Positions 1 to 64,000 of a stretch of 64,000 nucleotides of DNA are shown in pieces (the stretch's first letter is position 1; each line of letters starts with the position of its first letter). The DNA lies in the NCBI RefSeq assembly GCF_013141915.1, contig NZ_SROX01000001.1, positions 496,001-560,000 on the forward strand, given 5' to 3'. The notes under the pieces were generated by a model. The model made no database searches. It had not been told where the DNA came from and saw nothing but the letters and a program-made list of their open reading frames with translations. Origin of the DNA: Cupriavidus necator. GTDB taxonomy: Bacteria; Pseudomonadota; Gammaproteobacteria; Burkholderiales; Burkholderiaceae. A program made the position numbers and the translations under genes.

Positions 1-566
1 CCGCCCTGAACACCTGGACCAGATTGGGCACGACGCTGGCGACGCCGCGCACCCAGCATGCCGCCACGCTGTTGCCGGACGGCGCTACCGTGCTGGTGGT
101 CGGCGGCATTTCCAGCAGGGGCATGGCAGTGTTAGCGGAGCAGTTCCCCATCAACGGCATGGGCCCCACCGTCACTGTGCCGTTCCCCGGCACTTCGCAC
201 GTCCTGGCGCAATCCGTCCTGCTGGCAAACGGCAAGGTACTGGTCGTCGGCGATTTTGCGGGCCCTCCGCAGGCCTGGTTGTATGACCCCATTGGTTCGG
301 TCTGGACTCCCAGCGCCATGAGTGAACGGAGGGTGTTGCCTGCCCTGACGCTGCTGGCAGACGGCCGGGTGCTGGCCGCCGGGGGCTATGGCATGGCGAG
401 TGCGGAGATCTACCATCCCGGGGCCGACACCTGGACCGCCGCAGCCGCCATGTCCGTCCCACGTAGCGGCGCGGCCGCCGCCATGCTGCCGGATGGATCG
501 GTGCTGGTGTCCGGCGGTACGAATGGCACCACCGAGCTCGATGCCGTCGAGCGGTATGTGCCCTAG
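1..566 (+). CDS. Kelch-repeat protein, C-terminal part
   Basis: The reading frame is open from the window edge and ends with TAG at 564-566, so only the last 188 or so residues are visible. They contain kelch-like blades: repeated 'R..HAA.LLPDG.VLVVGG' units (HAATLLPDG near the start, then LADGRVLAAGG, then MLPDGSVLVSGG), each followed by a Tyr/Trp-containing strand. This is the beta-propeller pattern of the galactose-oxidase/kelch superfamily. The catalytic or binding partner cannot be told from this fragment. It converges on the Crp/Fnr gene at 615. A TTG at 24 is not the real start, because the kelch pattern continues upstream of it. Confidence 0.75.
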   Translation, partial: ALNTWTRLGTTLATPRTQHAATLLPDGATVLVVGGISSRGMAVLAEQFPINGMGPTVTVPFPGTSHVLAQSVLLANGKVLVVGDFAGPPQAWLYDPIGSVWTPSAMSERRVLPALTLLADGRVLAAGGYGMASAEIYHPGADTWTAAAAMSVPRSGAAAAMLPDGSVLVSGGTNGTTELDAVERYVP

Positions 567-614
567 GCCAGCGTCGTGCGCAGGCGGTTGGCGTCGCCGC
601 TGACCGCCTGCTGT

Positions 615-1280
615 TCAGTACCGCCGCAAGCCTTCCAGCTCCAGCACATGGACGATGCCATAGTCGATCCGTACCAGTCGCTGCTGTTCCAGCACCTTGA
701 GCGCCGCGTTGGCCCGCTGGCGCGAAATCCCCGCCAGCAGGCCCACTTCTTCCTGTGTCAGATGCAATGCCGGACCCAGGCCAGGACAGAGCACCGGATG
801 GAACAGCGTCGCCAGCGCCCGCGCTACGCGGCCCTCGATACCGTGGAGCCGCTCATGCTCTACGGTGGCGATAAACAGCCCGAGCCGTTCGTTGAGCTGA
901 TCGAGCAGGTAGCGGTTGAAAGGCAGGCTGGTCTCCTGCAGCCAGCGGAACGTGGCTCCCGGCATGCAAGCGATTCGGGAATCGCGCAGCGCCACCACGT
1001 CATAGCGCAGCGCTTCGCGCTTGAGCAGCGAGCCTTCGCCGAGCCAGCCGCCGGCCGGTACGCCGGTGAGCGTGGCGCGCTTGCCGGAGGGCGAGGCGCA
1101 ATGCACCTTGACCAGGCCCTCGGCGACGCCTAGCCAGCTCTCGGCCGGTTCGCCCTTGCGGCTGACATAGGCGCCTTGCGGCACCGCGCGCACACGCAGT
1201 TCGACGCGCACGCGGTGGCGTTGCGCCGGGGTCAGGGCCGCGGCCCAGGGGCTGCACGCCAGCAGCGTGTCGAGGCTCAC
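615..1280 (-). CDS. Crp/Fnr-family transcriptional regulator
   Basis: About 221 residues. An N-terminal cyclic-nucleotide-binding-like beta-roll (about residues 10-120, with GEPAESWLGV and GGWLGEGSL) precedes a winged helix-turn-helix near the C-terminus (LTQEEVGLLAGISRQRANAAL). I chose the GTG at 1280 because family homology begins there. A longer frame opens at 1343 but overlaps the upstream gene and starts with low-complexity residues. The gene follows the 3-hydroxyisobutyryl-CoA hydrolase gene by 14 bases on the same strand, so it is probably co-transcribed with the valine operon. The effector is unknown, and no Cys cluster like that of Fnr is evident. Confidence 0.85.
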   Translation of the reverse strand: MSLDTLLACSPWAAALTPAQRHRVRVELRVRAVPQGAYVSRKGEPAESWLGVAEGLVKVHCASPSGKRATLTGVPAGGWLGEGSLLKREALRYDVVALRDSRIACMPGATFRWLQETSLPFNRYLLDQLNERLGLFIATVEHERLHGIEGRVARALATLFHPVLCPGLGPALHLTQEEVGLLAGISRQRANAALKVLEQQRLVRIDYGIVHVLELEGLRRY

Positions 1281-1294
1281 GGCCGGGCATCCGC

Positions 1295-2428
1295 TCAGCC
1301 GAGCGGGGGCAGCGGCAGCGGCTGCTCGCCCGGCACCCACCACGGCCGGAACAGCGCCTGGACGTGGGCGTCGTCGACCGCGTCATAGCTTTTGACGCGC
1401 CAGTCCGGGGCGTTGTCCTTGTCGACGATCAGCGCGCGCACGCCTTCAATGAAATCGCCCTGTGCGAAGGTGTTGACCACCACCGCCAGCTCCATGCGAA
1501 AACAGTCGCCCAGGTCCATGCGGCGTCCGCGCAGCAGCAACTCGCGCGTGGCGCACGCGGATAGTGGCGAGCGGGTGCGCAGGACATCGATGGTGCGCGT
1601 GGCCCATGCGGTGTAGGCAGGGTCGTCCTGGCAAGCCAGGCCGGCCACGATCTCCGGCAGGGTTGCGTGCGCCGGGAAATGCTGCAGCAGTGCCGGCAGC
1701 ACTTGCAGCAGCGGGGCATCGGCGGCGCTGGCCACGGGCTCGCGCACCAGCGCATGGCGCAGGTCTGCCAGCGTGTCATGGCCCCAGGCGATGCCGGCGA
1801 GGGTCTGCTCGAGCTCCGCCAGCGTGGCACTGTCCACCGCGGCATCGGCCAGTCCGCACAGCATCGCATCGGCCGCGCCGATGGTGACGCCGGTCAGGCC
1901 GAGGTACAGGGCCAGCGGCACCGGCAGCTTCGACAGGAAGTGGCTGGCGCCCACGTCCGGCACCAGGCCGATGCCGGTTTCGGGCATGGCCACGCGCGAG
2001 CGTTCGGTGACCAGGCGCAGGTGCGCGGCTTGCGCGAGGCCCATGCCGCCGCCCATGACGATGCCATCCATCAACGCCACCAGCGGCTTGGGATAGCGGT
2101 GCAGGCGGTAGTCAAGCGTGTATTCGTCGATAAAGAAGCGGCGGTGCAGCGGCGTACCGTCGCGGTAGCTGTCGGTCAGGGCGCGGATATCGCCGCCGGC
2201 GCAGAAGGCCTTCTGGCCCGCGCCGCGCAGCACCACCGCGCGGATGGCATCGTCACGCGCCCAGGCCTCCATCTGTGCGCCGAGCGCGACGATCATCGGG
2301 TACGACAGGGCATTGAGCTGGCGCGGCCGGTTCAGCGTGGCAATGCCGACGCCGTTGACGACCTGGAACAGGACCTCCGCCTCGGCAACATCCAGGTTGG
2401 CGGCCTGGGTCTCTTCAGTCAGGCGCAT
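1295..2428 (-). CDS. 3-hydroxyisobutyryl-CoA hydrolase
   Basis: 377 residues, the usual size for this branch of the crotonase superfamily, which is longer than true enoyl-CoA hydratases. It shows the oxyanion-hole segment GAGQKAFCAGGDIRAL and the MGGGMGLAQAAHLRL and PETGIGLVPDVGASHFL blocks typical of 3-hydroxyisobutyryl-CoA hydrolases (ECH_2 type C-terminal half). The enzyme releases 3-hydroxyisobutyrate from its CoA ester in valine breakdown, which is the substrate of the mmsB product encoded upstream. It lies 9 bases after the hydratase gene in the same operon. Confidence 0.9.
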   Translation of the reverse strand: MRLTEETQAANLDVAEAEVLFQVVNGVGIATLNRPRQLNALSYPMIVALGAQMEAWARDDAIRAVVLRGAGQKAFCAGGDIRALTDSYRDGTPLHRRFFIDEYTLDYRLHRYPKPLVALMDGIVMGGGMGLAQAAHLRLVTERSRVAMPETGIGLVPDVGASHFLSKLPVPLALYLGLTGVTIGAADAMLCGLADAAVDSATLAELEQTLAGIAWGHDTLADLRHALVREPVASAADAPLLQVLPALLQHFPAHATLPEIVAGLACQDDPAYTAWATRTIDVLRTRSPLSACATRELLLRGRRMDLGDCFRMELAVVVNTFAQGDFIEGVRALIVDKDNAPDWRVKSYDAVDDAHVQALFRPWWVPGEQPLPLPPLG

Positions 2429-2437
2429 GGCGGGCTC

Positions 2438-3208
2438 CTAGGCATTGCGCCATTGCGGCGCGCGTTTCTCGAGGAAGGCGTTGACGCCCTCGCGCTGGTC
2501 GGCATCGTCGAACAGGTCGACAAAGCGCTCGCGCTCCAGCGCCAGCGCGGCCTGGCGCGGCACGCCCTGGCGCGCCAGGTGCACCAGCCGCTTGCTGTGC
2601 GCGGCGGCACGCGGGCTGACCTTGCAGGCGCGCTCGGCCATCGCCAGCGCCGTGGCCAGGGCCTGGCCGCGCGGCACCACGTCTTCCACCAGGCCGATGC
2701 GCAATGCGGTGGCGGCGTCGACGCGCTCGTTGGTCAGGATCATGCGCTTGGCCCAGCCTTCGCCCACCAGCCACGGCAGCGTCTGCGTGCCGCAGCCGCA
2801 CGGCAGCAGGCCGACGGCGGCTTCGGGCAGCGCCATCTGCGCGTGTTCCTCGGCGATGCGGATATCGCAGGCGAGCGCGCATTCAAGCCCGCCGCCCATG
2901 GCATAGCCGTTGATCGCGGCAATTACCACGGGCCGCGCATTCTGCAGCGCTTCGAAGGCGCTGCCGAACTGCTGCGCCATCACGCGCGCGTGCGCGCGGT
3001 CGCCCTCGGCAAAGCCGTTCAGGTCGGCGCCGGCGCTGAAGAACTTCTCGCCGGCACCGGTGACGACCACGGCGCGCACTTCGGGGCTGGCGTCGATCTT
3101 CGCCACCAGCTCGCGCAACTGTTGCAGGCCGTCGGCGGTGAAGGCGTTGGCGGGCGGGCGGCTCAGCGTCAGCGTGGCGACGTGGCCTTGCAGGGCAAAC
3201 TCGATCAT
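2438..3208 (-). CDS. Enoyl-CoA hydratase (methacrylyl-CoA hydration likely)
   Basis: 256 residues, a single crotonase fold. Oxyanion-hole segment GEKFFSAGADLNGF, then GYAMGGGLECALACD and LPEAAVGLLPCGCGTQ. The two Glu residues expected for hydratase activity are both present (in GGGLE and LPE). The start overlaps the mmsB stop by four bases (ATGA, 3205-3208), which indicates translational coupling. Position between the acyl-CoA dehydrogenase and hydrolase genes suggests it hydrates methacrylyl-CoA to 3-hydroxyisobutyryl-CoA. A broader short-chain role is possible. Confidence 0.9.
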   Translation of the reverse strand: MIEFALQGHVATLTLSRPPANAFTADGLQQLRELVAKIDASPEVRAVVVTGAGEKFFSAGADLNGFAEGDRAHARVMAQQFGSAFEALQNARPVVIAAINGYAMGGGLECALACDIRIAEEHAQMALPEAAVGLLPCGCGTQTLPWLVGEGWAKRMILTNERVDAATALRIGLVEDVVPRGQALATALAMAERACKVSPRAAAHSKRLVHLARQGVPRQAALALERERFVDLFDDADQREGVNAFLEKRAPQWRNA

Positions 3209-4110
3209 CGCGTGGCCTCCTTGTCCGCGGCGGACAGGTACTGGCGGATCACGCCCGAAAAGTCGAGCTGGCCGTCACCGGCATGGCTTACGGCCTGGTA
3301 GATTTGCTGCGCCAGCGCGCCGAGGAAGAGCGGCTGCTTCACGCTGCGCGCGGCGTCGGCGGCCAGGCCCAGGTCCTTGAGCATCAGGTCGGCGCCAAAA
3401 CCACCGCTGTAGCCGCGTGCCGCGGGCGCGGTCTCGATCACGCCGGGCCAGGGGTTGCAGGTATCCGAGGCCCAGCAGCGGCCGGTGGAGGTGTTGACGA
3501 TGCCGGCCAGCACGTTGGCATCGATGCCGAGCTTGACGCCCAGCGCCATGGCCTCGGACACGCCGATCATCGAGATGCCCAGGATCAGGTTGTTGCAGAT
3601 CTTGGCGACCTGGCCAGTGCCGGTGCCGCCGCAGTGGACCAGGTTGCGGCCCATGCCCGCCAGCACCGGACGCACCAGGGCGAACACGGCTTCGGTGGCG
3701 CCGACCATGAAGGTCAGGGTGCCGGCCTGCGCGCCGACGGTGCCGCCGGAGACGGGCGCATCGGCCAGCGCATTGCCATGGGCCTCGGCAGCCGTGGCGA
3801 GCTCGCGCACGGTGGCGGGATCGATGGTGCTGGAATCGACCAGCGGCACACCTGGCCGGACACCGGCCAGCACGCCGTCCTGGCCCAGGTAGGCGCTGCG
3901 CACATGGGCGGCGGCCGGCAGCATGGTGATGACAAAGTCCGCTTCGGCGACGGCCTTGCGCGCCGAGTCCGCGCTGGCGGCGCCCTCGGCGCACAGCGAT
4001 GCCACCGCGGCGGCGTTCAGGTCGAATACGGTGAGGGTGTGGCCGGCCTTGAGCAGGTTGCGCGCCATGGGCGCGCCCATGTTGCCGAGGCCGATGAAGG
4101 CGATATGCAT
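3205..4110 (-). CDS. mmsB: 3-hydroxyisobutyrate dehydrogenase
   Basis: 301 residues of the beta-hydroxyacid dehydrogenase family. N-terminal Rossmann motif FIGLGNMGAPMARNL, substrate-binding signature DAPVSGGTVGAQAGTL near residue 120, and the catalytic Lys in GQVAKICNN. It oxidises 3-hydroxyisobutyrate to methylmalonate semialdehyde with NAD+, feeding MmsA. A GGAGAC ribosome binding site lies before the ATG at 4110. The 245-base gap to mmsA upstream holds two facing copies of a 26-base palindrome, which may mark a processing or attenuation point inside the operon. Confidence 0.95.
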   Translation of the reverse strand: MHIAFIGLGNMGAPMARNLLKAGHTLTVFDLNAAAVASLCAEGAASADSARKAVAEADFVITMLPAAAHVRSAYLGQDGVLAGVRPGVPLVDSSTIDPATVRELATAAEAHGNALADAPVSGGTVGAQAGTLTFMVGATEAVFALVRPVLAGMGRNLVHCGGTGTGQVAKICNNLILGISMIGVSEAMALGVKLGIDANVLAGIVNTSTGRCWASDTCNPWPGVIETAPAARGYSGGFGADLMLKDLGLAADAARSVKQPLFLGALAQQIYQAVSHAGDGQLDFSGVIRQYLSAADKEATR

Positions 4111-4155
4111 GGGGTGTCTCCTTCGATGATGAATCTCGAATCCCGCTTGTTTTCT

Positions 4156-4181
4156 CCCCTCTCCCGCTTGCGGGAGAGGGG
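4156..4181. repeat. 26-base intergenic palindrome, copy 1
   Basis: Perfect inverted repeat with arms CCCCTCTCCCGC and GCGGGAGAGGGG around a TT loop. It lies in the gap between mmsA and mmsB. A purine-rich tail (cgggggagagggcggg) follows it. The same palindrome recurs at 4298 and 21990, always between genes, like a REP-type element. It has no T-run, so it is not a canonical terminator. Confidence 0.85.
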
Positions 4182-4297
4182 CGGGGGAGAGGGCGGGAGT
4201 GTCAATTGCTGCCTGTGCTACTGCAGGGCTTTCAGCGATGGCGCACCGATGGTTTGCAGGAGGATGATGTCCTGCAAGCGCCGGCCCTCACCCCCAG

Positions 4298-4323
4298 CCC
4301 CTCTCCCGCAAGCGGGAGAGGGG
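4298..4323. repeat. 26-base intergenic palindrome, copy 2 (inverted)
   Basis: Same arms as the element at 4156, but with an AA loop and with the tail on the other side (ccctcacccccagc before it). It is therefore the opposite orientation of copy 1. The two copies form a head-to-head pair about 116 bases apart, comparable to a BIME. In the operon transcript they could fold into one long stem. Confidence 0.85.
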
Positions 4324-4355
4324 AGCAAGGCAGCGGGTACGCCCGACACCCTGCC

Positions 4356-5882
4356 TTACTTCAAACTGATGGTGGTATTCACCCCATCATTCACCGTAGC
4401 GTCGTCAAACCAGCGCGCCGTCACCGTCTTGGTCTGCGTGTAGAACTGCACCACCTGCTTGCCATACGGCCCCAGGTCCCCCAGCTTGGAGCCGCGCGAG
4501 CCGGTGAAGCTGAAGTAGGGCACCGGCACCGGGATGGGAATATTGATGCCGACCTGGCCGACGTCGATCTCGCTCTGGAACTTGCGCGCCGCGGCGCCGC
4601 TTTGCGTGAATACGCCGGTGCCGTTGCCGAACGGGTTGCGGTTGACCAGCGCGATGGCGTCATCCAGCGTGTCGACGCCGATCACCACCAGCACCGGTCC
4701 GAAGATTTCTTCGGTGTAGATCGACATATCGGTCTTCACATCGGTGAAGATGGTCGGGCCGATGAAATTGCCTTGCGGATAGCCGGGCACCTCAACGCCG
4801 CGGCCATCCAGCACCAGCGTGGCGCCTTCGCGCTCGCCGGAGGCGATCAGGCCGAGGACGCGCTCCTTTGCCGCCACGGAAACCACCGGACCGACATCGG
4901 TTCCCGGCTCGGCGCCAGCGCCCACCTTGAGCGACCTGGCTCGCGCCACCAGGTCGGGTACCCAGTCACGCGCCGCGCCGACCAGCACTACCACCGAAGT
5001 CGCCATGCAACGCTGGCCCGCCGCGCCGAACCCCGCGCCCGCGAGCGCGTTCAGCGTCTGCTCCTTGTGCGCATCGGGCAGCACCACCGCGTGGTTCTTG
5101 GCGCCCATCATCGACTGCACGCGCTTGCCGTGCGCGCCGGCCAGGTTGTAGACGTGGGTGCCGACCGCGGTCGAGCCGACGAACGACACTGCCTTGATGT
5201 CCGGGTGCGTGCACAACGCATCGACCACGTCCTTGGCGCCGTGCACCACGTTCAGCACGCCCGGGGGCACGCCGGCCTCCAGCGCCAGCTTGACCAGTTC
5301 GATGGTGGAAAGCGGATCCTGCTCGGACGGCTTCAGCACGAAGGTATTGCCGCAGACGATCGCCATCGGGAACATCCACAGCGGGATCATCGCCGGGAAG
5401 TTGAAAGGCGTGATGCCGGCGCAGACGCCGATCGGCTGCTGCAGCGTGTAGGTGTCGACGGTGGCGGCGACGTTCTCGGCAAAGCCGCCTTGCTGCAGCG
5501 TGCCGATCGAGCAGGCATGCTCGACCACCTCGAGCCCGCGGAAGATGTCGCCTTCGGCATCGGCCAGCGTCTTGCCTTGCTCGGCGGTGAGGATGGCGGC
5601 GATGCGCTTGCTGTGCTCGCGGATCAGCGCCTGGAAGCGCAACATGACGCGCAGCCGCGCGCCGATGGGCGTATGGCGCCAGGTGGCAAAGGCGCGGTGC
5701 GCGGCGCCCACCGCTGCCGCCACCTCGCTGGCGGTGGCAAGCGGCACGCGCGCCAGCACTTCCTGCGTGGCGGGATTGACCACGTTGCGGAACTCGGCGG
5801 CGGACGATTCCACCCATTCGCCGTTGATCAGCAGCGGTACGGTGGGCACGGCATGGTCGGTCTTGGGCATGGCGGTCATCAT
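4356..5882 (-). CDS. mmsA: Methylmalonate-semialdehyde dehydrogenase (acylating)
   Basis: 508 residues, aldehyde dehydrogenase superfamily. Visible signatures are the NAD-binding segment [14 protein letters not shown] (about residues 150-165), SFVGSTAVG, and the catalytic Cys in [10 protein letters not shown]. MmsA converts methylmalonate semialdehyde plus CoA and NAD+ to propionyl-CoA and CO2, the last step of this valine branch. It lies 40 bases downstream of the acyl-CoA dehydrogenase gene on the same strand. Length and motifs match the family and I see nothing unusual. Confidence 0.95.
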
Positions 5883-5922
5883 GTCTCCGGAGGGTATTGT
5901 TCGTTGGCAGGGAAAGAAGGGG

Positions 5923-7056
5923 TCACAGGCTGCGCGCGATCAGCATGCGCTGGATCTCGCTGGTGCCTTCGTAGATCTGGGTGATGCGGGCGTCGCGGTA
6001 GTGGCGCTCGACCGGGTAGTCTTCCAGGTAGCCGTAGCCGCCATGGATCTGCAGCGCCTTGGAGCACACGCGCTCGGCCAGTTCCGACGCATACAGCTTG
6101 GCCTGCGAGGCTTCGGACAGGCACGGCACGCCGTCGCTGCGCATGCGCGCGGCGCGGTGGACCAGCAGCCGCGCGGCATTCAGTTCGGTGGCCATGTCGG
6201 CCAGCATGTTGGCGATGGGCGGGTGCTCGCGCAGGGCGCGGCCGAACTGGATGCGTTCGGAGGCATAACGGCACGCCGCTTCGAAGGCCGAACGCGCAAT
6301 GCCGATGGCCTGCGCGGCAATGCCGATACGTCCGCCTTCCAGGTTCGACAAGGCGATGCGCAGGCCTTCGCCGGGCTCGCCGAGCAGCGCGTCGTGCGGG
6401 ACGATGCAGTCTTCGAGCGTGATCGCGCAGGTGTCCGAGGCGCGGATGCCCAGCTTCTTTTCCGGGGCGTGGACGATAAAGCCGGGCGTGTCGGTGGGGA
6501 CCAGGAACGCGGAGATGCCTTTCTTGCCGCGTTCCGGTTCGGTGGAGGCAAACACCACCGCCACGCCCGCGCGCTGGCCGTTGGTGACGAACTGCTTGCT
6601 GCCGTTCAGCACCCAGCCGTGGTCGGTGAAGCGGGCGCGCGTGCGCAGGTTGTGCGCTTCGGAGCCCGCCTGCGGCTCGGTCAGGCAGAATGCGCCGATC
6701 AACTCGCCGCTGGCCAGCCGCGCCAGGTAGCGCTCTTTCTGCGCATCGGTGCCATAGTGCAGGACCGGCCCGCAGCCAACCGAGTTGTGCACGCTCATCA
6801 TGGTGGCGCAGGCGGCGCAGCCGGCGGCAATTTCTTCGATGGCCAGCGCATAGGCGACGTAGTCGGTATAGGTGCCGCCCCATTCCTCGGGCACGATCAT
6901 GCCCAGCAGGCCCAGCGCGCCCATTTCGGCGACCACCTCGTCGGGCAGGCGGCCGTCGCGGTCCCATTGCGCGGCGCCCACGGCCAGCCGTTCGGTGGCA
7001 AAGGCGCGTGCGCTGTCGCGGATCATGGTTTGCTCTTCGGTGTAGTCGCTGTGCAT
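5923..7056 (-). CDS. Acyl-CoA dehydrogenase (isobutyryl-CoA type likely)
   Basis: 377 residues. The ATG at 7056 ([14 protein letters not shown]) matches the usual N-terminus of the family; the frame stays open further upstream without homology. FAD and substrate motifs [13 protein letters not shown] and the C-terminal catalytic Glu in [10 protein letters not shown] are present. First gene of the valine operon, so it probably oxidises isobutyryl-CoA to methacrylyl-CoA. 2-methylbutyryl-CoA or another short branched acyl-CoA cannot be excluded. Divergent from an AraC-type regulator that starts 165 bases away. Confidence 0.9.
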
Positions 7057-7187
7057 GGCAGATTGGGATGGGGCGTTTGGAGCGGCGCTGCAACTGAGGC
7101 AGAATGCGCGCTCGGCGTTTGAGCTGCGGCCAGTGTAGGAACGCCCGGGTCGCGCTCCTATGCCAAAATCCGCCAATCTTCCTGAAC

Positions 7188-7213
7188 TCGTTTGCCACCC
7201 TCGTTTGCCACCC
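7188..7213 (+). repeat. Tandem 13-base duplication in the araC leader
   Basis: TCGTTTGCCACCC occurs twice back to back (7188-7200 and 7201-7213), just before the ATG at 7222. It could be a duplicated half-site for the regulator or a slippage product. No ribosome binding site is obvious in it. Confidence 0.8.
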
Positions 7214-7221
7214 CCAGCGCC

Positions 7222-8235
7222 ATGGAAAAAGGCAGTGTCGCCATCTGTTTCGTCCACCACGCCATTGCAGGCCTGCGCGCGCGCGGGATCGACCCCGATC
7301 CGGTGCTGCGCGGCGCCGGCATTGCGCCGGCGCTGCTGGCCGTGCCGCAGGCACGGGTCTCGGCCGTCAGCTACAGCGAGCTGTGGCTGGCTGTGGCCGC
7401 GGCACTGGACGATGAATTCTTCGGGCAGGACTCGCGCAGCATGAAGTGCGGCAGCTTCGCCATGCTGTGCCATGCGGTGGCGGGCAGCCGCACGCTGGCG
7501 CAGGGTCTGGAGCGCATCACGCGGTACTTCCGGCTGCTACTCGACGATATCGGCGTGCGGCTGGAGCGCCATGGCGACGAGGCCGCGCTGGTGCTGACCG
7601 CCCCATCCGCCCACCTGGGGCGGCAACCCGGCGTGTTTGCCAAGGAAGCCATGCTGATCATGCTGCATGGCCTGATGAGCTGGCTGCTGCGGCGGCGCGT
7701 GCCGGTGCGGCTGGCGGCGTTCGACTATGCCGAACCACCCTACAGCGCCGAATACCGCGTCATGTATTCGCGCCAGCTGGCATTCGGGCAGCCGGCCACG
7801 GCGCTGGTCTTCGACGCAGCGCTGCTGGCGCAGCCGGTGCGCCAGGACGAGCGCAGCCTGAAGGCATTCCTGCGCGAGGCGCCGCACAACGTGGTGGTCA
7901 AGTACTCGGACCGCAGCAGCGTGGGCGCACGCGTGCGGCGGCTGCTGCGCAACCAGCGGCCGGATCAATGGCCGACCTTTGAAGACCTCGCGGTCAGCCT
8001 GAACCTGTCGGCATCATCGCTGCGGCGCCGGCTGATGGAGGAGGGGGTCAGCTACCAGGACCTGAAGGACGCGTTGCGGCGCGACCTGGCGATCGAGGCG
8101 CTCAGCCATTCCGGGCGCGCGGTCGCGGATATCGCGGCCGAACTCGGCTTTGCCGAGCCCGGCGCGTTTCACCGGGCGTTCCGGCGCTGGACCGGATCGC
8201 GCCCGGGGGCTTATCGCCGGTTGGCGGAAGACTGA
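7222..8235 (+). CDS. AraC-family regulator, OruR/arabinose-binding-like
   Basis: 337 residues from the ATG at 7222 ([14 protein letters not shown]). The N-terminal two thirds resemble the ligand-binding region of OruR/ArgR-type AraC proteins (GFAML-like segment [12 protein letters not shown]). The C-terminal 100 residues hold two helix-turn-helices ([21 protein letters not shown] and the AraC signature [16 protein letters not shown]). It is divergent from the valine catabolic operon, which makes it the probable activator of that operon. The inducer is unknown. Confidence 0.9.
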
Positions 8236-8245
8236 AGCGGCGCGG

Positions 8246-9088
8246 CTACAGCTGTGCCGCATGGTGCCGGATGTGGTCGGCGATAAAGCTGGTGATGAAG
8301 TAGTAGCCGTGGTCGTAGCCGCTGTGCCGGCGCAACGTCAGCGGCTGGCCCACCGCCTGGCAGGCGGCAGCGAATGTCTCGGGATGCAGCTGGCTTTGCA
8401 GGAACTGGTCGTCCAGGCCCTGGTCGACCAGGATGCCGGCCGGAAACGGCGCGCCCGGCTGGCGCGCCATCAGTTCGCTGGCGTCATACTGCGCCCACGC
8501 GGCGCGGTCGCTGCCGAGGTAACCGGCAAAGGCCTTCTCGCCCCACGGGCAGCGCGACGGCGCTGCGATAGGCGCGAACGCCGACACCGAGCGGAAGCGC
8601 TGCGGGTGGCGCTGCGCCAGCACCAGCGCACCGTGCCCGCCCATCGAATGCCCGCAGATGCCAACGCGCGCCGCATCGCCTGGCAAGGCGGTGGTCACCA
8701 GTTCGAACAGCTCGTCCGCCACGTAGCTTTCCATGCGCCAGTGCTTGTGCCACGGCGCCTCGGTGGCATCGACATAGAACCCCGCGCCGACGCCGAAGTC
8801 CCACGCATCCGCCTCGCCCGGCAGGCCCGCGCCGCGCGGGCTGGTGTCGGGGGCCACCAGCATCAGGCCGTACTCGGCGGCAAAACGCTGCGCGCCGGCC
8901 TTGATCATGAAGGTCTCTTCGGTGCAGGTCAGGCCGGCCAGGTAGAACAGCACCGGTACCCGCGCGCCCGCCTGCGCCTGCGGCGGCAGGTAGACCGAGA
9001 AACGCATCGGCAGCCCGATCGCCGTCGAATCATGGCGGTAGAAGCGCTGCACGCCGCCGTGGCAGCCATGTTGCGAGATCAGTTCCAT
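8246..9088 (-). CDS. fghA: S-formylglutathione hydrolase
   Basis: 280 residues, esterase D family with alpha/beta-hydrolase fold. The nucleophile elbow GHSMGGHGAL (Ser near residue 149) is intact, and the C-terminal HSGYDHGYYF segment supplies the His. It hydrolyses S-formylglutathione to formate and glutathione in the cytoplasm. It sits 12 bases after the class III alcohol dehydrogenase gene, forming the standard two-gene formaldehyde detoxification operon. It converges on the AraC gene, with stops about 10 bases apart. Confidence 0.95.
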   Translation of the reverse strand: MELISQHGCHGGVQRFYRHDSTAIGLPMRFSVYLPPQAQAGARVPVLFYLAGLTCTEETFMIKAGAQRFAAEYGLMLVAPDTSPRGAGLPGEADAWDFGVGAGFYVDATEAPWHKHWRMESYVADELFELVTTALPGDAARVGICGHSMGGHGALVLAQRHPQRFRSVSAFAPIAAPSRCPWGEKAFAGYLGSDRAAWAQYDASELMARQPGAPFPAGILVDQGLDDQFLQSQLHPETFAAACQAVGQPLTLRRHSGYDHGYYFITSFIADHIRHHAAQL

Positions 9089-9100
9089 GTTGGCGCGCCC

Positions 9101-10207
9101 TCAGTACAGCACCACCGAGCGGATCGACTCGCCGCGCTTCATCAGGTCGAAACCGTCGTTGATGCGCTCCAGCGGCAGCGTGTGGGTGATCAGGTCGTCG
9201 ATATTGAGCTTGCCTTCCATGTACCAGTCGACAATCTTCGGCACGTCGGTGCGGCCGCGCGCGCCGCCGAAGGCGGAGCCCTTCCACTCGCGCCCCGTCA
9301 CCAGCTGGAACGGGCGCGTCGAGATCTCCGCGCCGGCCTCGGCCACGCCGATGATGATCGACTTGCCCCAGCCCTTGTGGCAGCACTCCAGCGCCTGGCG
9401 CATGACCTGCGTGTTGCCGATGCATTCGAACGAATAATCGGCGCCGCCGTCGGTCAGCTGGATGATGTGGTCGACCACGTTGCCGACATCCTTCGGGTTG
9501 ATGAAATGCGTCATGCCGAACTTGCGCGCCATCGCTTCGCGGCCCGGATTCAGGTCGACGCCGATGATCTTGTCGGCGCCCACCATCTTCGCCGCCTGAA
9601 TCACGTTCAGGCCGATGCCGCCCAGGCCGAACACGACCACGTTGGCGCCGGCCTCGACCTTGGCGGTGAACAGCACCGCGCCCACGCCGGTGGTGACGCC
9701 GCAGCCGATGTAGCAGACCTTGTCGAACGGCGCGTCGGGGCGGATCTTCGCCAGCGCGATCTCCGGCACCACGATGTGGTTGGCGAAGGTCGAGGTGCCC
9801 ATGTAGTGGAAGATCGGCTTGCCGTCGATCGAGAAACGCGAGGTGCCGTCCGGCATCAGGCCCTTGCCCTGCGTGGCGCGGATGGCCTGGCACAGGTTGG
9901 TCTTGCGCGACAGGCAGAACTTGCACTGGCGGCATTCCGGCGTGTACAGGGGAATGACATGGTCTCCTGGCTTGAGCGAGGTCACGCCCGGGCCGACGTC
10001 GGTGACGATGCCCGCGCCCTCGTGACCCAGGATCGCCGGGAAGATGCCTTCCGGGTCGGCGCCGGACAGTGTGTAGTAGTCGGTATGGCAGATGCCGGTG
10101 GCTTTCACTTCCACCAGCACTTCGCCGGCGCGCGGGCCGTCCAGGTCCACGTCTTCGATGGTCAGCGGGGCGCCGGCTTTCCAGGCGATGGCGGCTTTGG
10201 TCTTCAT
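9101..10207 (-). CDS. S-(hydroxymethyl)glutathione dehydrogenase / class III alcohol dehydrogenase
   Basis: 368 residues from the ATG at 10207 ([12 protein letters not shown]). The frame is open further upstream but without homology. Catalytic zinc ligands lie in [11 protein letters not shown] and GHEGAGIV, the structural zinc Cys cluster in [15 protein letters not shown], and the NAD-binding motif is [11 protein letters not shown]. It oxidises S-hydroxymethylglutathione, formed from formaldehyde and glutathione, to S-formylglutathione. Co-transcribed with fghA. Often named frmA or adhC; I leave the symbol open. Confidence 0.95.
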
Positions 10208-10359
10208 GGGGAGGTCCTCCGGGATCAGGAATATGGGGGTGGCTGGCGGGTGGCGCGGCGTAGCACGGCGCGCAAGGCGGCAAGCCCGGTCCGAGGACAT
10301 GACTATACGATCTTCCAGCGCTAACAGGCCAGTTTTGGCCGATCAGCGGTCAGCGAATC

Positions 10360-10379
10360 CCGCCGGCCAAGGCCGGCGG
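10360..10379 (-). terminator. Hairpin after glpP, possible terminator
   Basis: Perfect inverted repeat CCGCCGGCC-AA-GGCCGGCGG just downstream of the glpP stop at 10385. It has no T-run, so it may be a Rho-dependent or transcript-end stabilising hairpin rather than a classical terminator. Confidence 0.4.
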
Positions 10380-10384
10380 TGGCC

Positions 10385-10969
10385 TTACGGCTTGAGCGCT
10401 TTCGCGTCCAGGCTCCAGAGCTTGCGGTCGCTGGTGGAGACCGCGACGGCGCCATGTGCAAGCGCGCCACGGATATCCTCGCGGTTGCAGACAAAGCCCG
10501 AGGTGACGATTGGCGGGAGCGCGTTGCGGTCGGCTTGCGGCAGGTGCGACAGCATGGGTGCCGGCATCAGCTGCACCAGGTTAGGGTCGCTCTGCTCGAG
10601 CGCCTTGACGCTGCGCGGCCAGGTGGAGCGGTCGGTAACAAAGACCTTCTGCATCGTCACCATGCCCGCGCGGTTGGCGCGCTGGATGGTCGCCACGCGT
10701 GTGGAGACCAGGCTCGTCACCCCGATGTCGGCCAGGTAGTCCACTCCGCCCTTATCCTGCGACAGGCCTTCGCAGCTGTCGATATTGACGATGACATACT
10801 TGCTGGCGCTGGTCAGCGTGGCGATGACCGGCTGCAGCTTGCGCAACTCGACATTGGCGACGATGCAGACTTCGGCGACGCTTTCGATGATCGCGTCGAT
10901 CTGGTCGACACCATAAAGCGTGCCGATGACGGGATGTCGCGCCAGGCGCGCACCGAGGGACCTGTCCAT
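10385..10969 (-). CDS. glpP: GlpP-type glycerol-3-phosphate-responsive RNA-binding regulator
   Basis: 194 residues. The GlpP family pattern is clear: a TIM-barrel-like protein with HPVIGTLY near the start, VNIDSCEGLSQDKGGVDYL, GVTSLVSTR, and the C-terminal PPIVTSGFVCNREDIRGALAHGA segments. In Bacillus subtilis, GlpP binds the leader of glpD mRNA in the presence of glycerol-3-phosphate, preventing termination and stabilising the message. Here it is the last gene of a five-gene glycerol operon, 6 bases after the flavoprotein gene. Its target may be the hairpin in the operon leader (17282-17308). This kind of control is best known in Firmicutes. Confidence 0.88.
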   Translation of the reverse strand: MDRSLGARLARHPVIGTLYGVDQIDAIIESVAEVCIVANVELRKLQPVIATLTSASKYVIVNIDSCEGLSQDKGGVDYLADIGVTSLVSTRVATIQRANRAGMVTMQKVFVTDRSTWPRSVKALEQSDPNLVQLMPAPMLSHLPQADRNALPPIVTSGFVCNREDIRGALAHGAVAVSTSDRKLWSLDAKALKP

Positions 10970-10975
10970 GCGGGA

Positions 10976-12526
10976 TTACTTCGGTTCGTTGGCGAGCCGG
11001 TCACCGAGGCCCAGCTTGCCGGGGTTCAGCAGATGCTGCGGATCGAGCGCCTGCTTGACTGCCGTCAGCAGCGGGAAGGCCGTGTCCAGCGACGCCGCCA
11101 TGTATGGCGCGCGCAGCAGCCCGATGCCGTGGTGGTGGCTCAGTGCTGCATTGTATTGGATCAGCACTGCGTTGGCCGCATCCCATGCCTGGCGATACCA
11201 TTGCTGGCGATCCTCCACCGCCACCTCGCCGCGCAAGGAAAAATACAGGCAGGCGCCGTCCACGTAGGCATGCGACTGGTGCGCGGAGCCGGCAAGGGTA
11301 CCCGGCACGGCGTTGATCGCCTTGACCACGTCGGCGTAGATTGCCGCCAGGTCGCGCCAGGGCCCCGACATTTCCAGCGTATCGGCGACAAAACCCGGGC
11401 CGCGCTTGAAGCCTTCGGCGCTCTTGCCGGTCAGGTAGCGCGTGTCTAGCCAGCGCTCGAAGATCGCCGCGCTGTCGAGCTGGTCCCCAAGTCCCGCGCA
11501 CACGCGCTCGCTGATCGTCATCACGGCATCGACCATCTCGCGCGCCCCCTCGTCGGCCACCAGCAGCACATTGGTGTCGGGCAGCCCGAACTGCACCCCG
11601 CTCTCCAGCGCATCGTAGAGGCGCAGCGCGGCCGGTTTGGCGCCGCGCTGCATGATCTCGCGGCAGGCGTCGAGGCCAATGGCAAAGCTCTTGAAGCCGT
11701 AGGCGATGGCGCGCCCGTAGTCGGGCAGGCGATGCAGCTTCAGGCGCACGCGCACGATCACGCCGAGCATGCCTTCGGAGCCGATGAACAGCTGCTGCAG
11801 GTCCGGCCCCAGCGCCGCGCGCGCGTAGCCGCCCACGGTGACCAGGGTGCCGTCGGCCAGCACCACGTCCATGCCGAACACCATGTCCTCGATCTTGCCG
11901 TAGCGCGTGGACAGCTGGCCGGCGCCGCGGCAGGCCACCCATCCGCCCACCGTGCTGATCGCGTACGAAGACGGCCAGTGGCCCATCGTCATGCCGAATT
12001 CGCGCTGCACGGTCTGTTCGAAGATATCGCCGAACATGCCGGCTTCGACCTCGACGATCTGGCTGGCCTGGTCGAACCCGACCAGCCGATTGAGCGCGCA
12101 CACGTCTAGCACGATGCCGCCGCGCACGGGCAGGGCGGCACCGGTGACGTTGCTGCGCCCGGCCGACACGGTGACCGGAATGGCGCCGTTGCTGGCGATG
12201 CGCATGACGGCCTGGACTTGTTCCACAGTGGAGACGCGCACGATGACAGCGCGGGGCGTGGCCGGCTTGCCGGCGGTCTCCGTGATCATGGAACCGGCCC
12301 ACCAGTCGCGGGTCCATGCCACCACATTGGCCGTATCGGTCAGCACTTCGTCGGCCACCTTGCGCAGGGCCGCGACATCGGCCGCACCGACGGCGATGGG
12401 GTCGCGCTGCAGGCCCGGCGCATCCGGGGTGTCATGGAGGTTCGCCGCATAGCCGGGCGGGGTGTGGGCGCCGATGACGTAGTTGCCGCGGTTGTAGCCG
12501 CGCTTGATGGCTTCCTTGCTGATCAT
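10976..12526 (-). CDS. FAD-binding oxidoreductase, alkyl-DHAP synthase/glycolate oxidase-like
   Basis: 516 residues of the VAO/PCMH flavoprotein superfamily. The FAD-binding domain (about residues 90-270) includes VTVSAGRSNVTGAALPV and GQLSTRYGKIEDMV. The C-terminal half resembles the FAD-oxidase C domain (AALSHHHGIGLLR, then HLLNPGKLG at the end). The HHHGIG stretch resembles the active-site His motif of alkyldihydroxyacetonephosphate synthases. The start overlaps the glpD stop (ATGA, 12523-12526). Its place in a glycerol operon suggests a 3-carbon phosphate or ether-lipid-derived substrate, which is inference only. D-lactate or glycolate oxidation are alternatives. Confidence 0.85.
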   Translation of the reverse strand: MISKEAIKRGYNRGNYVIGAHTPPGYAANLHDTPDAPGLQRDPIAVGAADVAALRKVADEVLTDTANVVAWTRDWWAGSMITETAGKPATPRAVIVRVSTVEQVQAVMRIASNGAIPVTVSAGRSNVTGAALPVRGGIVLDVCALNRLVGFDQASQIVEVEAGMFGDIFEQTVQREFGMTMGHWPSSYAISTVGGWVACRGAGQLSTRYGKIEDMVFGMDVVLADGTLVTVGGYARAALGPDLQQLFIGSEGMLGVIVRVRLKLHRLPDYGRAIAYGFKSFAIGLDACREIMQRGAKPAALRLYDALESGVQFGLPDTNVLLVADEGAREMVDAVMTISERVCAGLGDQLDSAAIFERWLDTRYLTGKSAEGFKRGPGFVADTLEMSGPWRDLAAIYADVVKAINAVPGTLAGSAHQSHAYVDGACLYFSLRGEVAVEDRQQWYRQAWDAANAVLIQYNAALSHHHGIGLLRAPYMAASLDTAFPLLTAVKQALDPQHLLNPGKLGLGDRLANEPK

Positions 12527-14202
12527 GCTGGGTCTCCCATGAGGACGGATTTTTCGACGGCGACGGCCGCCAGGTATTCGCTGACCTGCCGCGCCACCGC
12601 GGCTTCGGCCAGGCCGAGTTCAGCCTTGAGAATCTGGCCCACCCGTGGCGCGGCGCGGGCCGAGGCATCGCGCGCCATCAGGCGCGCGCGGATGCGCCGT
12701 GACAAGACGTCATCGACCGTGCCGGCCAGTTCGTGGCGCACGGCATAGACGATCTCGGCTTCGGTGTAGGGCAGACCCTCGACAATGGGCCGCGCCAGGG
12801 CGGGATCCGCCTGCAGGATGTCGCTGACGAAGCGGGCTTCGGTGCCGTAGCGCTCGCCCAGGTGCGCGGCCATGCCGCCTGAGGCGACGATGGCCTGCGG
12901 GTCATAGCCGGCCGCGCCGAGCAGATAGGCCGACCGGGTCACGCACTTGCCGCGCTTGCCGATGACCTGCTGCGCGGCATCGATGGTTTGCTCGGCCATG
13001 TGGCGCGCGGTCGTGAGCTTGCCGCCGACAATGGTCACCAGCCCGTCGTGCGCGATATGAATCTCATGGTTGCGGCGGATCTCCAGCGTCTTGCCGCCGG
13101 GCGGGGCCACCAGCGGACGGCACCCCGCGATGCTGCCGACCACGTCCTGCGCGGAGAGGTCGACCTTCAGCGCCGAGCGCGCACCTTCGAGCAAAAAATC
13201 GAGTTCCTGACGGGTGCACAGCACGTTGTCGAGATCGCCGTCATAGTCTTCGTCGGTGGTGCCGAGGTAGGACACGTTGCCCCACCGCGTGATGGTCGCG
13301 CGCCGGCTGCGGCCCGGCACCGGGATCGTCACGGTGCAGTCATTGCGGATCTTCAGCCATGGGATGGCAACGTGGACCCCTTTGGCCGGGCGGATGTGCA
13401 GCGTCTTGTCCTCGCCCGGCTTGCGGCCGGTCCAGTCGCGCAGCCACACACCGGTGGCCATCACGACCGCGCCGGCGCGCACGCGGACTTCGCGTTCGCC
13501 GGCGTGGACGATGGCGCCATCGACCTTGCCGTGTCCGTCGCGCGTGATGGCGGTGACGGTGGCATGGTTGAGCACGGCCGCGCCGTGGAATGCCGCGGTC
13601 CGCGCAAGGTTCAGGGTCAGGCGGGCATCGTCAACGCGCGCATCGAAATACAGATAGCCGCCGGTCAGGTGTTCCTCGTTGAAGGTGGGGCAGTGGGACA
13701 GCACCTCGGCCTTGGTCAGCTTCTGGTGCAGGATGCCCTCGCGCCATCCGCCGGCCAGGTCGTAGGTCCACAGCAGGCTGCCGAAGGCCTTGGCCAGGCG
13801 CTTGTCGAAGACGCCGTCGCGCTCCATCACCGGGAACAGGAACGGCAGCCGCTGCACCAGGTGGCGCGCATTGCGGCGCAGGCGCTGGCGCTCCAGCAGC
13901 GAATGGCGCACCAGGCCGAGGTTGCCCTGTTCGATATAGCGCAAGCCGCCGTGCACCATCTTCGACGACTTGGACGAGGTCCCCGCGGCGAAGTCGTTCT
14001 TCTCGACCAGCGCCACGCGGTAGCCGCGCAGGCTGGCATCGAGCGCGGCGTAGGCGCCGGTGACGCCGCCCCCGACCACCAGGATGTCGAAGGCATCGGC
14101 CTCCAGGCGGTCGAGCTGGTCTGCGTGCACCAGCCGCAAAGGCTCCGTGCCGGTCAAGGCGGCACGCTCGCGGTTCGCGCTGCGGGAGGGGAAAATCACC
14201 AT
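12523..14202 (-). CDS. glpD: Aerobic glycerol-3-phosphate dehydrogenase
   Basis: 559 residues from the ATG at 14202, which has a GGAGC ribosome binding site about 9 bases before it. The frame opens further upstream inside glpK without homology. N-terminal FAD motif DILVVGGGVTGAYAALDA, then the GlpD signatures GTSSKSSKMVHGGLRYIEQG and GSIAGCRPLV. It oxidises glycerol-3-phosphate to DHAP at the membrane and passes electrons to quinone. It follows glpK by 16 bases. Confidence 0.95.
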   Translation of the reverse strand: MVIFPSRSANRERAALTGTEPLRLVHADQLDRLEADAFDILVVGGGVTGAYAALDASLRGYRVALVEKNDFAAGTSSKSSKMVHGGLRYIEQGNLGLVRHSLLERQRLRRNARHLVQRLPFLFPVMERDGVFDKRLAKAFGSLLWTYDLAGGWREGILHQKLTKAEVLSHCPTFNEEHLTGGYLYFDARVDDARLTLNLARTAAFHGAAVLNHATVTAITRDGHGKVDGAIVHAGEREVRVRAGAVVMATGVWLRDWTGRKPGEDKTLHIRPAKGVHVAIPWLKIRNDCTVTIPVPGRSRRATITRWGNVSYLGTTDEDYDGDLDNVLCTRQELDFLLEGARSALKVDLSAQDVVGSIAGCRPLVAPPGGKTLEIRRNHEIHIAHDGLVTIVGGKLTTARHMAEQTIDAAQQVIGKRGKCVTRSAYLLGAAGYDPQAIVASGGMAAHLGERYGTEARFVSDILQADPALARPIVEGLPYTEAEIVYAVRHELAGTVDDVLSRRIRARLMARDASARAAPRVGQILKAELGLAEAAVARQVSEYLAAVAVEKSVLMGDPA

Positions 14203-14218
14203 CTTGGGTTGCTCCGGG

Positions 14219-15769
14219 TTAATGGGCCTGACGGCATTCGTCGTCCTGACGGGCGGCGCGCGCGTCGGCATGGTCGAGTTCGGACGCCACGCGCGCATGC
14301 CAGAGCGCACGCCGCTCGGCACGCTGAGCCGAGTCGAGCGTTGGCTCGAACACTGCGTCGGGTATCGTGGTCGCGCGCGCCTGCTGCATGGAGTCCCACA
14401 GCAGGCCGGAAGCGCCGGCAAGGTAGGCGATGCCGCGCAGGCTGGCACGGTCGCTCTCTTTCATGCGGTGGACGGGAACACCGCTGAGATCGGCCTGCAT
14501 CTGCAGCAGCGCGTCGCTGCCGGACAGCCCGCCGCCCACCACCAGCGCCGACACCGGCACGCCTGCAATGTCCTGGTTCGCCTCGATGCATGAGGCTACG
14601 GAATGGGCAATGCCTTCCAGGATGCCAAAGGCCATCTCCGCGCGCGTTGTTGCCAGCGAGATGCCAGCCAGTGCCGCGCGCGCCTCGGGCTGCATGCGCG
14701 GCACGCGCAGGCCCGTCAGCGCCGGAATAAAGGTCACGCCCCGCGCCGACGTCACCGTGGCCGCCAGCGCGCTGATCTGCCTGGCGTTGTCGAACCAGCC
14801 GAGCTTGTCGCAGACCCAGTTGAGCGCCGAGCCGGTGGTGGCGACAAAGGTCTCGACCGAGAAGTGCGAGACGCCGTGGTGGCGGCGCGCGGTCATGGTC
14901 AGGGTGCTGTCCGACCTGCCGCTGCGCGCGGGAAGCTGCGGGCCGACTACCAGGTCGACGAAACTGCCGGTGCCATGCAGGCACATCGCCTGCCCGGCAT
15001 CGAGGCATCCGAGGCCGATGGCGCCGGCGAGCTGGTCGCCGGCGCAAGCCAGGATCGGCACGTCGATGCCGAGCACGTCGGGCCGGGTGCGGCCGAAGTC
15101 GTCCGCATCCTGGCGCAGCTCGGGCAGCAGTTCCCGTGGGAAGCCGAGCGCATCGATCCAGTCGAGCCGGTAGCGATGCCCGGTCAGCATGTAGGCATTG
15201 CAGGAGGTCGCGTTGGTCGGCGTGGTAAGGCACGCGCGCGCCGTCGACAGGTGCCACAGCAGCCAGGTGTCGATGGTGCCGAAGGCGAGCCTGCGCGCGC
15301 GCAAGGCTTCGGCCACCGCCGGTGTGTCGCGCAGGTGCCGTGCGGCCCACAGGTACGGCGAGCGCACACCGACCGGGCGGCCGACGGTGTCGCGCAGGGT
15401 GGCGTCCCATGCCGGCGCAAGCTGGTCTAGTTCGGCCGCATAGCGTGTGTCCTGCCACACCATGGCGGGGACCAATGCGCGCCCGGTGGCGGTGTCCCAC
15501 AGCACCGCGGTGGCGCGCTGTGTGGCGACGGCGAGGGCGACCACGTTCAGGTTTTCATTAGCCGCCTGTGCCAGCGTGGCGCGGCAAACCGCCAGCGTGC
15601 GCGCGAGCAGCGCGTCGGCGTCCTGCTCCACCACTCCGGGGCAAGGACTGTGGATCTCCAGCGCGGCGTAGTGCAGGCATTTCACGTGGCCGTCGGCAGC
15701 CACCACCGCGGCGCGCGTGCCCGAGGTGCCTTCATCGATCGCAAGGATGACGTTGCTGCGCTGGGTCAT
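14219..15769 (-). CDS. glpK: Glycerol kinase (FGGY family)
   Basis: 516 residues. ATP-binding start AIDEGTSGTRAAVV, substrate-region VWQDTR, LHGTGSFVDLV, and the FGGY signature region VVGGGLSGSDALLQMQADL. The start codon overlaps the end of the transporter gene (ATGA, 15766-15769). With glpD it makes the glycerol to DHAP route. The sequence departs from classical GlpK in several places (for instance GTGSF where many have GTGCF), so another polyol substrate is conceivable, but the operon favours glycerol. Confidence 0.88.
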   Translation of the reverse strand: MTQRSNVILAIDEGTSGTRAAVVAADGHVKCLHYAALEIHSPCPGVVEQDADALLARTLAVCRATLAQAANENLNVVALAVATQRATAVLWDTATGRALVPAMVWQDTRYAAELDQLAPAWDATLRDTVGRPVGVRSPYLWAARHLRDTPAVAEALRARRLAFGTIDTWLLWHLSTARACLTTPTNATSCNAYMLTGHRYRLDWIDALGFPRELLPELRQDADDFGRTRPDVLGIDVPILACAGDQLAGAIGLGCLDAGQAMCLHGTGSFVDLVVGPQLPARSGRSDSTLTMTARRHHGVSHFSVETFVATTGSALNWVCDKLGWFDNARQISALAATVTSARGVTFIPALTGLRVPRMQPEARAALAGISLATTRAEMAFGILEGIAHSVASCIEANQDIAGVPVSALVVGGGLSGSDALLQMQADLSGVPVHRMKESDRASLRGIAYLAGASGLLWDSMQQARATTIPDAVFEPTLDSAQRAERRALWHARVASELDHADARAARQDDECRQAH

Positions 15770-17229
15770 GGCCGGGCCTTTTCGATCACGGGTTGCATAA
15801 AGCCCGACGCGTCCGCCGCGTCGCCCTTGAACTGCGGCGCATCGGCTTCGTTATCGGGATGGATTGCAGTGCGAGTCGGGTCCCAGCGGATCGAAAAGCA
15901 GACCACGCTCGCCAGCAGCGGCACCACCGAAAGGATCAGGAAGGTGGTCTCCAACCCGTATTGCGCGCGGAACAGCGGGAACACCAGCAAGCCCAGTGCG
16001 GCGCCGATGGCACCGAGCGCGCCGATGACGCCGTTGGCCCCGGCGCGCAGTTCGCTGCGGAATGACAGGGACGACAAGCTCTTGCCATTCGCGCCGGGGC
16101 CGGCAGAGTGGAACAGGATGAACAGCGACGGCACCACCACGGCAATCCACATCGGCATCTTGCCGTTGAACAGGCCGAGTATCAGCAGCATGGCGAACAC
16201 CGCCGCGAAGCCGAACGCCGAAGCGCGGCGCAGGCCCAGCGTGCGGCCGACCAGCGGCGACAGGAAGCCACCGACAATGCCGCATACGTTGAACACCAGC
16301 GCGCCGATGGTCGCGTAGACAAAATCCTTGCCAAACAGCGCCGCGCTGATCAGCGGCAGGTACCAGCCGATCGCGAAGTACTGGATCGACTGCCCGATCT
16401 GCACGGTGGCCGCGAGCATGGTGCGCGGCAGGTAGATGCCGCGAAAGATCAGCAGCACGTTGGCCAGGCCGCGCCGCGCCTGGTTGAGCACGGGGATCCG
16501 CTCCGCGGCCGGGGCGGCAATGAACGTTCGCCCATAGATGCGCGTCATGGCGCTGGCGGCGGCCTCGAGCCGTTCCTTGCGTGCCAGCCAGGTCGGGCTT
16601 TCCACCAGGAACAGGCCTTGCAGCAGCAGGATGGCCACGCCAAAAACCGCCGTGGCGGCCACCGAGTAGCGCCAGATCGTATCGCCGACGTCCCACGAGT
16701 AGAACAGCAGCGCCAGCAGCAGGTTGGCGCAGACGGCCGTGTACCACATGCCTTGCCACGTGTTCAGCCGGCTCTTGAGCTTCACCGGCGTGAACTCCGC
16801 CAGCACGGCCATGGCGATGGCGAAGTCGATCCCGTAGGCCGCGCCAACAAAGAAGCGCCCGGCCAGGATCACCTCGAATCCGGGCGCCAACACGACCAGC
16901 ACCGCGCCGACTACCGCGAGCACCTTGGCCAGAATCAGCGGCCGGACACGGCCCCAGCGATCGGCCATCCAACCGCCGATCGGATTGAAGGCAATGGCCA
17001 CCCACGATGCGAACGACGTCAGCAGCGCAACCTTGGCGGGCACGAGCTGGAGGTCGCGCGTCATCGGCCCGAGGCCGGCGCTAAGCGCCGAATTGGAAAA
17101 CGCGTCGAGGAACAGTCCGCCCAGGGCGAGCCACCAGATGGCAGCGGCCCTGCCGCGTATGCCAGGGCAGGAATCTATGTAGGCAATGACATCATCGATG
17201 CCACGAAGCTTGATCGCAGAAGGTTGCAC
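15766..17229 (-). CDS. MFS transporter of the glycerol operon
   Basis: 487 residues with about 12 hydrophobic segments. The MFS loop motif between helices 2 and 3 reads GGWMADRWGRVRP, and FFVGAAYGIDFAIAM and ESPTWLARKERL give a sugar-porter-like look. The start is a GTG at 17229 with a strong AGGAGACC ribosome binding site at 17233-17240. First gene of the glp operon, so it should import glycerol, a glycerol phosphodiester or a related compound. No GlpF aquaporin gene is present. Substrate is inference. Confidence 0.85.
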   Translation of the reverse strand: MQPSAIKLRGIDDVIAYIDSCPGIRGRAAAIWWLALGGLFLDAFSNSALSAGLGPMTRDLQLVPAKVALLTSFASWVAIAFNPIGGWMADRWGRVRPLILAKVLAVVGAVLVVLAPGFEVILAGRFFVGAAYGIDFAIAMAVLAEFTPVKLKSRLNTWQGMWYTAVCANLLLALLFYSWDVGDTIWRYSVAATAVFGVAILLLQGLFLVESPTWLARKERLEAAASAMTRIYGRTFIAAPAAERIPVLNQARRGLANVLLIFRGIYLPRTMLAATVQIGQSIQYFAIGWYLPLISAALFGKDFVYATIGALVFNVCGIVGGFLSPLVGRTLGLRRASAFGFAAVFAMLLILGLFNGKMPMWIAVVVPSLFILFHSAGPGANGKSLSSLSFRSELRAGANGVIGALGAIGAALGLLVFPLFRAQYGLETTFLILSVVPLLASVVCFSIRWDPTRTAIHPDNEADAPQFKGDAADASGFMQPVIEKARP

Positions 17230-17232
17230 GGC

Positions 17233-17308
17233 GGTCTCCTTTTACTTGTTCTGTAAGAGGCCGCAGCAACTGCAAGGCGCGAAGAGACCATCTTACAGAT
17301 GGTCTCTT
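17233..17308 (-). promoter_or_regulatory. glp leader hairpin with competing Shine-Dalgarno pairing
   Basis: In the transcript (minus strand) a perfect hairpin forms from AAGAGACCAUCU (17308-17297) and AGAUGGUCUCUU (17293-17282) with a GUA loop. The 3' arm end GGUCUCUU can instead pair with the ribosome binding site AGGAGACC (17240-17233), 8 base pairs with one G-U. The 5' arm therefore copies the ribosome binding site and competes with it. Hairpin formed would mean the site is free; hairpin open would mean the site is masked. It is a plausible target for GlpP, encoded at the end of the same operon. There is no T-run, so translational or stability control is more likely than antitermination. 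Confidence 0.55.
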
Positions 17309-17326
17309 ATCTAGATCTGCGGGGCC

Positions 17327-17355
17327 AATGTATGGCTTCGCAGGGACAGCGTCAA
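17327..17355 (-). promoter_or_regulatory. Sigma-70-type promoter of the glp operon
   Basis: On the minus strand TTGACG (17355-17350) and TACATT (17332-17327) are spaced by 17 bases. Transcription would start near 17320, about a dozen bases before the leader hairpin and roughly 90 bases before the GTG start of the transporter gene. Confidence 0.55.
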
Positions 17356-17379
17356 CCGGGAAAACCCTTGACCGGGGAG

Positions 17380-18747
17380 CTAGCGTGCCGCTGGATTTCG
17401 CGTGGCACGGCCAAGACCGGCTTCCTGGGGGCCAAGCTGCCCCTCATGCCGCCGTCCCAGCCACCAACCCAGTCCTGCCCACGCCAGTGCCAGCAGGGCG
17501 CCTGCCAGGGCCACCGTCGCGGGATGGCCCGACAGCGCATCGATGGCGGTCTTGACCCAGGCACTGACCGCATCGCCCGCGCGGTAAACGGCGGTGTCGA
17601 TCACGTTCTTGGCCTTGTACTTGGTTTCGGCATCGACCACGGTGAACAGCATTTCGCGCCCGGGGCGCAGCAGCGCGTATTCGCCCACGCGCCGCAGGAC
17701 CATGACGGCCGCGAGCACGCCGAAGGTGGGCAGCAGGGCCAGCACAAGGAAACCCGCGGTGACTGCCAGCGGCACCGCTGTCAGCAGCATGGTGACCCCA
17801 TAACGGCGCGCCACGCGGCCGGTGAAGAACAGTTGCACGACGATGGTCAGCGCCTGCACCGCGGCATCCAGCGCGCTAAACACCTGGGTCTGGCGGGTGC
17901 GCTCGGGAAAGGCCTCGGCCACCAGCCGAGCCTGCTCGAAGTACAGGAAGGTGCTGGCCGTGGCGAGCAGGATCACGAACAAGCCGATGCCGAGCAGGTA
18001 GCGCGAGCGCAGCAACAGCGACAGCCCGGCCAGCAGCCCGCCGCCAATCGGATTGCCAGGATCCTGGACCGCGCGGGCAGCGGCCTTGCCCGGCTGCGCC
18101 ACGCCCGCGCCAGCCCGCCGGCGCCAGCCGAACAGCCAGCCCACGCCCGGCAGCGTGGCGGCCAGCAAGGCGGCCGACAGCAGCATCAGGCCGGTCAGGC
18201 CGATATGCGGCACCAGCCAGCCGCCCAGCACCGGCCCGGCGAGTCCGCCCGCGCTGGCGCCGGCGGCCAGCAGCGCAAACAGCCGGCGCGCCTGCTCGGG
18301 CCTGAACACATCGGCCATCAGGCTCCATGCCACCGACACCACGAACAGGTTGAACACAGACAGCCACACGTAGAACACACGCGCCAGCCAGATGTTGTCC
18401 GGCAGGGCGCGCGTGGCCAGCGCAAAGGCCAGCAGGTTGGCAATGAAGAAGGCGTATACCCACGGCACGAAGCGGCGCCGTGGCAGCCACGCGCAGACCG
18501 CGCCGTAAAGCGGGATCGCGGCCAGCATCACGACGAAGGTGGCGGTGAACAGCCATTGCAGGTTCTTCACGCCGCCGGCAATGCCCATGGTCTCGCGTAC
18601 CGGACGCAGCATGAAATAGCTGGCGAACAGGCAGAAGAAGAACAGGAAACCGGCCACCACCGCGCCGGCTTCGCCGGTGCGGACACCGAAGCCGCGCCCC
18701 AGCCGGGCCAGGCCGCTGGCAGGTGGCTCGCGCTCGGGATCGTCCAC
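17380..18747 (-). CDS. MFS transporter, NTP/NDP-exchange-like
   Basis: 455 residues, about 12 membrane segments. The N-terminus (FFFCLFASYFMLRPVRETMG) and VAWSLMADVFRPEQARRLF are the hallmark regions of bacterial MFS proteins annotated as ATP/ADP-translocase-like or NTP/NDP exchange transporters. In free-living beta-proteobacteria the substrate of these proteins is unknown, and energy parasitism is unlikely. It lies 12 bases after the aldo/keto reductase gene on the same strand, so the two are probably co-transcribed. Confidence 0.75.
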   Translation of the reverse strand: MDDPEREPPASGLARLGRGFGVRTGEAGAVVAGFLFFFCLFASYFMLRPVRETMGIAGGVKNLQWLFTATFVVMLAAIPLYGAVCAWLPRRRFVPWVYAFFIANLLAFALATRALPDNIWLARVFYVWLSVFNLFVVSVAWSLMADVFRPEQARRLFALLAAGASAGGLAGPVLGGWLVPHIGLTGLMLLSAALLAATLPGVGWLFGWRRRAGAGVAQPGKAAARAVQDPGNPIGGGLLAGLSLLLRSRYLLGIGLFVILLATASTFLYFEQARLVAEAFPERTRQTQVFSALDAAVQALTIVVQLFFTGRVARRYGVTMLLTAVPLAVTAGFLVLALLPTFGVLAAVMVLRRVGEYALLRPGREMLFTVVDAETKYKAKNVIDTAVYRAGDAVSAWVKTAIDALSGHPATVALAGALLALAWAGLGWWLGRRHEGQLGPQEAGLGRATRNPAAR

Positions 18748-18759
18748 GGCCCGGCCAGC

Positions 18760-19677
18760 TTAGCGCAGCAGCGCCACAATGCGCTCGCGCTGGCCGGGGT
18801 CGGGCATGCGGCCCAGCCCGGCGCCGAGGTTGTCGGCCATGTTGCGCGGCTTGGAGGTGGCCGGGATCGCGGCGGTCACGGCCGCATGGCTGACGACAAA
18901 CTTCAGGAACAACTGGCCCCATGAGCCGCAGTCAATATCGCCGGCCCACGGCGGCAGCGGGCGGCCCTTGACGGCACGGAATAGCCGCCCGTCCTGGAAC
19001 GGCCGGTTGGCCAGCACCGCCACGCCGCGCGCCTCGCAAAGCGGCAGCAGCGTGCGTTCGGCATTGCGCTCGGCCACGGAATAGTTGACCTGGACAAAGT
19101 CGACGCGCTCGCTGCGCACGATCGTTTCCAGCGCCTGGTGAGCGTCTTCGCGGTAATGGGTGATGCCCAGGTAGCGGATGCGGCCCTGTTCCTTCAGTTC
19201 GCGCAGCCAGCGCAGGTTGTTTTGCCAGTCGATCAGGTTGTGGACCTGCAGCAGGTCGACCTTGTCCACCTGCAGGTCGGCCAGCGAGCGCGCCCATTGC
19301 GCCTGGGCGGGCGCGCCGGACCGAGCCGAGATCTTGGTGGCCAGGAACACCCGGTTGCGGGCATTGGCCGCCCGCAGCAGGTCGCCGGTGACGGCTTCGG
19401 CGGTGCCGTAGCTGGGCGCGGTATCGACGACCGAGCCTTCGGTCTGCAGCAACAGTCCCATTACCTCCGCCAGTGGCTTGCGTTCGTCAGCCCCGGTGCC
19501 GACGTCGAAAGTGTCGGCGGTGCCCATGCCGATCACGGGCAGGGCTTCAGTGGTGCCCGGGATGTTGCGGCGCAGGGGCGCCGCGACGGTAGCGGCATGG
19601 CCAGGCACGGCTGGCCCGAGTCCGGTGGCGGCCAGCCCGGCGGCCAGGCCCAGGAATGAGCGACGGTCGATCGACAT
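18760..19677 (-). CDS. Tat-exported aldo/keto reductase
   Basis: 305 residues. The N-terminus has a twin-arginine signal (DRRSFLGLAAGLA, cleavage after GHA near residue 28), so the protein is exported folded to the periplasm. The mature part is a TIM-barrel aldo/keto reductase: catalytic Tyr in DTAPSYGTAEAV, Lys in FLATKIS, His in LLQVHNL. An NADPH-dependent enzyme in the periplasm is odd, because free NADPH is not expected there. A bound cofactor or another role should be considered. It is upstream of the MFS gene at 17380. Confidence 0.85.
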   Translation of the reverse strand: MSIDRRSFLGLAAGLAATGLGPAVPGHAATVAAPLRRNIPGTTEALPVIGMGTADTFDVGTGADERKPLAEVMGLLLQTEGSVVDTAPSYGTAEAVTGDLLRAANARNRVFLATKISARSGAPAQAQWARSLADLQVDKVDLLQVHNLIDWQNNLRWLRELKEQGRIRYLGITHYREDAHQALETIVRSERVDFVQVNYSVAERNAERTLLPLCEARGVAVLANRPFQDGRLFRAVKGRPLPPWAGDIDCGSWGQLFLKFVVSHAAVTAAIPATSKPRNMADNLGAGLGRMPDPGQRERIVALLR

Positions 19678-19816
19678 GGGAGCGTTTCCCGGTAAGTCAC
19701 TGACTGGTTGACCTTAGGCGGTGGGCCGGGCCATGTAAACCGTTGCGTTGAGCCTCCGCACCGGGCCTGCGCCCGGGGGCCTGGCGATGCCGGACCAGCG
19801 TGGCGGCCGCTGGGGC

Positions 19817-20197
19817 CTAGTGCAGCCGGGGTTGATGTGCGACACCAAAGCGTGCGGACAATGCGTTGAGGCGCTGGTCCAGTGTCCACAGCCGGGCACC
19901 CGGCGTAATCAAGGTGGAAGCCAGCAACGAGACGTCCACCAGGCCGCAGCCCAGTGCATACAATTTCTCGTGCTCGATCAGCGCGATGACTTCCGCCAGG
20001 CTCGCCTGCCTGGCAGTCTGCAACAGACCGATGTCGCCGAGGGTCCGGTCCCGTGGGGCCGGAGGCGTCCCGCAGGCGAGTTCAGCCACGACCATCGGGT
20101 GGGTCAGCACCTGGTCAGCCTGCATCAGGCGGACCAGTGCGTCATTGCGGTACCTGAAATGGTCGACCCACACCGAGGTGTCGACGAGCACGCTCAT
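19817..20197 (-). CDS. vapC: PIN-domain toxin, VapC-like
   Basis: 126 residues, the usual VapC size. Acidic metal-binding residues of the PIN nuclease fold are in [18 protein letters not shown], the LVDVSLLAS segment and TLDQRL. It overlaps the antitoxin stop by four bases (20194-20197), the usual antitoxin-first order. VapC toxins cleave specific RNAs, often initiator tRNA or rRNA. Confidence 0.88.
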
Positions 20198-20400
20198 TTG
20201 GCATCGGGCTCGGCAGTACGACGGGGCACGTCCTGCATGTCGGGGACGGCGCCGCCCAGGGCGGCAAGGCGCTTGGCTGCCTGCACCCGGACGAAGGTCT
20301 TGATTGCCTCACGAAAAAGATCAGATTTGTCCATACCGGGATCCGCCATCTCTAGTGCTTGTTCATACAGGGCGTCATCAATCGTGACAGTTGTGCGCAT
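20194..20400 (-). CDS. vapB: VapB-like ribbon-helix-helix antitoxin
   Basis: 68 residues. It begins [18 protein letters not shown], a ribbon-helix-helix DNA-binding N-terminus, and ends with a charged tail (RRTAEPDAK) expected to wrap the toxin. First gene of a two-gene toxin-antitoxin operon, probably autorepressed by the complex. The neighbouring genes are metabolic and there is no sign of a mobile element around it. Confidence 0.85.
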
Positions 20401-20566
20401 GCCGGGCTCCGTGCTTCAAAGTTGATGTCAATGTGCATCAAAAATGGAATCAAGGCAAGAGCAACGGTGGGCGTATGCATGCGCCAATGCCCCCGACGCG
20501 CAACTTGCACGCGTCCCGCCATCTGCCCGGACCGCGTCGCGCGGCGCCCGCGCGCCGGTTTGAAGT

Positions 20567-21928
20567 TCAGACCAGCGTGGCCAGGCCTAGCGTCAGCAGC
20601 AGCGCCACCACCGAGATGATGGTTTCGCAGACCGACCAGGTCTTGAAGGTCTGGGCCACTGTCATGTTGAAGTACTCCTTGACCAGCCAGAAGCCGCCGT
20701 CGTTCACATGCGACAGGATCAGCGAGCCGGCGCCGGTGGTCAGCACCAGCAACTCGGGGCGGGTGCCGGGCACGCTGGCGGCGATCGGCGCGACAATGCC
20801 CGCCGCCGTGGTCATGGCCACCGTGGCCGAGCCCGTGGCGATACGGATCATCACCGCGACCAGCCAACCAAGCACCAGCACCGACACGTTGGCGCCCGTG
20901 GCAACGTCCACGATGGCGTTGGAGATGCCCGAGTCGCGCAGGATGCGGCCAAAGCCGCCGCCGGCCCCGACCACCAGCGTGATGATGGCGGTGGGCGCCA
21001 CGCACTCGTTGGTGAACTTGAGGATGGTCTCCCGGTTGAAGCCGCGTGCCTTGCCGAAGGTGTAGAAGCTCACCAGCGCGGCGATCAGCAGCGCCATCAC
21101 CGAGTTGCCGATCAGCTTCAGGAAGTCGTTGGCGAAGGTCTTGGGCGTGGTGAACAGGTCGGCCCAGCTGCCGATCAGCATCAGGATCACGGGCAGCAGG
21201 ATGGTGAACACCGTGATGCCGAAGCCTGGCAGCTCGTGCGACGCCTTGACGCGCTCATCCTCTTCGGTGAATTGCTGGGCGAGCGGGTTGTACTCGGGCA
21301 GCTTGACGTAGCGGTCCATCAGCCTGGCGAACAGCGGGCCGGCGAGCGCGGCGGTGGGAATGCCCACGATCAGCGCATACATGATGGTCTTGCCGATATC
21401 AGCGCCATACGCGGTCACCGCAAGCAGCGCGGCCGGGTGCGGCGGGATCAGGCCGTGCACCACCGACAGGCCGGCCACCATCGGGATGCCCACCAGCACC
21501 ATCGACGTGCCGGTGCGCTTGGCCACGTTGAAGGCGATCGGCACAAGCAGCACGAAACCCACCTCAAAAAACACTGGCAAGCCGACGATAAACGCGATGG
21601 TGGCCATGGCCCAATGCACGTTCTTCGCACCGAAGAAATCAATCAGCGTGTTGGCGATGCGCTCGGCCCCCCCGGACTCGGCCATCATCTTGCCGAGCAT
21701 GGTGCCCAGGCCCACCACCAGCGCAATATGGCCGAGGGTGCCGCCGACGCCGGCTTCAAACGACTTGACGATGTCGCCCATCGGCATGCCCACGGCAAAG
21801 CCGAGCAGCACCGAGACGACCACCAGGGTAATGAACGGATTGAGCTTGAAACGCGCGATCAGCACCACCAGTGCGATCACGGCGATCAGCGCATACACCA
21901 AGAGCGTGGTTCCGGTGACGGCACCCAT
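20567..21928 (-). CDS. GntP-family permease (aldonic acid or D-amino acid)
   Basis: 453 residues with about 12-14 hydrophobic segments; family features include GLGTMLGKMMAESGGAERIA and IPPHPAALLAV. GntP proteins are proton symporters for gluconate and relatives; DsdX of the same family carries D-serine. Here it is the last gene of an operon with RpiR, a D-aminoacylase homologue and RidA, and it faces genes for an ammonia-lyase, KDG kinase and KDPG aldolase. An amino-aldonic acid such as N-acetylglucosaminate or glucosaminate fits both the permease family and the enzymes. This is inference. Confidence 0.9.
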   Translation of the reverse strand: MGAVTGTTLLVYALIAVIALVVLIARFKLNPFITLVVVSVLLGFAVGMPMGDIVKSFEAGVGGTLGHIALVVGLGTMLGKMMAESGGAERIANTLIDFFGAKNVHWAMATIAFIVGLPVFFEVGFVLLVPIAFNVAKRTGTSMVLVGIPMVAGLSVVHGLIPPHPAALLAVTAYGADIGKTIMYALIVGIPTAALAGPLFARLMDRYVKLPEYNPLAQQFTEEDERVKASHELPGFGITVFTILLPVILMLIGSWADLFTTPKTFANDFLKLIGNSVMALLIAALVSFYTFGKARGFNRETILKFTNECVAPTAIITLVVGAGGGFGRILRDSGISNAIVDVATGANVSVLVLGWLVAVMIRIATGSATVAMTTAAGIVAPIAASVPGTRPELLVLTTGAGSLILSHVNDGGFWLVKEYFNMTVAQTFKTWSVCETIISVVALLLTLGLATLV

Positions 21929-21989
21929 ATTGTCTCCTTGCGTGGAAAAAAAGCCGCTTATGGCGGCATGGTTGGATTTTTGGTTTTTT

Positions 21990-22015
21990 CCCCTCTGCCG
22001 CTTGCGGGAGAGGGG
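21990..22015. repeat. 26-base intergenic palindrome, copy 3
   Basis: Nearly the same palindrome as at 4156 and 4298. Arms are CCCCTCTGCCGC and GCGGGAGAGGGG around TT, with one arm mismatch. It lies between ridA and the gntP-family gene, again inside an operon and in the copy 1 orientation. Confidence 0.8.
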
Positions 22016-22056
22016 GCAGGCAATCAGGAATCAGCAATCAGCAATCGGCAGCAGGC

Positions 22057-22449
22057 TCAGGCCGCCGGCTTCTTGTAGGCGATGCAGTCGACCTCGACTT
22101 TGCAATCCACCACCATGCTCGACTGCACGCAGGCGCGCGCGGGCGGGTTGGCGCCGAAGTATTCCTTGAAGATCTTGTTGAACGAGGCGAAGTCGCGCGT
22201 GTCGTCCAGCCACACGCCGCAGCGCACGACGTGCTCGGGGCCGTAGCCGGCCTCGGCCAGGATGGCCAGCACGTTCTTGATGGCCTGGTGGGTCTGGGGC
22301 ACGATGCCGCCGTCGATGACCTCGCCGTTGACCATCGGCACCTGGCCGGAGACGTAGAGCCAGCCGTCGGCTGCGACCGCGCGGGCAAAGGGCATGTGCT
22401 GCCCGCCAGTACCGGTGCCGCCTTCGACGCCGAATCGTTTGATGTCCAT
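22057..22449 (-). CDS. RidA-family imine/enamine deaminase
   Basis: 130 residues, YjgF/YER057c/UK114 fold. Typical segments are GWLYVSGQVPMVNG, QTHQAIKNVLAILAEAG and the Arg/Glu-containing end (ARACVQSSMVVDCKVEVDCIAY). RidA proteins hydrolyse reactive 2-aminoacrylate-type enamines or imines released by PLP-dependent ammonia-lyases. That fits the fold-III PLP enzyme encoded at 25092. It is between the deacylase gene and the permease gene in one operon. Confidence 0.92.
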   Translation of the reverse strand: MDIKRFGVEGGTGTGGQHMPFARAVAADGWLYVSGQVPMVNGEVIDGGIVPQTHQAIKNVLAILAEAGYGPEHVVRCGVWLDDTRDFASFNKIFKEYFGANPPARACVQSSMVVDCKVEVDCIAYKKPAA

Positions 22450-22506
22450 GAGTACTCCTGGAAATGAGTGGGATAGGGGAGGGGGAAGCGCGGCGCTGCG
22501 GGCGGG

Positions 22507-23961
22507 TCAGCCCGCGCCGCGGGGCAGGAACCGGCCGGCGCGCACGCCGGTGCTCTGGCGTTGCTGCCATGACAGCTCGCCATTGACCCAGACCGCGGCA
22601 ATGCCCTCGGCCGGTTGCATGGGATCGGTAAAGCTGGCCGCGTCGCGGATGGTGGCGGCATCGAACAGCACCAGGTCAGCCCAGTAGCCTTCGCGCACGA
22701 AGCCGCGCTGGTGCAACCCGAAGCGCTCGGCGGACATGCCGGTCATCTTGTTGACGGCGACGGTCAGCGGGAACAGCTCACGGTCGCGCGCATAATGGCC
22801 CAGCACGCGCGGGAACGCGCCCCACAGGCGCGGGTGCGGCAGCGGGTCGTTGGGCAGGCCGTCCGAGCCGACCACCGTGGCGGGGTGGCTCAGGATGCGG
22901 TCGACGTCGGCGTCTTCCATGCAGTGGTAAACCGCGCCGGCGGGCATCAGCCGGCGCGCCGCCTGGTGCAGATCAACCTGCCATTCGGCGGCGATGTCGG
23001 CGAGCAGCCGGCCGCTCATCTCAGGCGCGCCCTCGGACCAGGTCACCATGATGTCGAAGTCGCTGGTGACCTGCTTCAGGTCCAGCGTCGACGAACTGGC
23101 GGTGTAGGGATAGCAGTCGCAGCCTACCGGCTGCCAGCGCTGCGCGCCGTCAAGTGCGTCCAGTACCTCGGTGCTGCGGCCCCAGTTGGCCACGCCGGCG
23201 CATTTCAGGTGCGAGATCACCACCGGTACGCGCGCATGGCGGCCGATGCGAAAGGCCTCGTCCATGGCGTCAAGGATTTCGGCGAACTCGCTGCGCAAGT
23301 GGGTTGCGTAGAGCGCGCCGGCGTTGGCCAGCGGCTCGGCCAGCGCCAGCACTTCCTCGGTCGGCGCGCTGAAGGCATTGGCGTAGGCCAGCCCGGTGGA
23401 CAGACCCAGCGCGCCGTGCTGCAGCGCTTCTTCGAGCTGCGCGCGCATTGCCGCGATTTCCTGCGGCGTGGCGGCGCGATCGAAACGATCCATATGGTTG
23501 CTGCGCAGCGCGGTATGGCCGACCAGGGCGGCGACATTGACCGCGGGTTGCGCGGCTTCGACCGCATCGACATAGGCCTTGAAGTCCGGATAGCGGAAGG
23601 CGTCGGCATGGCCGAGCAGGTTCATGGGGTCGGGCGGCTCGCCCGTCAGCGTGACCGGCGCGGCGCTGATGCCGCAGTTGCCGACCACCACCGTGGTGAC
23701 GCCCTGCGACAGCTTCGGCGTCATCGCGGGCTGGCGCACCACGTTGGTGTCGTCATGCGTGTGCACGTCGATAAAGCCGGGGGCGAGCACCAGGCCATCG
23801 CCCTCGACCACATGCGCGGCCGCGTCGGGATCGATCGCGCCGGGTGCGTCGATGCAGGCGATGCGGCCGTCGCGCAAGGCCACGTCGGCCAGGCGCGCGG
23901 CCGCGCCGGAGCCGTCGATCAGCGTGACGCAGCGGATCAGGGTATCGAACAGGTGTGGCAT
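22507..23961 (-). CDS. N-acyl-D-amino-acid deacylase family amidohydrolase
   Basis: 484 residues from the ATG at 23961 (MPHLFDTLIRCVTLID). The frame continues upstream into the regulator gene without homology. Metal-binding FIDVHTHDDTNV and TTVVVGNCGISAAPV are intact, and the C-terminal amidohydrolase segment HQRGFVREGYWADLVLFD is present. The family removes acetyl groups from N-acetyl-D-amino acids. A member has been described as deacetylating N-acetylglucosaminate in oxidative chitin breakdown. It starts 2 bases after the rpiR-type gene stop. Confidence 0.9.
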   Translation of the reverse strand: MPHLFDTLIRCVTLIDGSGAAARLADVALRDGRIACIDAPGAIDPDAAAHVVEGDGLVLAPGFIDVHTHDDTNVVRQPAMTPKLSQGVTTVVVGNCGISAAPVTLTGEPPDPMNLLGHADAFRYPDFKAYVDAVEAAQPAVNVAALVGHTALRSNHMDRFDRAATPQEIAAMRAQLEEALQHGALGLSTGLAYANAFSAPTEEVLALAEPLANAGALYATHLRSEFAEILDAMDEAFRIGRHARVPVVISHLKCAGVANWGRSTEVLDALDGAQRWQPVGCDCYPYTASSSTLDLKQVTSDFDIMVTWSEGAPEMSGRLLADIAAEWQVDLHQAARRLMPAGAVYHCMEDADVDRILSHPATVVGSDGLPNDPLPHPRLWGAFPRVLGHYARDRELFPLTVAVNKMTGMSAERFGLHQRGFVREGYWADLVLFDAATIRDAASFTDPMQPAEGIAAVWVNGELSWQQRQSTGVRAGRFLPRGAG

Positions 23962-23963
23962 GG

Positions 23964-24866
23964 TCAGTCTCCCAGCGGCTGGCGACTGTCGGGGCCCTTG
24001 CCGGGGCCGCTGTCGCCGCGGTGGCTGTCCAGCACGTACTTGAGCCGGCGCAGGCGCTCCTTGCTCTGGTCCGGCTGCAGCAGCGCGCATTGCGTGGCCA
24101 GCACGTCCAGCACCATCAGCATGGCGTAGCGCGATGCCGATGGCTTGAAAATGAAATCCGTCTCCAGCGTGCGCACCGGCAGCAGCACGTCGGCGCGCGC
24201 GGCCAGCGGCGAGCCCAGCGCGGTCACGGCCACCAGGCGGGCGCCGTACTCGCGCGCGATATCGCAACTGGCCAGCATCTCCGGCACGCGGCCACTGGCC
24301 GAGAAGGCCAGCACCACGTCGTCGCGGCCCAGCGTGGCCGCCACCATCTTCTGCAGCAGGGCATCCTGGTAGCTGGCCACCGGCAGGCCCAGGCGCGCCA
24401 AGCGGTGGCGCGCTTCATCGGCCATGAACGACGAGCCGCCGCCCATGCCAAAAGCGTAGACCATGCGTGCGCCAAGCAACAGGCGCGCTGCCGCTTCGAT
24501 GCGCTGCGCATCCATCAGGCCGCGGTTGGCTTCGAGCGCGCCCAGGATGTCGGCGTGGATGCTGTCGGCCAGCGTGGCCGGTGCGGCCTCGCCCGCGGCG
24601 CTTGCCGGCTGCAGGAAGCGCGCGCCCACCGCGGTGGCCTGGGCCAGGCGCAGCTTCAGGTCGCGAACGTCGCGGCAGCCGATGGCCTTGGCAAAGCGCG
24701 TCACGCTGGCCTCGCTGACACCGGCCTTGCGGGCGAGTTCATTGATGCTGGCGGCTGCCGCGCCCGCCAGGTCTTCCAGCACCACCTGCGCAACCTTCTG
24801 CTCGGCCAGGCGCAAGGCGGGGCCGCGCTCGGCGATGCGGGTGAGGATGTCGAAAGGCGCGGTCAT
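23964..24866 (-). CDS. MurR/RpiR-family transcriptional regulator
   Basis: 300 residues. An N-terminal HTH_6 domain (NELARKAGVSEASVTRFAKAIG, about residues 40-65) is followed by a SIS sugar-isomerase-like domain (YAFGMGGGSSFMADEA; FSASGRVPEML) that usually binds a phosphosugar. First gene of the leftward operon and divergent from the ammonia-lyase gene, so it probably controls both arms. KDPG or a phosphorylated intermediate is a likely effector. A candidate operator is at 25029-25046. Confidence 0.9.
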   Translation of the reverse strand: MTAPFDILTRIAERGPALRLAEQKVAQVVLEDLAGAAAASINELARKAGVSEASVTRFAKAIGCRDVRDLKLRLAQATAVGARFLQPASAAGEAAPATLADSIHADILGALEANRGLMDAQRIEAAARLLLGARMVYAFGMGGGSSFMADEARHRLARLGLPVASYQDALLQKMVAATLGRDDVVLAFSASGRVPEMLASCDIAREYGARLVAVTALGSPLAARADVLLPVRTLETDFIFKPSASRYAMLMVLDVLATQCALLQPDQSKERLRRLKYVLDSHRGDSGPGKGPDSRQPLGD

Positions 24867-25028
24867 GGTCGGTGTGGATCGTCGCGAAGCGCGTTTGGAT
24901 TCCTGATGTGACGAAAGCTGCAGTCAATGCGGACAGGGGCTATAACAGTGACTGGCGCCTGAGCCCTGCCACTCGTCCTGGCTGCGCACTGGTGCTGCCC
25001 GTGCTGGCGTGGTACTTTATAACAAGGA

Positions 25029-25056
25029 TGAAATATCTTATTTTCAGGGCTATGAT
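25029..25056 (+). promoter_or_regulatory. Putative RpiR operator and promoter before the ammonia-lyase gene
   Basis: The AT-rich divergent gap contains TGAAATATCTTATTTTCA (25029-25046), a nearly perfect dyad of the TGAAA..TTTCA type seen for RpiR regulators. It is followed by a good -10 hexamer TATGAT (25051-25056). The dyad covers the -35 region, as expected for repression. No strong -35 hexamer is visible. Confidence 0.45.
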
Positions 25057-25091
25057 TACGTCAATCAGATTTTTTCAGGGTGATGACAGGC

Positions 25092-26360
25092 ATGCGTGAA
25101 ATAAAGTATCAGGCCGGCGTGATCGATCCGCTCAACAAGGCGCTGGGCCGCATGGCCGCCCCGATGGCCCCGGACGCGGCGGGCCAGACCGGTTGGAACC
25201 TGCTGCGGGAAGAACTGAGCCTGCCGGCCGCGGTACTGTATGAAGACCGTCTCGCGCACAACCTGGAATGGATGCGCCGCTTCATGGACGAATACGGCGT
25301 GCAGCTGGCGCCGCATGGCAAGACCACCATGGCGCCCAAGCTGTTTGCCCGGCAACTGGGTGCCGGCGCGTGGGGCATCACCCTGGCCACCGCGCACCAG
25401 ACCGCTGCGGCGCATGCGCACGGCGTCAAGCGGGTGCTGATGGCCAACCAGCTGGTCGGCCGCCGCAACATGGAGATCATCGCGGACCTGCTGCGCGACC
25501 CGGACTTTGAATTCTTCGCGCTGGTGGATTCGGCGGCGCTGGTCGACCAGCTCGGCAAGTTCTTCCAGCAGCGTGGACAGACGCTGCAGGTGCTGCTTGA
25601 ACTGGGTGTCGAAGGCGGGCGTACCGGCGTGCGCGATGACGCGCAGCAGCAGGCCGTGCTCGACGCGCTGGCGCGCTGGCCCGACGCGCTGTCGCTGGCC
25701 GGCGTGGAGATCTACGAGGGCGTGCTCAAGGAAGAAGCCGATATCCGCCGGTTCCTGCAGCGCACCGTGGCGGTGACCAGGCAATTGGCCGCACAAGGCC
25801 GCTTTGGCCGCAGCCCGGTGGTGATGTCGGGCGCGGGATCGGCGTGGTACGACGTGGTGGCCGAGGAATTCGCGCGCACCGATATCGGCGCGCCGATCGA
25901 CATCGTGCTGCGTCCCGGCTGCTACCTCACGCACGATGTTGGCATCTACCGCGCCGCGCAGCAGCGCATCCTGGCGAGCAACCCGGTGGCGCAGAAAATG
26001 CGCGAGGGTTTGCTGCCGGCGCTGCAGCTGTGGGCTTATGTGCAGTCGATCCCGGAACCCGACCGCGTCATCATCGGCATGGGCAAGCGCGATGCCGCCT
26101 TCGACGCCGGCATGCCGATCCCGGCACGGCTGTACCGCCCTGGCAGCGAGGCGCCGGTGGACGTGCCCGCGCATTGGGAAGTCACCGGCATGATGGACCA
26201 GCACGCCTACCTGCAGGTCAGGCCGGGCGACGACATCCAGGTCGGCGACATGATCGCCTTCGATATCTCGCACCCGTGCCTGACTTTCGACAAGTGGCGC
26301 CATATCCCGGTGCTGGATCGCGACATGCGCGTGATCGACATCGTGCAAACTTTCTTCTGA
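25092..26360 (+). CDS. Fold-type III PLP amino acid deaminase (glucosaminate ammonia-lyase candidate)
   Basis: 422 residues from the ATG at 25092 (MREIKYQAGVIDPLN). ATG at 25083 or GTG at 25080 would add a few residues, but AGGG at 25077-25080 fits 25092 better. The PLP lysine is in LAPHGKTTMAPKL and the C-terminal metal-site HxC is in DISHPCLTF, as in the D-serine dehydratase/DSD1 group. Proteins of this type are annotated as amino acid deaminases and include D-glucosaminate dehydratases, which give 2-keto-3-deoxygluconate and ammonia. The next gene encodes a KDG kinase, which supports that substrate over D-serine. Confidence 0.88.
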   Translation: MREIKYQAGVIDPLNKALGRMAAPMAPDAAGQTGWNLLREELSLPAAVLYEDRLAHNLEWMRRFMDEYGVQLAPHGKTTMAPKLFARQLGAGAWGITLATAHQTAAAHAHGVKRVLMANQLVGRRNMEIIADLLRDPDFEFFALVDSAALVDQLGKFFQQRGQTLQVLLELGVEGGRTGVRDDAQQQAVLDALARWPDALSLAGVEIYEGVLKEEADIRRFLQRTVAVTRQLAAQGRFGRSPVVMSGAGSAWYDVVAEEFARTDIGAPIDIVLRPGCYLTHDVGIYRAAQQRILASNPVAQKMREGLLPALQLWAYVQSIPEPDRVIIGMGKRDAAFDAGMPIPARLYRPGSEAPVDVPAHWEVTGMMDQHAYLQVRPGDDIQVGDMIAFDISHPCLTFDKWRHIPVLDRDMRVIDIVQTFF

Positions 26361-26373
26361 GGCAAGCGGCCCC

Positions 26374-27309
26374 ATGAGCATCGACATCCTGGCCTATGGC
26401 GAGCCGCTGGTTGAATTCAACCAGCAGCCGGACGATCCGTCGCGCTACCTGCAGGGCTTTGGCGGCGACACCTCCAATTTCTGCATAGCCGCTGCGCGCC
26501 AGGGCGCGCGCACCGGCTATATCTGCGCGGTCGGTGCCGATACCTTCGGCGAGCGCCTGCGCGCGCTGTGGACGCAGGAGCGGGTCGATACCCGTCATGT
26601 GCATATCGACGCCGGGGCGCCCACCGGCGTCTACTTCGTCTCGCACGACAACCACGGTCACCGCTTCGATTACCTGCGCGAAGGCTCCGCCGCCAGCCGC
26701 TACCAGCATGAGCAGTTGCCGCTTGGCGCGATCGCCGCGGCGCGCTACCTGCATCTGTCCGGCATCAGCCTGGCGATCAGCACGAGCGCGTGCGATGCCG
26801 GCCTGGATGCCATGGAGCACGCGCGCAAGGCCGGCACCAAGGTCACGCTGGACACCAACCTGCGCTTGCGCCTGTGGTCGCTGGCGCGCGCGCGCGGCAT
26901 CATGCGTGAGGCGTTCCGGATGACTGACGTATGCCTGCCCAGCTGGGACGACATTACTGTGCTGACCGGGCTGGACGACCGCGATGCCATCGCCGACTAC
27001 CTGCTCGGCTGCGGCATCGGCCTGGTCGCGCTGAAGCTGGGGGAGGAGGGCTCCTATGTCGCCACGCCCGAGTCCCGCACGCTGGTGCCGCCCTATCCGG
27101 TCAAGCCGGTCGATGCCACCGGCGCGGGCGATTGCTTCGGCGGCAGCTTTGTCGCACGGCTCGCCGCGGGCGCCGATCCGTTCGAGGCGGCGCGCTATGC
27201 CAATGTGGCGGCAGCGCTGTCGACCACCGGCTATGGCGCGGTGGCGCCGATTCCCGATGCGCAGACCGTGCTAGCCCGCCTGGCGCAGTCGGTATCGGTA
27301 ATTGCCTGA
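26374..27309 (+). CDS. kdgK: 2-keto-3-deoxygluconate kinase (PfkB family)
   Basis: 311 residues, ribokinase/PfkB fold. N-terminal AYGEPLVEFNQQPDD and GGDTSNFCIAAARQGA, KDG-kinase-like TLDTNLRLRLWSL, and the catalytic base motif VDATGAGDCFGGSF. It lies 13 bases after the ammonia-lyase gene and before the KDPG aldolase gene. That makes 2-keto-3-deoxygluconate the most likely substrate, phosphorylated to KDPG with ATP. Confidence 0.88.
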   Translation: MSIDILAYGEPLVEFNQQPDDPSRYLQGFGGDTSNFCIAAARQGARTGYICAVGADTFGERLRALWTQERVDTRHVHIDAGAPTGVYFVSHDNHGHRFDYLREGSAASRYQHEQLPLGAIAAARYLHLSGISLAISTSACDAGLDAMEHARKAGTKVTLDTNLRLRLWSLARARGIMREAFRMTDVCLPSWDDITVLTGLDDRDAIADYLLGCGIGLVALKLGEEGSYVATPESRTLVPPYPVKPVDATGAGDCFGGSFVARLAAGADPFEAARYANVAAALSTTGYGAVAPIPDAQTVLARLAQSVSVIA

Positions 27310-27360
27310 GCGGCTGCCCAAGCCTGATGTTTCCCTGAACCCACCCACCGCGAGATCGCC

Positions 27361-28005
27361 ATGTCAAACCAGACCTCCCCGCTGCTTCAACGCCTTGCCG
27401 ATGTGCCAGTGATCCCGGTGCTGGAATTCCACTCGGTCGACGAGGCCTTGCACGTCAGCGAGGCGCTGGTGAGCGGCGGCTTGCCACTGCTGGAAATCAC
27501 GCTGCGCACCCCGGTGGCGCTGGAAGCAATCCGGGCCGTCGCGGCGGCGCTGCCCCAGGCGTGCGTAGGCGCCGGCACGGTGCTGAACGTCGAACAACTG
27601 CACGCCGTGCGTGACGCGGGCGCCCAGTTCGCGGTCTCGCCCGGCCTGACGCCGGCGCTGGCCGAGGGCGCGCAAGGCGCGGGGATCTCGCTGTTGCCGG
27701 GTGTTGCCACCGCCAGCGAGGCCATGGCGGCACTGGAAGCGGGCTTTACTTTCCTGAAGTTTTTCCCGGCGCAGGCCGCAGGCGGGGTGCCGATGCTGAA
27801 GTCGCTGGGTGGACCGCTGCCGCAGCTGCGCTTCTGCCCGACCGGCGGCATCGATGCCGCGCTGGCGCCGTCCTACCTGGCGCTGCCCAATGTGGTGTGC
27901 GTAGGCGGGTCGTGGGTGGTTCCAAAGGATGCCGTCGCCGGCGGCGACTGGGGGCGCATCCGCACGCTGGCCGAACAGGCCAGGGCACTGCGCGACAAGC
28001 ACTGA
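27361..28005 (+). CDS. eda: KDPG/KHG aldolase
   Basis: 214 residues, trimeric class I aldolase family. The Glu in [14 protein letters not shown] and the Schiff-base Lys in [12 protein letters not shown] are both present, with [10 protein letters not shown] as phosphate-binding region. It cleaves KDPG to pyruvate and glyceraldehyde-3-phosphate. Last gene of the rightward operon, followed by a clear bidirectional terminator at 28035. The local copy may be dedicated to this pathway. Confidence 0.94.
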
Positions 28006-28034
28006 GCCCCGCGCGGTAGCCAGCGCGCGACAAA

Positions 28035-28068
28035 GCAAAACGGCACGCCCTCGGGCGTGCCGTTTTGC
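28035..28068. terminator. Bidirectional intrinsic terminator
   Basis: A 16-base perfect stem starting GCAAAACGGCACG and ending CGTGCCGTTTTGC, with T-runs on both strands. It lies between the convergent eda gene and the entericidin-like gene. Confidence 0.9.
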
Positions 28069-28089
28069 TGCGATGCAGCCCTGGCCGGC

Positions 28090-28221
28090 TTACTTGTGGC
28101 GGTCTGCCGAGCTTTCCAGCTTCTGGCCGCCGCGCTGAATGTCCTGGCCGAGCCCCGCCATCGTGTTGCAACCCGCCAACAGAGTGGCAAACAAAACGCA
28201 CCAGATCCAACCTTTCTTCAC
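28090..28221 (-). CDS. Entericidin-like small lipoprotein
   Basis: 43 residues, starting with GTG at 28221 after a strong AAGGAG ribosome binding site. It begins MKKGWIWCVLF, followed by the lipobox LLAGC, so Cys18 should be lipidated. The mature part NTMAGLGQDIQRGGQKLE is the classic pattern of entericidin A/B (EcnA/EcnB). These are tiny envelope lipoproteins linked to stationary-phase or osmotic stress. No second ecn gene is adjacent. Confidence 0.85.
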   Translation of the reverse strand: MKKGWIWCVLFATLLAGCNTMAGLGQDIQRGGQKLESSADRHK

Positions 28222-28365
28222 GCCGGGCTCCTTTTTTGAGGGTTCTGAATCAAGCAATTCATCAAGTTTGAGATTGCCGCAGATTTTACCGCCGCTGTGC
28301 GCGGTGTTGATAGCAGGTATGTCGCAATTTGTAAATCATGCAACCGCGCAGCAGGCGTCCGCCGG

Positions 28366-29682
28366 TCAGACTGGCGGCGCCAGCACTGCCTGGGCGCGCT
28401 GCTGGATCGCCGCATGGGTCTGCAGCAGCCATACGGCAGGGAACGGTTGCGCCAGCAGGTAGCCCTGTACGCTTTGGCAGCCCCAGGTACGCACCGCGTC
28501 CAGCTGCTGGCGGGTTTCGATGCCCTTGGCGCAGACCGAGGCGCCGGCGCGCCGCGCGGCGCGGCAGGCGTTGCGCAGGCTGTCCGCATGGTAGCGTTGC
28601 TCGCGCGCGTGGCCCAGGCCCCTCGCATCCAGCGTAACGGCGTCCGGATGCAGCGCCGCCAGGGCCTCACGGCAGGCCGGGCTGTCGTCGAAATCTCCTA
28701 GCGCCAGTTGCAGCCCGCGCCGGCGCAGGGCGGCAAAGCGGTCGATAAGGTCGGCGTCGGTCGGCACCGTGCTGGCCGGTAGTTCGATGCACAGGTGCGC
28801 CGGTGCGATGCCGCCTGCATCGAGCGCCTGCGCCAGGGCTTCGACCATTTGCGGGCGATGCAGTTGCGCGCTCGAAGCCAGCAGGGTGAACTGAAGCGGG
28901 GCGATGGTCTCGGCGGCACGCACCAGCGGCAGCACGCTTTCCAGCAGCCAGTTGCCGATGCGGCCGACCAGTCCTAGCGCTTCGACGCCGGGCAGGAAAT
29001 CCTGCGGCGCCACGCTGCCGAGCACGGGATGCTGCCAGCGCAGCCGCACCGTATAGCCGCTGACGGCGGCGCCGGCAAGGTCGGCGCGCGGCTGCAGTTG
29101 CAGGCTCATCTCGCCGCGCTCGAGCGCGGCGGGCAGCGCCGCCAGCAACGGGGCCGCGGGCGGGGACACCAGCTTGTCGGCGCGCGCGAGGCCAGCGCCG
29201 CCCTGGCGGTTGACCCGCAGCATGGCGTCGAACGCCTGCTGGAGGCTGCGCTCGGCCGGGATGTCGGCGTGGTCGTTGGCCACGCCGATGCTGCAGGACA
29301 GATGCAGCTCGAAGCCCTCCAGGGCGAACGGCCGGGACAGGTCGTCGGCCACGCGGCTGGCAACGTGGCCAGGATCCGGCACGCCAGTGGGCAGCGCGGT
29401 GATCACCACCAGATCGGCAGGCCCAGTCCAGTGCATGAAGGCGCCTGGCGGCAGCAGACAGGCGATGCGGGCTTGCACGATGCCGCGCAGCCTGGCAGAG
29501 CGGTCCGGCCCGAGGGTTGCACAGGCGCTGGCAAAGCGGTCCAGGCGGGTCGCCAGGATAGCCGCCGGCTGCCCGGCCCGGGCGCGGCGCGCGGTCAGCG
29601 CGCACACCAGCGCGGACGGTTGCATCGCGCCGCTGCCGCCCGCGGCAACGCCCTCGACGATGTCGTCGGCATCAGGATTCAT
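28366..29682 (-). CDS. EAL-domain protein with degenerate active site
   Basis: 438 residues from the ATG at 29682. Residues about 1-180 look like a remnant GGDEF-type module (CSIGVANDHADIPAERSLQQAFDAML), lacking a GGDEF motif. The C-terminal half has an EAL fold, but the key motifs are changed: LQLQPRADLAG in place of Q(P)x..EAL, CIELPAS for the ELTE region, and LGDFDDS for DDFGTG. Metal ligands needed for c-di-GMP hydrolysis are missing, so it is probably a binding or regulatory protein. It ends in the common QGYLLAQPFP loop. No membrane segments. Confidence 0.82.
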   Translation of the reverse strand: MNPDADDIVEGVAAGGSGAMQPSALVCALTARRARAGQPAAILATRLDRFASACATLGPDRSARLRGIVQARIACLLPPGAFMHWTGPADLVVITALPTGVPDPGHVASRVADDLSRPFALEGFELHLSCSIGVANDHADIPAERSLQQAFDAMLRVNRQGGAGLARADKLVSPPAAPLLAALPAALERGEMSLQLQPRADLAGAAVSGYTVRLRWQHPVLGSVAPQDFLPGVEALGLVGRIGNWLLESVLPLVRAAETIAPLQFTLLASSAQLHRPQMVEALAQALDAGGIAPAHLCIELPASTVPTDADLIDRFAALRRRGLQLALGDFDDSPACREALAALHPDAVTLDARGLGHAREQRYHADSLRNACRAARRAGASVCAKGIETRQQLDAVRTWGCQSVQGYLLAQPFPAVWLLQTHAAIQQRAQAVLAPPV

Positions 29683-29986
29683 GCATGGTCTTGCGGGCCG
29701 CCGGACAATGGCTGCGGCGCACGCGTCTCCCCGTGTCTGAAATGGTTCTTCGGCAGGCCGCCGGCACGATGCCGTCGCAGTCGTTGCCCCTCGTGCAGCC
29801 ATGCGTGCCGCGGCCGGATGCGGGCCGCGCAGCCAGATCATAAGCGAAGGGAATGGATGGGGCGTTGCAGATTGCGCCAAAGTGATTCTGTCGCAACTGC
29901 CCTTGATGTGGATCACCATGCGGCGCCATTCAAAAGGAAGAGGTTGTTGGCGCTGCGGAGAGGCCGGCGCTGCCAGCCTCCGGTAC
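29683..29986. other. Gap between the EAL gene and the CorC-type gene
   Basis: 304 bases without a gene I can support. On the minus strand a TATGAT -10-like hexamer occurs around 29839, without a clear -35. A GC-rich stem (CGCGGCC and GGCCGCG, near 29812-29832) lies close to it. These may belong to the promoter of the EAL gene, but the evidence is weak. Confidence 0.3.
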
Positions 29987-31300
29987 TCAGCCGGTGGTCT
30001 CTTCCTCCGGTCCGGCCTGCGGGGGCAGGCGCTCGGCCAGCACCTTGTCGATGCGCTTGCCGTCCATGTCGACGATCTCGAAGCGCCAATCGCCCCATTG
30101 CACCGTGTCGGCAATCTGGGGCAGGCGCCCCAGCAGCAACAGCAGCATGCCGGACAGCGTGTGGTAGCGCTCCTTTTCTTCCTCTGGGACCTGGCGCAGG
30201 CCGATGCGGTCTTTCAGCTCGGGGATCGGGATCAGCCCATCGAGCAGCCACGAGCCGTCCTCGCGCTGTACCGCCCATTGCTCGCCCGCCGCCTCGGCCT
30301 TGAATTCGCCAGTGATGGCTTCGATCAGGTCGCGCAGCGTCACCAGGCCCAGCACCTCGCCGTATTCGTCGATGACAAAGGCGATCTGCCCGCCCGAGGC
30401 GCGGAAGTTTTCCAGCAGTTCCATGCCGGTCACGCTTTCCGGCACGAACACCGCGGGCTGCACCGCGGCCTGCAGGTCGGCTTCTTCGCCGCGCAGCCGG
30501 CGCGCCAGCAACTGGCGCGCGCTGACCACGCCGATGATGTCGTGCATGCCACCGCGCACCACCGGAAAGCGCGAGTGATCGGATTCTTCGATGCGGCGCA
30601 GGTTTTCGTCCAGCGTGGCGTCCACGTCCAGGTAGACCACGTCGCCGCGGGGCACCATCAGCGATGCCAGCTGGCGGTCATCGAGCCGGAACACGTTGCG
30701 CACCATGGTGTGCTCATGCTGTTCGATCACGCCGGCTTCGGAGCCTTCCACCAGCAGCGCATGGATTTCTTCCTCGGTCACGCCGGGGCCGCGGTCGACC
30801 TTGGTGCCGAGCAGGCGCAGCACCAGCCGCGTGGAGCTCGACAGCAGCTTGACGAACGGGGTCGACGCCACCGCCAGCCAGCCGATCGGGCGCGCCACCA
30901 GCCGCGCGATCGCCTCGGGCGCCATCTGGCCCAGGCGCTTCGGCACCAGTTCGCCCAAGACGATGGAAAAATAGGTCAACCCTGCCACCACGATCGCGGT
31001 GGCCACATAGCCGGCGGTGGTTACCGAGATACCGAAACCCTGCAGCCACAGACCCAGCGGTTGCGCCAGCGTCGATTCGCCGACCACGCCGTTGAGCACG
31101 CCGATCGAGGTGATGCCGATCTGCACGGTCGAGAGGAAGCGGGTGGGGTCCTCGCCCAGCTTGGCCGCCGCAATGGCGCCGCGGTCGCCGTTCTCGATCT
31201 GGCGTTGCAGCCGTGCCTTGCGGGCCGTAACGAGTGCGATCTCGGACATCGCAAACAGGCCATTCAGCAGGATCAGCGCCAGTAATATGGCAATTTCCAT
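29987..31300 (-). CDS. HlyC/CorC (CNNM)-family transporter
   Basis: 437 residues. DUF21/CNNM membrane domain at residues about 1-190 (LILLNGLFAMSEIALVTARKARL; FSIVLGELVPKRLG). A pair of CBS domains follows (about 205-330; MVPRGDVVYLD, FVIDEYGEVLGLVTLRDLIEAITGE taken as separate segments), then a C-terminal CorC_HlyC domain (about 345-430; DGSWLLDGLIPI). Proteins of this type move Mg2+ or other divalent cations. Single gene, divergent from the XRE regulator. Confidence 0.92.
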   Translation of the reverse strand: MEIAILLALILLNGLFAMSEIALVTARKARLQRQIENGDRGAIAAAKLGEDPTRFLSTVQIGITSIGVLNGVVGESTLAQPLGLWLQGFGISVTTAGYVATAIVVAGLTYFSIVLGELVPKRLGQMAPEAIARLVARPIGWLAVASTPFVKLLSSSTRLVLRLLGTKVDRGPGVTEEEIHALLVEGSEAGVIEQHEHTMVRNVFRLDDRQLASLMVPRGDVVYLDVDATLDENLRRIEESDHSRFPVVRGGMHDIIGVVSARQLLARRLRGEEADLQAAVQPAVFVPESVTGMELLENFRASGGQIAFVIDEYGEVLGLVTLRDLIEAITGEFKAEAAGEQWAVQREDGSWLLDGLIPIPELKDRIGLRQVPEEEKERYHTLSGMLLLLLGRLPQIADTVQWGDWRFEIVDMDGKRIDKVLAERLPPQAGPEEETTG

Positions 31301-31492
31301 CAGGGTGCGCGCCCTCTGCGCGCCGGGTGTCTGAAAAGATCAAGCATACCATTCGCCTGTTACACAACGTCGCCACTGTGATGCGCCCGACGCAAAGGGA
31401 ACGCTTTCCAAGCCATGGATCGAGGCCCTGGATCGTTTCGATTACCCGCCAGGTATTCGCCGCCAGGCTGCGGCCATGCTGTAATAGCCAGC

Positions 31493-32386
31493 ATGGAAAC
31501 GCTGACCCCCGCCTCCGAGGCCACTCTCGACTTCCCCGGACTGCTGCGCTACTGGCGCGGCAAGCGCGGCTACAGCCAGCTGGCGCTGTCGCTGGCCGCC
31601 GGGGTGTCGCAGCGCCACATCTCCTTCCTTGAGTCCGGGCGCGCCCGTCCCAGCCGCGAGATGGTGCTGGCGCTGGCCGAGCGCCTGGGCGTGCCGCTGC
31701 GCCAGCGCAACCGGCTGCTGCTCGCCAGCGGCTTTGCCCCTGCGTACAGCGAACACACGCTGACCGCGCCGCCGCTGCAAATGGTGCAGCAGGCGATCGC
31801 ACTGATCCTGGCCAAGCAGGAGCCGTACCCGGCCGTGGTGCTGGACCGCTTCTGGAACCTGGTCGACGCCAATCCCGCCTACCGTCGCATGTTCGACACG
31901 TTGCTGGGTGGCCGCGCGCCGGCATCGCTTGCCGACGATCCGCACCGGATCAACCTGATGCTGACCGTGTTCGATCCCGACGGCCTGTGGCCCGTCATCG
32001 AGAATGCGCGCCAGGTTGGCCGTTACCTGTTGCGCCGCGTATGGCAGGAGCTGCAGGTGCAGGCGCACGACCAGACCGCGCGCGCGCTGTTCGCACGCAT
32101 TGCCCACTGGCATCCGGACATGGTCGGGCCCGGCGGCGTGCTGCTGCCCGAGGATGACGGCAGCGATGGGCCGCCGCCGCCGCTGCTGCCCGTGGTGCTG
32201 CATGCGGGCGGGTTCCGTGCGTCGTTGTTCTCGACGCTGACCACGCTTGGCATTCCGCAGGACGTCACGCTGCAGGAGCTGCGCATCGAATGCTTCTTCC
32301 CGGCCGACGACGCCACGCGCATGGTGTTTGAAACACGGGGCGCGTCGCACGATCGCGCAGTCAGAAGCGGTAGCGCAGGTAAATGA
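31493..32386 (+). CDS. XRE-family regulator with MmyB-like ligand domain
   Basis: 297 residues from the ATG at 31493 (METLTPASEATLD). N-terminal helix-turn-helix (residues about 25-80: RGYSQLALSLAAGVSQRHISFLE segment, then SGRARPSREMVLALAE). The rest matches the MmyB-type ligand-binding region (VLDRFWNLVDANPAYRRMF and the C-terminal FSTLTTLGIPQDVTLQELRIE part). Its last 26 bases overlap the convergent pagL-like gene. The regulated target is unknown; such proteins often control adjacent short-chain dehydrogenases, which are absent here. Confidence 0.85.
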   Translation: METLTPASEATLDFPGLLRYWRGKRGYSQLALSLAAGVSQRHISFLESGRARPSREMVLALAERLGVPLRQRNRLLLASGFAPAYSEHTLTAPPLQMVQQAIALILAKQEPYPAVVLDRFWNLVDANPAYRRMFDTLLGGRAPASLADDPHRINLMLTVFDPDGLWPVIENARQVGRYLLRRVWQELQVQAHDQTARALFARIAHWHPDMVGPGGVLLPEDDGSDGPPPPLLPVVLHAGGFRASLFSTLTTLGIPQDVTLQELRIECFFPADDATRMVFETRGASHDRAVRSGSAGK

Positions 32387-33017
32387 CGTGGAAGGTGGTG
32401 CCAGGATTGGGCTCCTTGATGCCGCCATTGGACAGGTGCTGGATGCGGTAGCCCGCGGTAAAGTTGCGGTCCTTGCCGACCATCACGCCAAGTCCGGCGT
32501 ATTCCGAGAACTGGAACGCGGTGGAGATGACGTGGTCATCCGAGGTTCGCGTTCCGGTCAGCAGCCGCGGGCCCACCGATAGCTCAAGGAACGGCACCCA
32601 CGTGTGCCGCCACCATCCGATCCGCACCACCGGCGACGCGCCAAACTCCCACAAATCGTTCGGATTGTTGTTGCTGTCGCTGAGCCAGCGCGCAACGTTG
32701 ACTTCCCACTGCAGGTCCACCTGCCAGCCCTGCGGGTTGCCCCACGCCAGGCCCGAATCCCACAGCATGGCGATCTCTGCCTTTTGCACATGATGGCTGT
32801 CGTCGAAGCCATAGCCGAGCTGGACGGCAGGCGCCGCGCGTGCGGCTGCGCTCAGGCACCCGGCCAGCGCAAGCAGCGCCGCCATGGCGGCGCGGCGCGG
32901 CTGCCGCCAGCGCCCCGCGGGTGAGGTTGTCAGGAACGGGATGCAACGCGCATGGCTGTCTTGTCTGGCTTCTTGGTCTGGTCGGCGCATGGGAAGCACG
33001 CTGAAAAGAGGCTGCAT
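32361..33017 (-). CDS. PagL-like lipid A 3-O-deacylase / acyloxyacyl hydrolase
   Basis: Up to 218 residues. A signal peptide ends near AALLALAGCLSAAARA, and the mature part is a small beta-barrel ending in the outer-membrane signature YLRYRF. The active-site block GYRIQHLSNGGIKEPNPG carries the His and Ser of the PagL family. The catalytic Glu that I would expect about 13-14 residues after the His is Thr here, though a Glu sits 8 residues after it. The start is uncertain: ATG at 33017, 32990 or further in, none with a good ribosome binding site. The role would be trimming lipid A in the outer membrane. Confidence 0.8.
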   Translation of the reverse strand: MQPLFSVLPMRRPDQEARQDSHARCIPFLTTSPAGRWRQPRRAAMAALLALAGCLSAAARAAPAVQLGYGFDDSHHVQKAEIAMLWDSGLAWGNPQGWQVDLQWEVNVARWLSDSNNNPNDLWEFGASPVVRIGWWRHTWVPFLELSVGPRLLTGTRTSDDHVISTAFQFSEYAGLGVMVGKDRNFTAGYRIQHLSNGGIKEPNPGTTFHVIYLRYRF

Positions 33018-33240
33018 TGTGGTCAGGCAGGCCGCGGGAAAACTGTCGCTTGCAGCCCCAGGCGCTGCCTCCTTACCCTATTTGTAGTACACCGCAAGGC
33101 ACGTTGCCGAGAACGTGGCCGGCACCGCGGCGCGGGCCGCACCAGGATACGAGCTTCGCGCGGGGCCCACAGTGACCAGGGACAATCGTGCTAACATGCG
33201 CGGGCCGGTGCCGGCCGCTTGGCCGGCCCGGTTACGTTAC

Positions 33241-33392
33241 GTCTTCAGGGCGGGGTGAAAGTCCCCACCGGCGGTATGCCGCGACGCGCAGCGCGTGTCC
33301 GGCGAGCCCGCGAGCGCTCGCATTCCCGTGCGAGGTCAGCAGACCTGGTGAGAGGCCAGGGCCGACGGTCATAGTCCGGATGAAAGAAGATG
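33241..33392 (+). promoter_or_regulatory. FMN riboswitch (RFN element)
   Basis: All conserved parts of the RFN element are visible in order: GTCTTCAGGGCGGGGTGAAA, GTCCCCACCGGCGGTATGCC, then AGCCCGCGAGCGCT, GGTCAGCAGACCTGGTGAGA, GGCCAGGGCCGACGGTCATA and GTCCGGATGAAAGAAGATGA. It lies about 170 bases before the ribB start. FMN binding should reduce ribB expression. Confidence 0.97.
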
Positions 33393-33564
33393 AACGGAGC
33401 TTGCCCGCGTGGCCTGGTGCTTGCCTGGCGCTGCGGTTTGCCGAGCCTTGCGCGCGCGCAGGGCGCGGCGGTTCGTGCGCGTGCCGACAGTGCAGCGCGC
33501 GCGCCTTGCGGTTCCGTTGACCCTTCCCCTGGAACGCCCATTGATGCTGAACCAGGAGCGTTTC

Positions 33565-34272
33565 ATGTCTAGCTTTTCCACCGAAGCCATTGCCCCCGCG
33601 GTGTCCGCGGATGCCACCGCCCGTGGCACGCCCGATAGCATCGCGCACGCCGATCCGCGCGCATTGGAGTTGCGCATCGAGCAGGCCCTCGAGGCTATGC
33701 GCGCGGGCCGGCCCGTGGTGCTGCTCGATGACGACGACCGCGAGAACGAGGCCGACCTGATCCTTGCCGCCGAGCGCCTGACCCACGCCAACATGGCCAT
33801 GATGATCCGCGAATGCAGCGGCATCGTATGCCTGTGCCTGCCAACGGACAAGGTGCGGCGCCTGGGCCTGCGGCCGATGGTCGAGCACAACCGCAGCCAG
33901 TACGGCACCGCCTTCACCGTGTCGATCGAGGCCCGCGAGGGCGTCAGTACCGGAGTCAGCGCGGCCGACCGGGTCACCACCATTCGCGCGGCGATTGCCG
34001 AGGGCGCGGGCGCCGATGCCGTGGTCAGCCCGGGCCATGTGTTCCCGCTGGTGGCGCGCGACGGCGGCGTGCTCGAGCGCCGCGGCCATACCGAAGGTTC
34101 AGTCGACCTGGCCCGCATGGCAGGACTGTCGCCCGCCGCGGTGCTGTGCGAGCTGATGAACCCGGATGGCACCATGGCACGGCGCGTGGAAGCGCTGGCC
34201 TTTGCCGAGATGTATCAGTTGCCGGTGCTGACCATCGAGGATCTGGTCACCTGGCGGCGCCTGCACGGCTGA
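33565..34272 (+). CDS. ribB: 3,4-dihydroxy-2-butanone 4-phosphate synthase
   Basis: 235 residues from the ATG at 33565, which has an AGGAG ribosome binding site. An earlier in-frame ATG at 33544 lacks one. Active-site and metal motifs [28 protein letters not shown] and [23 protein letters not shown] (split over two segments) are intact. It converts ribulose-5-phosphate to the 4-carbon precursor of riboflavin. A stand-alone RibB without the GTP cyclohydrolase II domain, controlled by the FMN riboswitch upstream. Confidence 0.96.
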
Positions 34273-34281
34273 AGGCGGCCC

Positions 34282-34327
34282 GGATGCATGGATCAAGGCG
34301 TCCCGGCACGCCGCAATGCATGCATCC
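34282..34327. terminator. Branched hairpin after ribB
   Basis: Outer arms GGATGCATG (34282-34290) and CATGCATCC (34319-34327) enclose an inner stem GGCGT/ACGCC. There is no T-run immediately after it, so it may be a transcript-end stabiliser rather than an efficient terminator. Confidence 0.4.
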
Positions 34328-34375
34328 TGTGCGACAATGCGGATCGCTTTTTCCCGTCTATATGAGGGTAATTCC

Positions 34376-34954
34376 ATGATGTTCCGCATTTTTCGGCATG
34401 CAGCCGCACTGGCTGGCTGCGTGTTCGGCCTGGCCCTGACGCAGGCGCACGCCGATGACGGCACCGTGCCGACCGCCGACGCGGCGCCGGTCACCGCTGC
34501 CCGCCCGGCCGCTGCCGCTGGCCTCTACGAGTGCCGGGCCCCCGGTACCGTGTTCCGCTCGACACCCCGGGAAGGTTGCCGCCTGGTGGCAGCACCGGAC
34601 CCCGGCGCTCCCGATCCGCAACGCTGGCTGCCGCTGATGGGCGCCAATGGCGTGATTTCGTATTTCGATCAATCGGCAGTGCGCCGCCAGGGCACACAGG
34701 TTGGCGTGGTGGTGATGCGCAACTCGCCGTCCGGTGTGATCCGCACCGCCAGCGGCGAGCCGATCCGCTCTTCGCTCAGGCGCATGGTGCTGAACTGCGC
34801 CACATCGATGTTCGCCGTGGTCGAGCAGACGCTCTACAGCAAGCGCTTTGCGCGCGGCGACTCGCTCTATACCATCCGCGCGCCACAGTACACCTTCCAG
34901 GTGGCCGGCCCCGGCACCATCGCCGGGGAATTGCTGCGCAAGCTCTGCCGCTGA
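34376..34954 (+). CDS. Exported surface-adhesin-E-like protein
   Basis: 192 residues from ATG at 34376 (the next codon is also ATG). Signal peptide MMFRIFRHAAALAGCVFGLA, cleavage after AHA. The mature part has four Cys and a C-terminal region that resembles the surface-adhesin protein E domain: WLPLMGANGVISYFDQSAV, MVLNCATSMFAVVEQTLYS, and the ending AGELLRKLCR. Function in beta-proteobacteria is not established and adhesion is not implied here. No partner gene nearby. Confidence 0.7.
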   Translation: MMFRIFRHAAALAGCVFGLALTQAHADDGTVPTADAAPVTAARPAAAAGLYECRAPGTVFRSTPREGCRLVAAPDPGAPDPQRWLPLMGANGVISYFDQSAVRRQGTQVGVVVMRNSPSGVIRTASGEPIRSSLRRMVLNCATSMFAVVEQTLYSKRFARGDSLYTIRAPQYTFQVAGPGTIAGELLRKLCR

Positions 34955-34990
34955 GCTGGCGCCGCCCGGCACAGCCTGCTGCGGGCCAGC

Positions 34991-35410
34991 TTATTCGCCC
35001 ACGTGGCGCGACTTCCATTGCCCGTTGGACTGCTTGCAGAACCAGCCGCTCCAGTGTTCTTCGGCACTGCCGCGCTTGAGATCTGACTTCAGGCGCCGGC
35101 AAGGCTGGCCCTTGTCGGTCTTGCTCTCGACCGGGGTAATGGTGCCGTCGATCTGCTGGCGCCTTGCCGCGGCCGGATAGGTCCATGCCACAGACTGGCC
35201 ATCGGCCGTATCGTTCAGCGCCGTGCGCACTGACTTGGCCAGCGATGCGCCTTCCTTCTCGTTGAGCGTGCCGATGATGGTGCCGCTCAGGTAGTTGTCG
35301 AAATACGCCTGCGCCGGAGCGGCGCCGAACAGCAGCGCGGCTCCCAGCGCGCCTGCGAATGCGGCACGCAGGGCGAGGCTGGCGTTGGGGATGGTTTGCC
35401 GAGGCAGCAT
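34991..35410 (-). CDS. Exported RT0821/Lpp0805-like surface protein
   Basis: 139 residues. ATG at 35410 (MLPRQTIPNASL) is chosen because AAGGA lies about 7 bases before it; an ATG at 35431 is also in frame. Signal peptide ends after APAQA. The mature part SVRTALNDTADGQSVAW... GQPCRRLKSDL... WFCKQSNGQWK follows the pattern of the 17-kDa surface antigen/RT0821 family, with its two Cys. Function unknown; likely periplasmic or envelope associated. Confidence 0.72.
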   Translation of the reverse strand: MLPRQTIPNASLALRAAFAGALGAALLFGAAPAQAYFDNYLSGTIIGTLNEKEGASLAKSVRTALNDTADGQSVAWTYPAAARRQQIDGTITPVESKTDKGQPCRRLKSDLKRGSAEEHWSGWFCKQSNGQWKSRHVGE

Positions 35411-35612
35411 GACGGTTCCTTGTGGCTTCATGGTGGCGTTCGAGTGGCATTGTAAGCGCAATGCGGGGCGGTGGACGATGATTGCCGGCGCGGCACGCCA
35501 ACCGCGGCAACCTGGCTGCGGTTGACACCTGCCTGACCCTGACCTAGCGTTGATCTCTGCCCCATCGTGCCGCCTGCGCGACGGGCGCCCCATTCCTGCA
35601 AAAGGAGATCCC

Positions 35613-35984
35613 ATGACGCTGCGCTATCTCACTATCGGCCTGGCCGCCGCCTGCGCCTTTGGCACGCTGCACGCCCAGACCGCGGGCAAGGCCGACCAGT
35701 TCAATCCGTACACCGACGGCGCCAGGCAGGACAAATTCAATACCTACACCGACGGTGCGAAGCAGGACAAGTTCAGCCCGTACAGCGACGGCGCAAAAAG
35801 CGATAACGTGACCTCGCTGAACCCGGGTGCCCGGCCTGATCAGATGGAGCCGATCCAGGGCGGGGCGCAGAAGTCTTTTGACTCGTTCAGCCAGGGCGGC
35901 ATGAACAGCGGCAAGTTCGATCCCTATTCCGAAGGCGCCAAGAGCGGCAAGTTTGATCCCTACAGCGAAGGCGCCAAAAAGTAA
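35613..35984 (+). CDS. Exported protein made of eight 12-residue repeats
   Basis: 123 residues with AAAGGAG before the ATG. Signal peptide MTLRYLTIGLAAACAFGTLHA, then QTAGKA, then exactly eight 12-residue units to the stop. The units include DQFNPYTDGARQ, DKFNTYTDGAKQ, DKFSPYSDGAKS, three diverged units, and two nearly identical units GKFDPYSEGAKS/K. Consensus is DKFxPYxDGAKx. In DNA this is a 36-base period from 35694 to 35981. I do not recognise the family. The aromatic and acidic pattern suggests an extended or fibrous periplasmic protein, or metal or surface binding. Confidence 0.85.
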   Translation: MTLRYLTIGLAAACAFGTLHAQTAGKADQFNPYTDGARQDKFNTYTDGAKQDKFSPYSDGAKSDNVTSLNPGARPDQMEPIQGGAQKSFDSFSQGGMNSGKFDPYSEGAKSGKFDPYSEGAKK

Positions 35985-36006
35985 CAGTGTATTAACTGGG
36001 CCGGGC

Positions 36007-36030
36007 GCTCGCCGGGCCGGCCCGGCGAGC
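36007..36030. repeat. 24-base perfect palindrome
   Basis: Arms GCTCGCCGGGCC and GGCCCGGCGAGC meet without a loop, 22 bases after the stop of the repeat-protein gene. No T-run follows. Possibly the transcript end of that gene. The rest of the gap up to the opgG start holds only the promoter described at 36166. Confidence 0.6.
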
Positions 36031-36165
36031 GGGCGCGAGCGCCTGCGCGCACTGCGCTCGCCGAAGCCTGGGGCCAATGTGACCTCATCGTCCGGCAAGC
36101 CAGGCGTGGTGCGGCTTTCGGGCTACCTCACCAACATTTTGTTGCAAACCTTGCGTGATCGAAAC

Positions 36166-36194
36166 GTGACTTTTGCGTCTCGAATTGCTATGGT
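36166..36194 (+). promoter_or_regulatory. Promoter candidate for opgGH
   Basis: Within a locally AT-rich stretch, GTGACT (36166-36171) and TATGGT (36189-36194) are 17 bases apart. This gives a moderate sigma-70-like promoter about 120 bases before the opgG start. Confidence 0.4.
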
Positions 36195-36313
36195 TTATTG
36201 CGCATCGCAACAAACCGGACACGGTGCCCCGCGGGCAACTTGCCCCGCGTCAGGGCCTCGCCGCTCGGCGCCCGGCTCATCTCTTGCCGTGTCCTTCTTC
36301 GTACAGGTCGCCG

Positions 36314-37948
36314 ATGCCGGCCGCTCCGATTCAACCGCTCACCCGGGCATACATGTCACAGATCGCCACGCCACGAATTGCCGAACCGTTTACCTTGCCC
36401 GCGGGGCCGGGTGCCCGTCGCCGCGCCGCGCGGGCCGGTGCACGGATCGCGGGCTGGTTCGGCGTGGGGGCCCTGGGGCTGTTTGCGATGGCGGCCCATG
36501 CGTTCGACTTCGACACCGTCGCGGCGCGTGCGCGCCAGCTGGCGGCGTCGCCTTACAAGGCGCCCGCGCAGAACCTGCCGCGCGAGTTGCGCGAGCTGAC
36601 TTACGAGCGCTACCGCGAGATCGAATACAAGCCAGAGCGCTTCGCCTGGCGCGGCACGCGTTCGCCGTTCGAGCTGTCGTTCTTCCACGAGGGCATGGTG
36701 TTCGACCAGCCCGTGCGCATCCATGAAGTGGTGGGTAACAGCGTGCGTGAATTCCGCTTCGACCCTGCCGCGTTCAACTACGGCCCGCACAAGGTCGATG
36801 CCGCCAAGCTGAAGGGCCTGGGCTACGCCGGGTTCCGCATCCTGTATCCGCTGAACCAGGGCAAGCGCAAGGACGAGCTGGCGTCGTTTCTCGGCGCCAG
36901 CTACTTCCGCGCCCTCGGCAAGGACCAGTGGTACGGGCTGTCGGCACGCGGCCTGGCGGTGGATACCGCGCTCAACTCGGGCGAGGAGTTCCCGCGCTTC
37001 GTTGAATACTGGATCGAGCGCCCGGGCGCCAATGCCAAGGACATCACCATCTATGCGCTGATGGATTCGCGCCGCATGAGCGGGGCGTACCGTTTCACCA
37101 TCAAGCCCGGCGCAGAGACCGCGATGGAGGTCAAGTCGCGCCTCTACCTGCGCGAGAACGTGACCAAGCTTGGCCTCGCGCCGCTGACCAGCATGTACCT
37201 GTACGGCGAGAACCAGCCGTCGCCCGCGCAGGATTTCCGGCCGGAGGTGCATGACTCGGATGGCCTGTCGATCCACCTCGGCACCGGGGAATGGGTCTGG
37301 CGTCCGCTGGTCAATCCCAAGCGGCTGCTGGTGACTTCGTTCGCCGCGACCAATCCGCAGGGGTTCGGGCTGATGCAGCGCGATCGCAGCTTCAACAGTT
37401 ACCAGGAAATCGGCGCATGGTACGAGCGCCGGCCAAGCGGCTGGGTGCAGCCGCGCGGCAACTGGGGCTCGGGCCGGGTGGAGCTGGTGCAGATTCCGAC
37501 GCCGGACGAGACCAATGACAACATCGTCGCGTACTGGGTGCCAGACAACCCGCCCAAGCCGAAGCAGGCCTTCGATTACGAGTACCGCCTGCTGTGGCAG
37601 AAGGACGGCGAACAAGAGCCGCCGCTGTCGTGGGTGACGCAGACCCGCCTGGGCCAGGGCCAGACCCGCAGCAAGGAGGACATGAGCTTTTCGCTGGTGG
37701 TGGACTTCGAAGGCCCGGCCTTCCGCAGGCTGCCCGCAGACGTGCGCATCGACCCGGTGGTTTCGGCCGATGCCAACGGCGAACTGCTGAAGACGTCGGT
37801 GCAGCGCAATGACGCCACCGGCGGCTGGCGCATGACCATGTTGATGCGTCGCAAGGATGAAACCAAGCCGGTAGAGTTGCGCGGCTATCTTCGCAACGGC
37901 AATACAACCCTGTCCGAGACGTGGAGCTACATCTTACCCCCCGCCTAA
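36314..37948 (+). CDS. opgG: Glucan biosynthesis protein G (osmoregulated periplasmic glucans)
   Basis: About 544 residues. The ATG at 36314 has AGG 6 bases before it; ATG at 36353 is an alternative. A basic N-region followed by IAGWFGVGALGLFAMAAHA forms the signal peptide. The mature OpgG/MdoG domain starts FDFDTVAARARQLAASPY and includes LSFFHEGMVFDQPV and FRILYPLN. OpgG is a periplasmic protein needed to make and branch beta-glucans of the OPG type. The 3' end overlaps opgH. Confidence 0.95.
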   Translation: MPAAPIQPLTRAYMSQIATPRIAEPFTLPAGPGARRRAARAGARIAGWFGVGALGLFAMAAHAFDFDTVAARARQLAASPYKAPAQNLPRELRELTYERYREIEYKPERFAWRGTRSPFELSFFHEGMVFDQPVRIHEVVGNSVREFRFDPAAFNYGPHKVDAAKLKGLGYAGFRILYPLNQGKRKDELASFLGASYFRALGKDQWYGLSARGLAVDTALNSGEEFPRFVEYWIERPGANAKDITIYALMDSRRMSGAYRFTIKPGAETAMEVKSRLYLRENVTKLGLAPLTSMYLYGENQPSPAQDFRPEVHDSDGLSIHLGTGEWVWRPLVNPKRLLVTSFAATNPQGFGLMQRDRSFNSYQEIGAWYERRPSGWVQPRGNWGSGRVELVQIPTPDETNDNIVAYWVPDNPPKPKQAFDYEYRLLWQKDGEQEPPLSWVTQTRLGQGQTRSKEDMSFSLVVDFEGPAFRRLPADVRIDPVVSADANGELLKTSVQRNDATGGWRMTMLMRRKDETKPVELRGYLRNGNTTLSETWSYILPPA

Positions 37949-40548
37949 AGCAGCGACCGGCCCAGGCGGCGGCATGCGAGCGCTATCTCGACCGCCTGCC
38001 CGTATCGCCTGAAGCGCGCAGCGAATTGCTGGCCGATAGCCCGAGCATGGCCGCCGGCGCGGCGACACCTGCCACGCCGCTGGCTTCGGTGACGCCGGTG
38101 ATCCCGGTCACGGCTGATGGCCGCGACGCGCAGGAGGCCATCACGCGCCTGCAGTCACGCCTGGCCGGCAAGGACACGCCGCCGGCGCACGGCAGCAGCG
38201 CCTACGCCTCGGTGGGCCGCCGCTTCGCCATGGCTTACGGCAATCCTCAGGTTGGCGGCGCGCCGCTGCTGCGGCGGCGCCAGGACGGCACCGTGAAGGC
38301 CGACACCGGCCCGGCGCCCGAACGCAGCTCGATGGTGCCGCGCCAGTGGCCGCCGCATATCGTTACCGGCTGGCTGCGCAACACGTGGCGCCGCATGCTG
38401 GGCCGCCCGCCCGTGCCCGAGACGTGGGACACCTTGCACGACGGGCCCGACGCCGAAGGCAAATGGCATCCCGCGGGCTCGCACCGCCGCTGGGTGCTGC
38501 TGGGCCTGGTTGCGCTCCAGACCGTGCTGGCGACGTACTTCATGACCAACGTGCTGCCGTACCACGGCACGGATCCGCTCGAGATCGCCATCCTGGTGCT
38601 GTTCGCCATCCTGTTCTCGTGGGTGTCGGCCGGCTTCTGGACGGCGATGATGGGCTTCCTGGTGCTGGCCAAGGGCGGCGACAAGCATTTGATCTCGCGC
38701 TCGGCGGTGCCGGATCGGCCCGACGCGCCGATAGCGCCCGAGGCCCGCACCGCGATCATCATGCCGATCTGCAATGAAGACGTGACGCGCGTCTTCGCGG
38801 GCTTGCGCGCCACCTATGAGTCGCTGGCGCGCACGCCGCACCTGTCCAACTTCGACTTCATCGTGCTGTCGGACAGCGGCAATCCGGACCTGCGCACCGC
38901 CGAGCACGATGCCTGGATGGAACTGTGCCGCGCCGTCGGCGGCTTCGGCCGCATCTTTTACCGCTGGCGCCGCCACCGCGTGAAGCGCAAGACCGGCAAC
39001 GTGGCCGATTTCTGCCGCCGCTGGGGCAGCAAGTACCGCTACATGGTGGTGCTCGACGCCGACAGCGTAATGAGCGGCGACTGCCTGGCCACGCTGGTGC
39101 GGCTGATGGAAGCCAACCCCGGCGCCGGCATCATCCAGACCGCGCCGCTGGCAGTGGGCCGCGAAACGCTTTATGCGCGCGTGCAGCAGTTCGCCACGCG
39201 GGTGTACGGCCCGCTGTTCACCGCCGGGCTGCACTACTGGCAACTGGGCGAGTCGCATTACTGGGGCCACAACGCCATCATCCGCGTCAGGCCGTTCATC
39301 GAACACTGCGCGCTCGCGCCGCTGCCAGGCCGCGGCCCGCTGTCCGGCGAAATCCTGTCGCACGACTTTGTCGAGGCCGCGCTGATGCGCCGCGCCGGCT
39401 GGGGCGTGTGGATTGCCTACGACCTCGAGGGCTCGTATGAAGAGCTGCCGCCGAACCTGCTGGACGAGGTCAAGCGCGACCGCCGCTGGTGCCAGGGCAA
39501 TCTGATGAATTTCCGGCTGTGGCTCAAGCAAGGCTTCCACGTCGTGCACCGCGCGGTGTTCCTGACCGGGATCATGGCGTATCTGTCGGCCCCGCTGTGG
39601 CTGCTGTTCCTGCTGCTGTCCACGGCGATGCTGGCCAAGCACGCGCTGGTGCCGCCGGAATACTTTACGCAGCAATACCAGCTGTTCCCGACCTGGCCCG
39701 AATGGCATCCGGAAAAGGCACTGGCGCTGTTCTCGGCGACGGCCACGCTGCTGTTCCTGCCCAAGCTCGCCAGCGTGGCGCTGCTGATGAAGCAGGCGCG
39801 GCGCTACGGCGGCGCGGTGCAGCTCTTTGCCAGCATGCTGATCGAGGTGCTGTTGTCCGCGCTGCTTGCGCCTACGCGCATGCTGTTCCATACCAAGTTC
39901 GTGATCGCGGCGTACAGCGGCTGGGGCATTTCCTGGAAATCGCCGCCGCGCGAAGATGCCGAGACCACCTGGGGCGAAGCCTTCCGCCGCCACGGCTGGC
40001 ATACCGCGCTGGGGCTGGCGTGGGGCGGGCTGGTGTATTGGCTGAACCCGTCCTATGTGCTGTGGCTGCTGCCGATCGTCGGGTCGCTGGCGCTGTCGAT
40101 CCCGCTTTCGGTAATGCTGTCGCGGGTGTCGCTGGGCCGCGCTTCGCGTAATGTGGGGCTGTTCATGATCCCGGAGGAAACGCTGGTGCCGCGCGAGATC
40201 GTGGAAACGCAGCAGCATGTCGAAAACGCCGCCGAAACGCCGAATTTTGTCGATGCCGTGGTAGACCCGGTCACCAACGCACTGATGTGCGCGACCGCCA
40301 CGCCGCGCGTGGTACAGCCCGAATCGGCACGCAAGCGCCATGAGGCCCTGGTCGAGCATGCGCTGACGCACGGGCCGCGCGCGCTCACGCCGGCGCAGAA
40401 GCATGTGTTGCTCGGCAATCCGTTCGCACTGGCGCGCCTGCATGAACTGGTGTGGGGCTCGCCGCTGGCCGACGCCGGCTGGAAGGACACGCGCATGCTG
40501 GTACGGCGCGCCGCCAACGTGGTGCCGCTGCGACCGCGCGCCGCATAA
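37921..40548 (+). CDS. opgH: Glucans biosynthesis glucosyltransferase H
   Basis: 875 residues starting at a GTG inside the end of opgG (28-base overlap). Homology begins close to it (ERYLDRLPVSPEARSE), so the start must be near. Inner-membrane GT2 family enzyme with about 8 membrane segments. The catalytic D..D..D and processivity motifs are visible in FIVLSDSGNPD, VLDADSVMSGD, LSHDFVEAALMRR and KRDRRWCQGNLMNF. It polymerises glucose from UDP-glucose across the membrane for OpgG. A bidirectional terminator follows. Confidence 0.95.
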   Translation: MELHLTPRLKQRPAQAAACERYLDRLPVSPEARSELLADSPSMAAGAATPATPLASVTPVIPVTADGRDAQEAITRLQSRLAGKDTPPAHGSSAYASVGRRFAMAYGNPQVGGAPLLRRRQDGTVKADTGPAPERSSMVPRQWPPHIVTGWLRNTWRRMLGRPPVPETWDTLHDGPDAEGKWHPAGSHRRWVLLGLVALQTVLATYFMTNVLPYHGTDPLEIAILVLFAILFSWVSAGFWTAMMGFLVLAKGGDKHLISRSAVPDRPDAPIAPEARTAIIMPICNEDVTRVFAGLRATYESLARTPHLSNFDFIVLSDSGNPDLRTAEHDAWMELCRAVGGFGRIFYRWRRHRVKRKTGNVADFCRRWGSKYRYMVVLDADSVMSGDCLATLVRLMEANPGAGIIQTAPLAVGRETLYARVQQFATRVYGPLFTAGLHYWQLGESHYWGHNAIIRVRPFIEHCALAPLPGRGPLSGEILSHDFVEAALMRRAGWGVWIAYDLEGSYEELPPNLLDEVKRDRRWCQGNLMNFRLWLKQGFHVVHRAVFLTGIMAYLSAPLWLLFLLLSTAMLAKHALVPPEYFTQQYQLFPTWPEWHPEKALALFSATATLLFLPKLASVALLMKQARRYGGAVQLFASMLIEVLLSALLAPTRMLFHTKFVIAAYSGWGISWKSPPREDAETTWGEAFRRHGWHTALGLAWGGLVYWLNPSYVLWLLPIVGSLALSIPLSVMLSRVSLGRASRNVGLFMIPEETLVPREIVETQQHVENAAETPNFVDAVVDPVTNALMCATATPRVVQPESARKRHEALVEHALTHGPRALTPAQKHVLLGNPFALARLHELVWGSPLADAGWKDTRMLVRRAANVVPLRPRAA

Positions 40549-40571
40549 GCCGGTTGCACAAGGCAAAAAAA

Positions 40572-40595
40572 CGGCCCGCGCGAGCGGGCCGTTTT
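40572..40595. terminator. Bidirectional intrinsic terminator after opgH
   Basis: Stem CGGCCCGC-GCGA-GCGGGCCG, followed by TTTT and preceded by seven A. It serves both opgH and the convergent gene at 40614. Confidence 0.9.
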
Positions 40596-40613
40596 GCTTG
40601 CGGCGGTCGCCTG

Positions 40614-41201
40614 TCAGCGCAGCGCTGCGCTGCAGATCGGGCCGTTGATATAGACGTCGCCGATGCGGCGCTCACCACGGTCCTTGCGGGTCATGTAGCG
40701 GAACAACATGCTGACGCCCAGCTTGGTCAGGATCTCGACATCGCGGTTCGCACAGATATTGCGCTGCAGTGGCGCGGCGTAATTCACCTCGAAGCTGGCC
40801 AGGTCCAGCATCGGCCCACGGTAGTTGGTCAGTTCCAGCTGGAACAATACGTGTTTGCCCGGAACCGACTGGCAGCGGCGCAGGCGGGTCTCGCCATCGA
40901 TCTCGATCGGCAGGGCGTCGTTGAGCTGTCGGCAGGCGCGCGCCAGCACGTTGTCGGGGCGGGTGGCGTTGCGCAGCAGTTCGGGCACGCCGGCGGCGCC
41001 GGTGTTCTGGCCGGTGGCCGCGCCCTTGAGCATGCGGGCCACCGGGTCGGCTTCATCAGCCGCGGGAACCAGCATCGGGGCGCTGGCATTGCGCAACTGC
41101 GCCGGCGCTGCCTTGGCCGTCAGGGGCAGCGGCAGCAGCAGCACGGCCGCGAGTGCGGCGATGCCTGGCGAAGCGGAAAGCGGCGTGTGTCGTATTCTCA
41201 T
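40614..41201 (-). CDS. Exported protein of unknown function
   Basis: 195 residues from the ATG at 41201 (MRIRHTPLSASPG); the frame opens further upstream with Arg-rich residues that look non-coding. Signal peptide LAAVLLLPLPLTAKA. The mature part has four Cys (ACRQL, RRCQS, NICAN, PICSA), which could make two disulfides, and a folded C-terminal half with FQLELTNYRGPMLDLASFEV and LTKLGVSMLFRYMTRKDR. I do not recognise the family. Not part of an operon; convergent with opgH. Confidence 0.75.
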   Translation of the reverse strand: MRIRHTPLSASPGIAALAAVLLLPLPLTAKAAPAQLRNASAPMLVPAADEADPVARMLKGAATGQNTGAAGVPELLRNATRPDNVLARACRQLNDALPIEIDGETRLRRCQSVPGKHVLFQLELTNYRGPMLDLASFEVNYAAPLQRNICANRDVEILTKLGVSMLFRYMTRKDRGERRIGDVYINGPICSAALR

Positions 41202-41524
41202 GCAGGCTAATGTTGCGGGGACCTGTACTTGCCGTCCCTCTCTGCGAGGCCGACGGCGAGTCTTACGCCGACAGGCTGGCATTGTACCCTCGACCCCGTG
41301 GCGCATGAAAGTCGCGTCCCGCAAGCGCCTTCGCGCTGCGGCGTGGCAGAGGCCATGAACGCCAGGGCCTGACGCCACTATTCACCAATCCTGCCGGGTT
41401 TGCCAGCTTTGCCGGACCCGCCTTCGGCGGGGCAACTGGCAGGCCGGTGGTTCAGCGCGACTGGCCGCAAGCGAGCTTCGCCGGGCCGGCCGCATTGGTT
41501 ATGTTGTGCAACAATTGCGTCTTT

Positions 41525-41562
41525 CCCTGCGCTGCCCGTGCGGTACGGCCACGCAGGGCAGC
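41525..41562 (+). promoter_or_regulatory. Two mutually exclusive stems before the Bcr/CflA-type gene
   Basis: The 386-base gap 41202-41587 holds no gene I can support. Near its end CCCTGCG (41525-41531) can pair with CGCAGGG (41552-41558), or GCTGCCC (41531-41537) with GGGCAGC (41556-41562). Both use the same GGG, so only one can form. They end 25 bases before the ATG and could act as a leader switch for the exporter gene. Confidence 0.3.
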
Positions 41563-41587
41563 GCCATCGCCGTCGGATACTGTCCCC

Positions 41588-42811
41588 ATGCCTCATCCCC
41601 CAAGCGCCGCCTCGACGCCGCGTTTTCCTGCCTGGCTGCTGATCTGCGGCTCGCTGATGGCGATCGCGCCGCTGTCGATCGACATGTACCTGCCGAGTTT
41701 CCCGACGCTGGCGGGCGATCTGGGCGTCGACATCGGCCAGGTCCAGCTGACCCTCGGCGCTTTCCTGGTCGGGCTCGCAATCGGACAAGCCTTCTATGGT
41801 CCCTTCAGCGACCGCTTCGGGCGCAAGCCGCCGCTCTATGTCGGGCTGTGCCTCTACGTGGTTGCTGCCGTGGGCTGCGCGCTGGCGCGCAACGTGGAAT
41901 CGCTGATGCTATGGCGCTTCCTGCAGGCACTGGGGGGCTGCGCCGGCATGGTGATGGCACGGGCGGTGATCCGCGACCGGCTTGAGGCGCATGAATCGGC
42001 GCGGGCGTTTTCCTCGTTGATGCTGGTGATGGGCGTGGCGCCGATCCTGGCGCCGATCATCGGCGGTGCAGTCCTGACCGTATCGGGCTGGCGCGCCATC
42101 TTCTGGGTGCTGGCGGGGGCCGGGCTGCTGATCCTGCTGCTGGTCCACCTGCGCATGGAGGAATCGCTGGATCGCGGCCATGTGGCGCCGCTGCGGCTCG
42201 GCTCCGTGGCCCGCAGCTATGCGGAACTGCTGCGCGACCGGGAGTTCCTGGGCTATTCGCTGTCGGCCGGCTTTGGCTCGGCGGGCATGTTTGCGTATAT
42301 CTCGGGTTCGCCCTTCGTGCTGATCGAACTGCACGGCATCGCGCCTTCGCACTATGGGTTTGTGTTCGGTGCCAATGCGCTGGGGCTGATCACGATGTCG
42401 CAGCTCAATGCCCGGCTGGTGCGCGGGCGTTCGCTCGACCAGGTGCTGGGGGCTACGCTGCTGGCGGCACTTGCCGCGGGGACGGTGCTGGCGGTGGCCG
42501 CACTGGCGGGGATGGCGGTGCTGCCGGTGCTGCTGGCCGGCTTCTTCGTGTTTATCGGTGCGCTGGGTTGCGTCTCGCCGAACGCATCGGCGCTGGCGCT
42601 CGCGCACCAGGGGCATCGCGCCGGCACGGCCTCGGCGTTGATGGGGACGTTGCAGTTTTCGCTCGGCACGCTCGGCGGCGCCGCGGTCAGCGTGTGGCGC
42701 GACGGCAGCGCGCTGCCGCTGGGCGTGGTGATGGCGGCCTGCGGCGCCGGCGCGGTGCTGATGCGCCATTACGGGCGCTCGGGCGCAGCCGCGCGCCCGG
42801 GCACCCGCTGA
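41588..42811 (+). CDS. Bcr/CflA-family multidrug efflux MFS transporter
   Basis: 407 residues with 12 membrane segments. Typical Bcr/CflA N-terminus MAIAPLSIDMYLPSFPTLAGDL, motif A FYGPFSDRFGRKPPLYVG, and motif C-like LMLVMGVAPILAPIIGGAVL. It should export drugs or small metabolites (bicyclomycin, sulfathiazole or Cys-type compounds) with protons. I chose ATG at 41588 because homology starts just after it; the frame is open back to 41447. Confidence 0.9.
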   Translation: MPHPPSAASTPRFPAWLLICGSLMAIAPLSIDMYLPSFPTLAGDLGVDIGQVQLTLGAFLVGLAIGQAFYGPFSDRFGRKPPLYVGLCLYVVAAVGCALARNVESLMLWRFLQALGGCAGMVMARAVIRDRLEAHESARAFSSLMLVMGVAPILAPIIGGAVLTVSGWRAIFWVLAGAGLLILLLVHLRMEESLDRGHVAPLRLGSVARSYAELLRDREFLGYSLSAGFGSAGMFAYISGSPFVLIELHGIAPSHYGFVFGANALGLITMSQLNARLVRGRSLDQVLGATLLAALAAGTVLAVAALAGMAVLPVLLAGFFVFIGALGCVSPNASALALAHQGHRAGTASALMGTLQFSLGTLGGAAVSVWRDGSALPLGVVMAACGAGAVLMRHYGRSGAAARPGTR

Positions 42812-42831
42812 CATCGGCGGCGCGCGCCAGT

Positions 42832-43686
42832 TCAGGCGGCCTGCTGCGCGGCGGCTTGCTGCGCCGCGGCCTGTTGGACCACTACCATGTGGGCCGGCAT
42901 CGGCGCGGCGTAGCCGGCCTGGCCGAAGCATTCGCGAAGGATGCGGTTGGTGTCGAAATAAACTTGCCAGTAATGGTCGTTGTGGCAATAGGGCCGCACC
43001 GCCAGCACCGGGCCAACCAGCGTGAACTCCAGGATTTCGACGTCGACCGGCGGCTCGGCCAGCACGTTGGGAATTTCAGCGATGCGGGTCTTCAGCAGTG
43101 CCACCGCGTCGGCCACGTCGGTGCTGCCGGCCAGTTGCGCTTTCAGTTCCACGCGCCGGAACGCATTGGCGGTGAAATTCTGGATGGTGTCGCTGAAGAT
43201 CTTGTTGTTGCCTATCACGGTCTGGACATTGTCCGGCGTATCCAGCGTGGTCGCGAACAGGCCGATTTCGCGCACCGTGCCGCTTACGCCCCCAATGGTG
43301 ACGAAGTCGCCCACCTTGAACGGACGCAGCACCACCAGGAAGGCGCCGGCGGCGAAGTTTGCCATCAGCCCCGACCAGGCCATGCCGATGGCCACGCCGG
43401 CGGCGGCGATCAGCGCGGCAAAGGTGGTGGTCTGGATGCCGAAGAAGCCGAGGATGCCGATCACCAGCACCACGTTCAGCGTCACGGTGACGATGGAGCC
43501 GACATAGCGCAGCAGCGTGGGATCGACCTTCTGCTTGCCGAGCGCGTTCTGCACCATGCGCACCACGACGTGGATCAACCAGCGGCCAATGACCCAGAAG
43601 GCGAGGGCCGCCAGGATCTTGACGCCGAATTCGGTTGCGTAGGCGACCACCAGGGTCTTGAGGTTGTCGAAGGTAGAGGCATCCAT
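42832..43686 (-). CDS. Small-conductance mechanosensitive channel, MscS family
   Basis: 284 residues with AAAGGAATA before the ATG. Three N-terminal membrane segments; the pore helix TM3 is the Gly/Ala-rich FAALIAAAGVAIGMAWSGLM. The beta domain begins FKVGDFVTIGGVSGTV, followed by the conserved region DTPDNVQTVIGNNKIFSD. It opens under membrane tension to release solutes on osmotic downshift. The C-terminus ends in an unusual run of Ala/Gln (QQAAAQQAAAQQAA). Confidence 0.93.
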   Translation of the reverse strand: MDASTFDNLKTLVVAYATEFGVKILAALAFWVIGRWLIHVVVRMVQNALGKQKVDPTLLRYVGSIVTVTLNVVLVIGILGFFGIQTTTFAALIAAAGVAIGMAWSGLMANFAAGAFLVVLRPFKVGDFVTIGGVSGTVREIGLFATTLDTPDNVQTVIGNNKIFSDTIQNFTANAFRRVELKAQLAGSTDVADAVALLKTRIAEIPNVLAEPPVDVEILEFTLVGPVLAVRPYCHNDHYWQVYFDTNRILRECFGQAGYAAPMPAHMVVVQQAAAQQAAAQQAA

Positions 43687-43903
43687 CGGCGTATTCCTTT
43701 CATGTTGGTGTGACGGTCAGCCGCCGACCCAACAATCCCCGAACCAGCCGGCCGCTGCGTGCGAGCCCCTGCGCGCCGTGGCGGCGCAATCCCTGGGCAC
43801 GGCAATTATTGAGAGGCCGCGCGCGGAAGTGCAAGCAAATAATTGTTAAGACAAGCCGCGTTGCACGGCTCGTCTGTTTATTTCGGAAATGCGCTGGCGG
43901 GTA

Positions 43904-45106
43904 TTACCAGTTGGTTTCGCGCTCGGCGGTCGCGGAAATCCGGTGCAGCGTCAGGTCGGCGCCATTGAACTCGCCCTCGGCGTCGAGGCGGATACCCACC
44001 AGCCGTTTCAGCGTGCCATAGACCAGCGTGCCGCCCGCCAGCGCCACCACGATGCCAAGCAGGGTGCCCAGTAACTGCGCGCCCAGCGACACCCCGCCAA
44101 GGCCGCCCAGCGCCTTCGCGCCGAAGATGCCCGCGGCGATGCCGCCCCACGCGCCGCACAGCCCGTGCAGCGGCCACACGCCCAGCACATCGTCGATATG
44201 CCACTTGTTTTGCGCCAGCGTGAACATATAGACGAACAGCGCCCCCGCCACGGCACCGGTGACCAGTGCGCCAAGCGGATGCATCAGGTCCGAGCCTGCG
44301 CATACCGCCACCAGGCCGGCCAGCGGCCCGTTGTAGACAAAGCCCGGATCGTTGCGTCCGGCCATCCAGGCGGCCAGCGTGCCGCCGGCCATCGCCATCA
44401 GCGAATTGATCGCCACCAAGCCGCTGATCTTGTCGACGGTCTGCGCGCTCATCACGTTGAAGCCAAACCAGCCCACCGCAAGAATCCAGGCGCCCAGCGC
44501 CAGAAACGGGATGTTCGAGGGCGGATGCGCGCTGATGCGGCCGTCCTTCTGGTAGCGGCCGCGGCGCGCGCCCAGCAGCAGCACCGCGGGCAGCGCAATC
44601 CAGCCGCCCAGCGCATGCACCACCACCGAACCGGCAAAGTCGTGGAAGGGCGCGCCGGCAACACGCGTCAGCCAGTCCTGCACGCCGTAGCGCTGGTTCC
44701 ACATCATGCCTTCAAAAAACGGGTAGACAAAACCCACCAGCACGAACGTGGCGACCAGTTGCGGGTTGAAGCGCGAGCGTTCGGCAATACCGCCGGAGAT
44801 AATCGCCGGAATGGCGGCGGCAAAAGTCGCCAGGAAAAAGAACCTGACCAGTTCGTAACCATTTTTCTGGGCCAGCGTTTCGGCGCCGGAAAAAAACTGC
44901 ACCCCATATGCAATGGTGTAGCCGATAAAGAAATAGGCGATGGTGGATACGGCGAAATCCACCAGGATCTTTACCAGCGCATTGACCTGATTTTTCTTGC
45001 GCACCGTACCCAGTTCCAGGAACGCAAAGCCGGCGTGCATGGCCAGCACCATGATGGCGCCAAGCAGGATAAAGAGCGCGTCGGTGCCGGTCTTCCAGTT
45101 GTCCAT
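43904..45106 (-). CDS. Ammonium transporter (Amt/MEP/Rh family)
   Basis: 400 residues from ATG at 45106, with AGG 7 bases before it. About 11 membrane segments and no N-terminal signal peptide. Family signatures FLELGTVRKKNQVNAL, DFAGSVVVHALGGWIAL and the pore His region (DDVLGVWPLHGLCGAWGG) are present. The C-terminal tail is short (LDAEGEFNGADLTLHRIS), resembling the GlnK-binding tail. No glnK gene is adjacent, which is unusual for amtB. A sigma-54-like site lies upstream. Confidence 0.92.
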   Translation of the reverse strand: MDNWKTGTDALFILLGAIMVLAMHAGFAFLELGTVRKKNQVNALVKILVDFAVSTIAYFFIGYTIAYGVQFFSGAETLAQKNGYELVRFFFLATFAAAIPAIISGGIAERSRFNPQLVATFVLVGFVYPFFEGMMWNQRYGVQDWLTRVAGAPFHDFAGSVVVHALGGWIALPAVLLLGARRGRYQKDGRISAHPPSNIPFLALGAWILAVGWFGFNVMSAQTVDKISGLVAINSLMAMAGGTLAAWMAGRNDPGFVYNGPLAGLVAVCAGSDLMHPLGALVTGAVAGALFVYMFTLAQNKWHIDDVLGVWPLHGLCGAWGGIAAGIFGAKALGGLGGVSLGAQLLGTLLGIVVALAGGTLVYGTLKRLVGIRLDAEGEFNGADLTLHRISATAERETNW

Positions 45107-45178
45107 AAGTGACCTCATGCTCAAAATGGGCGCATCAGTATGCAAAAAGCGTTCCAGTGACAGCTGCATCCTGGTGCC

Positions 45179-45192
45179 GCTTGCACCGTGCC
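45179..45192 (-). promoter_or_regulatory. Partial sigma-54-type promoter before the Amt gene
   Basis: The minus strand reads GGCACGGTGCAAGC, with GG and GC spaced by 10 bases. The -24 part matches GGCACG well but the -12 part has AAGC instead of TTGC. It is 73 bases before the start codon. Nitrogen control by NtrC would fit the gene. Confidence 0.3.
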
Positions 45193-45448
45193 GGGTAAAA
45201 AGGCGCACCGGCATGCGGCATGTAGTCGATCCCGTGGAGCAGGTGGCCGTCGGCCCGTTGTCAGCGCCGGACCCGCAGTGCGCCAGCATGGAGCGGAACG
45301 GCGGCATCGGGCGACCCCGTTGTGGTGCATCGCCCCATTTCGGGGAATCTGTCCTATGCTGGGTAGTTTTGGCGGGCGCGATTCCGGGCGGCCGCTCGGG
45401 CCCGGCAAAAAGGGGGGGCCTGGCAAGCGCGAACAGCAGGGGAAATTG

Positions 45449-45488
45449 CCCGCTAACTGGCCTCAAGCAAGGATTTGCGGGTTTTTTT
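45449..45488 (+). terminator. Weak orphan terminator upstream of the HU gene
   Basis: CCCGC (45449-45453) and GCGGG (45477-45481) followed by seven T. No plus-strand gene ends here, since the last one stops at 42811. It may end an unrecognised short transcript from the 500-base gap 45107-45606, or be the end of a small RNA. I see no gene in that gap. Confidence 0.35.
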
Positions 45489-45606
45489 GTCGCATTGGTG
45501 CCACTGGGGATTGCTCAACGCGCGACGGGCAGATTAGACTGCGCCGATCGATGGCCTGCCGCGAGGCACGCACATCGGTGACGACGACCAACAAGGGAAA
45601 TCAGCC

Positions 45607-45888
45607 ATGAATAAAGGTGAACTGGTATCGGCCATCGCCGCGGAAGCAGAATTGAGCAATGCCGCCGCCGAGCGTGCGCTCAACGCAGCGCTGGACAGTA
45701 TCAAGAAGGCAGTGGCAAAGGGCGATTCTGTAACGCTGGTGGGTTTCGGCAGCTTCAGCGCCGGCAAGCGCGCTGCCCGCACCGGCCGCAATCCGCGCAC
45801 CGGCGAAACCATCAAGATTCCGGCCGCCAAGACCGTCAAGTTCTCGGCGGGTCAGGGTTTCAAGGACGCCGTGAACAAGAAAAAGTAA
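45607..45888 (+). CDS. DNA-binding protein HU
   Basis: 93 residues. Starts [20 protein letters not shown]; the DNA-binding arm region is [21 protein letters not shown] followed by [11 protein letters not shown], as in HU-beta. It forms dimers that bend and compact DNA. Single gene with a good terminator after it. Distinct from the long, tailed HU-like protein at 53745. Confidence 0.96.
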
Positions 45889-45913
45889 GCAGTTTGCGTC
45901 CATAGTGAAAGAA

Positions 45914-45937
45914 GCGGCCTGGCAGGCCGCTTTTTTT
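45914..45937 (+). terminator. Intrinsic terminator of the HU gene
   Basis: Stem GCGGCCT-GGC-AGGCCGC followed by seven T. Confidence 0.93.
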
Positions 45938-46070
45938 ATGCGCCGGCCTTGCCGGCAGGCCGCCTGGCCGCGCCGCGCGCTGCGCCCCCGCAACCGCGTG
46001 GCGATCCGGGTTAAACTGCCGGCGCCCGCATGCCGGCAATCCCGCCCCCGCAATCTTCGTATCCCGCATC

Positions 46071-46556
46071 ATGAATGACCTGTCCCACCAGCTTTCCATG
46101 ACCGTGCTGATGACGCCGGACATGGCCAACTTCTCCGGCAACGTCCACGGCGGCACCATCCTCAAGTATCTGGACATGGTGGCTTATGCCTGCGCCAGCC
46201 GCTATGCCGGCCGCTACGTGGTCACGCTGTCGGTAGACCAGGTGGTGTTCCGCCAGCCCATCCACGTGGGCGAGCTGGTGACCTTCCTGGCATCGGTCAA
46301 CTACACCGGCCGCAGTTCGATGGAGATCGGCATCAAGGTGGTGACCGAGAACATCCGCAGCAAGCTGGTGCGCCATACCAACAGCTGCTACTTCACCATG
46401 GTGGCGGTGGACGACAACGGCACCCCCGCCGAGGTGCCGCCGCTGGAACCGCGCGACGAGGTCGAACGCCAGCGCTTTGCCGCCGCGCAGCAGCGCCGCG
46501 CGCTGCGCCAGGAAATGGAAAAGCGCCACGGCGACATCAAGTCGTCGGTGAACTGA
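46071..46556 (+). CDS. Acyl-CoA thioesterase (hotdog fold)
   Basis: 161 residues. Hotdog-domain features are VLMTPDMANFSGNVHGGTILKYLD (split over two segments) with the catalytic Asn/His-Gly-Gly, and TLSVDQVVFRQPIHVGELV. Closest in look to the YciA/BACH-type thioesterases, which hydrolyse short to long acyl-CoAs in the cytoplasm. The charged C-terminal tail (about residues 125-161) is typical. It precedes creA closely. Confidence 0.9.
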   Translation: MNDLSHQLSMTVLMTPDMANFSGNVHGGTILKYLDMVAYACASRYAGRYVVTLSVDQVVFRQPIHVGELVTFLASVNYTGRSSMEIGIKVVTENIRSKLVRHTNSCYFTMVAVDDNGTPAEVPPLEPRDEVERQRFAAAQQRRALRQEMEKRHGDIKSSVN

Positions 46557-46580
46557 GTGCCGATGCCTCGCGATACCGCC

Positions 46581-47063
46581 ATGAAGCGCAACCAACCATT
46601 CGTCCGCACCCTGCTGGCCGCCGCCTGCTTGGCCGCCGCTGCGGGTGTCAGTGCTGAGGAGATCGGCAGCGTCAGCACCAATTTCCGCATGACCGGATCC
46701 GACAAGGTCGTCATCGAAGCCTATGACGATCCGCAGGTGGACGGCATTACCTGCTACGTGTCGCGCGCCCGCACCGGCGGCATCAAGGGCCAGCTCGGCA
46801 TGGCGGAAGATCCGCCCGAGGCTTCGATCGCGTGCCGGCAGGTGGGTCCGATCGGTTTCAAGGGGCCGATCCGGCAGCAGGACAATGTCTTCTCCGAGCG
46901 CATGTCGATCCTGTTCAAGGCGCTGCACGTGGTGCGCGCCGTCGACCGCAAGCGCAATACGCTGGTCTACCTGACGTATTCGGATCGAATCGTCAGCGGC
47001 AGTCCGCAGAATAGCGTGACCGCCGTACCGGTGCCGGCCGGCACGGTGATTCCGGTGAAATAG
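46581..47063 (+). CDS. creA: CreA-family exported protein
   Basis: 160 residues from ATG at 46581 ([18 protein letters not shown]); ATG at 46563 or GTG at 46557 are alternatives. Signal peptide ends after GVSA. The mature domain [26 protein letters not shown] (split) with [18 protein letters not shown] is the CreA signature. The family is widespread, periplasmic and of unclear function; the name comes from the E. coli creABCD region. It begins 24 bases after the thioesterase gene. Confidence 0.9.
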
Positions 47064-47092
47064 CGGGCCCGCTCGGCGGTATTTCGGCGGTA

Positions 47093-47935
47093 TCACGGCG
47101 CCAGCGCCGCGCTTTCCGCCAGGCAATCGCGCGATGGCCGCGCTCCCGCGGCGCGCGCGGCAGCCACCTCGCGGCGCGCCAGTTCCAGGTCGGCGCGGAA
47201 GGTGGGGTCGGCATGCAGCCGCGCCACGGTGGCCGCCGCCATGGTGCGGCCCGCGTTGACATCGCTCTGCCAGTGCACGTTGCAGACCACGCGGCTTTGC
47301 CCAAAGGCCCGTCCGCGCGCCAGCAGTTCATTGGCACGCGCCGGCTCGATCTCGGTCAGGATGAGCGCCCAGGCCCAGCCGATGGCGCTGTGGCCGGACG
47401 GGTAGGAGCCATCTTTTTCCAGCTTGGCAGCCTCGGCCTGCGTGCACATCCCGGTCTTGTTGGCCACGAACGGGCGGGGGCGCTTGTAATGGTCCTTGGC
47501 CTTGTACGTGGACAGGCCGGCGTCGACCAGGCTGCGGCGCAGCAGGATGTTCAGGTAAGGGGTGTCTTTCTCGCTGACGGGCACGCCCAGCGCGCAGGAG
47601 AAGCTGCCGGCGGCCTGGGGGAAGGTCAACACGGCATCCTCGGCCGCCAGTTGCCAGCGTGGCGAAGCGCGCAGCGGACCGGCCTCGCGCGCGGACTCCG
47701 CATCCAGCGCCAGCGCGGCCGAACCCGGTGCCGGCGGCGCGGGCAGCAGCTTCAGGCTGTCGGGGCGCGCGTCGGCGGCGAGGTAGCCGGCCGGCACGCC
47801 CGGACGCAATTCGGGCACCGCGGACAGGTTGGTGCCGCCGGCGGCGCAGCCGGCCAGCAGCGCGGCCAGTGCTGCCGCGCCAAGGGCCCGCACGGCGTTA
47901 AACAGCAAGGGATCCGGCTTGGCTTGGTCGGTCAA
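47093..47935 (-). CDS. Class A acid phosphatase (PAP2 family), lipoprotein
   Basis: 280 residues from a TTG start at 47935 with AAGGA before it. A signal peptide with lipobox LLAGC gives a lipidated Cys near residue 30. The phosphatase signature is complete: KDHYKRPRPF, YPSGHSAIGWAW and SRVVCNVHWQSDV. Such enzymes hydrolyse many phosphomonoesters in the periplasm. It converges on creA. The next gene upstream ends 51 bases away. Confidence 0.9.
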   Translation of the reverse strand: MTDQAKPDPLLFNAVRALGAAALAALLAGCAAGGTNLSAVPELRPGVPAGYLAADARPDSLKLLPAPPAPGSAALALDAESAREAGPLRASPRWQLAAEDAVLTFPQAAGSFSCALGVPVSEKDTPYLNILLRRSLVDAGLSTYKAKDHYKRPRPFVANKTGMCTQAEAAKLEKDGSYPSGHSAIGWAWALILTEIEPARANELLARGRAFGQSRVVCNVHWQSDVNAGRTMAAATVARLHADPTFRADLELARREVAAARAAGARPSRDCLAESAALAP

Positions 47936-47986
47936 TTTTTGGTTCCTTGTTGGTGGGTCGGAGCGATGCGGTCGCGCTGCCTGGGC

Positions 47987-49735
47987 TTACGCGGCGGCGT
48001 CGAACAGCTTGCGCAGGTTCGATTTCATGATCTTGCCATTGGCATTGCGCGGCAGCATCTCGTGGTAAATCAGGATACGCACCGGCACCTTGAAGGCCGC
48101 CAGCCGCTCGCGCACGAAATCCTGCAGCTCGGTTTCGCTCGCCTGCATGCCAGGCTTCAGGCTCACCACCGCGGCCGGCTCCTCGCCCAGCGTCCGGTGC
48201 GCCAGTCCGACCACCGAGGCGTCCATGACCGCGGGGTGCTCATACAGCGCGCTTTCCACTTCGATGCAGTAGATGTTCTCGCCGCCGCGGATCAGCATGT
48301 CCTTCATCCGGTCGACGATATAGACGTAACCTTCTTCGTCCAGCCGGGCAATGTCGCCGGTGCGCAACCAGCCGTCGACAAAGGTCTGGGCCGTGGCCTC
48401 GGGCTTGTTCCAGTAGCCGCGCACGACATTGGCGCCGCGCGCCATCAGCTCGCCGGTTTCACCGGGCGGCAGCGCTCGGCCGCGGCCGTCGACCACCTTC
48501 ATTTCACCGATCGGCAGCGCGGGGCCACTGCTGTCGGGGCGCATCACGTACTCTTCGGCGCTATGGCTGGTGAAGGTGGACGAGGTTTCCGTCATGCCCC
48601 AGCCAATACCCGGCGCGGCCAGCGGGAACACCTCGCGGATACGCCGGACCAGTTCGGGCGAGGCAGGCGCGCCGCCGTAGTTGATGTTCTCCAGCGACGA
48701 CAGGTCGAAGCGGCCGCGCTCCGGATGCTCCAGGATCTGCCACGCGATGGTGGGCACGCCGCCCGCCGCGGTGCAGCGCTCGCGCTCGATCAGTTCCATG
48801 CCGCGCAGCGCGTCCCAGCGGTGCAGCAGCACGATCTTGCCGCCGGTGGCAATGGCGCCGTTGAGCACCGCCATGCAGCCGGTGACGTGAAAGAACGGCA
48901 CCGCCAGCAGCATCGATTTTTGCGGCGCGGCCGGATCCGGCGCCGGGATTGGTTCGCCCCGGCGCAGCAGGTTGCGCAGGGGGCTGAAGCCGCCGGCCAC
49001 CGCCACCGAGGTGGAGTTGCGATGCGTGCCGAGCGCGCCCTTTGGCTTGCCGGTGGTGCCCGATGTGTAGAAGATGGTGGCGTCGTCGTCGGGGTCGAGT
49101 TCGACTGCCGGCGGCGCCTGGTCCGGCAGCGCCGCCCAGCTGGCCGAAGGGCCGATCACGCTTTCCAGCGCCGTCACGCGCGGGTCGGCCGGGGCAGCGC
49201 CCGCGCGCGATACGTAGAGGCGTTCCAGCGCCGGACAGCCCGGCAGGTGTTCGAGGATCCGGTCGAGCCGCTCCGCATCGACGATCGCGATGCGGCTGCC
49301 GGAATCGGCGAGGCCATATTCCAGCTCCTGGCCGGTCCACCAGGCATTGAGCGGCGTCACGATGGCGCCGGTCAGCAGCGCGCCGTAGAACGCCACCGGC
49401 CACTCGGGCAAGTTGCGCATGGCCAGCGCCACGCGGTCGCCTTTGCGCACGCCGTCGCGCACCAGCGCCTGGGCCATGGCGATGGCGGCGCGCAGGAACG
49501 CATCGTAGGTGACGCGCTCATCCTCGTAGACGACGAAGGTGCGCTCGGCAAACGCGCGCGTGGCCAGCAGCAGCTCGCGCAGCGTGGGCGGGGCGTTCTT
49601 CCAGACCGTGGTGGGGATGCCGCGGATCACGCGCGTTTCGGTTTCGAAGGGCGCGCCGGGCGCGGTCAGGCAGACGTGCGCCTCGGCCAGCGACATGACC
49701 GGCCAATGGCTGGCCAACTGCGTATTGCTCGACAT
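47987..49735 (-). CDS. AMP-forming acyl-CoA ligase
   Basis: 582 residues of the ANL superfamily. ATP motif TIFYTSGTTGKPKGA, then GWGMTETSS, hinge region GDIARLDEEGYVYIVDR, and the catalytic Lys in RNANGKIMKSNL. Substrate not clear: a medium/long fatty acid or an aromatic acid are both possible. It follows the SDR gene by about 97 bases on the same strand, so a shared beta-oxidation-like role is possible. Confidence 0.9.
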   Translation of the reverse strand: MSSNTQLASHWPVMSLAEAHVCLTAPGAPFETETRVIRGIPTTVWKNAPPTLRELLLATRAFAERTFVVYEDERVTYDAFLRAAIAMAQALVRDGVRKGDRVALAMRNLPEWPVAFYGALLTGAIVTPLNAWWTGQELEYGLADSGSRIAIVDAERLDRILEHLPGCPALERLYVSRAGAAPADPRVTALESVIGPSASWAALPDQAPPAVELDPDDDATIFYTSGTTGKPKGALGTHRNSTSVAVAGGFSPLRNLLRRGEPIPAPDPAAPQKSMLLAVPFFHVTGCMAVLNGAIATGGKIVLLHRWDALRGMELIERERCTAAGGVPTIAWQILEHPERGRFDLSSLENINYGGAPASPELVRRIREVFPLAAPGIGWGMTETSSTFTSHSAEEYVMRPDSSGPALPIGEMKVVDGRGRALPPGETGELMARGANVVRGYWNKPEATAQTFVDGWLRTGDIARLDEEGYVYIVDRMKDMLIRGGENIYCIEVESALYEHPAVMDASVVGLAHRTLGEEPAAVVSLKPGMQASETELQDFVRERLAAFKVPVRILIYHEMLPRNANGKIMKSNLRKLFDAAA

Positions 49736-49832
49736 GGACTGCCTCCCGGAACTGCACTGCAGGTTGAGGGAAATGCAGGAAAGCGGCCGGCGCAGTCAGC
49801 GCCGGCCGCCATGCAACGCGTGCGCCAAAGGC

Positions 49833-50597
49833 TCAGATGGTCACGCCGCCGTCCACCACCATGGCCTGGCCGGTCATGAAGGTGCTGGCCGCGGAGGCCA
49901 GGAACACGGCCGCGCCGGCGATTTCGACGGGCTCGCCGATGCGGCGCAGCGGGGCGCCCTGGGTGGACTGCTTGTAGCGCTCGGGATCTTCCCACAGCGC
50001 ACGGGCGAAGTCGGTCTTGATCAGCCCCGGGGCGATGCAGTTCACGCGCACATTGTGCGGCCCGAACTCGACTGCCAGGTTGCGCGCCAGCTGGAAGTCG
50101 GCAGCCTTGGAAATGTTGTAGACGCCGATGGTGGGCGAGCCGCGCAGGCCGCCAATCGACGACACGATGATGATCGAACCGTCCTTGCGGTCGATCATCT
50201 GCGGCGCCACCATCTGGATCAGCCAGTGGTTGGAGATGACGTTGTTGTCCAGCACCTTGCGGAACTGGTCGTCCGACACGCCGCTCATCGGCCCGTAGTA
50301 CGGGTTGGATGCGGCATTGCAGACCAGTACGTCGATCTTGCCGAAGGCGCGGTTGGTCTCGTCGACCAGGCGCTGCAGGTCTTCCTTTGAAGAGATGTTG
50401 GCCGCGACCGCAATTGCGGTGCCGGCGCCATGGCGGGCGTTGATGGCATCCACCACTTCCTGGCAGGCCTCGGCCTTGCGCGAGGAAATCACCACCCTGG
50501 CGCCCTGTACGGCCATCTGCTCGGCGATGGCGCGGCCGATGCCGCGCGAAGAGCCCGTGACGATGGCAACCTTGCCCGTCAGATCGAACAATGACAT
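49833..50597 (-). CDS. Short-chain dehydrogenase/reductase
   Basis: 254 residues, classical SDR. Cofactor motif TGSSRGIGRAIAEQM, NAG-like VCNAASNPYYG, catalytic Ser in IIVSSIGGLRGS and YxxxK in YNISKAADFQ. The C-terminus ends TGQAMVVDGGVTI, as in FabG-like proteins. Substrate unknown, probably a hydroxyacyl-CoA or similar given the ligase gene downstream. Confidence 0.92.
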   Translation of the reverse strand: MSLFDLTGKVAIVTGSSRGIGRAIAEQMAVQGARVVISSRKAEACQEVVDAINARHGAGTAIAVAANISSKEDLQRLVDETNRAFGKIDVLVCNAASNPYYGPMSGVSDDQFRKVLDNNVISNHWLIQMVAPQMIDRKDGSIIIVSSIGGLRGSPTIGVYNISKAADFQLARNLAVEFGPHNVRVNCIAPGLIKTDFARALWEDPERYKQSTQGAPLRRIGEPVEIAGAAVFLASAASTFMTGQAMVVDGGVTI

Positions 50598-50830
50598 GGA
50601 GTCTCCTGTATGGCTGCGCCGGCGTCAGCGGTGCTGGCCGGCTTGTGCTGGCGGCGGGGTGCCGCGCTGTTGTGCTGCAGACGCCCGAAAGGCGTCGTCG
50701 CCGGAACATTATGTGGCGCGGCCATGGCCGAGTCCACAGCGCCGGGTGGCGGTTACCGGCCTTATCAGCATTCTTTCTGCGGGCAATGCGCGCCGTGCAT
50801 GGCGCCGATGCTGCATCGCGCAACCCCGCT

Positions 50831-51697
50831 TCAGCTGCCCGCGGATGCCGTCGCAGGCGCCAGCAAACGGGGCAGCGTGGCCCTCAGGTCGTTGCACAGG
50901 GCCTCGTCCAACAGGATGCCAAAACGGTCTGACAGGGCCTGCACCACGGCGTCGGCATGCTGCAGTTGCGTGCGGCGCACGCTGCCGTCGGGGGCGCGCT
51001 CGGCCAGTTCGCCGTTGGCCAGCGTCACCCGCGTGCCGCCATCGGTGCGCGCGGCCATCAGGCGTTGCAGGAAGACACTGTCGGGGTGCGTCGAGACATA
51101 CCAGTTGCGCGCCACGAAATCGATCCATGGCTGCGGCGTCAGGTCGAAACGGTAGACCGGTAACCAGCCCGCGTCGCCATGCACCTGCAGGTCGAAGCTG
51201 TGGAATGCGGCGGTGGCAGCTTGCGCCGGGGAGGGCGCAAGCCGATAGGGAAAGCCGTCGTCGGCCGGCTCGGACAGCGGTATCGCGCGGAACGGCGTGG
51301 GGCCGCCGAAGCCGACATCGGCCAGGTAGCTGCGGTGCGCCACTTCCACGCGCAGCAGCATGTGCGAGGTCATGGTCGGGACGTCGTCCGGCACGCCCCA
51401 GCGCACGCGTGCGGCCAGCGGCGTCACCATATAGCCCAGCGCGCCGAGCCCGGCGCTGAGCAACGTATTGAGTTCAAAGCAGTAGCCGCCGCGCCGGCGG
51501 GTGACCAGCTTGTCGAACACGGCATCCAGGTCGATGCGCACCGGGCGACGCAGCAGCGGGTCCACGTTCTCGAACGGAATGCTGGCCAGGTGCGCGGCCA
51601 GCACGGCATCCAGCGCTTGCAGCGTGGGCGACGGCGGCGCGGCGATGCCGAGGCGCGCCAGCCAGGCGTCCAGTTGGGCGGCGTCCAGGGTAGTCAT
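50831..51697 (-). CDS. Arylamine N-acetyltransferase
   Basis: 288 residues. The Cys-His-Asp triad is present: Cys in RRGGYCFELNTLL, His in TSHMLLRVEV and Asp in YLADVGFGG. N-terminal VLAAHLASIPFENVDPLL is also characteristic. NAT enzymes transfer acetyl from acetyl-CoA to aromatic amines, hydrazines or 3-amino-4-hydroxybenzoate-type substrates. It follows the Crp/Fnr gene by 27 bases and may be controlled by it. Confidence 0.93.
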   Translation of the reverse strand: MTTLDAAQLDAWLARLGIAAPPSPTLQALDAVLAAHLASIPFENVDPLLRRPVRIDLDAVFDKLVTRRRGGYCFELNTLLSAGLGALGYMVTPLAARVRWGVPDDVPTMTSHMLLRVEVAHRSYLADVGFGGPTPFRAIPLSEPADDGFPYRLAPSPAQAATAAFHSFDLQVHGDAGWLPVYRFDLTPQPWIDFVARNWYVSTHPDSVFLQRLMAARTDGGTRVTLANGELAERAPDGSVRRTQLQHADAVVQALSDRFGILLDEALCNDLRATLPRLLAPATASAGS

Positions 51698-51724
51698 GGG
51701 TTGCGGGGCTCCGGTATGGTGCGG

Positions 51725-52429
51725 TCAGTTGAGCGCTTCCAGCGCGGGCAGATCGAGCAGTTCGATGCCGCCATATTGAAGACGCAGCAGACCCTGCGCT
51801 TCCAGGTCGCGCAGCGCGTGGTTTACGGTCTGGCGCGACAGGCCCAGCATCTGCGCCAGCTGCTCTTGCGCAATGCGCACGCGCCGCGTGGCCACCGCGT
51901 GCGGCAGATTGCCGTAGCCATGGGCCATCGCGGCTAGCCGCCGCGCGACACGCGCTGCCGGCGGCAGCAACTGCGCTTCCTCGACATAGTGGAAGGCTTC
52001 GCGCGTCTTGGCTGCCAGCAGTTGCCCGAACGCCTGCCACCACGCCGGCTGCTGCGCGAGACGCTGCGCCAGCGCGGCGCGCGGCACATGCCACAGCGTG
52101 GCGGCGGTGGCCGCGCGCGCGTCATGGGTGCGCGGCAGTCCATCGAACAGGCAGATCTCGCCGAACCAGGTGCCGGGTTCCAGCAGGCCCAGCACCGCGG
52201 CCTTGCCCGATGCGCCGCTGGCGTGGATCTGCATGGTGCCGCTGGCGACACAATACAGGCCATCGAAGCGATCGCCGCGCGCGAACAGGGTCTCGCCGGC
52301 GACCAGCCGGCGCAGGCCGCCGTCATCCACCAGCGCCTGGCGCAGCGCCGGTGGCAACTGACTGAACCACGCGCCAGCACGCACCGCGGCAAGTGGGTCG
52401 CTGCATGGCAGCATCGGACTGGACATCAT
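51725..52429 (-). CDS. Crp/Fnr-family transcriptional regulator (second)
   Basis: 234 residues from ATG at 52429 (MMSSPMLPCSDPLAA). Cyclic-nucleotide-binding-type beta-roll (GETLFARGDRFDGLYCV; GTWFGEICLFDGLPRTHDA), then a long helix and a winged HTH (RIAQEQLAQMLGLSRQTVNHAL). No Fnr-type Cys cluster. A CRP-like dyad (52529-52544) lies about 100 bases before its start, between it and the divergent Mpo1-like gene, and could be its own operator. Confidence 0.9.
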   Translation of the reverse strand: MMSSPMLPCSDPLAAVRAGAWFSQLPPALRQALVDDGGLRRLVAGETLFARGDRFDGLYCVASGTMQIHASGASGKAAVLGLLEPGTWFGEICLFDGLPRTHDARAATAATLWHVPRAALAQRLAQQPAWWQAFGQLLAAKTREAFHYVEEAQLLPPAARVARRLAAMAHGYGNLPHAVATRRVRIAQEQLAQMLGLSRQTVNHALRDLEAQGLLRLQYGGIELLDLPALEALN

Positions 52430-52528
52430 ATCGGCGGGCTGCGCCTTGGGCTGGTGTGGGGCGATGAGAGCGTGCTGTGGCGGGCTCGCCGGTCGCATGC
52501 CGGTTTCCGTTCCCGGCACCTGGCGGAA

Positions 52529-52544
52529 TGTCAAAAACCTGACA
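52529..52544. promoter_or_regulatory. CRP-type dyad in the divergent gap
   Basis: TGTCA-aaaacc-TGACA, a perfect inverted repeat with the 6-base spacer usual for Crp/Fnr operators. It lies between the Crp/Fnr gene and the Mpo1-like gene, so it could serve both. Confidence 0.45.
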
Positions 52545-52624
52545 GACCGGCCGATGCACGCCCACTACTATAAATCCACCTCGCGCCAGCCGCGCGCGCA
52601 CCTCGCGCAGTCCAGGAGACGCCC

Positions 52625-53122
52625 GTGAAAACCCTGATCGAACATCTCGCCACCTACGCTGCCTACCATCGCGACCCGCGCAATGTCTTCACCCATTTCC
52701 TCGGCATCCCGATGATCGTGCTGGCCGTGACCACGCTGCTGGCACGGCCGGCACTGGCTCTGGGCGATGGCAGCGCCGTGCTGACCCCGGCCATGCTGCT
52801 GTATATCCTGTCGTGCCTGTTCTACCTGCGCTTGTCGCTAGGCTTCGGGGTGGCGATGGCGCTGATCCTCGCGTTGTTCCTCTATGCTGGCGCGCATATC
52901 GCAGCGATGCCGACGGTCTGGTGGCTCGCGCTCGGCATCGGCCTATTCGTGGTGGGATGGGTGATCCAGTTCATCGGCCACTATTACGAAGGACGCAAGC
53001 CCGCCTTCGTCGACGACCTGGTCGGCCTGCTGATCGGCCCGCTGTTCCTGGTTGCCGAAACGGCCTTTGCGCTGGGGCTGGCGCGCGATACGCGCGACGC
53101 CATGGCCGCCCGCGCGCACTGA
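52625..53122 (+). CDS. Mpo1-like (DUF962) membrane protein
   Basis: 165 residues from a GTG with GGAG 7 bases before it. Four hydrophobic segments. The family markers YAAYHRDPRNVFTHFLGIP near the start and QFIGHYYEGRKPAFVDDLVG near residue 120 carry the conserved His residues. Yeast Mpo1 is an Fe-dependent dioxygenase that shortens 2-hydroxy fatty acids. Whether the bacterial proteins do the same is not shown here. Confidence 0.9.
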   Translation: MKTLIEHLATYAAYHRDPRNVFTHFLGIPMIVLAVTTLLARPALALGDGSAVLTPAMLLYILSCLFYLRLSLGFGVAMALILALFLYAGAHIAAMPTVWWLALGIGLFVVGWVIQFIGHYYEGRKPAFVDDLVGLLIGPLFLVAETAFALGLARDTRDAMAARAH

Positions 53123-53188
53123 TCAGGGCTGCCCCTGCCGGCAGCCGCAGACGGGCGGCCCGACCGCCCAGCGGGCGCGATACCGGCC

Positions 53189-53364
53189 TCAGGCTGCCGT
53201 CATCCAGGGCGGCGATCTCCGTAACGTCATCCGGACCGGGCCGCATTGCAGCTCGGGCGTTCGAGCTTGGCCACCGAGCCGCCCGGCAGCAGCAGCTTGA
53301 GCTCGTATTGCCAGATGCCGTCGTCGTGATCGAGTGCCACCCCGATGACGTCGCCCGCCGCCAT
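53189..53364 (-). pseudogene. PepSY-domain gene remnant with frameshift
   Basis: From the ATG at 53364 the minus strand reads MAAGDVIGVALDHDDGIWQY and then ELKLLLPGGSVAKLE, which is half of a PepSY domain. After KLE this frame degenerates (RPSCNAARSG) and stops at 53227. A one-frame shift restores a PepSY-like end (LQCGPVRMTLRRSP). No proper upstream half or signal peptide is visible. The rest of the gap 53123-53744 holds a hairpin and the HU-like promoter. Confidence 0.55.
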
Positions 53365-53577
53365 GCCATCCGCTGTCGCTGCTGAGCGTGGCGTTGATCG
53401 CGTTCGGGGCGCTCGCCGCCGGCGCGTTGCTGGCGATCTGCATCGGGGATTGCGCGCGAACGGTAGCGTCCAGACGCATGCACAGCGTAGCGCGCCGGGC
53501 TTCGTCGCTGCGGCCGCGCGCGCCAAAGTGGGGGGACGTAGGCCGTTTTCGCGCTTGCACTGAGGCAAAGCCGCGAC

Positions 53578-53603
53578 AAAACCCGGGGTTTTCACCGGGT
53601 TTT
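53578..53603. terminator. Bidirectional terminator-like hairpin
   Basis: AAAACCCGG-GGTTTTCA-CCGGGTTTT, a perfect 9-base stem with T-run in both directions. It insulates the HU-like gene from upstream transcription. Confidence 0.6.
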
Positions 53604-53627
53604 GCGCTTCGCGTGCATGAAAACCCC

Positions 53628-53654
53628 TTGACTTACGGTACTTTCCGCTATGAT
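53628..53654 (+). promoter_or_regulatory. Promoter of the HU-like gene
   Basis: TTGACT (53628-53633) and TATGAT (53649-53654) with a short 15-base spacer. Good hexamers, about 90 bases before the ATG. Confidence 0.5.
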
Positions 53655-53744
53655 TCAGTGGGCGTCGATCAGGCGATTGCGCAACGCTCAGTAGCAACGC
53701 ATCAGACCTGCCGGCATCCATCTGTTCAACCTACGAATATCGAT

Positions 53745-54203
53745 ATGGCGACCAAAGCGAAACCGACCGCGAAGACTGCAACCAAGCCCGCCGCCAAGAA
53801 GGCTGCGGCAACCAAGGCACCCGTGAAGGCTGCCGCCAAGAAGGCCACGCCGGCCAAGAAGGCTGCTCCCGCCGCTGCGCCCGTTGCGCGCCCGCTGAAG
53901 GACACCTTCAACAAGTCGAGCCTGGTCGCTCACCTGGTAGCTCAGACGGAACTGGAACCCAAGACCGTGAAGACGGTGCTGGCCCATCTGGAAAACACCA
54001 TCGTCAGCGCGCTGAACAAGAAGGGCGCAGGCGAGTTCACGCTGCCCGGCCTGCTGAAGGTCACGGCGCAGCAAGTGCCGGCCAAGAAGAAGCGCTTCGG
54101 CAAGGACCCGTTCACCGGTGAAGAGCGTTGGTTCCCGGCCAAGCCGGCCAGCGTCAAGGTCAAGGTCCGTCCGCTGAAGAAGCTGAAGGACGCCGCAGCC
54201 TGA
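53745..54203 (+). CDS. HU/IHF-like DNA-binding protein with basic N-terminal tail
   Basis: 152 residues from ATG at 53745. The first 50 or so residues are almost only Ala, Lys, Pro and Thr (TATKPAAKKAAATKAPVK), like a histone H1 tail. The HU-like domain follows (DTFNKSSLVAHLVAQTELEP, GAGEFTLPGLLKVTAQ, KDPFTGEERWFPAKPASVK). The tail probably adds non-specific DNA binding. Related tailed proteins are known in other beta-proteobacteria. Single gene with terminator. Confidence 0.9.
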   Translation: MATKAKPTAKTATKPAAKKAAATKAPVKAAAKKATPAKKAAPAAAPVARPLKDTFNKSSLVAHLVAQTELEPKTVKTVLAHLENTIVSALNKKGAGEFTLPGLLKVTAQQVPAKKKRFGKDPFTGEERWFPAKPASVKVKVRPLKKLKDAAA

Positions 54204-54227
54204 TCTGCACCAGTTGTCGAGAAAGAA

Positions 54228-54253
54228 AAGGAGCCGCTTGCCGGCTCCTTTTT
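54228..54253 (+). terminator. Intrinsic terminator of the HU-like gene
   Basis: Stem AAGGAGCCG-CTTGC-CGGCTCCTT followed by TTT. Confidence 0.88.
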
Positions 54254-54332
54254 CTATGGCGGCCGGCATCAATCCGGCTGCGTTTAATCCAGGTCAAGTC
54301 GGTGGCCATGTTCGCCACCTAGAATCCACTAC

Positions 54333-54420
54333 GTCATGGGTGCGGGGGCGCTCCCCATGACAGAGCTTCCGGAGTCTTCCTGAAGCTTCCGCCCGCGGCC
54401 GCAACGGCCGCGGGCTTTTT
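54333..54420 (+). ncRNA. Candidate small RNA, about 88 nt
   Basis: After the HU-like terminator, a -10-like TAGAAT (54320-54325) would start a transcript near 54333. That is exactly where a stem begins: GTCATGGG (54333-54340) with CCCATGAC (54354-54361). A single-stranded stretch rich in CTTCC (CTTCCGGAGTCTTCC, CTGAAGCTTCC) follows. Then comes a strong terminator, GCCCGCGGCCG-CAA-CGGCCGCGGGC with five T (54391-54420). No open frame uses it. The next gene (54445) is on the other strand. The UUCC repeats could pair with Shine-Dalgarno sequences. No good -35 is seen. Confidence 0.5.
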
Positions 54421-54444
54421 ATTGGCCGCGCGATGCGGCGGCAA

Positions 54445-54813
54445 TCAAGCCACCACTTGCTTGGCGTAGGTGGCGCGCGCCATCTCGCACACTTCTACTG
54501 ACACCTGCACATTCTGTCCGGTGCCGCCGCCCGAGCGCACGGCTTCGGCGATCACGTCGCAGACCGCCTGCGCCAATGACTGGCGGACGGCGGTATCGCG
54601 CCCGTCCAGGATCGACAGGCGCGCATGGACAAAGGCGCGCTCGACGGCATCGATGCCCTGGCGGTAGGTCGACAGCGTGATACAGCGCGACTTGATATCT
54701 GCTTCCTGGAACTGTCCGGAAGCCAGCAGGGCGGCATTCGCCTCATCCAGCAATTCTTCCTGCGAGCAGTTCAGGCGAGTGTTTTCAGTCAGTTCGATGA
54801 CGAGGTGAGGCAT
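54445..54813 (-). CDS. 5-carboxymethyl-2-hydroxymuconate isomerase-like protein
   Basis: 122 residues from ATG at 54813, so that the mature protein would begin with the catalytic Pro (PHLVIELTENTRL). Tautomerase/CHMI family; matching size and the IKSRCITLSTYRQG and FVHARLSILDGRD segments. In the homoprotocatechuate pathway HpaF isomerises 5-carboxymethyl-2-hydroxymuconate. No other hpa genes are nearby, so the real substrate is open. It converges on the candidate small RNA at 54333. Confidence 0.85.
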   Translation of the reverse strand: MPHLVIELTENTRLNCSQEELLDEANAALLASGQFQEADIKSRCITLSTYRQGIDAVERAFVHARLSILDGRDTAVRQSLAQAVCDVIAEAVRSGGGTGQNVQVSVEVCEMARATYAKQVVA

Positions 54814-54946
54814 GGCGGGTCCTGGCACAAAGCTCCGGCATGGGGCCGGCGACAGCGAGCATGATACGGGATCGCCGGCCCCGGTACGCCAGACCCACGC
54901 AGCGGGCCAGCCGGTATCGCGCGTTCAGGGTCACCGGATGCAAAAC

Positions 54947-54966
54947 GGGGCGCCCATGGGCGCCCC
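54947..54966 (-). terminator. Terminator of the HAD gene
   Basis: Perfect palindrome GGGGCGCCCATGGGCGCCCC, followed on the minus strand by GTTTTGC, 25 bases after the stop of the gene at 54992. Confidence 0.75.
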
Positions 54967-54991
54967 GCGGGGACTGCATGGCAGCGGCAGC

Positions 54992-55588
54992 TCAGGCGTG
55001 GACGGCCGTCACTTCGCGTGCCGGTGCCAGCGCACTGCCGAAGCGGGCGGGGTTGTCCCGTGCCAGTTGCTGCAGTTGCGCCAGCTTGGCCTTGAGCCCG
55101 GCATCCAGCTTCGGCGCCGGCATCACCGTCGACGGGCAGGCGACGCCCAGGATATCCAGAGCCTGCTGGAAGTTTTCCAGGGTCAGGCCCGCCACGGGGT
55201 CGACCGTGACCAGATGCTCGCGCAGCGCCTCGGGCATCGACCCGGCCGGGGCGGAGGACAGGATCACGTAATGGCCCGGGCGCGCGGCCTGGGCGAAAAA
55301 CGCTTCGATCTCGGCGCCGTGGCCGCCTGCGACCGGCGGCGTCATGGCTTCGACCTGCAGGTCCAGTTGCTGCAGGATGGCCGCCGGCGTGCCCCGGCGC
55401 CAGGCATCGGATACCACCACACGCGCGCCAGCCACGCCGAACAGCCTGCGGACCAAGCCAAGGGCGACCGGGTCGAAGAACCTGACGTCGCGCGGCGTGC
55501 CCGAATCCGGAATGCCGCCGAGGCGGGCGCGGGAGCGGTCGGAGTACAGGACGCCGGGTACGTCCAGCATGATGAGTCGTTCAGCCAT
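54992..55588 (-). CDS. HAD-like protein (Swiss-army-knife RNA-repair type), altered active site
   Basis: 198 residues. The start MAERLIMLDVPGVLYSD matches the first HAD motif but with DVPGVL where DxDGVL is expected, so the second catalytic Asp is lost. Motif II is present as VVVSDAWRRGTPAAI, the pattern of the HAD domain found in RNA-repair (SAK) proteins. The rest is alpha-helical. Without the second Asp, phosphatase activity is doubtful. Single gene, divergent from nothing close; upstream gap of 194 bases to the MCP gene is empty. Confidence 0.7.
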   Translation of the reverse strand: MAERLIMLDVPGVLYSDRSRARLGGIPDSGTPRDVRFFDPVALGLVRRLFGVAGARVVVSDAWRRGTPAAILQQLDLQVEAMTPPVAGGHGAEIEAFFAQAARPGHYVILSSAPAGSMPEALREHLVTVDPVAGLTLENFQQALDILGVACPSTVMPAPKLDAGLKAKLAQLQQLARDNPARFGSALAPAREVTAVHA

Positions 55589-55782
55589 GGTTTCCTGAGC
55601 AGGTGCCAGTTCAGTTGGTGTGAAGCAAGATTACTCGCCGCAACCGGGCTGTCACGTTACCGGGGCTGGTTCAGTTGCAACATATCTGTAACTTCGTCGC
55701 GGAAGACGTAAATGCCGGTTACGTCGTCATGACAAATGTTTCGACCCGACACATCTTTCGCGCAGTCGCCAGCTCAGGGCTG

Positions 55783-57399
55783 CTAAAAGCGAAAGCGTGC
55801 GACGTCTGCGGCCAGCGCGGCGGCCTGCTGGTCGAGCCGCGCTGCCTGGCCGGCCAGTTCGTCGACCAGCGCAGCATTCTGCTCGGCTGTCTGGCGCAGT
55901 TGCGCTGCGGCCTGCGTGGCGCCCTGCACGCTGTCGGCCTGCTCGTCCGCGAGCGTGCGCAGTCCCTCGGCCAGCGCATGGCTGTGGCCCACCGTCGCGG
56001 CAATCCGGTCCATCGCCGCCACGACGCTGCCGCTCAGGCTGGCGCCTTGCTGGATCTCATGCGTGGCATTGCCGACGATGCCGCCGATCTCGCGCGCCGC
56101 GTCGGCGCTGCGCTGTGCCAGCGCCCGCACTTCCTGTGCCACCACCGCAAAGCCGCGGCCTGCCGGGCCCGCACGCGCCGCTTCCACGGCGGCGTTCAGT
56201 GCCAGGATATTGGTCTGGAACGCGATGCTTTCGATCACGCCGACAATCTCTGCGATATGGCGCGAATGGCCATGCAGCGCATCCATCGCGCCGCGCATGC
56301 GTTGCACCACGGCTGCGCCGTCATCGGTGGCGGCGCGCGCCGCGCTGGCCATCTCGCTCGATTCCGTGGCCTGCGCATGCGCGGCGGCCACGTGCGCCGC
56401 CAGCACCTGCATGCGGCCGGTGGTTGCGTCGAGGGCACTGGCTTGCTGCTCGGTTCGTGCCGACAGGGCCTGGTTGCCCGCCGCGATCTGCTGGCTGGCC
56501 GCGGTGATCTCGTGGGCGCTGGCCTGGATGCGTGCCAGCACGCCGGCCAACTGGTCGCGCATGCCGGCTACATGGTGCAGCATGCTGCTGTGGTCCGAAG
56601 GGCGCAGCGCGATCGGGGCGGTCAGGTCGCCTGCCGCAATACGCCGGGCGATGTCGGCGGCATCGCGCGGCTCGCCGCCCAGCTCGGCACGCAGGCTGCG
56701 CGCGGCAATCGCTGCCAGCGCGGCGGCGGCGAGCAGGCTGGCGCCGAGCAGCGCCACCATCCAGGCCTGCGCGCGCAGCTGGCTGGTGGCCACGCTGGCG
56801 ACCGTAGCGGCGGCCTGCTGCTCCTGCTGGCGGCGTACCGCCTCAACCTGGCTGCTGAGCCGCTGCAGGTGCTCGGTGACGAAGTGGCCGTCGACCGAGA
56901 CCGCGCTGTCGAACTGCAACGGATCCAGCGGCTGCTTGCGCAGCAATGCCACGTAGGCTTGCGCCAGCTCGCTGGCGCGCTGGCGTTCGCGCAGCAGTGG
57001 CGCCGCCTGGGCCGGAGCGGCACGGTGCACGCCGGCCAGTGCCGCGTCCAGTTGCGCCAGGGCCGCCGCCATCTCGTCGGCGGCGCCGTCGCGCTCGGTG
57101 CTGCTGGTGGCCATGGTCAGCGCCAGCTGGGCCCGCCCGAGCGCCGCCAGCGCTGATTGCGCCCGCTCCGCAGAGATGGCCCCGTGCATGTCGTGCTGGT
57201 ACAGGGTATCGGTACGCGCCTTGATCGAGATCAGGTTGGCGATGCCAGTCAGGCCGACCGCGGCGCCAAACAGGTAGACCAGGGCAAAGGCCACGCACAG
57301 GCGCGCCACCAGTGGCAGGCGGCCCAGCCGGGCCAGCCCGCGCGCGGGCGCAACGGCCCGACGGTGGCCGGGCAGGGATGTCTTGAACACTTGCAACAC
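55783..57399 (-). CDS. Methyl-accepting chemotaxis protein
   Basis: 538 residues from GTG at 57399, with GGAG 8 bases before it. A frame opens at 57564 but without homology. TM1 near residues 28-55 ([17 protein letters not shown]), periplasmic four-helix-bundle-like region to about 220, TM2 ([20 protein letters not shown]), HAMP, then the signalling domain with the hairpin tip [18 protein letters not shown] and [17 protein letters not shown]. No C-terminal CheR-binding pentapeptide; it ends DVARFRF. Divergent from a c-di-GMP gene. Confidence 0.92.
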
Positions 57400-57643
57400 G
57401 GAGATGACTCCAGACGGGCGCGCCGGCCTGACGGGCCTGCGGCACCCGGGGCTTGACCCGATTCGCGGCTGGCGCTGCCCTCTATACGGGACAGTCGCAG
57501 CGGCGCACGGATCGTCGTCGATCAACGTGACGCCGACGTGACATTCGCGTAGATGGACTGTCATCGCGCTGTCATGTGGATGTCATGCAATATGGGCCGC
57601 GCTGCGCCTCCTGATTGCAGCCGCACCATCCCCGCTTGCTCCT

Positions 57644-59497
57644 ATGAATGGCCTGACTGCCGCCACGCTCCAGCATGATCCCGCGCCCCACGCTACCGGC
57701 GTTGCCCCGGACGAGACCGTGTTTGCACCCCCGATGCGCCTGCCGCCGCTCAATGCCGTGTTCCAGCCCATCGTGCAGGCAGACAATGGCGCCATCCTCG
57801 GCTACGAAGCGCTGATCCGCGGTCCGGTGGGCTCCCCCTGGGCGGCGCCGGACGCGTTGTTCCGGCTGGCGCAAGGCGTCCGCGCCACCATCGCGCTGGA
57901 GGTGGAAGCGGCGCGCACCGCGCTGGTCGCGTGGCGCAGCTTCGACCTGCCCGGCAAGCTCTTCCTCAATTTCAGCCCGCAGACCTTGCGCCACCTGCTG
58001 GCCGAGCGGGGGCGCCTGATGGCGGCCTTGCTCGAAGCCGGCATGGCACCGTCGCGGCTGGTGATCGAGGTCACCGAACAGACGCCCATCGGCGACGCAG
58101 TCAGCTTCGGCATGGCCATGGCGGTGTTGCGGGAACTCGGCATGCAGTACGCGCTGGATGATTTCGGCACCGGGCATGCCAACCTGGACTTGCTTGCCCA
58201 CCTGTCGCCGCATTTCGTCAAGATCGACAAGTCGCTGGTGCGCGGCATCGCGTCCTGTTCGCGCCGGCTGGAAATCCTGCGCGCACTGCTGCGCATGATG
58301 AGCGCCTTTGGCGGGCGCGTGATCGCCGAAGGCATTGAAGACGAAGATGAACTGGCCGTGGTGCGCGACCTGGGCGTGACCGGCGCGCAGGGCTATTACG
58401 TGGGACGGCCCATGGCGCAACCCGTGGCGCAGGCCGCCTTGCACGTGCGGCAGGCGCTGGCATCGCGTCGCATTGCGGTGTTTCCGCAGATGGTGCGCTC
58501 CGGCTGGTCGGGCATCACCGCGGGAAGACTGGTGCGGCCGGCGCCGACGGTGTCGCCTGCGGCCAGCAACGATGCGGTGCTGCGCACCTTCCAGGACCAG
58601 CCCGACCTGCAGGCGGTGGCGGTGGTCAATGATGAAGGGCGGCCGCTGGCCATCATCGGCCGCCAGGCGTTTATCGACCGCTACGCGGCGCCGTTCCACC
58701 GCGAGCTCTATGGCAAGAAGGCGTGCATCGCCATGGCCAGCCGCGATCCGGCGTGCTTTGACCAGCGTGCCAGCCTGGAGGACATGGCGCAGATCCTGTC
58801 GGGCGAGAACACGCGCCCGCTGGCCGAGGGTTTCGTGATCACCGACCAGGGCCGCTATATCGGGCTCGGCACCGGCGCGGACCTGATCCGGGCAATCACC
58901 GAGGTGCGCATGGAAGCGGCGCGCTACGCCAATCCGCTGACCTTCCTGCCGGGCAATATCCCGCTGAACCAGCATATCGAACGCTTGATCGAGGCCGCCA
59001 GCGAGTTCCATGCCTGCTATGTCGACCTGAACCACTTCAAGCCGTTCAACGACAAGTACGGCTACTGGAAAGGCGACGAGATGCTCAAGGGCGCGGCCGC
59101 GATCCTGGCCGAGGCGTGCGACCCGGCCCGCGATTTCCTCGGGCACGTGGGCGGCGACGATTTCCTGGTGCTGTACCAGAGTGGCGACTGGGCCGAGCGC
59201 ATGCGGGCCGCGATCCTGCGCTTCAACGATGCGGCGCGCGCCATGTATGCCCCGCCGGACCGCGCCGCCGGCGGCATGCACGGCGAAGACCGGCACGGTA
59301 GGCCGGTGTTCTTCCCCCCGGTATCGATGGCGGTGGGCGTGGTGTGCCTCAGTGGCGAGGGCGTGGCCAGCCTGCAGCGGCTGGGCAGCCAGCAGATCGG
59401 CGCCGCGGCGGCCGCTGCCAAGCGCGAGGCCAAGCGTTCCGCCGACGGCATGGCCGTGCTCGACTTCCTGGCGCTGTCGGCGACCCTGCTGGCGTAG
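57644..59497 (+). CDS. EAL-GGDEF c-di-GMP protein with GGDDF motif
   Basis: 617 residues. EAL domain first (about residues 35-270) with intact motifs: GYEALIRG, VIEVTEQT, YALDDFGTGHANLD, FVKIDKSLV and VIAEGIEDEDE. So it should hydrolyse c-di-GMP. A CBS-like linker region follows (about 310-425). A C-terminal GGDEF-type domain comes last with motif VGGDDFLVLYQ. GGDDF and the absence of an RxxD inhibitory site leave synthase activity uncertain. No membrane segments. Order EAL before GGDEF is the reverse of the common fusion. Confidence 0.9.
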   Translation: MNGLTAATLQHDPAPHATGVAPDETVFAPPMRLPPLNAVFQPIVQADNGAILGYEALIRGPVGSPWAAPDALFRLAQGVRATIALEVEAARTALVAWRSFDLPGKLFLNFSPQTLRHLLAERGRLMAALLEAGMAPSRLVIEVTEQTPIGDAVSFGMAMAVLRELGMQYALDDFGTGHANLDLLAHLSPHFVKIDKSLVRGIASCSRRLEILRALLRMMSAFGGRVIAEGIEDEDELAVVRDLGVTGAQGYYVGRPMAQPVAQAALHVRQALASRRIAVFPQMVRSGWSGITAGRLVRPAPTVSPAASNDAVLRTFQDQPDLQAVAVVNDEGRPLAIIGRQAFIDRYAAPFHRELYGKKACIAMASRDPACFDQRASLEDMAQILSGENTRPLAEGFVITDQGRYIGLGTGADLIRAITEVRMEAARYANPLTFLPGNIPLNQHIERLIEAASEFHACYVDLNHFKPFNDKYGYWKGDEMLKGAAAILAEACDPARDFLGHVGGDDFLVLYQSGDWAERMRAAILRFNDAARAMYAPPDRAAGGMHGEDRHGRPVFFPPVSMAVGVVCLSGEGVASLQRLGSQQIGAAAAAAKREAKRSADGMAVLDFLALSATLLA

Positions 59498-59503
59498 CGT
59501 GCG

Positions 59504-60259
59504 TCAGCTGCCTGAGGGCTCCGGCACGGTGCTCCGGGTTGCGGCTTTTGGCAGCCTGGGCGCGATGCGCTCTTCGAGCACGTCAAGCCGGTAGCCGTGC
59601 GCGTAGACCACCGTGATGACGATGCCGTTGGCCACGCCGATGCGCAGCGTCTTGCGCAGACGCGAGATCAGTCCCGCCAGCGCCCGCGACAGCGGTGGCA
59701 GTTCGTGCCGCCAGATCGCCTGCTGGATGCGCTCGCTGGCCAGCACGCGGCCGACGTTCGAAAACAGCATCATGGCCAGATCGAATTCCTTCGGCGTCAT
59801 GGCGATGCGCTCGCCGTGCAGCGTGGCCAAGCGCCCCATGCTGTTCAGTTGGTAAGGGCCGGCCTGCACCACCAGGCCCTGGCGCACGCGTTCGCCGGTA
59901 ACGCGCCGGCGCAATGCCGTGATGCGCGCCATCAGCACGCGCGCATTGAGCGGGCGGCACACGTAGTCGTCGGCGCCCGCATCGAGCGCATCGACCAGTT
60001 TGTCTTCGCTGTTGTCGGCAGCCAGCAGGATAATGGGTACGTCACCCGAGCGGGCGCTGCGGACCGCGCGCACCACTTGCAGGGCCGGCAAGTCCGACAC
60101 GGCATCGTCGATCAGCAGCATGTCGTAAGGCTCCTGGCTGACGCGGAGGATCAGCTCCCGGCCGCTCTCGAACACGCGGCAACGGAAACCGGCGCCCTCA
60201 AGCAGTTCGGCCACGGTACGGAGTTGGGGCGAAAAGCCCATGAGCAGCGCAATATTCAT
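59504..60259 (-). CDS. OmpR-type response regulator with atypical receiver
   Basis: 251 residues from ATG at 60259 (MNIALLMGFSPQLR). Receiver domain with a phospho-acceptor candidate in DMLLIDDAVSDL, but the N-terminal acidic pair (normally in a DD/ED motif) is missing. The conserved Lys (KP) is replaced by CRPLN. The C-terminal winged helix is OmpR/PhoB-like (MTPKEFDLAMMLFSN; ISRLRKTL; VVYAHGYRL). No sensor kinase gene is adjacent. It may work without phosphorylation. Confidence 0.88.
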   Translation of the reverse strand: MNIALLMGFSPQLRTVAELLEGAGFRCRVFESGRELILRVSQEPYDMLLIDDAVSDLPALQVVRAVRSARSGDVPIILLAADNSEDKLVDALDAGADDYVCRPLNARVLMARITALRRRVTGERVRQGLVVQAGPYQLNSMGRLATLHGERIAMTPKEFDLAMMLFSNVGRVLASERIQQAIWRHELPPLSRALAGLISRLRKTLRIGVANGIVITVVYAHGYRLDVLEERIAPRLPKAATRSTVPEPSGS

Positions 60260-60484
60260 TGAAGCGGACCCCAGGGCAGGATACGGGCTGAAAGGGGAAA
60301 GCGGCCACCAACGATTGGGCCGCGGCAGGCGAACGGCAGCGCCGCGCCCAGCCAGAAAGCGTATTAAAAGTGCAGTCGGAAAAACAATCGGACATTGCTG
60401 AAATATCTGTCGATTTTCTTGATTCGCCCGGAGTGAGCCGTCCGCATCGGGAGATCGAGGCCGGCTCGCGGACGCTACGGAAAG

Positions 60485-60507
60485 TTGTCCACAGTTCCTG
60501 TGGACAA
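60485..60507. promoter_or_regulatory. Pair of inverted DnaA-box-like sites
   Basis: TTGTCCACAG-TTC-CTGTGGACAA, perfect 10-base arms. Each arm contains TTGTCCACA, one mismatch from the DnaA box TTATCCACA. It lies in the 412-base gap between the response regulator and the cardiolipin synthase genes. The rest of the gap is AT-richer than average around 60360-60425, probably a promoter for the response regulator. Confidence 0.45.
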
Positions 60508-60671
60508 GCGGGGCGACGACGCCCTGACGGCCGCCTGGCATGGTGATGCCATCGGCGTGCCAAAAAAGAAGGCAGCGCTGGCAGGCGACTGGCAGCCAGC
60601 GCCTACAACCAGACTGCGCTGTGCCAAAATAGCGCGCATCGCGACCCGGTCAGGGGACACAAGCCAACCCG

Positions 60672-62108
60672 ATGCTGCAGAGCCCAAGCGTCATCGCCAT
60701 CATCGTGCTGGCCTTTCACGTCGTAGGCGTGGTGGCCGCGCTGCATGCCGTCATGACGGTGCGCACCGCGCCGGGCGCGATTGCCTGGGCCGGCTCGCTG
60801 CTGATGATGCCGTACTTCACCCTGGTGCCTTACCTGATCTTCGGGCGCAGCACCTTCGCCGGCTATGTCGATGCGCGCCGCTTCAACGACGACCGGCTGC
60901 GCGAGATCCGCCACGGCATGACGCCGCGCGAGCGCGAAGCCCGCAGCGCCTGCGTGGTCCACGCGCCAGTCCAGGCCTGCATGCGGGCGCTGCCGCGCCT
61001 GACCGGCATGCCGTGCCTGGCCAACAATGATGTGCGGCTGCTGATCGACGGCGAGCAGACCTTCGAAGCCATCTTTTCCGCCATGGCGCGCGCCACGCAG
61101 GTATTGATCGTTCAGTTCTTCATCGTCCACGACGATGCGCTGGGCCAGCGCCTGCAGGCGCTCATGTGCGAGCGCGCGCAAGCCGGCGTCAAGGTGTACT
61201 TCCTGTTCGACCGCATCGGCTGCCACGCCATGTCGCGCCGTTACGTGCGCACGCTGCTCGATGCTGGTGTCGAGGCCAAGGCGTTTTCCACCCACCGCGG
61301 CTTCGTGAACCGGTTCCAGCTCAACTTCCGCAACCACCGCAAGCTGGTGGTCGTCGACGGCTGCGAAGCGTTCGTCGGCGGCCACAATGTCGGCGTCGAA
61401 TACCTGGGCCAGCGTCCGCCGCTGGCGCCCTGGCGCGACACCCATATCGCGCTGCGCGGCAGTGCCGTGCTGGACTTGCAGATGGCCTTTGCCGAAGACT
61501 GGTACTGGGCCGCGCGCGAGGTGCCGCATCTGCTGATGCCGCCGCCGGAGGCGGGCGGGCGCATGACTTGCCAGGTGGTTCCGTCGGGGCCGGCCGATGC
61601 GCAGGAAACCTGTTCGCTGTTCTTTGTCGAGGCGATCCAGGCGGCGCGGCAGCGCGTGTGGATCACGTCGCCGTATTTCGTCCCGGACGAGGCCGTGTTC
61701 GCGGTGCTGCGGCTGGCGGTACTGCGCGGTGTCGACGTCCGCATCCTGATTCCGGCCCGGCCGGATCATCTGGTGGTCTATGCCGCCTCCACCCTCTACG
61801 CCCACCAGGCCATTGCGGCGGGCATCAAGATCTATCGCTACCAGCCGGGCTTCCTGCACCAGAAGGTGATCCTGGTCGACGACGAGGCCGCTGCGATCGG
61901 CACCGCGAACCTTGACAACCGTTCCTTCCGTCTGAATTTCGAGCTGATGGTGATGACTGCCGATGCGGGCTTTGCGGCGCAGGTGGCGGCAATGCTCGAG
62001 GCCGATTTCGCGCAAGCCCGTCGGGTCGGGCTGGACGAGTTCCTCGCGGCGCCGGCACCGCTGCGGGTGGCGATGCACGTGGCCAAGCTGTTCGCGCCGA
62101 TCCTGTGA
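60672..62108 (+). CDS. Cardiolipin synthase (PLD family)
   Basis: 478 residues. Two N-terminal membrane segments (IAIIVLAFHVVGVVAAL; IAWAGSLLMMPYFTLVP), then two phospholipase-D HKD motifs: HRKLVVVDGCEAFVGG and HQKVILVDDEAAAIGTANLD. Both catalytic halves are intact, as in ClsA. It condenses two phosphatidylglycerols to cardiolipin and glycerol in the inner membrane. Possibly regulated by the dyad at 60485. Single gene. Confidence 0.93.
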   Translation: MLQSPSVIAIIVLAFHVVGVVAALHAVMTVRTAPGAIAWAGSLLMMPYFTLVPYLIFGRSTFAGYVDARRFNDDRLREIRHGMTPREREARSACVVHAPVQACMRALPRLTGMPCLANNDVRLLIDGEQTFEAIFSAMARATQVLIVQFFIVHDDALGQRLQALMCERAQAGVKVYFLFDRIGCHAMSRRYVRTLLDAGVEAKAFSTHRGFVNRFQLNFRNHRKLVVVDGCEAFVGGHNVGVEYLGQRPPLAPWRDTHIALRGSAVLDLQMAFAEDWYWAAREVPHLLMPPPEAGGRMTCQVVPSGPADAQETCSLFFVEAIQAARQRVWITSPYFVPDEAVFAVLRLAVLRGVDVRILIPARPDHLVVYAASTLYAHQAIAAGIKIYRYQPGFLHQKVILVDDEAAAIGTANLDNRSFRLNFELMVMTADAGFAAQVAAMLEADFAQARRVGLDEFLAAPAPLRVAMHVAKLFAPIL

Positions 62109-62167
62109 TCCGCGCGCTTGCAGCTGTCAGCGTCCTTGCCATCGTCGATGCAACAAGTTTGTGACGG

Positions 62168-62195
62168 TTTGATTGTGTACACTGTTCACTATAAG
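62168..62195 (+). promoter_or_regulatory. Promoter with embedded operator for the TetR gene
   Basis: TTTGAT (62168-62173) and TATAAG (62190-62195) spaced by 16 bases. Between them lies GTGTACACTGTTCAC (62175-62189), a perfect interrupted dyad GTGnACAnTGTnCAC. Its position suggests autorepression by the TetR protein encoded just downstream. Confidence 0.55.
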
Positions 62196-62239
62196 ACTCT
62201 GCACATCATGAACCGTGATTCGTTTTCCAGGAGGCCCAC

Positions 62240-62884
62240 ATGAACCGGGAAGCCTCCGCACCGCCCGGGCGGGCGACCTACCGCCATGGCGACCTGCGCC
62301 GCGCGCTGCTCGACGCCGGCATCGACCTGGCGCGCGAGGGCGGCCCTGACGCCATCGTGCTACGCGAAGCGACGCGGCGCGCCGGCGTCGTGCCCAATGC
62401 CGCGTACCGCCATTTCTCCAGCCGGCAAGACCTGCTGCAGGCGGTGCGCGCCTCGGCCTTGTCTTCGCTGGCGATTGCCATGGAGGCCGAAATCGGCGGG
62501 CTGCGCCCCGGGCGCGGTGCCGCTGCGCATGCGCGCGCCTGCCTGCGCGCGGTCGGCACGGGCTACCTCCGTTTTGCCCTGACCGAAACCGGCTTGTTCC
62601 GCACCGCATTCTCGGTACCGGACGAAGTCGAGGACGACGCGGACCCGGCCAAGGCGGGCAACAGTGGCCTGAACCCGTTTCAACTACTGGGCGCGGCGCT
62701 GGACCAACTGGTGGAAGCGGGAGTGTTGCCGGCGGAGCGCCGGCCGGGCGCCGAATACCTGGCGTGGTCGGCCGTACACGGCCTGGCGATCCTGCTGATC
62801 GACGGTCCCCTGCGCAGCCGCGCCAGCGAGCAGGCGGAGGTGCTGGGCCAGCGCGTGCTAGAGATGGTCGAGAAGGGCCTGTAG
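62240..62884 (+). CDS. TetR/AcrR-family regulator
   Basis: 214 residues with CAGGAGG before the ATG. N-terminal HTH (ALLDAGIDLAREGGPDAIVL, EATRRAGVVPNAAYRHFSSRQDLL) and a WHG-type C-terminal domain containing the WSAVHGLAILL segment. A dyad in its own promoter (62175-62189) suggests autoregulation. The neighbouring genes do not reveal the regulated function. Confidence 0.92.
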   Translation: MNREASAPPGRATYRHGDLRRALLDAGIDLAREGGPDAIVLREATRRAGVVPNAAYRHFSSRQDLLQAVRASALSSLAIAMEAEIGGLRPGRGAAAHARACLRAVGTGYLRFALTETGLFRTAFSVPDEVEDDADPAKAGNSGLNPFQLLGAALDQLVEAGVLPAERRPGAEYLAWSAVHGLAILLIDGPLRSRASEQAEVLGQRVLEMVEKGL

Positions 62885-62912
62885 CGAGGCCCTGTCTCTG
62901 CAGCCGCTGCAT

Positions 62913-63005
62913 AAAAAAATGCCACGATGGCGGGGACCATCGTGGCAACGCAAGGAGCCAGGAAGGGGGGCAACCTGGCTCTGTCGGGCACCCAGGGTCG
63001 GGTGC
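62913..63005 (-). ncRNA. Candidate small RNA on the minus strand, about 90 nt
   Basis: Three stems follow one another on the minus strand. The first is GCACCC (63005-63000) with GGGTGC (62993-62988). The second is GAGCCAGG (62981-62974) with CCTGGCTC (62962-62955). The third is a perfect terminator, TGCCACGATGG (62947-62937) with CCATCGTGGCA (62930-62920) and seven T (62919-62913). No minus-strand gene ends here. The nearest one upstream starts beyond 63815, with two plus-strand genes between. A promoter-like pair at 63012-63038 places the start at the first stem. No open frame fits inside. Confidence 0.55.
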
Positions 63006-63011
63006 AAGAAC

Positions 63012-63038
63012 AATGTATTCCGTTGTTTCTCATGTGAA
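63012..63038 (-). promoter_or_regulatory. Promoter candidate of the minus-strand small RNA
   Basis: On the minus strand TTCACA (63038-63033) and TACATT (63017-63012) with a short 15-base spacer, in an AT-rich stretch. Start would be at about 63005. The same AT-rich region (63010-63090) may hold the plus-strand promoter of the gene at 63216. I see no gene between 62885 and 63215 on the plus strand. Confidence 0.4.
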
Positions 63039-63199
63039 TATCGGACACTTCTTAAATATGCCTTTTGATTTGTCCCGATATAAGCACCTGAACGCCCATG
63101 GCTTGCTCCGGTGCGTCACGCCGGGACGGCTTGCGGAATGGAGCCCCTGCCGCGCGGTCTAACTTCCGTACCTGGCAGTTCCCGCAGGCTGAACGCTGA

Positions 63200-63799
<600 letters not shown>

Positions 63800-63814
63800 A
63801 AGCTAGCGGGCGCG

Positions 63815-64000
63815 CTAGGGCAGCTGGCGCAGTTGCCCGATCACGGACATCAGCCGCCCGTGCGCGACGATGACACCGGACTCGTCCTGCAGCGCTTCCT
63901 GATAGCGCTTGCGGAATGTGGCATCGGCGCCGTCGCTGAAGAGTTTTTCGGCAGCGCGCCCGACGGCACGGCAGGTGTCGTCGTGGTGTTCCTTGGCTTC
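63815..64000 (-). CDS. Unknown protein, C-terminal part, cut by the window edge
   Basis: The minus strand is open from the window edge to TAG at 63815-63817, giving 61 residues: EAKEHHDDTCRAVGRAAEKL then a helical region ending LMSVIGQLRQLP. Codon use is like that of neighbouring genes. Helical, with a His-His-Asp-Asp..Cys cluster at the visible beginning. I do not recognise the family. The start lies outside the window. Confidence 0.55.
   Translation of the reverse strand, partial: EAKEHHDDTCRAVGRAAEKLFSDGADATFRKRYQEALQDESGVIVAHGRLMSVIGQLRQLP

Follow-up and report, generated by a model that had tools for sequence, protein, structure and literature searches.

A conserved leader RNA with three competing helices precedes a GlpP-containing operon of Cupriavidus necator and probably acts as a translational switch

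The operon and its leader

We analysed a stretch of 64,000 nucleotides from Cupriavidus necator, referred to here as the window. Its minus strand carries a five-gene operon preceded by a promoter and a structured leader (Table 1). GlpP is a long-known antiterminator, and the first-pass annotation had placed a GlpP gene in this operon; we find it there as the fifth and last gene, encoding a protein similar to chains of 3kts and 1vkf. Neither the kinase nor the dehydrogenase reaches its NCBIfam cut-off (326 versus 590 bits for GlpK and 267 versus 360 bits for GlpD), so that the substrate may be something other than plain glycerol. Immediately 5′ of the promoter, the same strand encodes an MFS protein weakly similar to ATP/ADP carriers (TLC; 17383-18747). 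Elsewhere, an FMN riboswitch (RF00050, 105.7 bits, 33237-33395, plus strand) was the sole gathering-level Rfam match in the window.

Table 1 Positions of the genes and leader elements within the window
Feature	Positions	Strand	Basis
Sigma-70-like promoter, TTGACG-17-TACATT	17327..17355	-	sequence match
P0, GCAGAU-(loop CUAGAUAAGAGACC)-AUCUGU, candidate hairpin for GlpP binding at the 5′ end of the transcript	17295..17320	-	
P1, perfect 12-bp hairpin: E1 17308-17297, loop 17296-17294, E2 (3′ arm) 17293-17282	17282..17308	-	
P3, UCUGUAAGA(U)GGUC (17299-17286) with GGCCUCUUACAGA (17262-17250)	17250..17299	-	permutation and alignment
E4, GCGGCCUCUUACAGA, anti-Shine-Dalgarno	17250..17264	-	nearly invariant in the genus
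P2, E4 with AGGAG-A-CCGC (17240-17231), masking the ribosome site	17231..17264	-	fold and permutation
Shine-Dalgarno sequence, AAGGAG	17236..17241	-	read from sequence
Gene 1, MFS transporter, GTG start 17229-17227	15766..17229	-	
Gene 2, FGGY kinase, glycerol kinase relative	14219..15769	-	
Gene 3, GlpD-like FAD dehydrogenase, start uncertain	12523..14289	-	
Gene 4, FAD-linked oxidase	10976..12526	-	
Gene 5, GlpP, glycerol-3-phosphate responsive antiterminator family	10385..10969	-	PF04309, 167 bits

Judged from the promoter-like site, the transcript likely starts at about 17320, 12 nt 5′ of hairpin P1, and its leader is about 91 nt long (about 17320 to 17230). The perfect 12-base hairpin previously noted about a dozen bases past the start is thus where it was said to be, as the palindrome AAGAGACCATCT-GTA-AGATGGTCTCTT. 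At up to three mismatches, this pattern had no match in 100 shuffles of the window and only a single copy in the 6.97-Mb genome. The sequence 3′ of the hairpin contains no U-run, as had also been stated, and no terminator-like site was found on the minus strand between 17180 and 17480. Structure prediction favoured a folded leader, at −41.5 kcal/mol compared with a shuffled mean of −27.4 (z −4.3), with none of 200 shuffles as good.

Conservation of the leader together with GlpP

Distant relatives were taken as the best 80 of 109 matches of a transporter-gene search in the genome collection. These best 80 span Herbaspirillum, Paraburkholderia, Burkholderia, Achromobacter, Variovorax, Delftia, Comamonas and Cupriavidus as well as alphaproteobacteria, Enterobacteria, Actinobacteria and one Sporosarcina. 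The hairpin anchor was present in all 80 loci; the E4 element and ribosome site that follow it were judged by eye and are least clear in L154 and L136. The five genes occurred in the same order in 76 of the best 80 loci, with GlpP identified by tblastn, and the other four contigs end before GlpP. A promoter-like site (8 of 12 positions or better) lies upstream of 74 of 81 leaders, and 67 of these 74 sites end 7-9 nt 5′ of the CAG at the 5′ end of the leader.

In a draw of 60 genomes of the genus, the 17 with the leader were the same 17 with a PF04309 gene. Among these 17, the DNA 5′ of the promoter diverges and the transcript is nearly invariant from GCAGAT onwards, including the E4 stretch GCGGCCTCTTACAGAA. 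The first covariance model was built from genus leaders only; its 73 matches include minus-strand echoes and partial matches, and alignment A4 was excluded from the counts. With stricter filters for the order scan, the covariance model gave three strong matches (E below 1e-8; G000, G009 and G201) among 399 order genomes, one of which (G009) also has a minus-strand echo of the palindrome. A full-length PF04309 gene is present in each of the three. Weak matches (E about 0.08-0.09) came from two more genomes of the order, and another two (G135 and G253) have a different GlpP and lack this leader. The linkage of the leader to GlpP is thus established by comparison.

Several loci deserve separate mention. 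In another family of the order, L063 and L064 encode, beside ABC-transporter genes and without this leader, a different GlpP homologue (22% and 26% identical, respectively, to that of the window). In G027 (L018 / L069), the transporter match falls into two overlapping pieces (residues 5-103 and 80-486), as if the frame were broken, although leader and GlpP are present. In L144-L155, from Actinobacteria or Sporosarcina, the operon order is kept and the transporter is 61-70% identical to that of Cupriavidus, which suggests transfer between phyla.

Three competing helices at the ribosome site

Pairing was assessed in two ways. A permutation test compared duplex energies of segments from the same leader (cognate) with those of segments combined between species (non-cognate), using one leader for each of 25 genus-level groups. 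Groups and segment limits were set after viewing the sequences, and because the leaders are related by descent the permutation counts are not true probabilities; the fixed E4 segment also clips the element in L111 and L135, whose P3 looks weaker in this test. The MAFFT alignment A5 comprises 34 of 69 proteobacterial leaders, near-duplicates having been thinned by eye; it leaves out L136, L137, L138, L141 and L142 (Aureimonas and Enterobacteria) and the long-insert Paraburkholderia leaders L089 and L097. Since the register of the ribosome site shifts in A5, P2 was judged by duplex permutation only.

Hairpin P1 is supported by both. Across the 34 aligned proteobacterial leaders, 91.9% of its cells are paired (0 of 500 shuffles as high), and one pair is A-U in 17 leaders and G-C in 14; doubly changed pairs were matched by 62 of 500 shuffles. 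Across these leaders, 30 P1 cells are G-U, which we read as a signature of RNA. In the 25 groups, cognate P1 duplexes averaged −15.1 compared with −11.0 for non-cognate ones (z −6.6, 0 of 5,000 permutations). Compensatory and G-U changes in relatives bear out the hairpin.

Comparison with relatives points to a competitor of the hairpin other than the one originally proposed. The first-pass annotation had the 3′ arm of P1 alternating between its 5′ arm and the ribosome site, overlooking E4. However, the minimum-energy fold of the window leader already places another helix at the ribosome site, namely P2, in which E4 pairs over nine positions with one C-A mismatch. The form of P2 backed by relatives joins GCGG-C-CUCUU (17264-17255) to AGGAG-A-CCGC (17240-17231); its cognate duplexes averaged −14.5 and non-cognate ones −11.6 (z −5.5, 0 of 5,000 permutations, 25 groups). 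E4 can alternatively pair with the apex and 3′ arm of the hairpin. This helix, P3, has 13 pairs and one bulge in the window, and its cognate duplexes in the 25 groups averaged −17.4 compared with −12.4 for non-cognate ones (z −8.7, 0 of 5,000 permutations). On the proteobacterial alignment, 94.8% of P3 cells are paired, with double changes at three pairs; support is modestly above shuffles (cells paired 14 of 500, covariation score 10 of 500), and doubly changed pairs were as frequent in 130 of 500 shuffles.

P3 pairing is kept with altered letters in Brucella, Arthrobacter, Brevibacterium, Agrococcus and Aureimonas. It is clearest in Actinobacteria, where CUCCUGUCGGAGGUUU pairs with UGACCUCUGACAGGGGC in L152 and UUCCUGGUGGGGAGUCU with UGACUGCCUACCAGGAAA in L148, and is weak (−10 to −11) in Enterobacteria, whose E4 lacks ACAGA. 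All three helices also gave 0 of 5,000 permutations in the 18 proteobacterial groups alone; in the 12 Actinobacteria and Sporosarcina leaders alone, the counts were 39 for P1, 3 for P2 and 0 for P3. Control segment pairs showed no clear excess (557, 4,200 and 4,991 of 5,000 permutations). Pairing of E1 with E4 had a weak effect (23 of 5,000), which could be expected because both segments pair with E2.

These elements form a chain of alternatives in which E1-E2 makes P1, E2-E4 makes P3 and E4 with the ribosome site makes P2; P1 and P2 are compatible, and P3 excludes both. P1, P2, P3 and their mutual exclusion are established at the level of sequence comparison. Two features of a Shine-Dalgarno-masking switch were found, a conserved and co-varying helix that covers the site (P2) and a conserved helix that excludes it (P3).

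Predicted energies for the window were −34.4 for P1 with P2, −20.8 for P3 and −13.8 for P0 with P3. The unbound leader is thus predicted to be OFF (P1 and P2), and a protein or the order of co-transcriptional folding would have to pay the cost of switching. When E1 was blocked in silico, half or more of the Shine-Dalgarno sequence was unpaired in 12 of the 25 group representatives. Aureimonas and Brevibacterium, which belong to these 12, were open even without the block, so that 10 of 25 were opened by it, and 13, including the window, stayed covered. In the window, the site remained covered because the 3′ arm then pairs directly with it, an arrangement favoured over P3 by 0.8 kcal/mol. Energy models by themselves therefore leave the ON state undecided; conservation favours P3.

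In 11 of the 12 Actinobacteria and Sporosarcina leaders a U-run follows P1, which is also longer at its base, so that P1 looks like an intrinsic terminator there. P2 is retained in this set despite the U-run. In Proteobacteria, TTTT occurs 12-48 nt past the apex in 19 of 69 leaders; in 14 of these 19 (Achromobacter) it lies inside the hairpin arm, and in Citrobacter (three leaders) and Mixta (L137) a U-run stands a few bases after the hairpin, so mixed output is possible in these few Enterobacteria. The window has no U-run, and its switch therefore probably acts on translation. With no terminator in the window, P2 appears to be the sole visible output remaining.

Two other accounts of the palindrome were weighed against this arrangement. 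Direct alternation of the 3′ arm between the 5′ arm and the ribosome site, the structure initially proposed, draws on eight complementary positions in the window (GGTCTCTT, 17289-17282, with AGGAGACC, 17240-17233, including one G-U), on the preference of the energy model once E1 is blocked (−21.6 compared with −20.8 for P3) and on strong pairing in some relatives (L088, −13.1; L137, −13.8). However, cognate segments paired no better than non-cognate ones across the 25 groups (−9.10 versus −8.98, z −0.3, 1,922 of 5,000 permutations), and in the 34 proteobacterial leaders 73.5% of cells are paired, a level that 498 of 500 shuffles also reached, and co-variation does not exceed that of shuffles. 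Loss of P1 would moreover turn expression OFF in such a model, the opposite of the antitermination logic expected for relatives with a U-run, and we consider it quite improbable. Still less probable, indeed very unlikely, is a DNA operator for a dimeric repressor. A perfect 27-bp dyad directly after the promoter would suit an operator, and the lack of a second genomic copy fits a local regulator as well as it fits RNA. By contrast, P1 is kept through G-U cells that break the symmetry of the DNA, so the dyad is not conserved at the DNA level; P2 and P3 co-vary, and Actinobacteria have the same hairpin with a U-run. The original interpretation is thus supported in its broader part, an RNA-level switch of the translational type with GlpP as the likely factor, for which the compensatory and G-U changes in the hairpin, the conserved position of the GlpP gene and the lack of a terminator in the window all argue; its competing structure gives way to E4 with P2 and P3.

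A candidate GlpP site and the proposed switch

Pairing is possible between CAGAU at the transcript's 5′ end and AUCUG at the apex of the hairpin; it encloses CUAGAUAAGAGACC and overlaps P1. Hairpins of this type (P0), with two AGA motifs in the loop, were found in 80 of 81 leaders, compared with a mean of 1.6 and a maximum of 4 in shuffled sequences. In the 34 aligned proteobacterial leaders, P0 is 96.1% paired and its outer pair is A-U in 16, G-U in 15 and G-C in 3; pairing within Proteobacteria was not above shuffles (125 of 500). Between phyla the stem changes from CAGA:UCUG to CAGG:CCUG (1 of 5,000 permutations, one leader per group), and inside phyla it shows no co-variation (Proteobacteria 1,448 of 5,000; Actinobacteria set 3,213 of 5,000).

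Outside this operon, two-AGA-loop hairpins were present in 5 of 10 other GlpP-associated leaders, which were picked by eye (shuffled mean 1.1, maximum 3): two of the E. coli ygc locus, with perfect stems of 6 and 7 bp, and one each of Streptomyces clavuligerus, Enterococcus raffinosus and Cytobacillus glpF. Among glpP-glpK intergenic regions of Bacillota, 7 of 12 have such a hairpin (shuffled mean 1.9, maximum 4). The 12 regions counted are 11 of 18 extracted plus L170; L176, L183, L184, L185, L187, L188 and L189 were left out, and by eye no such hairpin was noticed in the last six. When at least five Watson-Crick pairs were demanded, the counts were 70 of 81 leaders, 4 of 10 (shuffled maximum 3) and 3 of 12 (maximum 2). 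The comparison is partly post hoc, as the loops were noticed only on reading the intergenic regions. Three of these leaders, the two of E. coli and that of Streptomyces, have the 3′ strand of the stem within a terminator arm, the placement expected of an antiterminator; we treat this as a lead rather than proof. Scanned loosely, two-AGA hairpins showed no excess (22, shuffled mean 17.3, maximum 25), and a strict scan gave 3 (mean 0.28, maximum 2, 60 shuffles). The word AGAGAC precedes the terminator at 7 of 27 sites (six leaders), and control words do so at 6 of 27, 2 of 27, 1 of 27, 1 of 19 and 3 of 39, two of the six lying in the same leaders. A scan of 22 Bacillota GlpP loci found no AGAGAC with a T-run.

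Two sets of loci add further observations. The E. coli ygc locus (L162) has two opposed leaders with terminators, at about 12290-12345 (plus strand) and 12150-12085 (minus strand), near a PF04309 gene, and this pair is likely a GlpP-type regulon. In the glpP-glpK regions L168-L182, AGAGA-N-AGAGAGA loops of several Bacillota glpK leaders stand 5′ of long, G+C-rich hairpins that show no evident U-run; these hairpins are possibly another GlpP output that is not a terminator.

We consider it likely that the leader is a GlpP-controlled translational switch in which E4 shuttles between the ribosome site and the apex and 3′ arm of P1. When active GlpP is lacking, E1 and E2 would close P1, leaving E4 free to mask the Shine-Dalgarno sequence through P2, and translation of the transporter would be low. 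GlpP bound to its phosphorylated ligand, which may be glycerol-3-phosphate or whatever the operon's kinase produces, would hold the 5′ hairpin P0, whose AGAUAAGAGAC loop contains most of the 5′ arm of P1. With P1 thus blocked, the apex and 3′ arm could take up E4 as P3 before transcription reaches the ribosome site, which would then stay open. What we infer in this scheme is that GlpP binds, that it does so at P0, which ligand it carries and in which direction it exerts control.

Other triggers and other outputs must be set against this scheme. A switch of the same shape might respond to a small RNA, to Hfq or to a directly bound metabolite: GlpP binding to the leader is a prediction, and with kinase and dehydrogenase below the glycerol cut-offs neither ligand nor factor is certain. 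Against this, GlpP is the fifth gene in every contig long enough to contain it (76 of 76 among the best 80 of 109 matches) and accompanies the leader in 17 of 17 leader-bearing genus genomes, which is linkage and not proof. Nor does the leader match any Rfam family: with Rfam 15, neither the window leader nor the loci of seven relatives gave a gathering-level match (best permissive E 2.2-3.6). Such a trigger therefore seems unlikely to us, and a similarly low probability attaches to P1 acting mainly on transcription, through Rho-dependent termination or a weak intrinsic terminator, or on the stability of the mRNA, in Proteobacteria as well. For the latter speak the proteobacterial leaders with TTTT, above all those of Citrobacter and Mixta in which it follows the hairpin, and the stabilization of glpD mRNA by GlpP reported in PMC7430163. 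However, the window has no U-run, and P2 both masks the ribosome site and co-varies in Proteobacteria. The GlpP-controlled translational switch is therefore the reading we carry forward; the leader RNA itself is real and conserved, and the switch most likely derives from, or is parental to, an antitermination leader.

If so, the leader offers a concrete candidate site, P0, and three competing helices together with about 80 natural variants, and an operon of uncertain substrate gains a testable inducer. It also suggests that a single protein family governs termination in some bacteria of one phylum and translation in those of another. In the openly readable literature, to which the older subscription papers on glpD do not belong, we found neither a comparative definition of the RNA site of GlpP nor an account of GlpP acting on translation, of GlpP acting in Proteobacteria or of this operon.

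In its logic the leader resembles attenuators such as that of trp, in which four segments form the alternative pairings 1:2, 2:3 and 3:4. The same four-segment chain is seen here; unlike in trp, the 3:4 pairing hides a ribosome site, and the likely trigger is a protein rather than a stalled ribosome. A second parallel is the E. coli ygc locus, where the gene of a PF04309 protein lies beside MFS, FAD-oxidase and flavoprotein genes. Its two leaders likewise have perfect stems with two-AGA loops, overlapping a terminator arm; they differ in having terminators with U-runs, in their gene order and in that no E4-type element was noticed.

The closest known systems are found in Bacillus subtilis, where GlpP controls antitermination in the leaders of glpD, glpFK and glpT, as described in PMC9604022 and PMC7430163; the GlpP binding site is drawn in Fig. 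S1 of PMC9604022. As far as those descriptions go, both systems have a GlpP-family protein, a hairpin between promoter and first gene and metabolism of the glycerol-phosphate type, and the actinobacterial orthologue of P1 is terminator-like. By contrast, the window has no U-run, its output is apparently masking of the ribosome site through E4, and its operon has a different transporter, a different kinase and a second FAD enzyme. We did not file it under the B. subtilis type because the window has no terminator; it probably works like that type with another output. A broader view, on which we are evenly divided, is that GlpP throughout bacteria reads one RNA element, a short 5′ hairpin with a variable stem and a two-AGA loop of 12-20 nt, which shares sequence with the 5′ arm of another hairpin. 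The leader family, absent from Rfam, would have moved between phyla with the whole operon, and its output would have evolved between termination (Actinobacteria, E. coli ygc, Streptomyces and Bacilli) and ribosome-site masking (Proteobacteria), with both possibly combined in one leader in Actinobacteria.
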